DNA from: a virus
DNA: 42,326 nucleotides
Virus record (IMG/VR): IMGVR_UViG_3300050342_000003
Coordinates: 1 to 42,326 of that record
Direction: 5' to 3' (one strand)
Shown in pieces: positions 1 to 42,326 of the stretch (positions within the stretch are counted from its first letter, which is position 1; the number at the start of each line of letters is the position of its first letter). A program made the position numbers and the translations under genes. The notes under the pieces are model-generated. The model did no database searches. It was not told where the DNA came from and saw only the letters and a program-made list of their open reading frames with translations.

Positions 1-285
1 AAACCCAAAATTAGAGCAAAAAGCAAAACCTTGTGGCTGAAAATCAAAACCACAAGCCTAAACTAAACCATAAAAGCTTAAATTTTTCTCGATTTTTCGA
101 TCTTTTTTAACCTCATAACTGCAAAAATTAAGAGCCAAAACCCATAAAAAACAGCCTTTAACCCATAAAAACCCGCAAAGTTCGCAAAATGATTATTTTA
201 CGAACTTTAAAAACGAAAAAACAACTAAAAAATCGCAATTTTTGAGCTTTGAAAATTTAAAAGACTTTTAAATCTTGGGGGAGTA
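1..285. repeat. Terminal direct repeat, left copy
   Basis: Bases 1-285 are identical to 42042-42326. This is either a real direct terminal repeat or the overlap of a circular assembly; 285 bp is longer than usual assembly k-mers. The repeat holds inverted repeats CTTGTGG (30-36) with CCACAAG (50-56) and AAAGTTCG (177-184) with CGAACTTT (201-208), plus a 12-bp direct repeat AACCCATAAAAA at 139-150 and 160-171. No gene is visible in it. Confidence 0.95.
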
Positions 286-363
286 TATAACCCTTATTTT
301 TGGAGTATATAACACTTATTTTGGAGTATATACCCCTTATTTCTGGTGCATAACCCTATTTGG
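280..363. repeat. Tandem 21-22 bp repeats
   Basis: Four adjacent units start at 280, 302, 323 and 345. Each follows GGAGTATATAACCCTTATTTT; the fourth is diverged. The terminal repeat ends six bases into the first unit. They lie in a gene-free zone between convergent operons. An iteron-type replication origin or a terminase recognition site is possible; both are inference. Confidence 0.75.
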
Positions 364-521
364 TAGTTTTTAAACTCACCCTTAACCTTACTTTTTTTTT
401 GATTGTTAAAAAAAGAGCCCGAGCCGTTAAGCCCGAGCCCTTTAAAAGTTAATAATTGACCTTATAAAAATGTTATTTTTGATTGATTGACATCGTGAAA
501 AATTAAGACCCAAATCATCAG
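364..521. other. Non-coding stretch downstream of leftward genes
   Basis: No open frame of note. It holds a T-run (392-400) and a 10-bp direct repeat AGCCCGAGCC at 416-425 and 430-439, spaced 14 bp. Together with 1-363 and 41757-42041 it forms about 800 bp of non-coding junction on the circular map. Confidence 0.5.
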
Positions 522-752
522 CTATAGAAAGTAAAATCTCCAGTTTTCTATCAGTACTCCAACCAGCCTCGTGATAATATCCTTTTTTTCATTCCAAGCA
601 GACCCTCCAACTACTTTTTTTATTGTCCCATCCTCGCCTAACAAGTAAAAATTCCAGCCCGTTATTCCGTTCCCTGTAATATTCGCAATCGTGAAGATAT
701 AATTTTTAGCCTTCAAAAATTCGTCTTTTGTGATGTTTAAATCTCTTTTCAT
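522..752 (-). CDS. Hypothetical protein, 76 aa
   Basis: I do not recognise this family. The protein is soluble and mixed in charge, with a central GWNFYLLGEDGTIKKVVGG segment that reads like a short beta hairpin. The start at 752 is supported by the AAGGTC element plus an A/T-rich leader just upstream, the arrangement seen before most genes of this genome. It is the last gene of a leftward cluster that begins at the promoter near 1107-1078. Confidence 0.65.
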   Translation of the reverse strand: MKRDLNITKDEFLKAKNYIFTIANITGNGITGWNFYLLGEDGTIKKVVGGSAWNEKKDIITRLVGVLIENWRFYFL

Positions 753-782
753 TTTTTAATTTTTAATTTTTAATTATTGACC

Positions 783-899
783 TTAACAAAAAGGAGTGCC
801 AAAAATTTCTAAGCATTTTTCAATAGCATAATTTAAAAGTAAGCTGAAGATAAAGCCAGAAACAACAAGGAAGCCCAAAAATAAAACACTTTTAAGCAT
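783..899 (-). CDS. Small membrane protein, 38 aa
   Basis: A short frame reading MLKSVLFLGFLVVSGFIFSL at its start: one hydrophobic helix with a Lys before it, then a short tail containing two Cys. It starts 4 bases after the stop of the next upstream micro-ORF, which suggests coupled translation. Its stop overlaps the AAGGTC element of the following gene. Function unknown; single-span phage membrane peptides can be holin-like or anti-host factors, but nothing here decides that. Confidence 0.45.
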   Translation of the reverse strand: MLKSVLFLGFLVVSGFIFSLLLNYAIEKCLEIFGTPFC

Positions 900-903
900 T
901 TTT

Positions 904-981
904 TTATTTTGAGAGCCACCAAAGCCACAACAACACCAGCCCGACAATTAATAAATCTTCAAAGTTCATATTGGCCCTCAT
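904..981 (-). CDS. Small membrane peptide, 25 aa
   Basis: Frame MRANMNFEDLLIVGLVLLWL followed by WWLSK and a stop. One hydrophobic Trp/Leu-rich helix. An AAGGTCG element (993-999) and an A-rich leader precede the start, as for other genes here. It pairs with the 38-aa membrane frame directly downstream. Not recognised; confidence is moderate because of its size. Confidence 0.4.
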   Translation of the reverse strand: MRANMNFEDLLIVGLVLLWLWWLSK

Positions 982-1077
982 TTTTTAATTTTCGACCTTG
1001 AAAGAGACCCCACCCCTGCCTCCCTAATTCTTTTAGTGTCCTTTCTCTTCAACATAAATTTTTTAAACCCTACTCAC

Positions 1078-1107
1078 ATTATACCATACAACCCACCAAC
1101 CCGTCAA
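1078..1107 (-). promoter_or_regulatory. Sigma-70-type promoter
   Basis: On the minus strand TTGACG, an 18-base spacer, then TATAAT. It would start transcription near 1071 and serve the small leftward genes at 981-522. A 25-codon frame (1055-978, start MLKRKD) lies in the leader and overlaps the next start as ATGA; it could be a leader peptide but is not convincing alone. Confidence 0.7.
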
Positions 1108-1152
1108 TCCACACTTCAAAACATAAAAATTTAATCCTGAAGCTTTACTTCT

Positions 1153-1182
1153 AAATTAGTTCAGTTTAATTTAGTTCAGTTC
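1153..1182. repeat. Paired 15-bp repeat, copy 1
   Basis: Two adjacent 15-bp units, AAATTAGTTCAGTTT and AATTTAGTTCAGTTC. A near-identical pair lies at 2774-2803. Both pairs sit upstream of a leftward promoter (at 1107 and 2725), about 45-50 bp before the -35 box, so a shared activator or operator site is plausible. Confidence 0.55.
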
Positions 1183-1244
1183 AATCAAAGAAAATTTTAG
1201 AGAGCAAAGCAAAGAAAAAAATTGATAAAAGATAAATTATGATA

Positions 1245-1853
1245 TCATTCATTTTTTACGACCTTACTATAAATAGCCTCACCATTAGAAAAAATACCAT
1301 CTAATTGATAAACATCTACAATTTCTCCAAATATTTTTTCTAATTTTTTAGTTTCTTTATCTACGATTTTCATAATCTCATCATATACTTTAGAACAATT
1401 TTTAACAAGATACTTACCTATATAATAATCTACTGGATGTTTATCAGTATTACCCTCATACACAAAACCATCTTTTAAATAACAACCATAATCTTTAATA
1501 TCTTTATCTGTTAGTTCTCCACTCTTAAAATAACTTCCATCTTCTAAAATAAAATCCCAATCCCAATCTAAATTTATCCCTTCATAATAACCAATTCTAA
1601 CAATAACATATATTCTTAAAGAACCCCACCCTATTTTATCTTTACCATAATAAAAACCAATATCTTTTCTTGCTATTACAAAAGCATCTTTTTCAATCCA
1701 CTCTCGCCATCCCTGTTTATCAGAGAAGACATAACCAATTTTTTCTAATTCCGACCCTAAATTTAAATAAAAATACTCATATTCAATTTCAGTTTGACCG
1801 ATAAAAACATAATAAAATGAAGCATTTTTCTTATAAAAATTACAAGTAGCCAT
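1245..1853 (-). CDS. Hypothetical protein, 202 aa
   Basis: Not recognised. The protein is soluble and rich in Tyr, Trp, Asp and Lys, with a Trp/Asp-dense stretch (WDWDFILEDG) around residue 100 and a predicted helical C-terminus. The start is set by a GGTCG element at 1878-1882 and an A-rich leader. It is the last gene of the four-gene leftward cluster read from the promoter at 2725-2697. Confidence 0.7.
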   Translation of the reverse strand: MATCNFYKKNASFYYVFIGQTEIEYEYFYLNLGSELEKIGYVFSDKQGWREWIEKDAFVIARKDIGFYYGKDKIGWGSLRIYVIVRIGYYEGINLDWDWDFILEDGSYFKSGELTDKDIKDYGCYLKDGFVYEGNTDKHPVDYYIGKYLVKNCSKVYDEIMKIVDKETKKLEKIFGEIVDVYQLDGIFSNGEAIYSKVVKNE

Positions 1854-1873
1854 TTTTCATTTTTCATTTTTAA

Positions 1874-2083
1874 TTAACGACCACAATTAACACACAAAAT
1901 TTTTCTAATATCTTTTAATGTTTTTACTTCATCAACCCACACACCATTACAAAAACCAAAATCATCTTCAGTTATCTTTTTTGCTTTTTTAAAAGCCTCT
2001 TCGCTGTTTTTAGCCATAACTAAAAAAACATAATAAGGAGCATTTTTGATAACTCTTGCCATTACTAAATAAAGTTTTTTCAT
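1874..2083 (-). CDS. Hypothetical protein, 69 aa
   Basis: A short protein starting MKKLYLVMARVIKNAPYYVF with a helical centre (NSEEAFKKAKKITEDDFGF) and a C-terminal CVNC pair. The beta-helix-beta pattern resembles small phage proteins that carry a YLV/EEA motif, but I cannot assign a family. A diverged element (GTCGG at 2108) precedes the start. Confidence 0.65.
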   Translation of the reverse strand: MKKLYLVMARVIKNAPYYVFLVMAKNSEEAFKKAKKITEDDFGFCNGVWVDEVKTLKDIRKILCVNCGR

Positions 2084-2113
2084 TCTTAATTTTTAATTTT
2101 TTAATAACCGACA

Positions 2114-2398
2114 TTAAAATAAATTTTTAATTTCATCTGGTAAATCAACTTTAGAAAGACATTCAGAACAATAAAAACCATCTATTTCGCTATTTATTTC
2201 AATATCACCAGCATCCCAAGTTTCTCCAGTTTTAACATTAAAATTCCATAAATAAGCAGTAGTATAAACATCAATAACGCCATAAGACCTTTTACCACAA
2301 TGAGGACAAATAAAATAATCATTTCCCCATTTTTCAACCTTTTTTGCTTTTAGCCTTCTAAATTCATCTTTTTCATTAACTTTTGCTGGATAGTTCAT
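2114..2398 (-). CDS. Zinc-ribbon protein, 94 aa
   Basis: Two Cys pairs, CPHC near residues 31-34 and CSEC near 77-80, are spaced as in a zinc ribbon with a long insert between the knuckles. The rest has no recognisable domain. Such small ribbons in phages often bind nucleic acid or host proteins; that is inference. It has the AAGGTC leader (2423-2428) and lies in the leftward cluster from the promoter at 2725. Confidence 0.7.
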   Translation of the reverse strand: MNYPAKVNEKDEFRRLKAKKVEKWGNDYFICPHCGKRSYGVIDVYTTAYLWNFNVKTGETWDAGDIEINSEIDGFYCSECLSKVDLPDEIKNLF

Positions 2399-2434
2399 TT
2401 TTAATTTTTAATTGTTAATAATGACCTTAAAATT

Positions 2435-2650
2435 TTAATAATCTTCTTCATCCTCTTCTAAATAACCACTTTCAATTTCATCTAAAGCCTCTTGTAATTC
2501 TTGATATTCATAATCGCTCATACCGCCATTAAAAATCTCACTAATAACCTCATAATCAGCTATACAACCTTCTCTTAAAAAGTTCTTCACAACTTCAAAA
2601 TTAATATAACCATTATTTAAAAGAATTTCTTTATAATCTTTTTTTCTCAT
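2435..2650 (-). CDS. Acidic hypothetical protein, 71 aa
   Basis: First gene after the promoter at 2725-2697. Basic N-terminus (MRKKDYKEILL) and a strongly acidic C-terminus (ESGYLEEDEEDY). No recognised domain; an acidic DNA mimic or host-takeover factor is possible but unsupported. The AAGGTCG element at 2673-2679 lies about 13 bases inside the predicted mRNA, ahead of an A/T-rich leader with no Shine-Dalgarno site. Confidence 0.65.
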   Translation of the reverse strand: MRKKDYKEILLNNGYINFEVVKNFLREGCIADYEVISEIFNGGMSDYEYQELQEALDEIESGYLEEDEEDY

Positions 2651-2696
2651 TTTTCGTTTAATTTTTAATTATCGACCTTTTAATTTTTCTAAACCA

Positions 2697-2725
2697 ATTA
2701 TATCAAAACATTAAAGAAATTTCAA
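2697..2725 (-). promoter_or_regulatory. Sigma-70-type promoter
   Basis: On the minus strand TTGAAA, a 17-base spacer, then TATAAT. Predicted start of transcription is near 2690, reading the genes at 2650-1245. The AAGGTCG element at 2673-2679 falls in the 5' untranslated region. Confidence 0.75.
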
Positions 2726-2773
2726 CTTCAACCTTTCAAACTTAATTTTTGAAAACAATTTCAAAAATGCTCT

Positions 2774-2803
2774 AAATTAGATCAGTTTAAATTAGAGCAG
2801 TTC
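2774..2803. repeat. Paired 15-bp repeat, copy 2
   Basis: Units AAATTAGATCAGTTT and AAATTAGAGCAGTTC, matching the pair at 1153-1182. Located about 50 bp upstream of the -35 box of the promoter at 2725-2697. Confidence 0.55.
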
Positions 2804-2808
2804 AACAA

Positions 2809-3237
2809 TCAAAGTTTCTTATAGAGAACAAGTTTAACTAAACTATCGCAAATTTTGTTTTTCTCTTTTGGTATCCATTTAATTTCCCAAGATTTAAAAC
2901 TAGACAAGAAATTTCTTAATTCTTTTAGCCATTTTTTAAACTCTTCTTTTTCAACTTGCCAAAGACCATTCACTTGATTTACAACTAATTGACTATCGCT
3001 ATAAATAACTAAGTGATATTGAGAAGGTTCAATAAGGTAAAAACCATAAATCCAACCTAAAGACGCTAATAAAGCTTCATATTCTGCTTCATTATTGGTA
3101 ACTTTTTTCCCTAAAGTCAGAGCAGATATCTTTCTTTTATCGTCCCATTCGATAACAAAAGCAATTGCTCCTTTGCCAGGATTTCCACTTGAACCTCCAT
3201 CTATCCAAATTTTAATTGTTTTTTCCTGATTTGACAT
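2809..3237 (-). CDS. rnhA: Ribonuclease HI
   Basis: A 142-aa RNase H-fold protein, the usual size for RNase HI. It should cut the RNA strand of RNA-DNA hybrids, for example to remove primers. The acidic active site is visible: D13 in WIDGGSSGNPG, E50 in NNEAEYEALL, D81 in IYSDSQLV and D131 near the C-terminus. It is the last gene of the replication operon and overlaps the preceding gene by 26 bp. The Asn and Gly-Asn-Pro-Gly signatures are intact, so activity is expected. Confidence 0.93.
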   Translation of the reverse strand: MSNQEKTIKIWIDGGSSGNPGKGAIAFVIEWDDKRKISALTLGKKVTNNEAEYEALLASLGWIYGFYLIEPSQYHLVIYSDSQLVVNQVNGLWQVEKEEFKKWLKELRNFLSSFKSWEIKWIPKEKNKICDSLVKLVLYKKL

Positions 3238-3685
3238 TAAAGTTTTTTAATTTTTTAATTATTTCTCTAAATTGTTTAGGATCCCAAGTTTCTTTAAACA
3301 ATTTAATCAAACCATTTAAAATAATCCCACATTTTTTACAGACTATTAAAAAAGTTTTATCTTCTTTTTCCTGATTAATCCAAGCCAAAACATAATTAGA
3401 AACAACCTTTGTTTTATATTTAACCTTAAAATAATGAAATTTTTTTCCACAAAAATCACAAATAAATTTATCATTAACTCTTACAAGGCGATAATTATAA
3501 TAAACATTTTTCATACCATAAAACTTATTTTTCAAAATTTCTGAAGCAAGATATTCTGCTCTTGCGTCTTCGCCAAATGGAGCAACAACATAAAAATATC
3601 CTTTCTCATCTCCTACTTTATACTACACTAAATATACTGGCAAATAATCTAAATTACCTTTCAAATGAGAAAAATTAAATTCCAT
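3212..3685 (-). CDS. Zinc-ribbon protein gene with in-frame TAG
   Basis: One continuous frame of 157 codons starts with ATG at 3685, behind the AAGGTCG element (3707-3713) and an A-rich leader, and overlaps the preceding gene by 11 bp. Codon 21 (3623-3625) is TAG; the frame beyond it stays open and protein-like (YKVGDEKGYFYVVAPFGEDA). Two CxxC pairs later on (CDFCGKKF and CKKCG) look like a zinc ribbon. Either the TAG is read through, or translation restarts at TTG 3535 or ATG 3514, or the gene is broken in this isolate. Function unknown. Confidence 0.6.
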
Positions 3686-4109
3686 TTTTAATGTTCTTTT
3701 TTAATACGACCTTTAATTTGTTAGGCATAATTTTTTCTAAAGTTTCATCATCTGCTCCCATTTCTTTGTAAAACTCATACAAATGATGACAAACTTTACC
3801 AACTTTTCTTGCTGATTTATAACCTAAACAGGTGCACCTCAATCTTCCATCTCTCGTGTAGTAAAAAATTATGTGTTTTTTGTTGATAATTTCACTTAAA
3901 AATTCTTCTTTGTCTTTCCAACCATATCTTTTTTTAATTTCAGGTGAAATATTGTCCCACATCGGCTCATAAATTTTTCTTCTAAATTCTTTCGTTTCAT
4001 TTGACGGCTCAACCTCCTTAAGAATAACTTTGTAAATTCTGAAATTTTTGAGTAAGTTTTTCCAATCAACTAATGATTTATACATTGTTTTTAGATTTCC
4101 CCAATCCAT
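3675..4109 (-). CDS. SWIM zinc-finger protein, 144 aa
   Basis: The C-terminal half carries C92, C94, C107 and H109 in the order CxC-x12-CxH, the SWIM zinc-finger signature. SWIM domains bind nucleic acid or proteins and occur with recombination and helicase factors. The N-terminal 70 residues are helical and unassigned. It overlaps the end of the RepA-like ATPase gene, so a helper role in replication or recombination is likely by context. A second SWIM protein is encoded at 7598-8041. Confidence 0.75.
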   Translation of the reverse strand: MDWGNLKTMYKSLVDWKNLLKNFRIYKVILKEVEPSNETKEFRRKIYEPMWDNISPEIKKRYGWKDKEEFLSEIINKKHIIFYYTRDGRLRCTCLGYKSARKVGKVCHHLYEFYKEMGADDETLEKIMPNKLKVVLKKNIKNGI

Positions 4110-5137
4110 CTATAGGTAACATATTTGCCTTTCTTTTCTGACCTTATTTTACCTTCCTCTTTGTATTCACGAATAACAACTTGGAACAAGGTTAAGGACA
4201 AACCTAAACTTTTTGCAAGTTGAAGAGCCTCTTCTCTTGATAAAGCAAAATCATCTTCATTTTTAATTGCTGACTCAAATTCTTTTTTGAACTTTTCTTT
4301 AAGTGTTTGTGAAATGGAGTAGTCTATACAGGTTATGTTTTCCCAATCTGTAAAATCAAACTTTAGATTTTTGATTTCTGGGCCAAATCTGTTTTTGTCT
4401 TGGCTTAACATAATTTCAAAACCATCTTTGCCCATAATTCTGATAATGGTATAGACCATATCAGCAGAAGCCCCAATATCTGAAGAACCTCGAGAATAAA
4501 GAGATTTAGGTTTTTTGAAAATTTCTTTCTCATTGTTTTCGTAAGTTGAGCCTTTACTCCAATGATGGGTGAAAATGAAAGTTATTCCTTGATTACTAAA
4601 GTATTTCCTAATGTTTTCGGTTAAGCGTCTGATATCAGAAGATTTGTTTTCATCGCCTTTGAAAAATTTTCTTAGTGGGTCAACGACTAAAATGTTAAAA
4701 CCTCGTTTTTTTAGAAGATAGGATAGTTGTGCTATTTGGATATCATCATCTAAAAATATCGTTTCATTGCCATAATAGAAATTTTCATTCTGAAAGTTCA
4801 AAAGTTTCAATTTTTCGCCTATAACTTCTTTAGGGTCTTCTCCTAAATAGCAAATCTTGTAATTGCCAGGGAAAACCCTGAAATGATAAAATTGGCCTTC
4901 CAAAATAAGTTTGCAAAAATAAAGAAGTAAGGTTGTTTTTCCTGAAGCATAAAAACCTGAAAAAAGATTTATACCATTCCTGGCAATTATGTTTTCGACA
5001 ATAAATTTCTCCTCTGGATTAAAAGAAAGTCTCTTTAACTCTTCAGCATTTAAAAATTTTTCAACAATTTCATCGACTTCTTTGGCTTTTTCTATTGGAC
5101 TTTTTGCTATGTCTTCTAATCTTCTGAAATCAGACAT
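4091..5137 (-). CDS. RepA/DnaB-like AAA ATPase
   Basis: A 348-aa RecA-fold ATPase of the RepA-like (AAA_25) type. Walker A is GFYASGKTT (61-69) and Walker B is NILVVDP with D153, followed by an HHW sensor (191-193). The C-terminal 55 residues resemble a winged helix that could bind DNA. It probably works as a replicative helicase or loader with the primase zinc-finger protein, whose gene overlaps its start by 8 bp. No DNA polymerase gene is visible, so the host polymerase is presumably used. Confidence 0.85.
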   Translation of the reverse strand: MSDFRRLEDIAKSPIEKAKEVDEIVEKFLNAEELKRLSFNPEEKFIVENIIARNGINLFSGFYASGKTTLLLYFCKLILEGQFYHFRVFPGNYKICYLGEDPKEVIGEKLKLLNFQNENFYYGNETIFLDDDIQIAQLSYLLKKRGFNILVVDPLRKFFKGDENKSSDIRRLTENIRKYFSNQGITFIFTHHWSKGSTYENNEKEIFKKPKSLYSRGSSDIGASADMVYTIIRIMGKDGFEIMLSQDKNRFGPEIKNLKFDFTDWENITCIDYSISQTLKEKFKKEFESAIKNEDDFALSREEALQLAKSLGLSLTLFQVVIREYKEEGKIRSEKKGKYVTYRWIGEI

Positions 5138-5909
5138 ATTTGTTGTAAAGATAATTAACGGCTTCGTAAAAATCCATTTTATAGAGGTTTTTAATGAAGT
5201 TAACTACATTACCTCCTCTTTGACAGCCAAAACAATAGAAAGAGTTAGTCTTCCTATAGACAGCAAAAGAAGGATTTGTATCATTGTGGCCTGGCAATTG
5301 GCATTTTATTAATGCTGGTTCTTTAGAGGGTATTTTTACCCCAAATTCGTCTTCAACAACCCTCTCAATATCGAGTAATAAAACTTTTCTGACCTTATTT
5401 TTGAAATTTTCTCTTTCTTCAGTGAAATCTGTTTTTTCAGGTATTTTTTTGTAAGTTTCTAAAAATTCGATAAGAGATGATAAAGTTTCAATTCTTTCAA
5501 TCAAAAAGTTGTATCTTTTTGAGAATTCGTGCCAAATAGGAAGGCCTTTTTCTCTTGCTTCCTCCAATTTTTTAATGTTTTCCCAAAGAAAAACATCTAA
5601 AGCCTCCTTTTCTTTGATGAAATTTTTTAAGTTTTCTCGTAGTGATTCAAGAATATATTCGGGATTGTTCATTAAGTCAGGAAAGAATTCAACCATAACC
5701 TGAACATCGTTTTTCTTTTCAAAATCCCTATTTTCTTCCTTCCATTTCTTGTATTCTTCGTCCAAAATCTTTATGTAATTAAGAACTTCGGCTAAGTCTT
5801 CTTCTGACAGAAACTTAGAACCTATTGTCTCGATATCCTCTAAATCAAAACCCCCATAAACATACAAATCCACTAGGAATTGCTTTCCAAAAAGCAAAGT
5901 TGTATTCAT
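5130..5909 (-). CDS. CHC2 zinc-finger primase-type protein
   Basis: 259 aa. The C-terminal part (about 190-259) is a CHC2 primase zinc finger: C203, H208, C226 and C229, followed by GGNVVNFI as in DnaG. The first 190 residues are helical and coiled-coil-like. There is no TOPRIM or archaeo-primase catalytic domain, so the zinc module stands alone; it may recognise the start site for host DnaG or for an unidentified catalytic partner. First gene of the operon; the start codon lies only about 3 bases past the predicted transcription start. Confidence 0.82.
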   Translation of the reverse strand: MNTTLLFGKQFLVDLYVYGGFDLEDIETIGSKFLSEEDLAEVLNYIKILDEEYKKWKEENRDFEKKNDVQVMVEFFPDLMNNPEYILESLRENLKNFIKEKEALDVFLWENIKKLEEAREKGLPIWHEFSKRYNFLIERIETLSSLIEFLETYKKIPEKTDFTEERENFKNKVRKVLLLDIERVVEDEFGVKIPSKEPALIKCQLPGHNDTNPSFAVYRKTNSFYCFGCQRGGNVVNFIKNLYKMDFYEAVNYLYNKYV

Positions 5910-5918
5910 TATGATAAC

Positions 5919-5947
5919 ATTATAAACGTTTTGAAAGAAAATGTCAA
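5919..5947 (-). promoter_or_regulatory. Consensus sigma-70 promoter of replication operon
   Basis: Minus strand TTGACA, 17-base spacer, TATAAT: a perfect consensus. The -10 box ends 10 bases before the ATG at 5909, so the transcript should be nearly leaderless. Confidence 0.88.
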
Positions 5948-6282
5948 GATTTGGCTAGTACTTGACAAAAGACAATTTCACTCTTGCAGTTCCTAGATAC
6001 AATTGAAAAATTATGTAATTGATAGAAAAAATATAGGAAAAATAAGGAAAAAATAATAACACCATAATAATTACACTGTGTAATTGTTCTCGTAGAGTGC
6101 AATTGTTGTGATGTTATTATTTTTGCTCGATTTTTCGAGGTTTTTGCCATCAATTACACAATTTTTCTTGTGTCTCAGGAGGGGGTAGGGGTTGTGTAAT
6201 TGTTAACCTTTAATTGCAATCATTAAAATTTCATTATAGTTTCAATGAAAGTTTAAGCCACAATTTATCAACATCAACACTC
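5948..6282. promoter_or_regulatory. Divergent control region with TGTGTAATTG boxes
   Basis: Gene-free region between two divergent consensus promoters. The box TGTGTAATTG occurs at 6077-6086 and 6193-6202, inverted at 6151-6160, one mismatch at 6012-6021, and partly at 6097-6105. Bases 6069-6085 form a palindrome (AATTACAC-T-GTGTAATT). A CTCGA/TCGAG hairpin lies near 6126-6139. The likely reader is the HTH protein encoded just downstream at 6361; an origin of replication is also possible. Confidence 0.65.
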
Positions 6283-6312
6283 TTGACAATCAACCATTCA
6301 GTATGTTATAAT
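6283..6312 (+). promoter_or_regulatory. Consensus sigma-70 promoter of rightward early operon
   Basis: TTGACA (6283-6288), 18-base spacer, TATAAT (6307-6312). Predicted transcription start near 6319. It reads the genes at 6361-9666, including the Tas gene and its array. Confidence 0.88.
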
Positions 6313-6332
6313 GGTGTTGAAGTTAAGAATTC

Positions 6333-6338
6333 AAGGTC
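6333..6338 (+). promoter_or_regulatory. AAGGTC leader element (representative copy)
   Basis: AAGGTCGATAATTAAAAAAG lies about 14 bases inside the predicted mRNA and 22 bases before the ATG at 6361. The same element, (A)AGGTCGNTAATTAAAA, precedes about two dozen genes. Plus-strand copies: 6919, 7567, 8005, 8907, 11457. Minus-strand copies: 779, 993, 1878, 2423, 2673, 3707, 12315, 12635, 12799, 27956, 32077, 33692, 34409, 34914, 39644. These genes lack a Shine-Dalgarno site. The distance to the ATG is too long for normal 16S pairing. Confidence 0.7.
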
Positions 6339-6360
6339 GATAATTAAAAAAGACAAAATA

Positions 6361-6597
6361 ATGGGAAACGAAACTTATCTTGGTTTGTTTGAAATTGCTA
6401 AAAGGCTAAACATTACTAAAAATCAAGCAAAATGGTTTGCTAGAAGGTATATCAACGAAATTAGATTTCAAAAAAGAAACATAAAAGACAAACTTTACAA
6501 CTTTGAAGACTTTAAAAGGGTCGTAGAAGAAAGAAAAAAACATTGGCAACTTAAAACAGAGTCGTTATTAAAGAAGAACAAAAAAAATGGCCTATAA
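6361..6597 (+). CDS. Helix-turn-helix DNA-binding protein, 78 aa
   Basis: The protein begins YLGLFEIAKRLNITKNQAKW after MGNET, a MerR/excisionase-type helix-turn-helix, and ends in a Lys-rich helix. I chose ATG 6361, not the upstream in-frame ATG at 6214, because promoter and leader element lie between them. As first gene after the divergent control region it is the best candidate for the protein that binds the TGTGTAATTG boxes and switches transcription; that is inference. Confidence 0.75.
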   Translation: MGNETYLGLFEIAKRLNITKNQAKWFARRYINEIRFQKRNIKDKLYNFEDFKRVVEERKKHWQLKTESLLKKNKKNGL

Positions 6598-6913
6598 GGA
6601 AATTTCTGGTTTTGACGAAGAGAGAAAACCAATTAAGGAATTTTGGAGACCTAAAAATGTTGGAGACTCCTTTGAAGGCATTCTTAGAAAAGTTATACCT
6701 AATAGGGGAAAGTATAAAAACAGAAATATGTATCTTTTTGAAAACGAAAATGGAGAAATTATAGGAATTATGGGTAATACCGTCCTAGACAAAATCTTCA
6801 ACAAAAACCTCTCTATTTGTCTTAACAAAAAAGTTAAGATTGAGTATCACGGTGTAGGTCTAAACAAAAACAATGTTGAATATCAACTTTTTAAAGTTTT
6901 CGTTGAAGAATAA
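6587..6913 (+). CDS. Hypothetical protein, possible OB-fold, 108 aa
   Basis: Overlaps the previous gene by 11 bp. The pattern GDSFEGILRKV...MYLFENENGEIIGIMG...KVKIEYHG...YQLFKVFVEE gives five or so beta strands and looks like a small OB-fold, as in phage single-strand DNA-binding proteins. No signature confirms it, and it lacks the acidic tail of SSB. Position next to DNA-binding and replication genes fits. Confidence 0.6.
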   Translation: MAYKEISGFDEERKPIKEFWRPKNVGDSFEGILRKVIPNRGKYKNRNMYLFENENGEIIGIMGNTVLDKIFNKNLSICLNKKVKIEYHGVGLNKNNVEYQLFKVFVEE

Positions 6914-6948
6914 TCAATAGGTCAAAATTAAACATTAAAAATGAAAAA

Positions 6949-7320
6949 ATGTTAAAATCAAAAATTTTAATAATTTGGAAACCAACCCCCGAAAAAGAAA
7001 GAGAAGACGTTGTTTATGTAGATGTTACTCAAGATTTAATGAAAGAAAAAATTGTTTATGACTATTTGAGAAAATTCTACGAAGACGATATTCCTGATAA
7101 TGAATTTTTAAAAGAGTATGTAGTTAAGGAAATTAGAAATTTGGAGATAGTTTTTTTATGTGATTTATGTGGGAAAGAAGTCAAAACGCTAAAAAGAATA
7201 TCCCTTGCTTGCTCTGATTATGAAGTTTGTGAAAAATGTTTAGAAGAAATAATAAACAACGTCAACTTAATTAAAAAGGAAAACTTCAAATGGATAACCA
7301 ATATTCTTGGGAACAAATAG
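6949..7320 (+). CDS. Zinc-ribbon protein, 123 aa
   Basis: N-terminal half is unassigned; the C-terminal third has CDLCGKEV and CEKCLEEII, a four-Cys zinc ribbon with a fifth Cys between them. Preceded by an AGGTC element (6919-6923). The gene ends in TAG and overlaps the next gene by 31 bp. Role unknown; a nucleic-acid or host-protein binder is likely for this type. Confidence 0.68.
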   Translation: MLKSKILIIWKPTPEKEREDVVYVDVTQDLMKEKIVYDYLRKFYEDDIPDNEFLKEYVVKEIRNLEIVFLCDLCGKEVKTLKRISLACSDYEVCEKCLEEIINNVNLIKKENFKWITNILGNK

Positions 7321-7601
7321 AAGAAAGAGCAAAAAGAAAGGAGCAGCAAATTCAAAAACTCCATTATTCGAAGGAAAGACAAGTTATCAAAACATCAATT
7401 TTCAATCAAGCGCAAGAATGGGCTAGACTTCAAGCAGAGCTTGGTCTTCCTGACGATGAAATTGAAAGGCTCATCAAAAAATGGCTTAAAAAACTTTACT
7501 ACGAATACAAACTATGGGATGAAGAATTTGACGAACTTTACTTTCAAAACATCAAAGAAAAAAAAGAAAGGTCAGAATTAAAAAACAAAAATGAAAAATG
7601 A
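7290..7601 (+). CDS. Helical hypothetical protein, 103 aa
   Basis: Almost entirely charged helix (many Lys, Glu, Gln), with a conserved-looking centre AELGLPDDEIERLIKKWL. No known domain. It overlaps its neighbours on both sides (31 bp and ATGA), so it is translated with them. The AAGGTC element of the next gene (7567-7572) lies inside its last codons. Confidence 0.6.
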   Translation: MDNQYSWEQIEERAKRKEQQIQKLHYSKERQVIKTSIFNQAQEWARLQAELGLPDDEIERLIKKWLKKLYYEYKLWDEEFDELYFQNIKEKKERSELKNKNEK

Positions 7602-8041
7602 AAGATGAAAAATTCGAAAAAATCTATGACTTTATAGACGAAGTTATGGATGTCACTGATGATTTGATTGACAAATGGATACTCGATTGGGAAATTGCTG
7701 TTGATTACGAAGCCAGAGAAGAAGTTGAAAAAGAATATGGAATGCCTTGGTGGAAAGTTTTAAGCGGAGACGATGATTATAATCCAGAAAATAACGACGA
7801 AGAAAATGAAAAAATTGTTGAACTTAAAGATTGGAATGATAAGAATTTTAGGTATTTTAAGGTTGTTCCTTCTGAAAAATCTAAATTAGAATTAGGTCTT
7901 CCTAATGATTTTTACTACATCGTTATTGTTGATTTGAAAAGAAATAAGATATCTTGCGATTGTTTGGGTAATTTAACAAATGGTTATTGCAAACATATCC
8001 AAATGGTCGCAGAAAAATTAAAAATTAATTATCGAAAATGA
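7598..8041 (+). CDS. SWIM zinc-finger protein, 147 aa
   Basis: Acidic N-terminal 80 residues, then a C-terminal SWIM finger: C120, C122, C131 and H133 (CxC-x8-CxH). It resembles the SWIM protein at 3675-4109 only in that motif. The gene overlaps the Tas gene by ATGA, so both are made together; a nucleic-acid-binding partner of the Tas ribonucleoprotein is an attractive but untested idea. Confidence 0.72.
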   Translation: MKDEKFEKIYDFIDEVMDVTDDLIDKWILDWEIAVDYEAREEVEKEYGMPWWKVLSGDDDYNPENNDEENEKIVELKDWNDKNFRYFKVVPSEKSKLELGLPNDFYYIVIVDLKRNKISCDCLGNLTNGYCKHIQMVAEKLKINYRK

Positions 8042-8715
8042 AAAAGAAAATAGAAAAAGTTGAATGGACAGAAATTAGAAAAAGAGAAATCAAATATCTC
8101 ATAGGACACTATTACAGAATTCAAAAACACAGGATTGCTATGGGTAACCAAATTTTTGCCCTTAATCAACAGAAAAATCCTGATGCCCCCATTAATCATT
8201 TCTACAAGAGAATTTTGGGGATTGAAAAAGAGATAAAAAAATACCTGAAAAACAGCCTAAAAGGAGTTCCTATATGGGAAGAATGGTTGAAAAAAGTCAA
8301 GGGAATTGGTGAAGTTTTAGGATGTGCTCTAATTGCCTTAATTGATATTAAAAAAGCAAAACACCCCTCAAATATCTGGAGTTATTTTGGATTAGCGCCT
8401 AATCAAAAAAGAAAAAGGGGAGAAAGGGTAAATTATAATCCTTTGGCAAAGACAATTGCTTGGAAAATTGCCGATTGTTTTATCAAGTCGAAATCTCCGT
8501 ATAGAAAGGTTTATGAAGTAAGAAAAGCATACGAACAAGAAAAACATCCTGAATTTACAAAAGGACACATTGATATGAGGGCAAAAAGATATATGGTGAA
8601 AAGATTTCTTGTTGATTTATATGTCAAATGGAGAGAATTAGAAGGATTACCAGTATCAAAGCCTTATGTAGTTGATGTTTTAAAACATCAGATGGAAGAT
8701 ATGATTGTGGAATAA
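8038..8715 (+). CDS. tas: Tas protein: Nop/IS110-C-terminal-like, no nuclease
   Basis: 225 aa. Residues 1-75 are a basic helical region. Residues 83-121 hold the IS110/Nop-type helix-hairpin-helix and pocket motif: KVKGIGEVLG, then LIDIKKAKHPSNIWSYFGLAP. Residues 136-205 are the typical C-terminal helices (LAKTIAWKIADCFIK, RAKRYMVKRFLVDLY). There is no N-terminal DEDD domain, so it is not an IS110 transposase, and no HNH or RuvC domain. A 36-nt-period guide-like array begins 9 bp after the stop. Gene plus array match the TIGR-Tas family, in which a Nop-domain protein binds array-derived 36-nt RNAs to find DNA; without a nuclease, binding or silencing is the likely outcome. Remote homology was judged by eye. 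Confidence 0.82.
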   Translation: MKKKIEKVEWTEIRKREIKYLIGHYYRIQKHRIAMGNQIFALNQQKNPDAPINHFYKRILGIEKEIKKYLKNSLKGVPIWEEWLKKVKGIGEVLGCALIALIDIKKAKHPSNIWSYFGLAPNQKRKRGERVNYNPLAKTIAWKIADCFIKSKSPYRKVYEVRKAYEQEKHPEFTKGHIDMRAKRYMVKRFLVDLYVKWRELEGLPVSKPYVVDVLKHQMEDMIVE

Positions 8716-8723
8716 AATTTTTA

Positions 8724-8867
8724 GCCAAACGAAGGTAGAAAACCTTATCAAACAAGCGAGCCATTAATTTCAAGTAACCCTTAAGTAAATAGCGAGCCAA
8801 ATTTTACCAGAAACCCCGATGAGGTGAGCGAGCCAGAATTATATATCAACCCCAACCTTTCAAGCGA
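8724..8867 (+). ncRNA. TIGR-type guide RNA array, four 36-nt units
   Basis: Units start at 8724, 8760, 8796 and 8832, each exactly 36 nt: GCCA, spacer A (9), loop (9), spacer B (9), AGCGA. Edges between units read AGCGAGCCA three times (8755-8763, 8791-8799, 8827-8835). Loops read AGAAAACCT, AGTAACCCT, AGAAACCCC and ATCAACCCC. Spacer A: AACGAAGGT, TTAATTTCA, AATTTTACC, GAATTATAT. Spacer B: TATCAAACA, TAAGTAAAT, GATGAGGTG, AACCTTTCA. Loop and edge positions are conserved; spacers are not. The outer edges are kept only on the side facing the array. Probably co-transcribed with tas. Confidence 0.85.
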
Positions 8868-8923
8868 AAATTAAAAACCAATGTTAAAATTAAAAAAGTC
8901 GGCATTAAGGTCAATCCTTAAAA

Positions 8924-9376
8924 ATGAAAACCTCGCCGTCTAAAAAAGCCAAGATTTTGCTTATATTTTTGGCAGTCTTGGTCTTAACAACATCGATATG
9001 GCTTGTAAAAAATAATATCAAAAAAGTGAAAAGTTCATTAGTCCAGTTGTTTATTATAGAAAAACAGGATGAAAGTTATTATAGCGAATTGGCAGAGAAA
9101 TTGATAATGTGCGAAAGTTCGGATAATTGTCTGGCAATTGTCCCTTTTGATGGTGGGTCGGCAAGTCTCGGTTGTCTCCAATGGAAAATTGAAACATTTA
9201 GGGAATATGCCGAAAAATACGGAGTAATTGGAAAGAACGCAAGCTGGAATTATGTCGCTACCATTATATGGGACAAAAAAGTCAACAAATATCTAGCAAT
9301 TCAAATATTAAAAAATGAGCCAGAAAAAGCAAAACAATTATGGTATAACTGCTGGAAGAAAATCAATAAAAAATGA
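8924..9376 (+). CDS. Membrane-anchored lysozyme-like protein
   Basis: 150 aa with a basic N-terminus and one membrane helix (about 10-28), so the rest is probably outside the membrane. Residues 53-100 look like a lysozyme/transglycosylase fold: catalytic E64 in IMCESSDNC, then SASLGCLQWKIETFREYAEK. Four or five Cys could form disulfides. It would cut peptidoglycan glycan strands during entry or lysis. An AAGGTC element (8907-8912) sits within a TTAAGG/CCTTAA inverted repeat before the start. The next gene overlaps by ATGA. Confidence 0.7.
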   Translation: MKTSPSKKAKILLIFLAVLVLTTSIWLVKNNIKKVKSSLVQLFIIEKQDESYYSELAEKLIMCESSDNCLAIVPFDGGSASLGCLQWKIETFREYAEKYGVIGKNASWNYVATIIWDKKVNKYLAIQILKNEPEKAKQLWYNCWKKINKK

Positions 9377-9666
9377 ACAACCAAATCTACCAAACAAATG
9401 ATACCCCAGAAGCAGCTTATCTTGTTTCCTGTGGGTTTAACTATAAAGAGTTATCTTTTATTGACGACGAAATAATCACTTTTATTTTTGACGCAAATAA
9501 AGAACTTTTAGAAGAAGTTAAAAAATTCAAAGCAGGGAAAGCACTTGTTGAACCCACAAAATTTCTCTATAACTACAAGAAATTAATATCTGAAGTTATT
9601 TCTTTAAAGAAAAAATATAGATGGCAAAAACCAAAAATTTATCGTCCATTCAATTCTAAATGGTAA
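9373..9666 (+). CDS. DUF5659-like small protein, 97 aa
   Basis: The order YQTNDTPEAAYLVSCGFNYK, then ITFIFDANKELLEEVKKFKAG, then a helix with Tyr-Lys-Lys-Leu matches the DUF5659 family of small proteins found in CPR bacteria and phages (function unknown). The start overlaps the lysozyme-like gene by ATGA. Last gene of the rightward early operon before the GC-rich cassette. Confidence 0.65.
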   Translation: MNNQIYQTNDTPEAAYLVSCGFNYKELSFIDDEIITFIFDANKELLEEVKKFKAGKALVEPTKFLYNYKKLISEVISLKKKYRWQKPKIYRPFNSKW

Positions 9667-9684
9667 GAAATTAACATCAACCAT

Positions 9685-9712
9685 TTGACTTTTCAGAAAA
9701 CTTTAATAAAAT
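9685..9712 (+). promoter_or_regulatory. Probable promoter of the GC-rich cassette
   Basis: TTGACT, 16-base spacer, TAAAAT. It precedes the two genes with foreign composition, which also have their own terminator at 11326-11350. Confidence 0.6.
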
Positions 9713-9750
9713 TTTTTTCAAGAACCCTAAAATAGTAAGGAGATGAGAAA

Positions 9751-10662
9751 ATGCGGAAGGAAAAAATCATCTCGCAGTTGGCTGCGGAGTTAATCAATCT
9801 TGCGGACGAAATCGTTCCTCGTATCTCCCCTGTATCACTTAAGCAAGCAAAATATGGAAAGGGGGATGAGGAAGTTTTCGTCCTGCTTTTGAGCGACTTT
9901 CAAGTTGGTATCAAGACTTCGACTTACAACACCTCCGTATTCGAGGAGCGGTTCTCCCGCTTGACCCGTAACGTTCTCAAAGTTCTTGCTCTTCATCGTC
10001 GGTCCCACCCAGTCAAGAAGTTGGTTGTCTTTTTGCTGGGGGATTTGGTCCATAACGAGGAGGTGGCTCGCTTCCTGTCTATCGATGAGCTGGATGTAGT
10101 GGTCCACGAACAAGTCTTCCAATACGCCATCCCCGTCCTACAAGGCTTCTTCGTCGAGATGCTACGAAACTTCGAGAAAGTCGAGGTTTATTGCGTTCGT
10201 GGAAACCACGGCCAGTTCTCGAAGCTACACGCAACTACCACCAACATTGACGACATCATCTACCACTTCCTTCGTGCTTCGTTCTCCCGTGAGAAGCGTA
10301 TCAAGTTCCACATCGCAGAAACCTTCTATCAAATCGCTAAAGTCTATCGATGGAAGTTCCTCCTCGTTCACGGAGATACTATCCGAATGCACTATCAAAT
10401 CCCCTGGTATGGTATCACCACTCGAGTGATGCGCTGGCAAAACTCCATCGAAGATTTCGACTTCGCATGCATTGGTCACTTCCACTCCTTCTCCGTTCTT
10501 GATTGGGGAGGGAAAACCATCGTTATCAACGGAACCTTCCTTTCCGACGATGATTGGAGCAAGCAACGTCTCGGCCTAACATCTTCAGTGTGTCAGGTCC
10601 TTCTCGGAGTTCATCCAAAGCGTGGTATCTCCTTCATCCGCAAAATCTTTCTGACGAAATGA
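9751..10662 (+). CDS. Calcineurin-like metallophosphoesterase
   Basis: 303 aa with the metallophosphoesterase motif set: D49 in LLSDFQVG (Gln replaces the usual His of DxH), GD at 97-98, GNH at 151-153, HGD at 207-209 and GHFH at 242-245. Substrate unknown; relatives in phages act on DNA ends or nucleotides. The start has a canonical Shine-Dalgarno (TAAGGAG) 7-8 bases upstream, unlike nearly all other genes here. GC content and Arg codons (CGT, CGC, CGA) differ sharply from neighbours, pointing to recent transfer. Confidence 0.85.
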   Translation: MRKEKIISQLAAELINLADEIVPRISPVSLKQAKYGKGDEEVFVLLLSDFQVGIKTSTYNTSVFEERFSRLTRNVLKVLALHRRSHPVKKLVVFLLGDLVHNEEVARFLSIDELDVVVHEQVFQYAIPVLQGFFVEMLRNFEKVEVYCVRGNHGQFSKLHATTTNIDDIIYHFLRASFSREKRIKFHIAETFYQIAKVYRWKFLLVHGDTIRMHYQIPWYGITTRVMRWQNSIEDFDFACIGHFHSFSVLDWGGKTIVINGTFLSDDDWSKQRLGLTSSVCQVLLGVHPKRGISFIRKIFLTK

Positions 10663-10675
10663 AAGGAGGTGTGCT

Positions 10676-11326
10676 ATGTTCTCCCAAACTATCAAGCCTA
10701 TCTTCCGTATCAATAAGCGTCAGAAGCGCCGAAAGCAGTTTAAGGCTGCTCCTCCTATCAAGGCATATCAGTTCATCCCTCCACTTGTCCGCAGTTTCGT
10801 CTGTTCTGTCATCGTTGAAACTGAAAAAGAATACGCAGTTGGAGGGGGATGCCTTACTACAATCGGGCTTCTGACTGCCGCTCATAACCTTGAAGGTGAC
10901 ATCAAAAACATCTATGCTGACTTCTGCATCAACGAGTTCGTTGGTTTCACCATCCAGCTTCGAGAAGCAATCTGCTTTAAGGCTCTTGACCTTGCTGTCT
11001 TCGAAGCTCCGCAGCTAACCTTCCCAGGCTTAAAGCCAGCAAAGGTAATCATCGACAACGTCAATGAAATCAAGAAAATCATCTCCGAAAATCCCATCTA
11101 CTCCTTTGGATGTCCTCAAGGCATCTTTGGCTTGACCTGGGAAGCGCTTCCCGTGTATCTCGACAACAGCTGTATCTATACTATCGGGTTTGGCTGGTTC
11201 GGAGTTTCAGGGGGCCCCATCTTTGCAGTAATCGACAATGAGCCAATCGTTTTAGCAATCAACTCCGAGCTGGCTTTCCCGACAATGACTCTGCTTTCCA
11301 GGCTAATCAACCTGAAGGCATCGTAG
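10676..11326 (+). CDS. Trypsin-like serine protease
   Basis: 216 aa. The catalytic triad is visible: H70 in LLTAAHNL, D105 in ALDLAVFE and S178 in GVSGGPIF. A basic N-terminal 25 residues precede the domain; there is no signal peptide, so it should act in the cytoplasm or virion. Canonical Shine-Dalgarno AAAGGAGG lies at 10663-10669, one base after the stop of the phosphoesterase gene. It shares that gene's foreign composition and is followed by a strong terminator. Possible roles are cleavage of host proteins or processing; not decided. Confidence 0.82.
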   Translation: MFSQTIKPIFRINKRQKRRKQFKAAPPIKAYQFIPPLVRSFVCSVIVETEKEYAVGGGCLTTIGLLTAAHNLEGDIKNIYADFCINEFVGFTIQLREAICFKALDLAVFEAPQLTFPGLKPAKVIIDNVNEIKKIISENPIYSFGCPQGIFGLTWEALPVYLDNSCIYTIGFGWFGVSGGPIFAVIDNEPIVLAINSELAFPTMTLLSRLINLKAS

Positions 11327-11350
11327 GGGAGGCTCTGTCCTCCCCTTTTT
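11326..11350 (+). terminator. Rho-independent terminator
   Basis: GGGGAGG, 6-base loop, CCTCCCC, then TTTTT. It directly follows the protease stop codon and closes the GC-rich cassette. Confidence 0.92.
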
Positions 11351-11487
11351 CTGTTAATAACTTGTTAATTCAAGTTAAAAAATCCTTTTAAAATCTATAT
11401 TTTTTGAAAATGTCAAATTTTTAAAAAATTTTGAAAAACTTTTTAAAAATTTAAATAGGTCGGAAATTAATCAATTAAAAATGAAAA

Positions 11488-11694
11488 ATGAAAAATATTT
11501 GTAAGTTTTGTAAAAGTGAGTTTTCAACTGAAAAACCACAAAAAGACTTCATATGCTTTGAATGTTTATCAATGGGAGCAGACAAGGATTTATTCACATA
11601 TCTCAAAAATCGGGCAATGAGACTTATGGCAAAAATTGATTGGAAAATAGACGAAATTAAAGAAGTCGTAGATAATTTTCTAAAAAATGAATAA
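11488..11694 (+). CDS. Zinc-ribbon protein, 68 aa
   Basis: CKFCKSEF and CFECLSM form a compact four-Cys zinc ribbon in the first 30 residues; the rest is helical. ATG 11488 follows the AGGTCG element at 11457-11462 and an A-rich leader; the ATG at 11481 is in another frame and stops after 7 codons. It overlaps the Hjc-like gene by 8 bp, so it may assist that nuclease. Confidence 0.65.
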   Translation: MKNICKFCKSEFSTEKPQKDFICFECLSMGADKDLFTYLKNRAMRLMAKIDWKIDEIKEVVDNFLKNE

Positions 11695-12028
11695 GAAATA
11701 CATAAAAGGGAGAAACTTTGAATACCAAATTAACAAAATATTGAGTAAAAGTGGGTTTCAAACGATACGTTCTGCTGGTTCTCACGGATTATTCGATATT
11801 ATAGCCTTCAAAAAACTTGGTGACGAAATAATGACTATTTTCATACAAGCAAAATCATACAAAAAATCATCGAAATTAGATACTCGTAAAATTCTAGAAA
11901 ATATACTAAAAAAATTAAGTATTTTACCACAAGAAAATAACTTTTTCCATTCAAAAATTGGAAGGAAAATAAACGTTTTTTACTATGTTTTTAACCCTTA
12001 TACAATTTTTGCTGTTTTTGCCAAATAA
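11687..12028 (+). CDS. Hjc-like PD-(D/E)XK nuclease
   Basis: 113 aa close to archaeal-type Holliday-junction resolvases: GRNFEYQINKILSKSGF (E12), then RSAGSHGLFDIIAF with the metal-binding D37, then IFIQAKSYKK as the QxK site. It should cut branched DNA during recombination or before packaging. Last gene of the rightward block; it converges on the late operon across two hairpin structures. Confidence 0.78.
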   Translation: MNKKYIKGRNFEYQINKILSKSGFQTIRSAGSHGLFDIIAFKKLGDEIMTIFIQAKSYKKSSKLDTRKILENILKKLSILPQENNFFHSKIGRKINVFYYVFNPYTIFAVFAK

Positions 12029-12033
12029 ACCCC

Positions 12034-12107
12034 CTCTAAAATCGCGTGAGACAAAAGATTTTTTCTTGGAGGTATTGTAATACTAGCCCTTAAAAAATCT
12101 TTTGTCT
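12034..12107. terminator. Intergenic hairpin element 1
   Basis: A perfect 16-bp stem (12049-12064 with 12092-12107, AGACAAAAGATTTTTT and its complement) with a smaller inner hairpin around GTATTGTAATAC. The left arm and its flank CTCTAAAATC-N4-GAGACAAAAG recur at 41751-41780. Both lie after rightward genes facing leftward ones, so a bidirectional terminator or a structured RNA is likely. Confidence 0.6.
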
Positions 12108-12185
12108 GGTGGCAAAATTTCTAAACTTTTATGTTAAATCGAATGTAAAAACCCTATAAAAATCGAAGTTTTTTAAACCATTAAA

Positions 12186-12224
12186 AAACCCCCTGGAAGT
12201 TTTCTCCTCCAGGGGGTTTATTTT
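12186..12224. terminator. Bidirectional rho-independent terminator
   Basis: A perfect 12-bp stem, AAACCCCCTGGA (12186-12197) with TCCAGGGGGTTT (12208-12219), a 10-base loop, and T-runs on both strands. It separates the convergent early-right and late-left operons. Confidence 0.9.
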
Positions 12225-12240
12225 ATGATTAGTTAGGGGT

Positions 12241-12294
12241 TTACCTTGAAGCTTTTTTACCCCTTCTTGCGGAACTTCTTGCTCTTCTTGCCAT
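12241..12294 (-). CDS. Tiny basic peptide, 17 aa
   Basis: Frame MARRARSSARRGKKASR: 9 of 17 residues are Arg or Lys. An AGGTCG element (12315-12320) and AATTAAGAA leader precede the ATG even though they fall inside the end of the holin gene. It would be the last gene of the late operon. A protamine-like DNA-binding peptide is possible; the size makes the call uncertain. Confidence 0.4.
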   Translation of the reverse strand: MARRARSSARRGKKASR

Positions 12295-12301
12295 TTCTTA
12301 A

Positions 12302-12613
12302 TTACTTCTTAATTCGACCTAAAACTCCGTTATAAAGGCTTCTTTTGCCTAAATCCCAAAGTCCACTTGTATAAAGACCAATAAAAACACCAGAGGCAAA
12401 AGCCAATAAAGGATTTTCAATATAGCCGTAAAAATAAGACCAAAGAGCCAAACTAACTCCCCAAAAAACCGAAACTAATGGGGCATAATCATTAAAATTC
12501 TGTATTCTCTTACTTAAAATTCTTTTAACTACTTCTGTCATTCCCATAACTAAAAGGACAACGAAATGAAAACTTAAAAGTTGGTTTGCAGTTAATACCC
12601 AGCTTCCTTCCAT
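12302..12613 (-). CDS. Putative holin
   Basis: 103 aa with about three membrane segments (roughly 12-32, 45-65, 68-90) and a basic C-terminal tail (LGKRSLYNGVLGRIKK), the usual layout of a phage holin. It lies next to the lytic peptidase gene at the end of the late operon. AAGGTCG element at 12635-12641. Holin families are too diverse to name one. Confidence 0.65.
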   Translation of the reverse strand: MEGSWVLTANQLLSFHFVVLLVMGMTEVVKRILSKRIQNFNDYAPLVSVFWGVSLALWSYFYGYIENPLLAFASGVFIGLYTSGLWDLGKRSLYNGVLGRIKK

Positions 12614-12641
12614 TTTTTAGATTTTTTTAATCAACGACCTT

Positions 12642-12776
12642 TTAAAATTGAAAATCCATTTCGCTAAATTCTTCTTCTTCGCTTTCTCTTTCTTCTTCTA
12701 ATTCTTCTTCTTCAGTCTCAACGGGTTTTTCTTCAAGATTTACATCTTCTTCAAAAAGGTATTCTGTATCTACCAT
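12642..12776 (-). CDS. Highly acidic protein, 44 aa
   Basis: Frame MVDTEYLFEEDVNLEEKPVE followed by a run of Glu to the end FSEMDFQF; more than 40 percent acidic. It sits between the peptidase and holin genes with its own GGTCG element (12799-12803) and A-rich leader. Not recognised; a regulator of lysis timing or a DNA mimic is only a guess. Confidence 0.55.
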   Translation of the reverse strand: MVDTEYLFEEDVNLEEKPVETEEEELEEERESEEEEFSEMDFQF

Positions 12777-12794
12777 TTTTCTAAAATTTTTTAA

Positions 12795-14912
12795 TTATCG
12801 ACCAAAAATTTCATTAAATTTTTTAATCGTATTCAAATCTGCTGTTCCAGTTACTAATAACCCATAATTTTTTTGAAAATCTCTAACGGCTTGACGGGTA
12901 ATGCCTCCATAATAGCCCGTACACTCTTGATTAGCAGGAAAATATCCTAACCATTGAAGACCAATTTGAAGTTTTACTACTTCTGATCCTCTATCTCCTA
13001 CATTGAGATAATTAGCATTTATAAACATCTTTGGTTTATTAATCTTTTGAGGTTCGTATTTGAAATCAACAAGATAAACTCCCAAAACAACTCCATTTTT
13101 AAATTGTTCTTCGTTGATAATTCCTAATCCATTAATACCCCAATCATCTCTTCCCCAAGAATTTTGAAAAATTAATGCTTTTTTGCCATTGTAAAGAGTA
13201 TAATCAGTTGCACAGTTATGTACCGCAACATTTTCTGCCATATAAGAATTATCATTTTCAACTTCCAAATTGAAAACTTTTCCGACATATTTTATTTTTT
13301 CTATCTTTTTTATTCTTTTTAATTCACCTATTTTGTGATAAAAGTTCCTCGTTTTTATTTTATTGGCATATGGGGAAATGAGAAAATCGAATCCTCCACT
13401 ACTTTTAATTCTTCTCGTTATGTTATGGGCTGGTTTTCTATGAAAGACACTATAAACCATATTTAGTTTTTGCAAAATAAGTTGTATCTGTAATGCTAAT
13501 TTTTCATCTGAAGTAAAAAGTCTCCAATAAATATTTTGATTTTTATTTCCTATTTGAATGGAACCATCTCCATCTATCCATCCTTCTAATAATGACCTTA
13601 GGACATCTTTAGGTGAGTTAAAAATAATTCTATAATCTAATCTTTTTTTGTTGGGCCTTCCAGCAATTTTAGCAAACCAATTCGCTATTTTTGTGCTATA
13701 AAAAATAACCTGAACTGCTTTATTCCTTGGGGAATAATAAAATTTGGGTTCTAAATTAAATTTACTTTTCATTATTCGAACAACCTTCTCTATTATTTTA
13801 CTATCTTTTTCTCTATTTAAAGAAAATCTAACAGCAGCAAATCCTTTATAATACTTTCCGTTCACAAAATTCCTTTTCAGATTACCATCTGCCAAATAAA
13901 GACCTACTAAATAAGCAATATCTTCATCAAATAAAGCATAATTTCTATCTAATTGGGTTATTGGAGAAGTAAAATTTGCCAACAAAAAGTCTTTTATTTT
14001 CAAATCTTCGGCTTTTTTCCACATAAATCCCCTTGAGATAGCATAATCCTTTCTTACATATTGAGAACCATTTATAACATAAAAAGGATGTTCTGGGGTT
14101 GCTAAAATGGGTCTTATTTGATTCTTGGCATATATTTTAAATAAATAACCCTCATAATCTCTTTCTAAAACCCTACTAACCCTTTGCCATCTTCCTTTGT
14201 GCGTTAAAACATAATCACCTGCTTTAATTTCAGTTATTTTTTTATAACCATTCTTTGTGAGAATTAATGTATCTGGATGGAAACAAATAGCATGTCCGAA
14301 TATTCCGTTTTTATCCAAAACTACTTCAGGTTTAGAAAATCCTCCTTGATTAAATCTCACCCCTAAAAGAATTCCCTTTTTTGTTTGCTCTATTATCCCA
14401 GCAATTACATCAATATCGAGTGGAAGAAAAACATAAGAATTTGCCTTATAAATTTGTGCTACCCATCTAACATTAGGAGTTTCATCATCTCTCCTTCTCA
14501 TTGCGTTTTCATTTAATCCTATAGATGGCATCTGCTGTTCTAAACAGGTTCCTTCTTTTCTGGCAATTTCTAAAGCCTGTAGATAATACATTCCTCCATC
14601 TGGTTCAACATATCCACGAGAATAAATAAATCTTGCAGATAAAATCTCAAATTTCCCCTCTTCTAAATAGTTTTCTATCCCAAGAGCAAGAGCAAGTGAA
14701 TGAGCAACGCAACTTCCCGATGTTGATTGGTTTCTAATTGGTTCAAATTTTCTCCATTCTGATGGTTTTTTCTCAATCCAATTAGGAGATGGATATGATT
14801 TAAAGATTTCTTCTGTGTGATAATTTCTTTCGTCAAGTTGTTCTCTTTCATCTCCAACCCATCCATAACCAAATTGCTCTTTTCTCAAAAATCTTTTGAA
14901 AAATTTCCACAT
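12795..14912 (-). CDS. Papain-like lytic peptidase with intein and PG-binding domain
   Basis: 705 aa. Residues 1-209 and 567-620 form a C1 (papain-like) peptidase: catalytic C68 in STSGSCVAHS, H207 in IFGHAI, N584 in FQNSWG. Residues 630-705 are a peptidoglycan-binding repeat (GDRGSEVVKLQIGLQWLGYF). An intein of 357 residues (C210-N566) splits the peptidase two residues after its catalytic His. After splicing the enzyme is about 348 aa and should cut wall peptides during lysis or entry. No Shine-Dalgarno or AAGGTC element precedes it. Confidence 0.88.
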   Translation of the reverse strand: MWKFFKRFLRKEQFGYGWVGDEREQLDERNYHTEEIFKSYPSPNWIEKKPSEWRKFEPIRNQSTSGSCVAHSLALALGIENYLEEGKFEILSARFIYSRGYVEPDGGMYYLQALEIARKEGTCLEQQMPSIGLNENAMRRRDDETPNVRWVAQIYKANSYVFLPLDIDVIAGIIEQTKKGILLGVRFNQGGFSKPEVVLDKNGIFGHAICFHPDTLILTKNGYKKITEIKAGDYVLTHKGRWQRVSRVLERDYEGYLFKIYAKNQIRPILATPEHPFYVINGSQYVRKDYAISRGFMWKKAEDLKIKDFLLANFTSPITQLDRNYALFDEDIAYLVGLYLADGNLKRNFVNGKYYKGFAAVRFSLNREKDSKIIEKVVRIMKSKFNLEPKFYYSPRNKAVQVIFYSTKIANWFAKIAGRPNKKRLDYRIIFNSPKDVLRSLLEGWIDGDGSIQIGNKNQNIYWRLFTSDEKLALQIQLILQKLNMVYSVFHRKPAHNITRRIKSSGGFDFLISPYANKIKTRNFYHKIGELKRIKKIEKIKYVGKVFNLEVENDNSYMAENVAVHNCATDYTLYNGKKALIFQNSWGRDDWGINGLGIINEEQFKNGVVLGVYLVDFKYEPQKINKPKMFINANYLNVGDRGSEVVKLQIGLQWLGYFPANQECTGYYGGITRQAVRDFQKNYGLLVTGTADLNTIKKFNEIFGR
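13215..14285 (-). mobile_element. Intein with LAGLIDADG homing endonuclease
   Basis: N-terminal splice block begins C210 (CFHPDTLILTKNGYKKI); block B is ATPEHPFYV (271-279). Two dodecapeptides, YLVGLYLADGN (334-344) and LLEGWIDGDGS (441-451), keep their acidic residues, so the endonuclease may be active. C-terminal block FNLEVENDNSYMAENVAVHN ends at N566 and the next residue is Cys, as needed for splicing. Confidence 0.92.
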
Positions 14913-14933
14913 TATTTAAATTTTACAAATTAT

Positions 14934-16436
14934 TTATTCTTTCTCCAATATTTTCTTTAATTTTAGCAAAAATTCGTCTAAAGCAGAAAAAGATTTTTCT
15001 TCGTTAGAGCTAAAATTAAGATTTCCTAAACCAAAATATTCTTTCACAAATTCAAATCTTTCGGGAATATTGTTTTTGTAACTTCTATTTAAAACCATAT
15101 CTAATTGCCAATGAAAACCATTAAAAACAATTTTCTTTGTATTTTCAAATGCTTTTTGAAAGGCTTCTTCTAATGTTTCTCCTGCTCCCGTAACCACTGC
15201 TACATTATAGTCATAATTGGCAGTTTCTAATCCTTTAGAAGTCTTTTTGACGTCCCATAACCAAATATCTTTGTCAAATCCTTCTGGCAAAATAATATCT
15301 TCTGATTTAATTTTATCTCTAGGTTGCCCAAATACTGCTACTCTAAAAATTCTAAATGAAGCTCCAAATCTTTTACATTCTTTGGGGTCATAAATATCTT
15401 CTCCCCTCAAAAGTTTTTCAAAATAATAGCCAACAGAAGGAAGGGTAGAAAGTTCGGTAAATAAAGCGTTATAGCCAGGTCTTATACAATACTCAGTAAA
15501 AAAGAAGCCTTTTTTCTTTTTATCATAAATAGTTCCAGCATCCCATATAGTTAATTCATTTTCTCTCAGCATTTCTTTTTCTAAAGGCCTAAGAAAAGCA
15601 TCATAAATTCTTTCCCCCTCTTCTTTGGTAAGCCAAAAAATAACGTCTGCTGTTGCTCCAGTCTGCCCTCCATATCCTCTGTTTCCAGGAGCATAATTTT
15701 TAATTTCAATGTCAATATTCATCCCTCTTACAATTTTGTTGAAACTGATTGCTTCTGGCGTAAATTCTAATATATCAGTTAACTTTTCTTGTAAATCAAA
15801 GCCTTCTGCTTCATAAAGTTTTTTATTCATTTCCAAAGCATTGATAATCTCCAATTTTGCTATTTCGGGTTCATCAGAAATAGGGACAATAGTTGGGGCA
15901 TCTGGATGATTACCTTTTAAAACCCAGCATTTGTCGGTTGCTTCTAAAAATTTTTTTGCCTCTTCTATAGTTTGGAACTCATAATGTTCTTTCTTTGAAA
16001 ATATTTCATACCTTTCTTCAACTAATTTTTGCGATTTTTCCCTATCTTCTTCTAATTCCCAGTCTTCTTTGTGAGGTAATAGTCCCCTAAAGCCTGCCTT
16101 TCTTAATTCTTCAGCATATTGCCACATAAAAGGAAAGTCAAAAATTATAAAGTATCTATCTTTGTTTTTGACTTTAAGCAGAGCATTAAATAATTCTTTA
16201 CCACTTTTTTTATCTAACAAACCATCATAAAGAGACATCCTTTGTTCCTTTTCCTTTTCTTCTTCTCCTTTACCCTCCAAATGATAAAATTGCCCTACAT
16301 AGACCTTGTAGCCTTCTTCTTGTAATCTAAAAGCGACAGGTAATCCATGCCCATCATATGTAAATAAGACAAAGATTGGTTCTGGATTTAACAATCTGAG
16401 ATTTATTTGTTGTTTTGTTTGTGTTTCAATTTCCAT
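14934..16436 (-). CDS. PurD-like ATP-grasp protein
   Basis: 500 aa. The N-terminal part (YDGHGLPVAFRLQEEGYKVY) and the motifs YGGQTGATADVIFWL and FTEYCIRPGYNALFTE recall phosphoribosylamine-glycine ligase (PurD), an ATP-grasp enzyme joining a carboxylate to an amine. The PurD active site is not fully recognisable, so the substrate may differ. It lies among ejection and lysis genes, overlapping the upstream gene as TAATG, which is odd for a purine enzyme; it may modify a wall peptide, nucleotide or virion part. Assignment by motif only. Confidence 0.55.
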   Translation of the reverse strand: MEIETQTKQQINLRLLNPEPIFVLFTYDGHGLPVAFRLQEEGYKVYVGQFYHLEGKGEEEKEKEQRMSLYDGLLDKKSGKELFNALLKVKNKDRYFIIFDFPFMWQYAEELRKAGFRGLLPHKEDWELEEDREKSQKLVEERYEIFSKKEHYEFQTIEEAKKFLEATDKCWVLKGNHPDAPTIVPISDEPEIAKLEIINALEMNKKLYEAEGFDLQEKLTDILEFTPEAISFNKIVRGMNIDIEIKNYAPGNRGYGGQTGATADVIFWLTKEEGERIYDAFLRPLEKEMLRENELTIWDAGTIYDKKKKGFFFTEYCIRPGYNALFTELSTLPSVGYYFEKLLRGEDIYDPKECKRFGASFRIFRVAVFGQPRDKIKSEDIILPEGFDKDIWLWDVKKTSKGLETANYDYNVAVVTGAGETLEEAFQKAFENTKKIVFNGFHWQLDMVLNRSYKNNIPERFEFVKEYFGLGNLNFSSNEEKSFSALDEFLLKLKKILEKE

Positions 16437-19400
16437 TATTCTTCCAAATCAGGGTGAGATAATACTTCGTATAAAGAATTCCATCTTTCAATTAAGTATG
16501 ACCTTTTTGTTTTTTCGCTCCTTCTCAAGAGATAATCTTGTATCTTTAACTCATTTATCCTTCTTAAAATTTCTTCCCTTTTCTCTTTGTCTTTAATTTT
16601 TTTTGCTTTTGCTTCTAAATACCTTAATTTTGTTGATGTTCTATCGAGATATTGAGCTATTCTCGAGGGAGTTGTAGGGTAATTAGGAGTAGTTTCAGCT
16701 TCTTTAATAATCTTCCATACGGTTTCCCAATCATCTTTAACTATTGCCCTTCCAATTCTTTCAAAAATCTCATTTTCGGCTTCTGTAAGTTCTTTTGCCT
16801 CTCTGTAAATAGCAGAATTTAAGAAAACTCCAGGCTCAAGATATCTTGTTGCCATTAATGTGCCACGAACATCAGCTTGCTCTTTTACGAATGCTTTTCC
16901 TACTTCAAACAAAGCATTAATCCAGCCTTTAGGATTTGTATATCCGTATTCTTCTAAAATATCTGTCATCATCTCATAACCTTCTGCCTGCATTAATGGC
17001 AAAATAGGAGACAAAAATGTTCTTTCCGCTAAATATCTCATTTGAATTTCTGCTTCATAACTTGTTCCCTTGAGTTGTTCAGGAACTATTTGCTTACCAG
17101 TAAAGAAGTCTTTATTTGCTTGAATGGAAATAAAAGCCTGAATTACAGGGTTAAGCATTGATAGAACCTTACCAGTAATGTGGGCTCCTTCTCCAAAAAT
17201 AAGTTTTTTTGCTGCTCCTTCAGCATCTAATCTTCCATTTTTGAAATCATCAAAAACTCTTATCCAATGGCTCCAACCAATCAAATCAATAGCAGTATGA
17301 AAAGGATGAACAATCCTAAAAATTATAGGAATTCCTTTCTTTTCATCAATACCAGCAATTATAGTAATTGCTCCATATTTATAAAATGGAGGTAAATTAT
17401 CATAAATTTGAGATATTTGTTCATTTCTGTGGTTCCAAACATAAGTTGCAGCATACATTCCTCCAAGCATTGCTGGAATAATTAATGCTCCTTCTTTTGT
17501 AGTAATATAACGAGCATAACTATCTAATCTTGCTACATACCAATAGCTAAATGGAAAGAGAAATTCTCCAAACCATTTTCTAAAAGCTTGGGGCCTTATC
17601 GAGTAATCCACATGTATCCAGTTTCCATAATCAATAATAGCATCTAACCAAAATTCTTTGTCTCGAGCCAATTTTTTGATATATTCTGGAGCTCCCCTGA
17701 AAATTGGAGTTTCTCCCTTTTCAACCCTTACTAGATTATCAATAATTGAGGCTACTCTTGGGGTTGCTTCTCTGACAGCATTGAGATATTCAATCCAATC
17801 TCTAAAGTTTTTCCATACTTCTCCCCACTGAAATTCTTTTAGGCTGTTCATAACTTCTCTAAACCTTGCTCCTTCACCTAAATAAGGATAAAGTTCTAAT
17901 TCTGTGGAAATTGTTCCTAAAATTCCACTTTGTCTAATTTTCGAAAGGAAAAATTCTCTAAATTCTTCTCTTGTCATACCTGCTTTTTCGGCTAATCTAC
18001 CTTCTGGGATGCCATAAGCTTCCAAAGTCCCTATTTCCCCTCTAATTAAATCACTCATAAATTTCTGTGCTTTTGACATTTGCTTTATTGCTTCTGGATG
18101 AAACATTACTAGACCCCCTAAAAAGTCACCAATGAAGTTATTAATCATAAACCTCAAGGGAAAGCCAACAGTTACATAGATTTTCCACCAATGAGTGAAT
18201 TTTTTAAGAGGATTGGCCCAACTTGCTTGATTAAAACCATATATTTCGTTCTCAAGAAATTTGATAGTTTGAGCTAAATTATGAGGAAGTAAATAGTATC
18301 TTTGTCTCAAAAATGCCCTTGAATCAGGGGGTAAAATCTCTGAAACGATATCTACAATTTTTGAAGCTTCTGGGTCTCCTAATTTAGATCTTAAAATTCT
18401 GTTCGTGTCCCAAAGCTGAACATATTCAGTTTTATAGGTTTGTCTTATATAATCGGCAACTTCTTTAGGCAAATATTCAATACTTATTGGCCTTTCAAAA
18501 CCCAATTGATGAACTTCAGGATTTTGTAAAAACTTTTCGATTTCCTTTCTTGTGCCTCTTTCTCCATAAAACCTTTTGAAAACATTAAAAACATCGTATC
18601 TTTTTGCCAAAGAATCAGCAGTTTCTATTAGGGTTTGCCAATAATTAGCTTGAAAAAGCATAGTTCTCCAAAGGAATAAGGGGTCGTCAATATGTTTATA
18701 AAAGCCTCCTATCCTTTGATAAGCAAAAAAGGGCTTGAAATATTTCATAAGACGAGGGTAAAGATTATTTAAATAACCCCTCTCAACCATATCTCCAAAG
18801 ATTTCCATAGAAATGTGAGGATAGTAAATGTTCCAAAAACTCCATTCTCTTTGATGAGGGACAATTCTATTTAACTCCTTAAGAACATTTACCCAGTCTT
18901 CTAACATTCCATTTCGTGAAAGATTGTTTATAATTTTGTCTTCGTATTTTTCTTTAAAACCAGGTTCCATACGCTCCAAAACATCTCCTAAATGGTCTGT
19001 AAATTCCTTCCATATTCTTGCAAAATCTTTTCCATAACCATCAAGAGTTTTTAAAGAATTTAAGAATTTTCCTAAAAGTTCTTTTGGTTCTCCTTCTAAT
19101 GGATGAGTTAGTCCCATACTTTTGACAAGAGCAGCATCACCATATCTCCAAAAGTTATTGAAGAGTTCCTTGGCCTTTTCAGGATTTTGGACGAAATATA
19201 GGGCTCTTTGTTCTACCGTGTCTAAAGCTTTAATTAACGAATCAGTAAATGCTCCTCCGTTAATAAGTTTGTAATAAACATTTAAAGCAGGGAAAGTATT
19301 TCTTATTTCCATAGAAGCAAATCTCCCCAAAATCAAATCAAACCAACTTCTTACTTTTACAGCTTTATCAACAGCAGCCAATTTCTCTCCTATGATTTTT

Positions 19401-19474
19401 TCGGGGTTTATTTCTAGTTTTGAAGCAACTTTTTGTGTGACTTTTTGTAAAAATTCTCCTAGCGGGAGTGGCAT
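16436..19474 (-). CDS. Large internal virion protein, 1012 aa
   Basis: Very long, mostly helical. It has hydrophobic stretches such as FPLRFMINNFIGDFLGGLVM near residue 430 and IIPAMLGGMYAATYVW near 670, and a charged helical C-terminus. Size, order (after the adaptor and tail genes) and membrane-active patches fit podovirus ejection proteins that form a DNA channel across the host envelope. No enzymatic domain seen. Stop overlaps the next start as TAATG. Confidence 0.6.
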   Translation of the reverse strand: MPLPLGEFLQKVTQKVASKLEINPEKIIGEKLAAVDKAVKVRSWFDLILGRFASMEIRNTFPALNVYYKLINGGAFTDSLIKALDTVEQRALYFVQNPEKAKELFNNFWRYGDAALVKSMGLTHPLEGEPKELLGKFLNSLKTLDGYGKDFARIWKEFTDHLGDVLERMEPGFKEKYEDKIINNLSRNGMLEDWVNVLKELNRIVPHQREWSFWNIYYPHISMEIFGDMVERGYLNNLYPRLMKYFKPFFAYQRIGGFYKHIDDPLFLWRTMLFQANYWQTLIETADSLAKRYDVFNVFKRFYGERGTRKEIEKFLQNPEVHQLGFERPISIEYLPKEVADYIRQTYKTEYVQLWDTNRILRSKLGDPEASKIVDIVSEILPPDSRAFLRQRYYLLPHNLAQTIKFLENEIYGFNQASWANPLKKFTHWWKIYVTVGFPLRFMINNFIGDFLGGLVMFHPEAIKQMSKAQKFMSDLIRGEIGTLEAYGIPEGRLAEKAGMTREEFREFFLSKIRQSGILGTISTELELYPYLGEGARFREVMNSLKEFQWGEVWKNFRDWIEYLNAVREATPRVASIIDNLVRVEKGETPIFRGAPEYIKKLARDKEFWLDAIIDYGNWIHVDYSIRPQAFRKWFGEFLFPFSYWYVARLDSYARYITTKEGALIIPAMLGGMYAATYVWNHRNEQISQIYDNLPPFYKYGAITIIAGIDEKKGIPIIFRIVHPFHTAIDLIGWSHWIRVFDDFKNGRLDAEGAAKKLIFGEGAHITGKVLSMLNPVIQAFISIQANKDFFTGKQIVPEQLKGTSYEAEIQMRYLAERTFLSPILPLMQAEGYEMMTDILEEYGYTNPKGWINALFEVGKAFVKEQADVRGTLMATRYLEPGVFLNSAIYREAKELTEAENEIFERIGRAIVKDDWETVWKIIKEAETTPNYPTTPSRIAQYLDRTSTKLRYLEAKAKKIKDKEKREEILRRINELKIQDYLLRRSEKTKRSYLIERWNSLYEVLSHPDLEE

Positions 19475-19492
19475 AGTTTTAAAGGGTTATTA

Positions 19493-22400
19493 TTAATCTC
19501 GCCAAATTAATGGGTCTTTTAAAAGTTCAATAATTTCTTCTATACTTGGCCTTCTTCCTTTCATATTTTCGATGGTTTTGGCCGTATATTTGAGCCATAG
19601 AGCAAATTCTTTGGTTACAGGTATAGTCTCCTTTTCCCCTGTTAAGCTTACTAAATAAACCATTGTCCTTTCGCCTTCTTGGAATGTTTTAGTAGTATCT
19701 ATATCAAACATTTTACCCTTAAAAGTCAGAGGGAAAGAACCAACATCTGAAAGTTTTTTGGAAATTTTAGGCATAATTTGAGATAATTCGGTAATATTAA
19801 CCCGTGATAGGTTTTTAAAGGCTTCAATATTTTCAAGATAAGAAACTAATTTGTTATGGACTTCTTTTGATTTTTTACCCCAAAATTGTTCTAAAACTTT
19901 AAATGTTGGAGAAATTTCCAAATTAATCAGCGAAGTTACTTCAGATTTAGAAGCTTTTGTTAGCTCTTCTTCGGCTATTTCTCTTATTGCTTCTTTTGTT
20001 GCTTCTGTTGCCCTTACTAAATCGTGTTGATTAATCCTGAAAAATTGTTCTAAAAACTCTTTTTTAGAAACAAATGGGTCTATACCACCATTTCTTACTG
20101 TTGCTTCCATTCTCATTCTTAAAGCATCGTCTTGAAGAGCCCTTATGGCATTTATGAAATTGTCGACAGAATATTCTTTAGGCAAAGAAGGGATAGATTT
20201 TTTCAAAAAATTGTAAATAATCGGATATTGTTTGTCTAAAAACTCGGATAGGGTCCCGTTTATATAAGCACTAACATATCGACTGACAAAAAGAGTTTGT
20301 GCTTCCCTGCTATCAAAAACTCTATAAGCAAAGGATAAAAGTCTTTCTTCGTCTGTTATTCCTGAAGCAAGAACCCCCTTTAATAATCCTAATTTATCTG
20401 CACTTGTTATTCTTTTTTCTCTATTTTCGGCTAATTTTTTGCCAACAAAACTATGCCTTCCCAAAAACTCAAATAAATCTTGACCGAGAGGGTCTACAGA
20501 CATTCTATCAATCTTTTTTGCCAAATCAACAACCTCATCTAAAGCAGGTTGTTTTGATAGCCATTCTCTTATAGTTTCTATTCCTCCGTATCTCAAAAGT
20601 GTTTGGATATTATAAAGAAATTCTTGGGTTTTTTCTGGTATTTCTTCCCATTGAGCCAGTACTTCTCCATAGCGAGGACGAATTTCATTCTCAACAAACT
20701 TTTTAACATTTTCCATATTAGACCAATCAAAAACATTAGAAATTCTTTGTCCCAAAGTCTTTTCGATTTCTTGGGGTGCCTGTTTTACAACTTCCGCTAC
20801 ATTTTTGATATTTAAATTCTCATCTAAATTAAACTTTATTCTTGAAGCTAATTCTTCTCCTTTTAACAACTCTATTTTTGCCTTTTCGCTAAAAATTTCT
20901 TTTATATCATCTGGTAATTGTTTCCATAAAGGAAGAAGTTCTTCGTCAAAAAGTTTAGTCAGTTTATCAAAAATAGCATTTCTTTTTTTCAAAATATCTC
21001 CAATTGTTTCTGTAGCCACATAACTTAAGGCTTCTAATAGTTCTGGCCTATTAAAAAGTTCATAAGCCAATTGTTGCCTCGTAGCATTACTAACTTTAGC
21101 AAAATCTTTTGGAGTTTCGTGAACAAATCCCATAACTTCTAGCCAATTTTTTAAAGCAGCAAAAGACCAAGATGGCATTGCTTGCCCCTCTTTACCAAAA
21201 ATTCTTTCTGCTATTTCGGGAATTAACTCGCCATAAAGTTCCCTTCTTAAAGTTTCATCTATACTTTCTATTGCTTTTATAAGTTTGGGAGCCAATTCTG
21301 GAATTTTATCTTTGACGGCTAATAATTCTTCAGGATTTTTGAATAAATATTGAAGCCCCAAATCATCTCCCAACATTTCAACAAACCTTTTTAGTTCTTT
21401 AACATTACCCATAAATCTCTCAAAATTGTCTCCCAAAATACCCCTAACTTTTTGAAAATAAGAAAAATCTTTTAAGGCATCAAGGGCATCGTATAAAAAC
21501 GCTATTTTTTCTGGAGTTGACTTCATAAAAGTATCCAAAGATTGTCTTAGAATGCCTAAGTTATAAAGGGTTTTTCCTATGTTCTCAGGGTCAAAATCGC
21601 TCATTTTCTCTAAAATTCCTCTAAGATGTAATCCTTCATTGACATCTTTAACAAATTCGTCAATTGTTCTTATTGCTTTTCTGGCAGTTTCATCGTCTAT
21701 AGGTGTTCCAAAAATTTTTTCTGCCTCTTTTGCCAATGTTTCTACTCTCTTATCCATTAATCTCCAGGCTTGATATCTATTCCATCCTCTTGTAATGCCC
21801 CTTCCTATTAAAGTCATAGCAGGTCCAGCGGCGAAAATGGTAAATGGCAGTGCCCTAGCAGTTCCTTCAATCCAATCTGAAAGAGTTGGACTTTCCCCAG
21901 CCCATCTCATTTCTCTAACTGCGCTATAGCCAGCCCAAGGAGCCATTTCTAATCCTAATTTAAAACTATCCCAAATGAACTTATTAACATTACTTTTATG
22001 GAGCCACTTGTAAAACCCATCTCTAATTAAGGGATTGGTAATTTCCCTTTCAATAACTTTATCAATACCTAACCTTTCTAGAAATCCTAATGCTTTTACC
22101 CCTTTGCCAGCAAAGCCTAATATTCTTGCTCCTAAGGGAATTTGTGCTAAAAATCCCAACCCTTCCGCTAAGCCAGCAAGAGAAAGACCATAATCAGAAA
22201 TTAAAAATTTGTAAAGAGAGTTAATTACGGGAATATTAAGTTGCTTATACAATAAGCCTCCTTCTTTTTCGGCAATTTCAGGGGGAGGAGCATCATTGGA
22301 ATAAAGACCAAAGGTAAATGTTCCCAAAGCGTGATGCCATAATTTAGCCAACCAACCAGTCTTTTTCCATTTCTCAATATCTTGATTGATTTTTTGAAGT

Positions 22401-22552
22401 TGGTTTAAAACAGTCAAATCTTCTGGAGATAATTCAATACCATAATATCCCATCACGCTTGGGTCAAAACCAGTCATTTCAATCTGATTTTTGATAAACT
22501 CTTCCAATTTTCTTTGTCTAATAGGGTCAAGGGTTATTTCTTTTTCAGCCAT
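19493..22552 (-). CDS. Large internal virion protein, 1019 aa
   Basis: Second giant helical protein. Gly/Ala-rich hydrophobic stretches lie near 125-155 (LSLAGLAEGLGFLAQIPLGA) and 235-255 (ALPFTIFAAGPAMTLIG), which could insert in membranes. Long charged helices follow. Together with its downstream neighbour and the two upstream genes it forms a four-gene ejection-type block. No enzyme motif recognised. Confidence 0.6.
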   Translation of the reverse strand: MAEKEITLDPIRQRKLEEFIKNQIEMTGFDPSVMGYYGIELSPEDLTVLNQLQKINQDIEKWKKTGWLAKLWHHALGTFTFGLYSNDAPPPEIAEKEGGLLYKQLNIPVINSLYKFLISDYGLSLAGLAEGLGFLAQIPLGARILGFAGKGVKALGFLERLGIDKVIEREITNPLIRDGFYKWLHKSNVNKFIWDSFKLGLEMAPWAGYSAVREMRWAGESPTLSDWIEGTARALPFTIFAAGPAMTLIGRGITRGWNRYQAWRLMDKRVETLAKEAEKIFGTPIDDETARKAIRTIDEFVKDVNEGLHLRGILEKMSDFDPENIGKTLYNLGILRQSLDTFMKSTPEKIAFLYDALDALKDFSYFQKVRGILGDNFERFMGNVKELKRFVEMLGDDLGLQYLFKNPEELLAVKDKIPELAPKLIKAIESIDETLRRELYGELIPEIAERIFGKEGQAMPSWSFAALKNWLEVMGFVHETPKDFAKVSNATRQQLAYELFNRPELLEALSYVATETIGDILKKRNAIFDKLTKLFDEELLPLWKQLPDDIKEIFSEKAKIELLKGEELASRIKFNLDENLNIKNVAEVVKQAPQEIEKTLGQRISNVFDWSNMENVKKFVENEIRPRYGEVLAQWEEIPEKTQEFLYNIQTLLRYGGIETIREWLSKQPALDEVVDLAKKIDRMSVDPLGQDLFEFLGRHSFVGKKLAENREKRITSADKLGLLKGVLASGITDEERLLSFAYRVFDSREAQTLFVSRYVSAYINGTLSEFLDKQYPIIYNFLKKSIPSLPKEYSVDNFINAIRALQDDALRMRMEATVRNGGIDPFVSKKEFLEQFFRINQHDLVRATEATKEAIREIAEEELTKASKSEVTSLINLEISPTFKVLEQFWGKKSKEVHNKLVSYLENIEAFKNLSRVNITELSQIMPKISKKLSDVGSFPLTFKGKMFDIDTTKTFQEGERTMVYLVSLTGEKETIPVTKEFALWLKYTAKTIENMKGRRPSIEEIIELLKDPLIWRD

Positions 22553-22553
22553 T

Positions 22554-23615
22554 TTATTTTCTTAAAAATTGAGTTTGAATTGTGTAAACCTCTGGCTCAG
22601 TTTCTATCTCTACTGGTTCTCCAGTAGCACTTTGAACATCTAAGGAAATAGAATAAATCCCTGCTTCTAACATTCCTGCTGCAGAACCCTTTTTAGTTAA
22701 GGAATGATAGAGAATTTTAATTTCAGGAGGTGGTTCTTTTTTAAGAAGTTTATATCCTCTATAAACACTTGCTATCCAGCTTTCGGTAAGAGCCCTCTGT
22801 CTAGGGTCTTTAATGTTATTCAAAGTAAGTTCAGGGAATATAAAATCTAAGATACCTTGTCTATAGAAAGTGTAAATATTATCAAAAGCCTTTGCGTGCA
22901 TACCATCTAAAACATCTGCTCCATCTACATTAACTCCCATTTTTTGAAGTTCTTCAGCATATGATTGAGACCACTCAAGAAGATTTAAGGCTTCATCTAT
23001 GTGGTTAATCTGCCAATTGGCAAAGAAAAACCAAGAGGGAATTTTGCTGTTAGGACTTGTCTCTATAACCTGTAATAGAGGGGACAATAGATGAAAATAG
23101 TGTTCGGGATTATCTCTAAAAAATCCCCTTTGAACAAGGCTATCAAATTTTTCCCGAACTTTTTGCATTGTCTCTATGGCTTCTTGTTGTGCTATTTCCT
23201 CTTTTGTAGGAGCAAATGAAGGAGTAGTAGCAGAAGTAGCCACTTCAGGCGAAACAGGAGGAGTAATTTTAATTTTTGAAAAATCAATTGGTTGGGTTTC
23301 GATTTTCATTTTTTCCTCTTTTTCTTTTGCTCTTTTTTCGAAATAAGTAGCGGCACTTTCTATTGTTTGCGTATCTCCAGTAAATGCAGCAGCTGTTGCT
23401 TTGCCTAAAATTAATAAATCTTTCAGACTTTTTACATTTTCAGCAACCCATTCTTTGATACCAGCCCTATTAATATCTGAAAGTAACTGAAAACCAGCTC
23501 CTACAACCTCTGCTGGGACTTGTAAAAGACCACTTACAAAAGCACCAGGAATTTTTATAATTCCAGGAACTTTCTCTGGTTTTGAGGGAGTTGTTTGTTT
23601 TTCTTCTTGAGGCAT
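22554..23615 (-). CDS. Probable virion protein, 353 aa
   Basis: Pro/Lys-rich N-terminus, a hydrophobic segment (GIIKIPGAFVSGLLQVPAEV), a charged linker and a helical C-terminal half. No known domain. Starts one base away from nothing but late neighbours and is tightly packed with them, so an internal virion or ejection role is likely. Confidence 0.5.
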   Translation of the reverse strand: MPQEEKQTTPSKPEKVPGIIKIPGAFVSGLLQVPAEVVGAGFQLLSDINRAGIKEWVAENVKSLKDLLILGKATAAAFTGDTQTIESAATYFEKRAKEKEEKMKIETQPIDFSKIKITPPVSPEVATSATTPSFAPTKEEIAQQEAIETMQKVREKFDSLVQRGFFRDNPEHYFHLLSPLLQVIETSPNSKIPSWFFFANWQINHIDEALNLLEWSQSYAEELQKMGVNVDGADVLDGMHAKAFDNIYTFYRQGILDFIFPELTLNNIKDPRQRALTESWIASVYRGYKLLKKEPPPEIKILYHSLTKKGSAAGMLEAGIYSISLDVQSATGEPVEIETEPEVYTIQTQFLRK

Positions 23616-23619
23616 ATTT

Positions 23620-24621
23620 TTATTTAGCTATAGGTGTTGTTGACCCTGCGGCAGATAAGTCTGGTGAGGGGAAAATATCTGGTAATAAAGGATTTCTTCT
23701 TGAACTTGCTTGTACCCTGCTTTTTGTAAGACTTGGGTCTATCCAAGTATTTAACTGACCATTTTCATCTAAGACAATAAACATCGTTCCCTGGTCTCCA
23801 ACAATTGTTGAAACTTGACCTACTCTTGGCTTTTGTGAAAGAATTCCTAACAATTGTCTGTAAACAACATTAGCATCTGCTCCTAATAAATTAGATAGGT
23901 TTTGAGAAAAACTTCTCAAAAATGTTCTCTCTTCAGGTCTCAAGTCTGCCTCTGATTTAATCTTGCCTAATCTTGGAGCAAATACTTGTCTAGCAAATTC
24001 TATTGAAGCAGAAGCTGCTTGAAGTCTTTGAACCATTGTAGCTGCTTGGAATTGTTGTTCTTGATAAGGGAACAATCTCATTTGTGCTACCGTATTTAAA
24101 AGATTTGCCATTGTATTAATATAAAGATTTCTTTCTTGAACAAAACTCTGATATAAAGCCGCCTTTGTTTGAATTAATGTCCTTGCAGTTTCTAAATCTC
24201 CAGTAGCAATGGCCTGGTCATAAGCAAGCTTAATTTCGGCATCTGTTTTTGTAATTATCTCCCATTGTTTCATCATTCTATCTAACATTTCCTGAGAAAA
24301 TCCTCCAACATTATGCATAGTAGCAATAAGTTGTTGGAAAAATGGTCTTTCTGCTTCAACCCTTTCTCTTGCTAATCTTACCGCTTCTTCCCTTCCTCTT
24401 TCTAGGGTTTCTCTTGCTCTTTCCGCATATCTTTGAACATCTTGCAAAATAGCAGTGGGGGTAATTTCCTGAGGAATTTGTTGTGGTGGTTGAATACCTA
24501 AAGCGCCAGCAAGTTGTTGTGCTGGTTGCATAAAACTTGAAACAATCCCAGAAGTTGTTGAAGGAATTGCATAAGGATTAATTTGCGCAGTTGTATTTTG
24601 TGGATTAGTTTGTTGGGGCAT
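23620..24621 (-). CDS. Probable internal virion protein, 333 aa
   Basis: Gln/Pro/Thr-rich first 70 residues, then a long coiled-coil region (RYAERARETLERGREEAVRL) and further helices. The composition is like small internal core proteins of podoviruses. No Shine-Dalgarno; starts 1 base after the preceding gene. Confidence 0.5.
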   Translation of the reverse strand: MPQQTNPQNTTAQINPYAIPSTTSGIVSSFMQPAQQLAGALGIQPPQQIPQEITPTAILQDVQRYAERARETLERGREEAVRLARERVEAERPFFQQLIATMHNVGGFSQEMLDRMMKQWEIITKTDAEIKLAYDQAIATGDLETARTLIQTKAALYQSFVQERNLYINTMANLLNTVAQMRLFPYQEQQFQAATMVQRLQAASASIEFARQVFAPRLGKIKSEADLRPEERTFLRSFSQNLSNLLGADANVVYRQLLGILSQKPRVGQVSTIVGDQGTMFIVLDENGQLNTWIDPSLTKSRVQASSRRNPLLPDIFPSPDLSAAGSTTPIAK

Positions 24622-24622
24622 A

Positions 24623-25795
24623 TTATCTTGTCAAAGGAGGCTTAACCCGACCAAATCTCGTAAATATTCTTTTAGGGGGATAAAAGTTTCTGGCCTTCAT
24701 ATAATAAGACTGATAAAGAGAATTGATATAGGACTTATCCACGACACTTGCCCCTCTATAATGCTGTATTGCTAAAAGTGCTATTAAAGAAAGCGTAAGT
24801 TCATTCTGAATGATAAGAACATCGTCTGTATTTGTTGTGACTAAACTTTTTAGATTACCTGAATTATCTCTAACTACTAAGTTCGTATAGTATTTTACAA
24901 CTATGGGGTCATAGACTACCACCTTTATATCATCTAAGAACCAATTATTTGAACTTGTAAATGCCGATGTGTAATCTATATCAAGCTGTATATAGCTTAT
25001 ATTCTCTGAATTAGGATTTCCAACTATTATAGCATCTTTCCAATTAAATTTTAAGAAATTCCAGCCAACTACAAAAGGAGAACCATCTGCTTGAGTAGTA
25101 ACGGTTGTTTTGTAATAATTGGCAGCATCAGTAGCCCAATTTAACGAAATGGAAGTTAAGTTAGTAGTTTGACGAATATAAAGCCATAGGGTAAAAGAGC
25201 CTTTGTTTTCGTATGTTTTTAAGTTCAATGAAGGTGTAAATGTTCTTCTTACGCTTGCTCTATTTAAAGCAGAAGCACCAACATCAATATCGAACTTGAT
25301 TGATTTATCCCCTTCTTTCTTGAAAGCGGAGCTTGTCCCTAAATTAACAGCATCATTCAAAACACTAAATCCATCTGTATTTTCACATTTCTCAATTGAC
25401 AAAGGTGGATAAACATTTTTAGTTAAGATGTAAATTTTGTTTCCTTCTAAAGAATACAAGACAGCATCTGCGGGTTTCTTGCCAAGCTTTATTAAGGTTT
25501 CGGGTGTTTCAAAAAGCCAATCTCTTCTATTATTTTCAGAAATGTATGGTTCTGATGAGTTATCGTAAGACAAACTAATCAAATAAACAAAGTCTGAAGG
25601 TAAAGAATAAACTAGTTGGTCTTCTGAGAATTCTAGGGTTATGGTTTTTGTTGAATTCTCAAAATCAAATTCTCCTATTAGAAAAGAGAGAGCACTATTA
25701 ATAGCAGAAATCTTTTGGTTTTGTTCTAGCGTTGTATCAGTTCCAGAATAACCTAAAAAATCATTGATTTTATTTAAGATTTTATCAACTGTCAT
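24623..25795 (-). CDS. Head-tail adaptor-like protein with inserted beta domain
   Basis: 390 aa. Residues 1-133 follow the podovirus adaptor (gp4/gp11-like) pattern: helical start, NSALSFLIGEFDF, LVYSLPSDFVYLISL, then IYILTKNVYPP. The pattern resumes at 298 (VVKYYTNLVV) and ends in helices rich in Tyr. Between them, residues about 134-297 form a beta-rich domain like a carbohydrate-binding jelly roll (GSFTLWLYIRQT, NWFLDDIKVVVYD). The insert may sit on the neck surface and bind glycans. Its start overlaps the next upstream gene's stop. Confidence 0.62.
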   Translation of the reverse strand: MTVDKILNKINDFLGYSGTDTTLEQNQKISAINSALSFLIGEFDFENSTKTITLEFSEDQLVYSLPSDFVYLISLSYDNSSEPYISENNRRDWLFETPETLIKLGKKPADAVLYSLEGNKIYILTKNVYPPLSIEKCENTDGFSVLNDAVNLGTSSAFKKEGDKSIKFDIDVGASALNRASVRRTFTPSLNLKTYENKGSFTLWLYIRQTTNLTSISLNWATDAANYYKTTVTTQADGSPFVVGWNFLKFNWKDAIIVGNPNSENISYIQLDIDYTSAFTSSNNWFLDDIKVVVYDPIVVKYYTNLVVRDNSGNLKSLVTTNTDDVLIIQNELTLSLIALLAIQHYRGASVVDKSYINSLYQSYYMKARNFYPPKRIFTRFGRVKPPLTR

Positions 25796-27300
25796 ATTTC
25801 GTCATCATAGGTAATAATGACCTTTTTGAAAAGAAATGGTTCTTGATTAGAGGAACCTCTATAAGAAAATTTGAGTTTAAACTTTGAAGCTACTAAACCT
25901 ATATTTTCTATCCTTTGATACCCACTTTGCGTTATTGAAGGAAGGTCCAATGTGCCTCTTTCTCTTGTTTTTTCTCTCATAAATTCTATTGAAGCAGTTA
26001 TAGTTCTCCCCGCTAAATTTTCCGTAAAAACCTCTATTGAATGTATTTTAACATAGTTTGAGTTATTTAAATTAAGCCAATTAGTTTCAACATAAAAATC
26101 TTCATTTAAAGTTCCAGTTCGAAAACTATATAAATAGTTGCTCACGTCTAATATATCCATCATAATTCTGGTTCCAGCATCATTCAAATAGAAAATTAGC
26201 AATTGGTCTTTTAGTGCAAAAGCATAATAAGCAGAAACATCATTAGTATTGGTTGTGTTTCTTTTAGGGTCAATTTCAACAATTAAATCGTCTTCTGGAT
26301 ACCATAAAATTACGCCTTTAGCATTTGAACTGACGGAAGAATAAAATGTAGGAATAACAATGAAATTTTGACCCGCACTTATAGAAGAAAGAGGATGATT
26401 CTCAACGCCGATCAAATCTCTAGTAACTCTTAGATTTTGAATTCTTCTAACAAATTTTAGTCCCGATGGAGAAAAGGCATATATGTCGGTATTTTGTATA
26501 TCGTCAAAAAACAAGTATGTTATTCCGTTATAAAGGACATTCCCTCTTAACTCCTTATTAAATTGCAACCTATGAAAATAAATATTTAGCCAATTTCCAT
26601 CCCATAGATAAATTCTTCTTGGTGGCTCAAATGAATTTTTGTTTATCACAACTATTCCTAAATAAGAATCATTGAGGTTGATTAAAGCATAAACACCTTC
26701 AGTAACTGCCAAATTCAAAGTTCCAACCGTGCTTGAAAAATCTGGTGCTAAAACTTGTATTCTATTGTCGTTAGGAGAAGCAATATACCAATAATTTTTC
26801 CAAAACATAAAAACACGAGGATTGTTAATGATAATTGTTCCCGCAGGAGTAAAATTTAGAAGACCGCTTAAATTATCTTCGTTTTTCCAAAAAATTTGAT
26901 TTTGTGTTCTTGAAAAACCAGCAATCCTGTTATTACCAGCATCAAGCATATGATAATTACTACCAGAATCACCAAAACTACCTATGCTTCCCAAAAATCC
27001 CGTATCTTCTATGGCAAAACCTATTGCTTTTGTGGTTATTATATATAAACGATTTGGATTGTATTTAGAATAGGCAAAACGAGATATTGTATTTCCATCA
27101 ACAAATGTGCTTGCAATTTCAGTGGGGTAATATCTACAATTCATCAAAGAAACTTGACCCCCTTCGAAATTTCTATTAGAACCTATAACAGGAATGCCTC
27201 TCAAATGCCTGTATAGATTTTGATTGCCAGAAGGAACAATTTCGTAATCCCATCCAGTTCTTTCTGTAAAATTTGTCAAAGTCAATGATTTTAGAGCCAT
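25792..27300 (-). CDS. Tail protein, beta-propeller-like, 502 aa
   Basis: All-beta protein with repeated short strands (RLYIITTKAIGFAIED, NRIQVLAPDF, YWYIASPNDN) that suggest a propeller of about six blades. Position beside the adaptor fits a tail hub or nozzle protein of short-tailed phages. Overlaps the adaptor gene by 4 bp. No enzyme motif seen. Confidence 0.55.
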   Translation of the reverse strand: MALKSLTLTNFTERTGWDYEIVPSGNQNLYRHLRGIPVIGSNRNFEGGQVSLMNCRYYPTEIASTFVDGNTISRFAYSKYNPNRLYIITTKAIGFAIEDTGFLGSIGSFGDSGSNYHMLDAGNNRIAGFSRTQNQIFWKNEDNLSGLLNFTPAGTIIINNPRVFMFWKNYWYIASPNDNRIQVLAPDFSSTVGTLNLAVTEGVYALINLNDSYLGIVVINKNSFEPPRRIYLWDGNWLNIYFHRLQFNKELRGNVLYNGITYLFFDDIQNTDIYAFSPSGLKFVRRIQNLRVTRDLIGVENHPLSSISAGQNFIVIPTFYSSVSSNAKGVILWYPEDDLIVEIDPKRNTTNTNDVSAYYAFALKDQLLIFYLNDAGTRIMMDILDVSNYLYSFRTGTLNEDFYVETNWLNLNNSNYVKIHSIEVFTENLAGRTITASIEFMREKTRERGTLDLPSITQSGYQRIENIGLVASKFKLKFSYRGSSNQEPFLFKKVIITYDDEI

Positions 27301-27301
27301 T

Positions 27302-27661
27302 TCAGAAAATAATTAAAGCAGTAATAGTCGAATTGTCGCTTGAACTTGTTGAGCGAAAAGTTATTTTCCTGTCTTCTAAAGTATAATAAAGCGTTCCTGG
27401 GGTCCCAGAAATAACCCTATATGTTAATAATGCCCTTGAAGTTAGTTTTATTCTGTCGTCACTATAAGCAAAAATACCTCCCGAAAGAGTAAAATCTGAC
27501 ACCATCATTATGGGCTGATTATCTTCTCCATAGAAAGCAAATATTAACTTGTTAGTTCCAACATCAAAAGACTTAAAAAAATATATGGATTTTCCTAACG
27601 GAATTACAACATTTTCGTCAGTTTGTCTGCTGTGAATTGGTATCTCCGGTAGATTTATCAT
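27302..27661 (-). CDS. Hypothetical tail-region protein, 119 aa
   Basis: Beta-rich small protein (SIYFFKSFDVGTNKLIFAFY, PGTLYYTLEDRKITFRS). I prefer ATG 27661 to the upstream TTG at 27676. It overlaps the end of the 76-aa gene and adjoins the propeller-like gene, so a tail role is likely. Not recognised. Confidence 0.55.
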   Translation of the reverse strand: MINLPEIPIHSRQTDENVVIPLGKSIYFFKSFDVGTNKLIFAFYGEDNQPIMMVSDFTLSGGIFAYSDDRIKLTSRALLTYRVISGTPGTLYYTLEDRKITFRSTSSSDNSTITALIIF

Positions 27662-27848
27662 TTTTTCTTTCAACAATATAAATTTCGGGAAAAATCCCTA
27701 AATCTGTAACCCTCAATTTAACAGCAAAATCCAGGTTGTATTTTTCTACTAATTGCCTGTATTCTTGGATAAATTTATCCCTTCTTTCCTGAAGTTCTTT
27801 CTTTCTGCCAAATATTTTTTTAGCCATCTCTTTTATTTTACTTAACAT
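27618..27848 (-). CDS. Basic helical protein, 76 aa
   Basis: A charged amphipathic N-terminus (MLSKIKEMAKKIFGRKKELQ), a helix, a short beta stretch and a polar tail. Function unknown. It follows the structured intergenic element at 27866-27925, and an AGGTC copy lies 11-15 bases upstream of its ATG. Confidence 0.55.
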   Translation of the reverse strand: MLSKIKEMAKKIFGRKKELQERRDKFIQEYRQLVEKYNLDFAVKLRVTDLGIFPEIYIVERKNDKSTGDTNSQQTN

Positions 27849-27865
27849 CCCTTTATTTTGACCTG

Positions 27866-27962
27866 TAAGGCACTATTTTGGCTTACCAAGTATTCAGATA
27901 CTTGCCAAACAAAAATAGTGCGAATGGCGAGATTCTAGAGGCAATTTTTTAATTGCGACCTT
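27866..27962. other. Intergenic hairpin element 2 with gene-less AAGGTCG copy
   Basis: A stem GCACTATTTT (27870-27879) with AAAATAGTGC (27912-27921) encloses a second hairpin CAAGTAT-TCAG-ATACTTG (27887-27904). The inner hairpin is nearly the one at 41786-41805. On the minus strand an AAAGGTCG element (27956-27963) with GCAATT/AATTGC precedes this structure, but no gene starts there. A small structured RNA, attenuator or gene remnant is possible. Confidence 0.55.
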
Positions 27963-27999
27963 TAAATTGTTTTAAAAACCCTTTTAAAAACTATGAAAA

Positions 28000-28260
28000 T
28001 TATACCTGTTTTCCGTTAATTTTTGCCTCCAATCTACTAACCCTCTCTGACAACTCCATTACAATATCCTCTAGCCTTTCTATCCTACTTTCTAAGGATT
28101 TTAAATGATTATTTTCCAATTCATCTATCTTCTTGATTAAACCCCCTCCATTCTTATTTTTTACGATTTCCGATATTTTTGACAAGACGAAATATAGCGA
28201 AATTAACACAGCAGTTGCTCCTCCATATTGAATTGATAATTTGATAAGTTCCTGCTCCAT
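28000..28260 (-). CDS. Small membrane protein with coiled coil, 86 aa
   Basis: Start at ATG 28260, overlapping the tail-fibre stop as ATGA; a longer frame to 28368 only reads the fibre gene out of frame. One membrane helix (about 10-28: GGATAVLISLYFVLSKI) then a coiled coil (ESRIERLEDIVMELSERVSR). The layout resembles type-II holin or haemolysin XhlA-like proteins. It could aid lysis or anchor a tail part. Confidence 0.6.
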   Translation of the reverse strand: MEQELIKLSIQYGGATAVLISLYFVLSKISEIVKNKNGGGLIKKIDELENNHLKSLESRIERLEDIVMELSERVSRLEAKINGKQV

Positions 28261-30392
28261 CAGTATGTTGAAAGTAATAATCTGCGACGAGCGCTTGTTA
28301 ACAAAGTTTCTTCTGCCCCAACGCTTGTTGTTGGTTCTGGAGAAGTGTATTTGCGAACTCTTATCCAATCCCAGTATGCTTCATAAGATTGTGCTGTGTA
28401 GTATCCGTCATATCTTCTTCCTAGAGCAATTGGTTCATTAGAAACCGTATTTGCTATATTTGAAACACTTTGATAACTTGCTCCAGTATTATAATTTGTG
28501 ACAGATAAGTCAACTTGAGTAGATGATTTTACAGTAATTTTTGTTAAAAGGTTTGTTGCTGACGGCGATGTTGGTCCTAATTGAACCCAAGTGGCATCAT
28601 TTCTATAATAGTCTGTACTTGGGTGGTTAAGGAAACCAAAACCATCACTTGTTGAAATAAAGAAGCCACCTATTTGATAACCATTAGGAGGTAAAGATAT
28701 GTAGCGAGATTTAATTTCTAAAATAATACCAGGATTAAAAGTTGGGATTGAAGTTAATCGCCCTGTTGTATTAGTGCCTTTTAATTCTCCACTAACAATG
28801 CTCCATCCAGTTGTATCTGTTATAATCCATTTACTTGTATCTACTGAAGTTCCTAAGAAATCATCAAAGAAATCAAAAGTAGCATCTCCATTACTTAAAC
28901 TTGTTGCACTTGGATTTCCATAATAAACATAAATTGTTTTTGATGAGTTTGCTGGAATTGAAGGAACTTTTACCCATATTTTTGTTGAAGCAGTGTTGCA
29001 ACCAGATTCTATCCAATAATTTAGTAAAGTTGAACCATCTGAATCTGTAAACCTTATATCTCCACAATCAGTTTTCATTTTTCCAGCAGAAATTAAGCTT
29101 TGAGTATCTAGGGTTACCAAAACTTGATAATCTGTCAAAGAATTTGAATTACTTGAATTATTTATCGTAATTGGTCTTCTATATTGCCAGCCAATAAGCC
29201 AAGCCATTATACTTGATTCTTGATTTGTATAACTAACAAGAGCCTTTGACGACCCAACATACTTAATAATAATTTCCATTGTTTTATTAGCAGTTGTAGA
29301 AGTTGGTAATGAACTTCCAATTCCAACATAATGACTCCCCCAAGATATTGACCTTGCTGTGCCATTGTCAGTTATATAAATCACAAAAGTATCTCCAACA
29401 GAAGGAGAAGTTGCGTTGTAGATTGTAATGTCGTTTGCTAAAGCAGTCACATAATACTCATCATATTGAGACTTGTCAGGAGTGATTGATGAAGGAGAAG
29501 TTTGAATTGATTGGCGAGGATAAATTCTTTTGTTTGAAAGGGATTGGGGAGTATCAACCCCCACTAATGTTGTAGAAGCATCGGGAAAAGTAAAGATTCT
29601 TGAAGCAGTTAAACCAGAGGCAGATAAAACCAAATTCCCAATAGTTAAAGTAGAAGTATTAAAGGTCCCACTTCCTCCAACAAACAAATTACCATAAATA
29701 GTTAAAACTCCAGAAAAAGTATAAAAATTATCGGTAACTACCCCACCAGTTGTATATAATTTTCCATCGTTTTCTATAAATAGAAGATTATAAGTATTTG
29801 AAGTATCTCTAACCCTAAAAACAATCCCTGATGTTGCCTTATAAAGAGTTAGCTCAGCAAATTGAGGCGTTGCTCCAGTATGAATATCTTGAGGAGTTGA
29901 TAAAGTTATAGTTGAGTCAGTAGTAGAAACATTTATTTGATTAGTAGTTCCTTGTAAGGTTATAGCACCAGTAGCAGTATTTAACGAAAGAACTCCCGTG
30001 TTAGTAATAGTGACATTGGTGGTTCCAGTTATAGATATACCACTCCCAGCAGTTAATAAAGAGGCAATTGGCGTAAATTGTAAAGCATTTTCCGAAGAAT
30101 TAACCTGAACTAATTTCAATCCGTGGGTAGCATAAGAAGATGGAGTATCCGTAAGGTCTAAAAATGTTGTTGCTCCTCCTCCACCTGAAGCCCATTCTAG
30201 TCCAGTTCCATCAGAATTAACTCTTAAATATTGCCCTGGCAAACCACCATTATTAGAATTCATAAGCACAACATTGTTAGCATTCCCAGCAGAACGAGAA
30301 TTGAGATTTTGAATAAAAGCAATTTCTTGAGAAGTCAAAACAGAACTTGCTAAATAGTTGGGTGGAATTTGTCCTATGTTTCCAAAAGCCAT
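28260..30392 (-). CDS. Tail fibre / receptor-binding protein with DUF2341
   Basis: 710 aa. Residues 1-140 show a phage-fibre start with repeats such as GQYLRVNSDGTGLEWASGGG and KLVQVNSSENALQFTP. The middle is beta-rich. Residues about 395-500 match DUF2341 (YRRPITINNSSNSN to IYVYYGNPSATSLSNG), a carbohydrate-linked beta domain, followed by a lectin-like region to about 690. It most likely binds a glycan on the host surface. It overlaps the coiled-coil gene upstream by 19 bp. Confidence 0.75.
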   Translation of the reverse strand: MAFGNIGQIPPNYLASSVLTSQEIAFIQNLNSRSAGNANNVVLMNSNNGGLPGQYLRVNSDGTGLEWASGGGGATTFLDLTDTPSSYATHGLKLVQVNSSENALQFTPIASLLTAGSGISITGTTNVTITNTGVLSLNTATGAITLQGTTNQINVSTTDSTITLSTPQDIHTGATPQFAELTLYKATSGIVFRVRDTSNTYNLLFIENDGKLYTTGGVVTDNFYTFSGVLTIYGNLFVGGSGTFNTSTLTIGNLVLSASGLTASRIFTFPDASTTLVGVDTPQSLSNKRIYPRQSIQTSPSSITPDKSQYDEYYVTALANDITIYNATSPSVGDTFVIYITDNGTARSISWGSHYVGIGSSLPTSTTANKTMEIIIKYVGSSKALVSYTNQESSIMAWLIGWQYRRPITINNSSNSNSLTDYQVLVTLDTQSLISAGKMKTDCGDIRFTDSDGSTLLNYWIESGCNTASTKIWVKVPSIPANSSKTIYVYYGNPSATSLSNGDATFDFFDDFLGTSVDTSKWIITDTTGWSIVSGELKGTNTTGRLTSIPTFNPGIILEIKSRYISLPPNGYQIGGFFISTSDGFGFLNHPSTDYYRNDATWVQLGPTSPSATNLLTKITVKSSTQVDLSVTNYNTGASYQSVSNIANTVSNEPIALGRRYDGYYTAQSYEAYWDWIRVRKYTSPEPTTSVGAEETLLTSARRRLLLSTY

Positions 30393-31099
30393 TTTTTATC
30401 AATAGGAATTTGGGTTGCCTTAAAAACTTTAATGTATTCTTGGTTAAGGCGACTAGCAATAACCCTTAAATCATTTTCTAAAATTTTCAATTCCTTCTCT
30501 TTTTCCGACAACAAAGTGGAGAATTTATGAAGTTCTTCCTTTTGCTTTTGTATAAAAGCAAGTTCTGTTTTGGCTTTTTCTAGTTCTTTTGCGATAATTT
30601 CTTTTTCCTTTTTCAGATTATAGACCTCTACTTTTAATCTTCCCAATTTTTCCTCTTCTTTTGAAATATCTGAAACAACTCTGTTTAAAACCCCTTTCTT
30701 TTCCCTTAAAACTTCCAACTCTTTTAAAAGTTTTTCTTTTTCTCGTTTTAAAAACTCTATCTCAGATTTTAGAAAATCAACTTCTTTTAAAACTCCTTCC
30801 CTTTCTTGTTTTAAGGCTTTTAATTCTTGCCTCAGTCGAGAAAGAAAAAGTGTGTTATTTGAAATTTGCTCTGAGATTTTCTGGAGCTGGCCTTCTAATT
30901 CTCGCTTTCTCTTCTCTAATGTTTCTATTTCTGCTTTTAAATCTTTCGTTTTTAATTCCTTTAGTTCATCAAATTCCTTCTTTTTGGTTTCTATCTTCTG
31001 TTCTAAATTTCTCAATTCTTTGCTCTTTTGTTCTATTTGAGAAACTATAGAAGCAAGGTCATTCTGAAGAGAAATTAAATCTTTTTCTAAAACTTCCAT
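30374..31099 (-). CDS. Coiled-coil protein, 241 aa
   Basis: Nearly all heptad-repeat coiled coil, rich in Lys, Glu and Leu, with a short globular end (EYIKVFKATQIPIDKKWLLE). It sits between small tail proteins and the fibre, so a fibre shaft, linker or chaperone is likely. It starts as TAATG with the preceding gene. Confidence 0.6.
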   Translation of the reverse strand: MEVLEKDLISLQNDLASIVSQIEQKSKELRNLEQKIETKKKEFDELKELKTKDLKAEIETLEKRKRELEGQLQKISEQISNNTLFLSRLRQELKALKQEREGVLKEVDFLKSEIEFLKREKEKLLKELEVLREKKGVLNRVVSDISKEEEKLGRLKVEVYNLKKEKEIIAKELEKAKTELAFIQKQKEELHKFSTLLSEKEKELKILENDLRVIASRLNQEYIKVFKATQIPIDKKWLLET

Positions 31100-31350
31100 T
31101 AGTAAATAACCACATAATCAAAGGTAGCATTAGTAGCAAGAGCAGTAGCAATGTTTATAGTAAAAGAAGATGAAGTTTTATTTGAAACCCACCATAAAGC
31201 AGAAAGAGAAGTGGTTGGGGTAACAATTACGGAATAAGAAGAAATACTAGTTGGTAAATTCACAACAACAGAAGTAAAACCAGCATTAATAGTTGCTGAA
31301 CCTCTTATCAAATTGAAACCTGCTACAGATGTTGGATTATTGTAAGCCAT
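31099..31350 (-). CDS. Small beta protein, fibre-tip-like, 83 aa
   Basis: One small beta domain: GSATINAGFTSVVVNLP, SYSVIVTPTTSLSALWW, SSFTINIATA, FDYVVIY. The pattern is like C-terminal tip domains of tail fibres and of DUF-type receptor-binding modules, here as a separate gene. Coupled on both sides by stop-start overlaps. Confidence 0.55.
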   Translation of the reverse strand: MAYNNPTSVAGFNLIRGSATINAGFTSVVVNLPTSISSYSVIVTPTTSLSALWWVSNKTSSSFTINIATALATNATFDYVVIY

Positions 31351-31814
31351 TAGTTTGTTCTTAAGGCTAAATGAAATTCAGTTATTGAGCTTCCAGTGTT
31401 AGTCCCGCTAACACTGGCTACCTCTATTCTAATACCATCGCAAGGAGGAATAGGAAACTCATATTGATATCTACCGTTAGGAATATCTGTATTATTCAAA
31501 ACTAAAGTCATTGGCTTTAATACTTGTTGCCCTCCTTGAAATGTTGAAGCAGTTTGTTGATATGCTTGATTAAGCCTGTAAAAACTAATTCTTAAAACTA
31601 TCTGGGTTAAAGAGCCATAAGTAAGATTAAACCCCAAGGTTCCTTGACTATTGCTTCTTAAAGCGTCAAGATAAGCCAATCTGACATTCTCATCAAAAGC
31701 AGGAGAAGAAGAAGATGGAGATAAATCTAATAAAACTGCGTTAGAACTTACAGGAGATAAATTGTTCCCTCTTATGATTGTTTGTGAAGATGGGTAAGTT
31801 ATAGTAGTTGTCAT
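31350..31814 (-). CDS. Hypothetical structural protein, 154 aa
   Basis: Ser/Thr-rich beta protein with a central FNLTYGSLTQIVLRISFYRL strand pair and GRYQYEFPIPPCDGIRIEVA near the end. Possibly a head fibre or decoration protein. Overlaps its neighbours by one base on each side. Confidence 0.5.
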   Translation of the reverse strand: MTTTITYPSSQTIIRGNNLSPVSSNAVLLDLSPSSSSPAFDENVRLAYLDALRSNSQGTLGFNLTYGSLTQIVLRISFYRLNQAYQQTASTFQGGQQVLKPMTLVLNNTDIPNGRYQYEFPIPPCDGIRIEVASVSGTNTGSSITEFHLALRTN

Positions 31815-32056
31815 TATTCAGAAACCTCCTCAGAAACGACCTCTTGTTTTTTGGAAGGCCTTCCCCTCTTAGGTTTTTCCTCAGAATGTTCTTCTTCCTC
31901 TTCCTCTTCTTCCAAAACTAATTGAACTTTGCCAGGATAAGAAACCAGAACCCTTGAAAGTTGTGGTTCTTCTAAATCAACAACTTCTCCAGGTTCAATT
32001 ATAATGCCAAAGTATGGTTCTATAATTCTTTCTCCTGAAATATTTTTAACTTTCAT
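31814..32056 (-). CDS. Hypothetical protein with acidic-basic tail, 80 aa
   Basis: ATG 32056 is chosen over GTG 32077 because the AAGGTCG element (32077-32083) covers the latter. The first 50 residues form a small beta domain (IIIEPGEVVDLEEPQLSRVL); the tail has a Glu run followed by KPKRGRPSKKQ, which resembles an AT-hook (RGRP). It follows the capsid gene across a stem-loop. Head-completion role is possible. Confidence 0.55.
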   Translation of the reverse strand: MKVKNISGERIIEPYFGIIIEPGEVVDLEEPQLSRVLVSYPGKVQLVLEEEEEEEEHSEEKPKRGRPSKKQEVVSEEVSE

Positions 32057-32089
32057 TTTTTGATAAATGATAAACACGACCTTATTTTA

Positions 32090-32122
32090 CCCAGCCCCAC
32101 CTCGTAAAGAGATGGGGCTGGG
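32090..32122 (-). terminator. Stem-loop after the capsid gene
   Basis: A 10-bp stem, CCCAGCCCCA (32090-32099) with TGGGGCTGGG (32113-32122). On the minus strand it is followed by TAAAATAAGG, so there is no U-run. It may partly terminate transcription or stabilise the capsid mRNA. Confidence 0.65.
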
Positions 32123-32134
32123 CACAATTAACTA

Positions 32135-33148
32135 TTAATCTGTGATTGTTGAACCATTACCTTCAGAAACAACTACTCCTCTCCAGTTAAATGCTCCAAC
32201 CTTCCATTCTCCGTGAACATCAAAAACATAAGTCTTAGTTACATTGTCAAACCAGTCTTCTGCGGTAATATCTTTGAAAACTACGTGAACGAGAGGAGAA
32301 TTAGCCCCATCAACCAAGAACCATCTTGTATTGCTGCCACCTTGAGGAGCACCAAGATATGGACTTGTAACTACAATATATCTTCCTTGAAAGATGTTAG
32401 CTACAAAGTTGTTGGTATATGGAGTATTGGGTGTTTCAGCAATCTCCATAGCTCTTCTTACTAATGCTGGAGGAACTACAAGATAAATTTGCCCTGACAT
32501 ATAAGGCATTGGCTTTCCTGTATCATCAACTGTGTTCTGTGCTAAAAGGATAGCACTTTCCAAGGCATCAACTGATAAGGCAGGAGAAGTAGCAAGGATG
32601 TTAGAACCAACTCCACCACCAACTAACGGATGTTGAGTAGAAGCAAACTTAACCCCATCCCCATAAGGGAAGAGTTGAGGGGGTAAGTCTGCTGGAGCAG
32701 TTCTAACATAATTGAACCAATCAAAAATGTGTTTAGAAGCAGTTAAAACTGCATTTTGTCTAACTTTTTTTGCTTCATCTAATGCTGCGGCATATTCTGG
32801 GCTTCTTCTTTCATAACTTTCTCTGGTTACTCTAATTGAACGAGCAAACTGATATGGTTGAACTTCTGTTATTATTCCTTTGAGATATTCAGACATTGGA
32901 AATGGTTGTCCTTCTGCTCTTGGTTCTAAGTAACCTACTAAACCAGTTGTGTAAGTTGTTTCAAGTTTTTGTCTTCCAGCAGCATTAATTCTTCTAACTA
33001 AGGGAGCAACATTTGTCATCGCATCAAATAAAGAAACGGCATCAAAAAGCCTCAATTGCTCATCTCCCTGAGAATAAACTTCAAAGAACTTTGCTCTTAC
33101 TCCTTCAAGAAAAGAATCAATGTAGGAAGTAGTTATAGGATTAGCCAT
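32135..33148 (-). CDS. Major capsid protein, HK97-type
   Basis: 337 aa, typical size. The order fits HK97-fold capsid proteins: helical N-arm, LVRRINAAGRQKLETTYTTG, the E-loop-like region, a long spine helix (EYAAALDEAKKVRQNAVLTA) and ALVRRAMEIAETPNTPY near an A-domain, then a beta-rich end (KVGAFNWRGVVVSEG). It lies after scaffold and decoration genes. An AGGTC element (33173-33178) precedes it and a stem-loop follows it, both consistent with high, separately tuned expression. Confidence 0.85.
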   Translation of the reverse strand: MANPITTSYIDSFLEGVRAKFFEVYSQGDEQLRLFDAVSLFDAMTNVAPLVRRINAAGRQKLETTYTTGLVGYLEPRAEGQPFPMSEYLKGIITEVQPYQFARSIRVTRESYERRSPEYAAALDEAKKVRQNAVLTASKHIFDWFNYVRTAPADLPPQLFPYGDGVKFASTQHPLVGGGVGSNILATSPALSVDALESAILLAQNTVDDTGKPMPYMSGQIYLVVPPALVRRAMEIAETPNTPYTNNFVANIFQGRYIVVTSPYLGAPQGGSNTRWFLVDGANSPLVHVVFKDITAEDWFDNVTKTYVFDVHGEWKVGAFNWRGVVVSEGNGSTITD

Positions 33149-33185
33149 CGATTGAGAATTATAAGTTAATTAAGACCTAAAAATT

Positions 33186-33671
33186 TTAGAAGAGTCTTGA
33201 ACGAATTTTAACCTTACCAACTGTGTCAGAAACTTTTTCAACTAAAACAACTTCTTTGGGATAACCAGCACCACCTGGAGCAACTCTTGTAGAAGCATCT
33301 ACTGCTCTTCCACCTGCGGCAAGAGAATAAGAGTCACCTACATTGTGTGTTGCGATTGAGCCAGTAAAATCTGCTTCTAAAGTAACATCTCCATTTAACA
33401 TTGCTACTTTTGCCCAATATGTTTTAGTAGTTGTATTGTCTGCTGGAGTAGTAACGCTATCCCCAACGCCTTGACCAACCACTTTTCCGTCTTTACCAGT
33501 AAAACCGACAATAACTCCTAAGATGTTTGTAGCGCCAGCAGAAGCAGGAACTACAACACCACCAGCACCAAAAACTACTGCTTGGTTAACATAATAGGTT
33601 GTTGAATCAGCAAGTAAGAATTCTTTTTCCAAAATTAAAGAATATGGACCTCTATCGAGTTTAAGAGCCAT
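33186..33671 (-). CDS. Head decoration protein
   Basis: 161 aa, all-beta, Gly/Ala/Val/Thr-rich (VVFGAGGVVVPASAGATNIL, TYWAKVAMLNGDVTLEADFT), like capsid-decorating proteins encoded just before the capsid gene in many tailed phages. GGTCG element at 33692-33696. It probably stabilises the expanded shell. Confidence 0.65.
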   Translation of the reverse strand: MALKLDRGPYSLILEKEFLLADSTTYYVNQAVVFGAGGVVVPASAGATNILGVIVGFTGKDGKVVGQGVGDSVTTPADNTTTKTYWAKVAMLNGDVTLEADFTGSIATHNVGDSYSLAAGGRAVDASTRVAPGGAGYPKEVVLVEKVSDTVGKVKIRSRLF

Positions 33672-33700
33672 TTTTAGATTTTAGAGAATAACGACCAAAT

Positions 33701-34357
33701 TTAGTATTCCAAAATAGGTTCGTTACCTTTTAAGAGAGTTGATTTTTGTTCTCCCTTTCTCAATCTTGCTATAGTTTCAGGACTAACACCCAATTGTGCT
33801 GCTTTTATTCTATCTTCTTGAGTAATTTCTGAAGGTTCAACTTCTTCTGTAGTTTCAGAGGAAAGATTTTGAGATTTTTGAATAAATTCTTGTTTAGCAG
33901 CCTCTGCTGTTTTCTTTACGTTCAAAAGTTCCTTTAATTCCTGTGGTTTAAGAGACATATAAGCAAGAAGTAATTGATTTTCTAATTCTCCTTCATCTAA
34001 GGTATCAGTAGCGTATTTTTGCTGCCAAACCTCGAGAACTTGTTTTTTAATATCCTCATTGGTTAAAGCAGTGAGGGTATTTGATAACTTTCCAATTACT
34101 TCACCAACTTTTGCCATTTTATAGGCATCAAATTTGCTTTGGTCTTGCTCTCTAAGTTCTTTTATTTTCTCCCTTGTCTCATTAAGTTTAAATTTCAAAG
34201 CAGAAATTGCATCTTCTAAACCTTTCTTTTGTTCTTCATAATCTGAAACTTCTTTAGATAAAGATTGTTTCTTTAGTTCCAATTCTTTTATCTCTTCTTC
34301 TAAAGATTTTTGTTTGTCTAAAAGTTCTTGTAATTCGTCCATTTTAGAAAAGCCCAT
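33701..34357 (-). CDS. Scaffold-like coiled-coil protein
   Basis: 218 aa. Residues 1-75 are a strong coiled coil (EELQELLDKQ-type heptads, Lys/Glu-rich), followed by helices and a disordered Ser/Glu-rich stretch, then a C-terminal TIARLRKGEQKSTLLKGNE. The architecture and place before decoration and capsid genes fit an assembly scaffold. ATG 34357 lies after a GC-rich hairpin; ATG 34342 (MDELQ) is an alternative start. Confidence 0.68.
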   Translation of the reverse strand: MGFSKMDELQELLDKQKSLEEEIKELELKKQSLSKEVSDYEEQKKGLEDAISALKFKLNETREKIKELREQDQSKFDAYKMAKVGEVIGKLSNTLTALTNEDIKKQVLEVWQQKYATDTLDEGELENQLLLAYMSLKPQELKELLNVKKTAEAAKQEFIQKSQNLSSETTEEVEPSEITQEDRIKAAQLGVSPETIARLRKGEQKSTLLKGNEPILEY

Positions 34358-34365
34358 TTATTTTA

Positions 34366-34384
34366 CCCCGCTGGCTTCACGGGG
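34366..34384 (-). promoter_or_regulatory. Leader hairpin before scaffold gene
   Basis: Stem CCCCG with CGGGG around a 9-base loop, followed on the minus strand by GGTAAAATAA and then the ATG at 34357. The tail after the stem is the same as after the capsid stem-loop. It lies in the leader of the transcript from the promoter at 34429-34401. Confidence 0.55.
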
Positions 34385-34400
34385 GAAATTATTCGTAATC

Positions 34401-34429
34401 ATTATAAACGACCTTTTTATCCTTGTCAA
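34401..34429 (-). promoter_or_regulatory. Consensus sigma-70 promoter for head genes
   Basis: Minus strand TTGACA, 17-base spacer, TATAAT. The AAGGTCG element (34409-34415) lies inside the spacer here, unlike its usual place in the leader. It would boost scaffold, decoration and capsid synthesis within the late operon. Confidence 0.8.
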
Positions 34430-34434
34430 TAATT

Positions 34435-34674
34435 CTATCTTCTTCGACTTCTAACTCTAATTGGTTTTAACGTAGGAATTTTGACTTTAGGAACTTTAAT
34501 TTTAGGAACTTTAACAACTAACTTACTCACGTGTTTAGGATAATGAGGAACCTTTAAGGCGGGGATTTTAGGAGTAGAAGCCTTGGGCATTTTAGGCCTT
34601 TTATAAGAAAGCTTAACCATTTTAGGACTTACTCCTCGCAAAAAACGACCTAAAAAGCTTGTATCTATCACCAT
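34435..34674 (-). CDS. Lys/Pro-rich basic protein, 79 aa
   Basis: Repeated Lys-Val-Pro units (VKVPKIKVPKVKIPTLK) and an RVRSRRR end; very basic and probably unfolded. It resembles histone-tail-like DNA-binding proteins and may pack with DNA in the head. Starts as TAATG with the preceding basic gene. Confidence 0.6.
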   Translation of the reverse strand: MVIDTSFLGRFLRGVSPKMVKLSYKRPKMPKASTPKIPALKVPHYPKHVSKLVVKVPKIKVPKVKIPTLKPIRVRSRRR

Positions 34675-34892
34675 TATTTCTTTTTCTTTTTCTTGCGACC
34701 CGCTTTACCTACTCCATATTTACCATAAGCAATTGCAGCGGCTATTTTTTGTGCGTGTTCCAAGCTTCTGGGCTTATATTCTGCTCTGCTAGTTGTCATC
34801 TTCCCTGTTTCTTTGTATTCCCTTAATAAAGTCTGTATTTCCTTGCTTATTTTTTTCTGTTTTTCTTTGGAAGTTTTTCTTTTTTTAGCCAT
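34674..34892 (-). CDS. DUF6496-like basic protein, 72 aa
   Basis: Start at ATG 34892, behind a GGTCG element (34914-34918). Basic N-terminus (MAKKRKTSKEKQKK), a core RSLEHAQKIAAAIAYGKYG and a poly-Lys end; the core resembles DUF6496, small Lys-rich proteins of unknown role. A longer frame to 35009 overlaps the upstream gene out of frame. Confidence 0.6.
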   Translation of the reverse strand: MAKKRKTSKEKQKKISKEIQTLLREYKETGKMTTSRAEYKPRSLEHAQKIAAAIAYGKYGVGKAGRKKKKKK

Positions 34893-35298
34893 TTTGATTT
34901 TGTTGATTAAGGACGACCATCTTTTTGAGCTCCTTCTTGATTTGCGAAACATCAGGAATTGTTTCCTTTTCCTTTGTAACAAACTGCTTACTTTCTGGAG
35001 TTTTTTCAATAAGCTTTTTTATAATTTCCCACTCGGTCACAATAGCACGAAGTTCTGAAGTATGTTTATCATCGAGCCAAGATTGTTTAAGTAAGAAATT
35101 TTGCCTTGAAGTTATCCACTTAACCAATAAAGGTTCTCTCTGAGCTATCCTTCTCCATAATTCTTCGGTTTCTTTGGCATCAAACTTCATACCCTCATCA
35201 TCAAAATATGTAGAAATCCTTTTATCGATTAATTCCTTCTCAATTTCTTTATCAATAAGTAGTCTGATAAGAAATTTTTTAAATTGTTTCAGCCACAT
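34885..35298 (-). CDS. Hypothetical protein, 137 aa
   Basis: Helical and charged; no known domain. It overlaps the portal gene's end by 20 bp, so it is translated with it. Place between portal and scaffold suggests a head-maturation or assembly factor. Confidence 0.55.
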   Translation of the reverse strand: MWLKQFKKFLIRLLIDKEIEKELIDKRISTYFDDEGMKFDAKETEELWRRIAQREPLLVKWITSRQNFLLKQSWLDDKHTSELRAIVTEWEIIKKLIEKTPESKQFVTKEKETIPDVSQIKKELKKMVVLNQQNQNG

Positions 35299-37294
35299 TT
35301 AATAAGTCAGTTAAATCAGCGAAAGTTGTTTTTCGTTTTCTTGAACCATAACCAGGCCTTCCTCCTCTAACTCCTTGTGCTACGCTTTCTCCTCCTGCTC
35401 TTGTTAACATTTCAGTAAATGGTTGAACTCCTCCTTGGGTTAATTGAGATTGGATTGGAACTCCTCCCAAAAGATATTCAAAAACTCCATCTATAAGCCA
35501 ATCACCTGGGCTTTCATTCCAAATTTCAAATAATCTAACAGCGGCTTTTCTTCTATCAATTATATCTGGAAACATTTGAAGTAATAATTGGGCGAATTCC
35601 ATAAACAAAGCCTTTTGAACTTGTGGAGTTTGTTCTAAATCAAACTTAATAGCAATGTCAAAATCAAGATTTCTTAACATTTCAGCAGAAACTTCAATAA
35701 TTTCAATATTTTCTTTATTGCTAATAGCCCTTAAAAGTTTTTCTTGTCTCAACATTTCAGAAGTAGCAAGGACCTCTTCGTTTTCAGCCACCCTTATTTC
35801 AAGATTAGTTATACCAGTTGGAGACGGAACCTCGTTAACCCTAATAATGTTTTTAAACTTTCTTTCTCCAACAACTTTTTGCATATCAATAGAAGTCATA
35901 AATTGAAGAAGATTTTTGATTTGAAGTCTTGCCTTTTGTTCTAATAAGTCTTGATAGAAGATTTTAGGAAGGGAGAATGATTGTTGGATTGCTTGTTGCC
36001 TTAAAAGGTTTTCTGCTGCTGATTTTGGCTGTCTTGTAGGAGTAGCAGGAGGAGTTAATGGAGTTGTAATTTTTTCTAATGAACCTTGTAAGAAAACATT
36101 CATATTCCATACACTTGGGTCCAAGGGGTTCATTTGAATTTCTCTAAAGGTATCAGCCATAGGAAAGCTATAAATTTTCCCTCCTTCCAATGAAAAGTTA
36201 CTTTCAGGAACTGTTGGGTCAGCAGTTACAATTGGAGGGTTAATGGCCTTCCATATTCTTTCTAAAGACATCTCAATTAAGTTTTCGATTGCTTCAACTG
36301 GAGATTTGATTTGATGAACAATAGAAGCGCCATAGAAAAAGTTGTTTGAAATTGGCTTATAAACTGTGTAAGCAAAAGGAAGTTCTTTATGGTTCCAAGG
36401 TAAAGGAGATTTAACTAATTTTTTACCTTCTTTAACTGGATTAATCCAAATACCATTAGCTATTACGACGAACTCATCTTTAGATCGATTGTAGTATTTA
36501 AGAATTTCAACCTTATCCTGCATTAGCATTGTTTTATCCATCAGTTTCGCTATCAAACTATCAGGAGAAAGTCTAATACCAGGATAAACATATTGAGCGT
36601 TCGGATATTGTCCAAACTTTCTTTTAAACTCGGTCCATTTCATATATACTCTTTCCAAAACTTCTTCCTGTTTTTGAATATCAGGTTCATAAACCTTAGG
36701 GAAGAAAAAGTCATCTAAATTGATAATTCTTTCCTCTTTGTCAAAATACTTTTCTTCTTTCTCTTCATACTTGATTTCATAAGTTTGAGGGTCAAAATAA
36801 GTTATATCTTTAAACTTTCTTGTTTTGTATTGAGCATCAACATAAACAACCACAGTTCCATCTACAACTGCTTGCCAAAATTGTAAAAAGTTTCTAATTT
36901 TATCTTTGGTAGCACGATATAAAAATTTATAAAGTCCATTCAGTAAGGAACTTAACTGAACATCAAAGCCCTCAATGCCATAAAATTGAGGGTTAAGAGC
37001 GAGATTGACAATAAAGGTTACAACTCTTTCTACGGCAACTCTATATTCTTGAGAAAAGTAAAGTTTTCTTCCTGCAAGTTCGTAAGCAGTAGAAATAGGA
37101 ATTTTGCCGTAAAATTTATCTCTTGCCTCTGAAATATATTCTTTTAGAGTTTTACCTCCAAATTCATCGAAGGTAGCATAATGAATGTTCCTCCAGCGAT
37201 AATACTTGTCATAAATTTCAGCAATAACCTCAATTTCATCGTCTGTAAAATGTTTTATTTTTTCTAAAACAATTTTTTCGTTGTTATTTGCCAT
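35279..37294 (-). CDS. Portal protein
   Basis: 671 aa, within the long size range of podovirus portals. It has the usual helical N-terminus, a beta-rich middle (FAYTVYKPISNNFFYGASIV), a helix (EAIENLIEMSLERIWKA) and a helical C-terminal barrel part. It follows the terminase and forms the ring at the head vertex through which DNA enters. Overlaps its neighbours at both ends. Confidence 0.8.
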   Translation of the reverse strand: MANNNEKIVLEKIKHFTDDEIEVIAEIYDKYYRWRNIHYATFDEFGGKTLKEYISEARDKFYGKIPISTAYELAGRKLYFSQEYRVAVERVVTFIVNLALNPQFYGIEGFDVQLSSLLNGLYKFLYRATKDKIRNFLQFWQAVVDGTVVVYVDAQYKTRKFKDITYFDPQTYEIKYEEKEEKYFDKEERIINLDDFFFPKVYEPDIQKQEEVLERVYMKWTEFKRKFGQYPNAQYVYPGIRLSPDSLIAKLMDKTMLMQDKVEILKYYNRSKDEFVVIANGIWINPVKEGKKLVKSPLPWNHKELPFAYTVYKPISNNFFYGASIVHQIKSPVEAIENLIEMSLERIWKAINPPIVTADPTVPESNFSLEGGKIYSFPMADTFREIQMNPLDPSVWNMNVFLQGSLEKITTPLTPPATPTRQPKSAAENLLRQQAIQQSFSLPKIFYQDLLEQKARLQIKNLLQFMTSIDMQKVVGERKFKNIIRVNEVPSPTGITNLEIRVAENEEVLATSEMLRQEKLLRAISNKENIEIIEVSAEMLRNLDFDIAIKFDLEQTPQVQKALFMEFAQLLLQMFPDIIDRRKAAVRLFEIWNESPGDWLIDGVFEYLLGGVPIQSQLTQGGVQPFTEMLTRAGGESVAQGVRGGRPGYGSRKRKTTFADLTDLLNVAETI

Positions 37295-37583
37295 TTATTT
37301 CAATTCCGTGTTTAAATCCTGGCTTAAACCTTGTTCTTTGCCAAGTTTTTTCCAAATGGTATGCCAATGAAGGAGCTTTTATAACAATAAGCCTTCTTTT
37401 AATTTCATCGATAATAATTGGAAGTTTTTGAAAAACTTCTTCAGAACTTTCAAATGTGTATGTTCCAATTATCACATTATTTCTGTAAAAAGTCAATTGT
37501 TTGTTTTCAGGATACCAAGAAGCACCAATTTTCCCGTCTAATTGTTGAACTCTTGAAACTAAATATCTAATAGCGCTTAGCAT
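37284..37583 (-). CDS. Hypothetical protein, 99 aa
   Basis: ATG 37583 is preferred: it lies 17 bp inside the terminase end, as in the other coupled genes. The frame extends to 37631 but that part reads terminase codons. Small mixed fold (KQLTFYRNNVIIGTYTFE); not recognised. Overlaps the portal start by 11 bp. Confidence 0.55.
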   Translation of the reverse strand: MLSAIRYLVSRVQQLDGKIGASWYPENKQLTFYRNNVIIGTYTFESSEEVFQKLPIIIDEIKRRLIVIKAPSLAYHLEKTWQRTRFKPGFKHGIEINGK

Positions 37584-39150
37584 AAGTTGTAACCTTAGGG
37601 CCTCCCAATGTATTGCCCTTGAAAAATACATCGAAACCCAAACAAAACATTTCGTGCGCTGACCTTAAATCTGCTTCAGGAGATATATGTAATGGAACTA
37701 TTTTCCCATCAGTTGTGCCCTTTAAAGTCCTTTCTGAAATTTTTGCTGACTTGAGAGCATCTAAAAGTCTTAAAGAACCGCTATCATTAGCATTGAACTT
37801 TGTAATCTTTAAATACTTTTGAACTGCTCGCTTTCTAATTTCGTGTGAAGTTCCTATGTTAACTATGAGGAAGTTAATGCCATTTTTTCTTAATATTGTT
37901 TCAAATGAGTATCCTGCTACTTGTGAAACTTGCCTATGCGCTGGTTCTCCAAAAACTATTTTAGGCTTACCCCAACTTCTCACTTTTTCCAAAAATTCTC
38001 TTTCATACTCATTATACCACATCTTATCATAGGGAATTTCTGGATTTAAAAATGGGAGCCACCAATCTATAAGAAGTTTGTTTGGCATCAATCTTCCGTG
38101 GGCTGCAATAGCAGTAAGGTTTCTAATTTCGTTTTTCAGTGGGTCATATTGGTACCAGCATAAAGCAGTGTAGTCCTGAAAACCAGCAAAGTCTGCTGAA
38201 GCATAAAGTGGCAATTTAGGGTCAAATTCTATTGGTTCTACTTGACATTCATAGGCTTCTGGATAATATCTTAATTTTGGGTCTACATCGTAAGAAAGTT
38301 CTAATTCTGCTAAAAATGATAATGGGTCTTCTTTTCTTAACTCAAATTCCTTTCTATACCATTCTTCATCCTTAAACGGATGCTGTTTCCAGTGTAGGGT
38401 CAAAACTTTGTTTTGTTCCCTCAAATTATCAACAAATCTTTTGAGGAACTGATTTTCTGTTGGAGTTGAGATATAAATCTTAACTTTTGATGTGTCTTGG
38501 CAACTTCTCAAACTTTCTTCCAAATATGGCCAATAGGCTAATTCATCCATTATGACTACTGAAGTTCTATGACCTCGCCCAAAGTTAGGATTAGCACTTT
38601 CTCCATATAATACGCTCCCATTTTCGGGGTTGATTAACTTCATATGATTGTCGTGAAACTTTTTCTTAAAGTTTTTAGGGAAAAGCCATCTCGGTTGAGC
38701 GTAAATAAGATATCTTATCTTCCCAAAAATGCTTGAAATTGCTTTGTTATCAACTTCTGCTTCCTTTCTCGAACCTATTAATGCTGAAAATTTATCAGTA
38801 AAAAGCCAATGATAAACTAACCAATGAACGATAGTCCAAGTAACTCCCATATCCCTTGATTTTTCAATGTAGAGAACATCGCCATCATAAAATGTTTTTT
38901 CGAGCCTGTAAATCAGGTCTGCTTGATAGTCGAAAGGAACAAAAATAATATCTGGTTCCTGAATGTTTCTTGGTTCATAAACCCAACCACAAATTTCTAT
39001 CCATTTATAGATGTTTTTCTGAAATTCCCTGTAAAGATAAACTCTTGCTTCATAAGAAAGTTCAGCAGTTTTCAAAAGTTCAAATCTTGTGTCTATGTAT
39101 TTTTGATACTCATCTGATTTGAGAAATTCCTGAAGTTTTTCGAGGTTCAT
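37567..39150 (-). CDS. Terminase large subunit
   Basis: 527 aa, DNA-packaging motor. ATPase part: Walker A-like IEKSRDMGVTW (95-105, the Arg/Ser form common in terminases), Walker B VVIMDE (198-203) and the coupling motif ISTPTEN (227-233). Nuclease part starts near ASADFAG with D320. It ends in TAG. Start overlaps, as TAATG, a short leftover reading frame (39150-39221) that appears to be the old end of the gene now at 39648-40340. Confidence 0.92.
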   Translation of the reverse strand: MNLEKLQEFLKSDEYQKYIDTRFELLKTAELSYEARVYLYREFQKNIYKWIEICGWVYEPRNIQEPDIIFVPFDYQADLIYRLEKTFYDGDVLYIEKSRDMGVTWTIVHWLVYHWLFTDKFSALIGSRKEAEVDNKAISSIFGKIRYLIYAQPRWLFPKNFKKKFHDNHMKLINPENGSVLYGESANPNFGRGHRTSVVIMDELAYWPYLEESLRSCQDTSKVKIYISTPTENQFLKRFVDNLREQNKVLTLHWKQHPFKDEEWYRKEFELRKEDPLSFLAELELSYDVDPKLRYYPEAYECQVEPIEFDPKLPLYASADFAGFQDYTALCWYQYDPLKNEIRNLTAIAAHGRLMPNKLLIDWWLPFLNPEIPYDKMWYNEYEREFLEKVRSWGKPKIVFGEPAHRQVSQVAGYSFETILRKNGINFLIVNIGTSHEIRKRAVQKYLKITKFNANDSGSLRLLDALKSAKISERTLKGTTDGKIVPLHISPEADLRSAHEMFCLGFDVFFKGNTLGGPKVTTYAKRY

Positions 39151-39221
39151 TAATTATTTGCTTTTCCTTTGCTTATATCTTCCCATTTGACGTTACTCCT
39201 TCTAACATACTTTAGCAAAAA
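39150..39221 (-). pseudogene. Duplicated 3' end of the 230-aa gene
   Basis: On the minus strand 39221-39183 reads FLLKYVRRSNVKW, then EDISKGKANN and TAA overlapping the terminase ATG. The gene at 39648-40340 ends FLLKYVRRSNVK and TAG (39686-39648). The two 39-bp stretches differ only at synonymous positions and in TAG/TGG. This looks like the original end of that gene, left behind when the 123-aa gene was inserted. Confidence 0.8.
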
Positions 39222-39252
39222 TATTTCTGTAATTTTTTTTAGGTTCGTTTAT

Positions 39253-39624
39253 TTAGAAAGTTGACCTTCTTATTTTCTCTCTTATCTTTGATTTCAAAGA
39301 TCTTTTGTTAAGCCACTTAATAAAATCTTCCTCAGTATCAAAAACCTTAAACTTTCGTTTTTCTTGAAACAATGGGTCTGCCCAATCCATAATTTTCCTA
39401 TAAGGAAGCCCTTTTTCCCCACCTCCACTTGTCAAAATTTCATAATAATGCACTCCTTTATATGGTGCTCTAAAACCTAATTTAACTCCTTTTTTACTTT
39501 CAATACCTATAAATTTGCCCTCTAGCAAATGTTTTGTTGCTTCTTCAGGTGTTAATGTTCTTCCAAATCTTCTTAAGCCTTTCCTAAATAAAGTGCCAAT
39601 TTTTTTAAATGGTAATTTTGGCAT
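39253..39624 (-). CDS. Hypothetical protein, inserted gene, 123 aa
   Basis: Basic protein (RKGLRRFGRTLTPEEATKHL, KSKIREKIRRSTF) with a mixed middle (GVKLGFRAPYKGVHYYEILT). Not recognised. It has its own AGGTCG element (39644-39649) and is flanked by a duplicated gene end, so it is probably a late addition between the 230-aa gene and the terminase. AAGGTC also occurs in its last codons. Confidence 0.65.
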   Translation of the reverse strand: MPKLPFKKIGTLFRKGLRRFGRTLTPEEATKHLLEGKFIGIESKKGVKLGFRAPYKGVHYYEILTSGGGEKGLPYRKIMDWADPLFQEKRKFKVFDTEEDFIKWLNKRSLKSKIREKIRRSTF

Positions 39625-39647
39625 TTATAAAAAAAATTAATTGCGAC

Positions 39648-40340
39648 CTATTTAACATTACTCCTTCTGACATATTTTAATAAAAACTCTTTCTTTCTTT
39701 CGGGGTTATTTTGGTCTTGTTCCACAATCTTCAAACTTTTTATCATTTCTTCATCAGGCTTGTAATCAATGGAAAGAATATGATACAGCGAAGACATTGT
39801 TTTTAGGGAGGTAAAGAATGTTGCTGGGTGTTCTTTGGCAAGTTTTTTTAGGTATTGAGGAGTTATTAGGTCCAACATATAAGCAATTTTTTCTTCTGCC
39901 CTCTTTAAGAGGTCTAAACCTCTAATAGTTTGGATTGATTGCAAATCTCTAAGTCTTCTCTGAGTTGGCACAATAGCTCCAGTTTTAGTGTCAATCTGAT
40001 AATGTCTAACAACCCAATAGAAACTTTTAAGTTCTGAAAGAGCATTATACATTTTTGTCGTTACATATTCAGGATTTCTTTGCAAAAACTTACCAAGATT
40101 AGTTGCTAACATTCTCGCTATTCCTATACTTCTCTGAGGGTTATAGCCAAAAACTTCTTGGAACTTTTCATCAAACCATTCGGGAATAAGTTTTTTCTTG
40201 TCTTCCTTATTTTTTTCTCTTGCAATAATTTCTTCGATTTGAAAAAATTCAATGAGCCTATCTTCTCCAATAGTCTCAATAAACTTTTCCAGTTTAGAAT
40301 CACTAAAAAGTTGTCTAATGTTTTGATAAGCTTTGGCCAT
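39648..40340 (-). CDS. Possible terminase small subunit, 230 aa
   Basis: Mostly helical; no clear helix-turn-helix. It lies where a small terminase is expected and was originally joined to the large terminase by a TAATG overlap (see the leftover end at 39150-39221). That supports, without proving, a packaging role. A diverged AAGTC element (near 40365) precedes the start. Confidence 0.5.
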   Translation of the reverse strand: MAKAYQNIRQLFSDSKLEKFIETIGEDRLIEFFQIEEIIAREKNKEDKKKLIPEWFDEKFQEVFGYNPQRSIGIARMLATNLGKFLQRNPEYVTTKMYNALSELKSFYWVVRHYQIDTKTGAIVPTQRRLRDLQSIQTIRGLDLLKRAEEKIAYMLDLITPQYLKKLAKEHPATFFTSLKTMSSLYHILSIDYKPDEEMIKSLKIVEQDQNNPERKKEFLLKYVRRSNVK

Positions 40341-40358
40341 TTAGAGAAAATCTAAAAA

Positions 40359-40616
40359 TTAAGACTTGTTATCTGGTTTTAGGACAACCAAAACATTAGC
40401 ATCATACTGATATTTGCCCATAATTTTTATGATTCTTCGAAGGGTTTTCATAGTTCTTCCTCTTTTCCCTAATATTTTCCCCTTTTGCTCTTTAGCGCAA
40501 TCTATAACAACTTCTAGGCCTTTTAAAGTTTGCTTTGAAGTTAAACTTACATCTATTCCAAAAACTAACTTTATTAAGTTTTTAATTGCTTGTTCTATTT
40601 GGCTAACTTCTGCCAT
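40359..40616 (-). CDS. KH-domain RNA-binding protein, 85 aa
   Basis: A single KH domain like KhpA/YlqC: GLEVVIDCAKEQKGKILG then the GxxG loop GKRGRTMKTLRRIIK (50-64). It should bind single-stranded RNA. As the first gene of the late operon it may control late translation; the AAGGTCG leaders are a candidate target, by inference. The ATG lies about 4 bases from the predicted transcription start. Confidence 0.82.
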   Translation of the reverse strand: MAEVSQIEQAIKNLIKLVFGIDVSLTSKQTLKGLEVVIDCAKEQKGKILGKRGRTMKTLRRIIKIMGKYQYDANVLVVLKPDNKS

Positions 40617-40626
40617 CTTCCCTCAA

Positions 40627-40655
40627 ATTATAATCTTGTTTTTCGAAATTGTCAA
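40627..40655 (-). promoter_or_regulatory. Consensus sigma-70 promoter of the late operon
   Basis: Minus strand TTGACA, 17-base spacer, TATAAT. The -10 ends 10 bases before the ATG of the KH gene. On the plus strand TAAAAT (40667-40672) may be the -10 of the divergent methyltransferase gene. Confidence 0.85.
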
Positions 40656-40682
40656 TCTTTCTAAGTTAAAATTTCATTTGAA

Positions 40683-41756
40683 ATGAAAAGTATTGAAGAG
40701 TTTAAAAATAGAATTATATGCGGAGATACTTTAAAAGTTTTGAAGGAAATACCCGACGAAAGTATAGATTGTATAATTACATCTCATCCATATTGGTCAC
40801 TTAGAGACTATGGCGTTAAAGGGCAAATCGGCTTAGAACCCTCACTTGAAGAATATCTCGAAAAACTTTTAAGAATTACTGCCGAACTTAAAAGAATTTT
40901 AAAGCCTACGGGGATTTTATTTTGGAATCACGGAGATTGTTACGGTGGGTCATTACAAGGATATGGTGCTAAAAAACCAAGTGAGACTGGGTTTCAAAAA
41001 CCAGCTGGTATAGACCCAAGATATTCAAAAGAAAAACCTCCTACAGCCAAATTAAAGGCTAAATGTTTAGCATTACAAAATTGGCGCTTAATTTTACGAA
41101 TGATTGACGAACAGAGTTGGATTTTACGCAATGTGATAATTTGGCATAAACCTAACCATATGCCTTCTTCTGTTAAAGATAGATTTACCAACACTTATGA
41201 GCCAGTTTTTATGCTTGTAAAAAGAAAGAAATACTATTTTAATTTGGATGCGGTAAGAGTTCCCCCAAAAACATTAGAAAATAAAACATTAAGTTTCAAT
41301 TATCGTGTCCGAGATGCCGAAAAAAAGTCAAAACAATGTCCACAATTTAAGGCTACAAAGGAAGAAATTGAAAGATATAAAGAAGAAAAGCCCTATCATC
41401 CTTCTGGTGATCCAACAATACACGGCCAAAGACGACCACCTCAACCAAATCAAGAGGGAGCATTCCATCCTTTAGGGAAAAATCCTGGAGATTTATGGTC
41501 AATTTCTACCCAACCTTCTCCTCCAGAAGCACGAGGAAAACACTTCGCAATATTTCCAGAAAAACTTGTAGAACCAATGATTTTAGCAGGTTGTCCTAAA
41601 GACGGAATAGTTTTAGACCCATTTTGCGGTAGTGGAACAACTTGTGTAGTTGCCAAAAGATTAGGAAGAAACTATATAGGAATTGATATTTCAAAAGAAT
41701 TTTGTGAAATTGCTGAAAAAAGACTAGAAAAAGTTCAAAAACTGCTCCCTCTCTAA
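40683..41756 (+). CDS. DNA methyltransferase (N4/N6 type) with SHPY motif
   Basis: 357 aa, beta-class amino-methyltransferase: catalytic motif IV comes first (TSHPYW, 33-38) and the SAM-binding motif DPFCGSGTT last (312-320), with YIGIDISKEFCEIAEKR after it. The usual SPPY is SHPY (His35), which may weaken or change catalysis. It has no restriction partner here, so it would protect phage DNA from host enzymes. It is transcribed away from the late operon; the start is nearly leaderless. Confidence 0.85.
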   Translation: MKSIEEFKNRIICGDTLKVLKEIPDESIDCIITSHPYWSLRDYGVKGQIGLEPSLEEYLEKLLRITAELKRILKPTGILFWNHGDCYGGSLQGYGAKKPSETGFQKPAGIDPRYSKEKPPTAKLKAKCLALQNWRLILRMIDEQSWILRNVIIWHKPNHMPSSVKDRFTNTYEPVFMLVKRKKYYFNLDAVRVPPKTLENKTLSFNYRVRDAEKKSKQCPQFKATKEEIERYKEEKPYHPSGDPTIHGQRRPPQPNQEGAFHPLGKNPGDLWSISTQPSPPEARGKHFAIFPEKLVEPMILAGCPKDGIVLDPFCGSGTTCVVAKRLGRNYIGIDISKEFCEIAEKRLEKVQKLLPL

Positions 41757-41805
41757 AATCTTCTGAGACAAAAGATTTTTAAAAGCCAAGTATTAAGATA
41801 CTTGG
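41751..41805. terminator. Intergenic hairpin element 3
   Basis: It shares CTCTAAAATC-N4-GAGACAAAAGATTTTT with element 1 (12034-12063), and its hairpin CCAAGTAT-TAAG-ATACTTGG (41786-41805) with element 2 (27887-27904). It overlaps the methyltransferase stop and lies at a convergent gene junction, so termination is the simplest role. Confidence 0.6.
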
Positions 41806-42041
41806 ACAATTAAAATAGTTTGTTTAATAGCAAAATAAAGGCATCTAAACCTTAAATCAAGCTCAATCATCGTCAAAAAATCATTTATTTTTGGCATTTT
41901 TTAGCTTGAAGGACAGTAATTTCAAAAGTTCATTTTTTCAAGAAAAATCGAGCAATTCAAAAAGTTCATTAAAAAAGGGGGTATTAAAGATAAAATTTGA
42001 AGACTTCAAGGCCAAAAGGGGTCACATAATAAGGGGGGAAT
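41806..42041. other. Non-coding region before the terminal repeat
   Basis: No gene. It holds an inverted repeat TCAAGCT / AGCTTGA near 41855-41910 and a direct repeat TTCAAAAGTTCATT (41921-41934) with TTCAAAAAGTTCATT (41956-41970), 35 bp apart, then G-runs at 41976-41981 and 42033-42038. Candidate origin or packaging region together with 1-521. Confidence 0.45.
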
Positions 42042-42326
42042 AAACCCAAAATTAGAGCAAAAAGCAAAACCTTGTGGCTGAAAATCAAAACCACAAGCCT
42101 AAACTAAACCATAAAAGCTTAAATTTTTCTCGATTTTTCGATCTTTTTTAACCTCATAACTGCAAAAATTAAGAGCCAAAACCCATAAAAAACAGCCTTT
42201 AACCCATAAAAACCCGCAAAGTTCGCAAAATGATTATTTTACGAACTTTAAAAACGAAAAAACAACTAAAAAATCGCAATTTTTGAGCTTTGAAAATTTA
42301 AAAGACTTTTAAATCTTGGGGGAGTA
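42042..42326. repeat. Terminal direct repeat, right copy
   Basis: Identical to bases 1-285 over the full 285 bp. It stops inside the first of the 21-22 bp tandem units. Confidence 0.95.

What the first reader, a model, noticed from the sequence alone, without database searches (positions are those of the whole stretch)
8038..8867. Phage-borne TIGR-Tas-like RNA-guided system with a nuclease-less Tas
A Nop/IS110-C-terminal-like protein gene (8038-8715) is followed 9 bp later by four perfect 36-nt units. Each unit has two conserved 9-nt modules (edge AGCGAGCCA, loop AGWAACCCY) alternating with two variable 9-nt spacers. Exact 36-nt period, dual spacers and the adjacent Nop-type protein are the defining traits of tandem interspaced guide RNA systems. 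There is no HNH, RuvC or DEDD domain on the protein, so it probably binds DNA without cutting, for example to silence host, plasmid or rival-phage genes.
Basis: partly seen in the sequence, partly recalled or inferred. Interest (0 to 1): 0.96.

Follow-up and report, generated by a model that had tools for sequence, protein, structure and literature searches.

The report
Phage TIGR-TasA RNA-guided DNA-binding system
This phage carries a genuine but already described kind of RNA-guided system: a short array of two-part guide RNAs next to a nuclease-less Nop-domain protein (TasA) that probably binds chosen DNA sites without cutting them; what it targets remains unknown.

Summary
The 225-aa protein at 8038-8715 belongs to the Tas family: NCBIfam TIGR_Tas_endo 4e-56, TasR (9mty) 4e-25 by sequence, and a confident model (pLDDT 88) that superposes on TasH (Z 20.9), TasR (Z 19.9) and IS621 (Z 15.3). 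It covers only the Nop part of TasR (residues 108-319), so it is a nuclease-less TasA. The adjacent array (8719-8871) has four 36-nt units of edge-spacer A-loop-spacer B between truncated edge repeats. It has 15 invariant columns; the most seen in 100 simulated genomes is 10. The array consensus alone, used blind, pulled 55 array-bearing viral loci from IMG/VR, 44 with a Tas gene, always on the same strand. Two kin share the locus: an unlike phage with an intact Tas and 12 units, and a full-length sister phage whose Tas gene is a remnant but whose array is kept. No spacer target was established: near self-targets in 1,170 units match the shuffled null, and one 17/18 match to the sister phage is in the unexpected geometry. 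The system is a new member of a known kind (TIGR-TasA; Faure et al. 2025, PMC12045711). Its role is open.

The parts
8038..8715 (+). tasA: solo Nop-domain Tas protein, 225 aa, no HNH/RuvC/DEDD domain; its ATG overlaps the stop of the upstream gene
8719..8727 (+). 5'-truncated edge repeat TTTTAGCCA (AGCCA half kept)
8728..8754 (+). unit 1: spacer A AACGAAGGT, loop AGAAAACCT, spacer B TATCAAACA
8755..8763 (+). edge repeat AGCGAGCCA
8764..8790 (+). unit 2: spacer A TTAATTTCA, loop AGTAACCCT, spacer B TAAGTAAAT; both spacers identical in sister phage G002, 16/18 in G001
8791..8799 (+). edge repeat AGCGAGCCA
8800..8826 (+). unit 3: spacer A AATTTTACC, loop AGAAACCCC, spacer B GATGAGGTG; 16/18 spacer bases shared with a G002 unit
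8827..8835 (+). edge repeat AGCGAGCCA
8836..8862 (+). unit 4: spacer A GAATTATAT, loop ATCAACCCC, spacer B AACCTTTCA
8863..8871 (+). 3'-truncated edge repeat AGCGAAAAT

Best explanation
A phage-borne TIGR-TasA system. The array just downstream of tasA, probably co-transcribed with it, would be cut within its edge repeats into four 36-nt tigRNAs. A TasA dimer would hold one tigRNA by its AG/CC (box D/box C-like) repeats. The two 9-nt spacers would pair with opposite strands of an ~18-bp DNA site, opening and sharply bending it. With no nuclease, TasA would act by occupancy: blocking transcription or replication of a rival element or a host gene, or shaping DNA. Shown here: protein family, fold, missing nuclease domain, array anatomy, and array-Tas linkage across viruses. 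Inferred from characterised homologues: processing, dimer, tandem-spacer DNA binding. Speculative: the purpose. I put family identity at 0.97, RNA-guided non-cleaving DNA binding at about 0.8, and silencing of a rival or host element as the role at about 0.4.
For: NCBIfam TIGR_Tas_endo 4e-56; phmmer TasR 4.3e-25 and TasH 1.6e-14; AlphaFold2 model pLDDT 87.9 matching TasH Z 20.9, TasR 19.9, IS621 15.3; array statistics; array parts with truncated end edges. The array consensus used alone retrieved array-bearing viral loci of which 44 of 55 hold a Tas gene, 43 of them within 500 bp and 44 of 44 on the same strand, against 11 of 64 loci without an array (Fisher 3e-12). Relatives keep Tas plus array (L002, L004). 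A homologous TasA binds 36-nt tigRNAs in E. coli (PMC12045711).
Against: No transcript, processing or binding data. No rho-independent terminator follows the array directly. Loop 4 departs from the consensus (ATCAACCCC). The array is short (4 units; 5-15 is usual). Sister phage G002 has lost most of tas yet keeps an array, so the system is dispensable at least there. No target was found.
Confidence: 0.8

Rival explanations
1. The protein is an IS110-family transposase or a remnant of one, and the repeats are incidental.
For: Pfam calls it Transposase_20 (7.7e-5); PHROGs calls its family transposase; it superposes on IS621 (Z 15.3).
Against: No N-terminal DEDD domain. It scores far above cut-off for the Tas model and far below it for IS110 (29.7 bits against 140). 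It is closer to TasR and TasH than to IS621. Dual-repeat arrays sit next to it and its relatives.
Confidence: 0.02
2. The system is decaying cargo: array and TasA are inherited but no longer used.
For: Sister phage G002 (about 85% nt identity over most of its length) has an N-terminally deleted, start-less tas remnant. The window array has only 4 units and no terminator.
Against: The window tasA is an intact frame, 89% identical in protein to that of the otherwise different phage G001. In the two units shared with G002 the spacers are more conserved (34/36) than the loops (13/18), Fisher p 0.034, suggesting guide function was kept until recently; the sample is tiny.
Confidence: 0.15
3. TasA regulates the phage's own genes (self-targeting) rather than foreign DNA.
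For: Occupancy without cutting suits gene regulation (inference); no direct evidence.
Against: No spacer pair of the window has a match with 2 or fewer mismatches in its own genome in either paired geometry. Over 100 loci and 1,170 units, near self-matches equal the permuted null in every geometry (only the fetched stretch, up to about 14 kb, was available for most loci).
Confidence: 0.1

Closest known systems
TIGR-TasA (solo Nop domain, dual-repeat array; Faure et al. 2025, PMC12045711)
   Same: Solo Nop-domain Tas protein without nuclease, adjacent dual-repeat array, 9-nt spacers, 36-nt units, edge and loop motifs echo each other, truncated end edges, phage-borne
   Different: Repeat motif is AG...CC (TasR arrays carry UG...CCA); only 4 units; no terminator seen; the upstream gene is a SWIM zinc-finger-like protein rather than the ParB-like partner of some TasA loci
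TIGR-TasR / TasH
   Same: Same Nop fold (Z 19.9 and 20.9) and tandem-spacer array logic
   Different: They carry an N-terminal RuvC or HNH nuclease; the window protein starts where TasR residue 108 does
IS110 / IS621 bridge-RNA recombinase
   Same: C-terminal RNA-binding fold (Z 15.3), Transposase_20 Pfam match
   Different: No DEDD domain; array of short guides in place of one bridge RNA
Box C/D snoRNP Nop5
   Same: Weak fold resemblance (Z 7.5, within the range of chance helical matches), box C/D-like motif logic
   Different: No fibrillarin partner or K-turn RNA recognised; predicted DNA target

Membership tests
TIGR-Tas | Tas-family protein by curated profile | tested here: met
   NF052498 4e-56, 190.4 bits, cut-off 100
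TIGR-Tas | Nop-domain fold as in solved Tas proteins | tested here: met
   TasH Z 20.9, TasR Z 19.9; after the IS110 rows the next is 8.2
TIGR-Tas | Adjacent array of two alternating 8-12-nt repeats with ~9-nt spacers | tested here: met
   same array type beside relatives
TIGR-Tas | Edge and loop repeats share box D/box C-like motifs | tested here: met
   AG...CC in the intact edges and 3 of 4 loops; loop G and CC nearly fixed in 604 units of this array type
TIGR-Tas | Array begins and ends with truncated edge repeats | tested here: met
   TTTTAGCCA and AGCGAAAAT
TIGR-Tas | Rho-independent terminator after the array (typical, not defining) | tested here: not met
   none directly after the array in a simple consensus scan
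TIGR-Tas | Processing to 36-nt tigRNAs bound by Tas | not testable with these tools
   needs RNA sequencing
TIGR-Tas | Tandem-spacer pairing to both DNA strands | tested here: inconclusive
   no convincing target in silico
TasA subtype | No nuclease domain on the Tas protein | tested here: met
   225 aa; aligned TasR range 108..319; no nuclease hit in Pfam
IS110 transposase | N-terminal DEDD catalytic domain | tested here: not met
   aligned IS621 range 124..321 only; IS110 model far below its cut-off
Box C/D snoRNP | Nop5-like protein of the box C/D RNP | tested here: inconclusive
   1nt2 Z 7.5, not above chance for helical models

The most novel reading that the evidence does not exclude
The array is aimed at closely related phages. 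Unit 4 (rc(A)+B, gap 0) matches 17 of 18 bases of an intergenic site of the full-length sister phage G002 (6625-6642), whose homologous site in the window (2721-2738) has 4 mismatches, so the phage would silence a competitor and spare itself.
Probability: 0.05. Interest if true: 0.75.

Novelty: new member of a known kind. Interest (0 to 1): 0.3.

Why it matters
TIGR-TasA is described but its natural targets and purpose are not. This locus adds a complete phage genome with a compact 4-guide array, a sister phage with a broken tas and kept array, and a third phage that shares little but the Tas region: material for a small comparative test. It also shows that general annotation (Pfam and PHROGs 'transposase', NCBIfam 'endonuclease') misnames such proteins.

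Tried and rejected
Self-targets in the window, G001 and G002: none with 2 or fewer mismatches within the same genome. Self-targets in 100 loci: equal to the null; an earlier, smaller version hinted at an excess in one geometry (35 against 18 at 3 mismatches), which vanished with more arrays, different masking and more permutations. Cross-targets among all loci: chance level. Window unit 4 against G002 (17/18): in the rc(A)-B order. From the paper's 8-nt 3' overhang, its C-5 rule and, from memory, the bridge-RNA layout of IS621, the expected order is A-rc(B), although another sentence of the paper on the cut position does not fit that; I treat the match as probable coincidence. Exact unit-3 targets in IMG/VR: 29 against 12 contigs in the two geometries, which collapse to roughly 11 against 7 unrelated sequence groups. 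Host: no Tas relative found in GTDB genomes or plasmids, and only distant terminase matches; host unresolved. SWIM zinc-finger-like neighbour (7598-8041): found only in the sister phage among fetched loci, so not a conserved partner. Array RNA fold: no more stable than shuffles (z -0.52), as expected for dual-repeat arrays. Rfam and tRNA scans: nothing. PADLOC: nothing.

Full report
Observation. The window looks like a complete phage genome: its first ~285 bases recur at the end, from 42042, and it encodes terminase, head, tail, primase/helicase and methyltransferase proteins. At 8038-8715 lies a 225-aa gene whose ATG overlaps the stop of the gene before it. From 8719 to 8871 follow four 36-nt units of edge repeat, 9-nt spacer A, 9-nt loop repeat and 9-nt spacer B. 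Fifteen of 36 columns are invariant across the four units; 100 Markov-simulated genomes reach at most 10. The first edge lacks its 5' half and the last its 3' half, as described for TIGR arrays.

Protein. Pfam finds Transposase_20 and PHROGs a 'transposase' family, but NCBIfam's TIGR-Tas model matches at 4e-56. phmmer finds TasR 9mty at 4.3e-25 and TasH at 1.6e-14. A model built with 20 aligned sequences, the window protein and its viral homologues (pLDDT 87.9), aligns to TasH (Z 20.9, 215 residues, 3.3 A), TasR (Z 19.9, 194 residues, 2.7 A) and IS621 (Z 15.3); the rows after the IS110 family lie at about 8. It matches TasR from residue 108 on, so the nuclease domain is missing: this is the TasA form. 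NCBIfam would name it 'endonuclease', which is misleading here.

Array-Tas linkage. I scanned IMG/VR with the repeat consensus alone. Of the loci fetched, 55 held chains of three or more units; 44 of these hold a Tas protein by a profile search, 43 within 500 bp and all 44 on the array's strand; of 64 loci without chains 11 did. The stricter two-edge pattern also occurs in 37 stretches of GTDB genomes, from Patescibacteria, Dehalococcoidia, several archaea, Planctomycetes and others; those were not checked for Tas, and single-copy ones may be chance. The nearest annotated phage relative is Microcystis phage Mvi-JY20 (29.5% identity), with a 36-nt array and a terminator-like hairpin right after its gene.

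Relatives. G001 (L002; 31.7 kb) shares little beyond this region, with an 89% identical TasA and a 12-unit array. G002 (L003; 41.7 kb) is a full-length sister at about 85% nt identity over most of its length; its tas is a start-less remnant matching only the last ~60 residues, yet four array units remain. Unit 2's spacers are identical in G002 although loop and edge differ; unit 3 shares 16 of 18 spacer bases; G001's last unit is 16/18 like unit 2. Spacers of the two shared units are more conserved than loops (34/36 against 13/18, p 0.034), a small sample. The order of the two shared units is reversed between window and G002, so units shuffle.

Targets. None established. There are no self-targets above chance, no cross-targets above chance, and an IMG/VR-wide search for unit 3 gave only scattered sites in both geometries. 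The single near-match, unit 4 to G002, is 17/18 in the less expected geometry.

Mechanism. By homology with TasA, TasR and TasH (PMC12045711), TasA should hold 36-nt tigRNAs and open DNA at sites paired with both spacers. Without a nuclease the effect would be occupancy. This part is inference.

Verdict.

Noticed in passing
L003 4990-5340 (G002): The full-length sister phage has a deleted, start-less tas remnant but keeps a four-unit TIGR array: an orphan array.
   Followed up: partly
L029, L096 and L079, arrays (units 14, 9 and 11): One spacer pair (GAAGGACAT / TCCTTACAA, within 1 nt) recurs in three otherwise different viral TIGR arrays and is self-complementary (AAGGAC...GTCCTT across the loop), so it may be a conserved array hairpin rather than a guide.
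   Followed up: no
L029, L049 arrays: Two arrays share four units (three exactly) in changed order, pointing to unit shuffling between TIGR arrays.
   Followed up: no
window 38550-38566 versus G002 12197-13365: About 1.2 kb of extra sequence lies inside the terminase gene region of the sister phage: a possible intron, intein or homing element.
   Followed up: no
window 1152-1185 and 2773-2802: 15-bp direct repeats (TAATTTAGTTCAGTT, TAAATTAGAGCAGTT) in intergenic regions, the latter also present in G002; possible operators or iterons.
   Followed up: no
window 280-346: Three tandem ~22-bp repeats (GGAGTATATAACCCTTATTTTT) in a stretch without a listed ORF, next to the terminal repeat.
   Followed up: no
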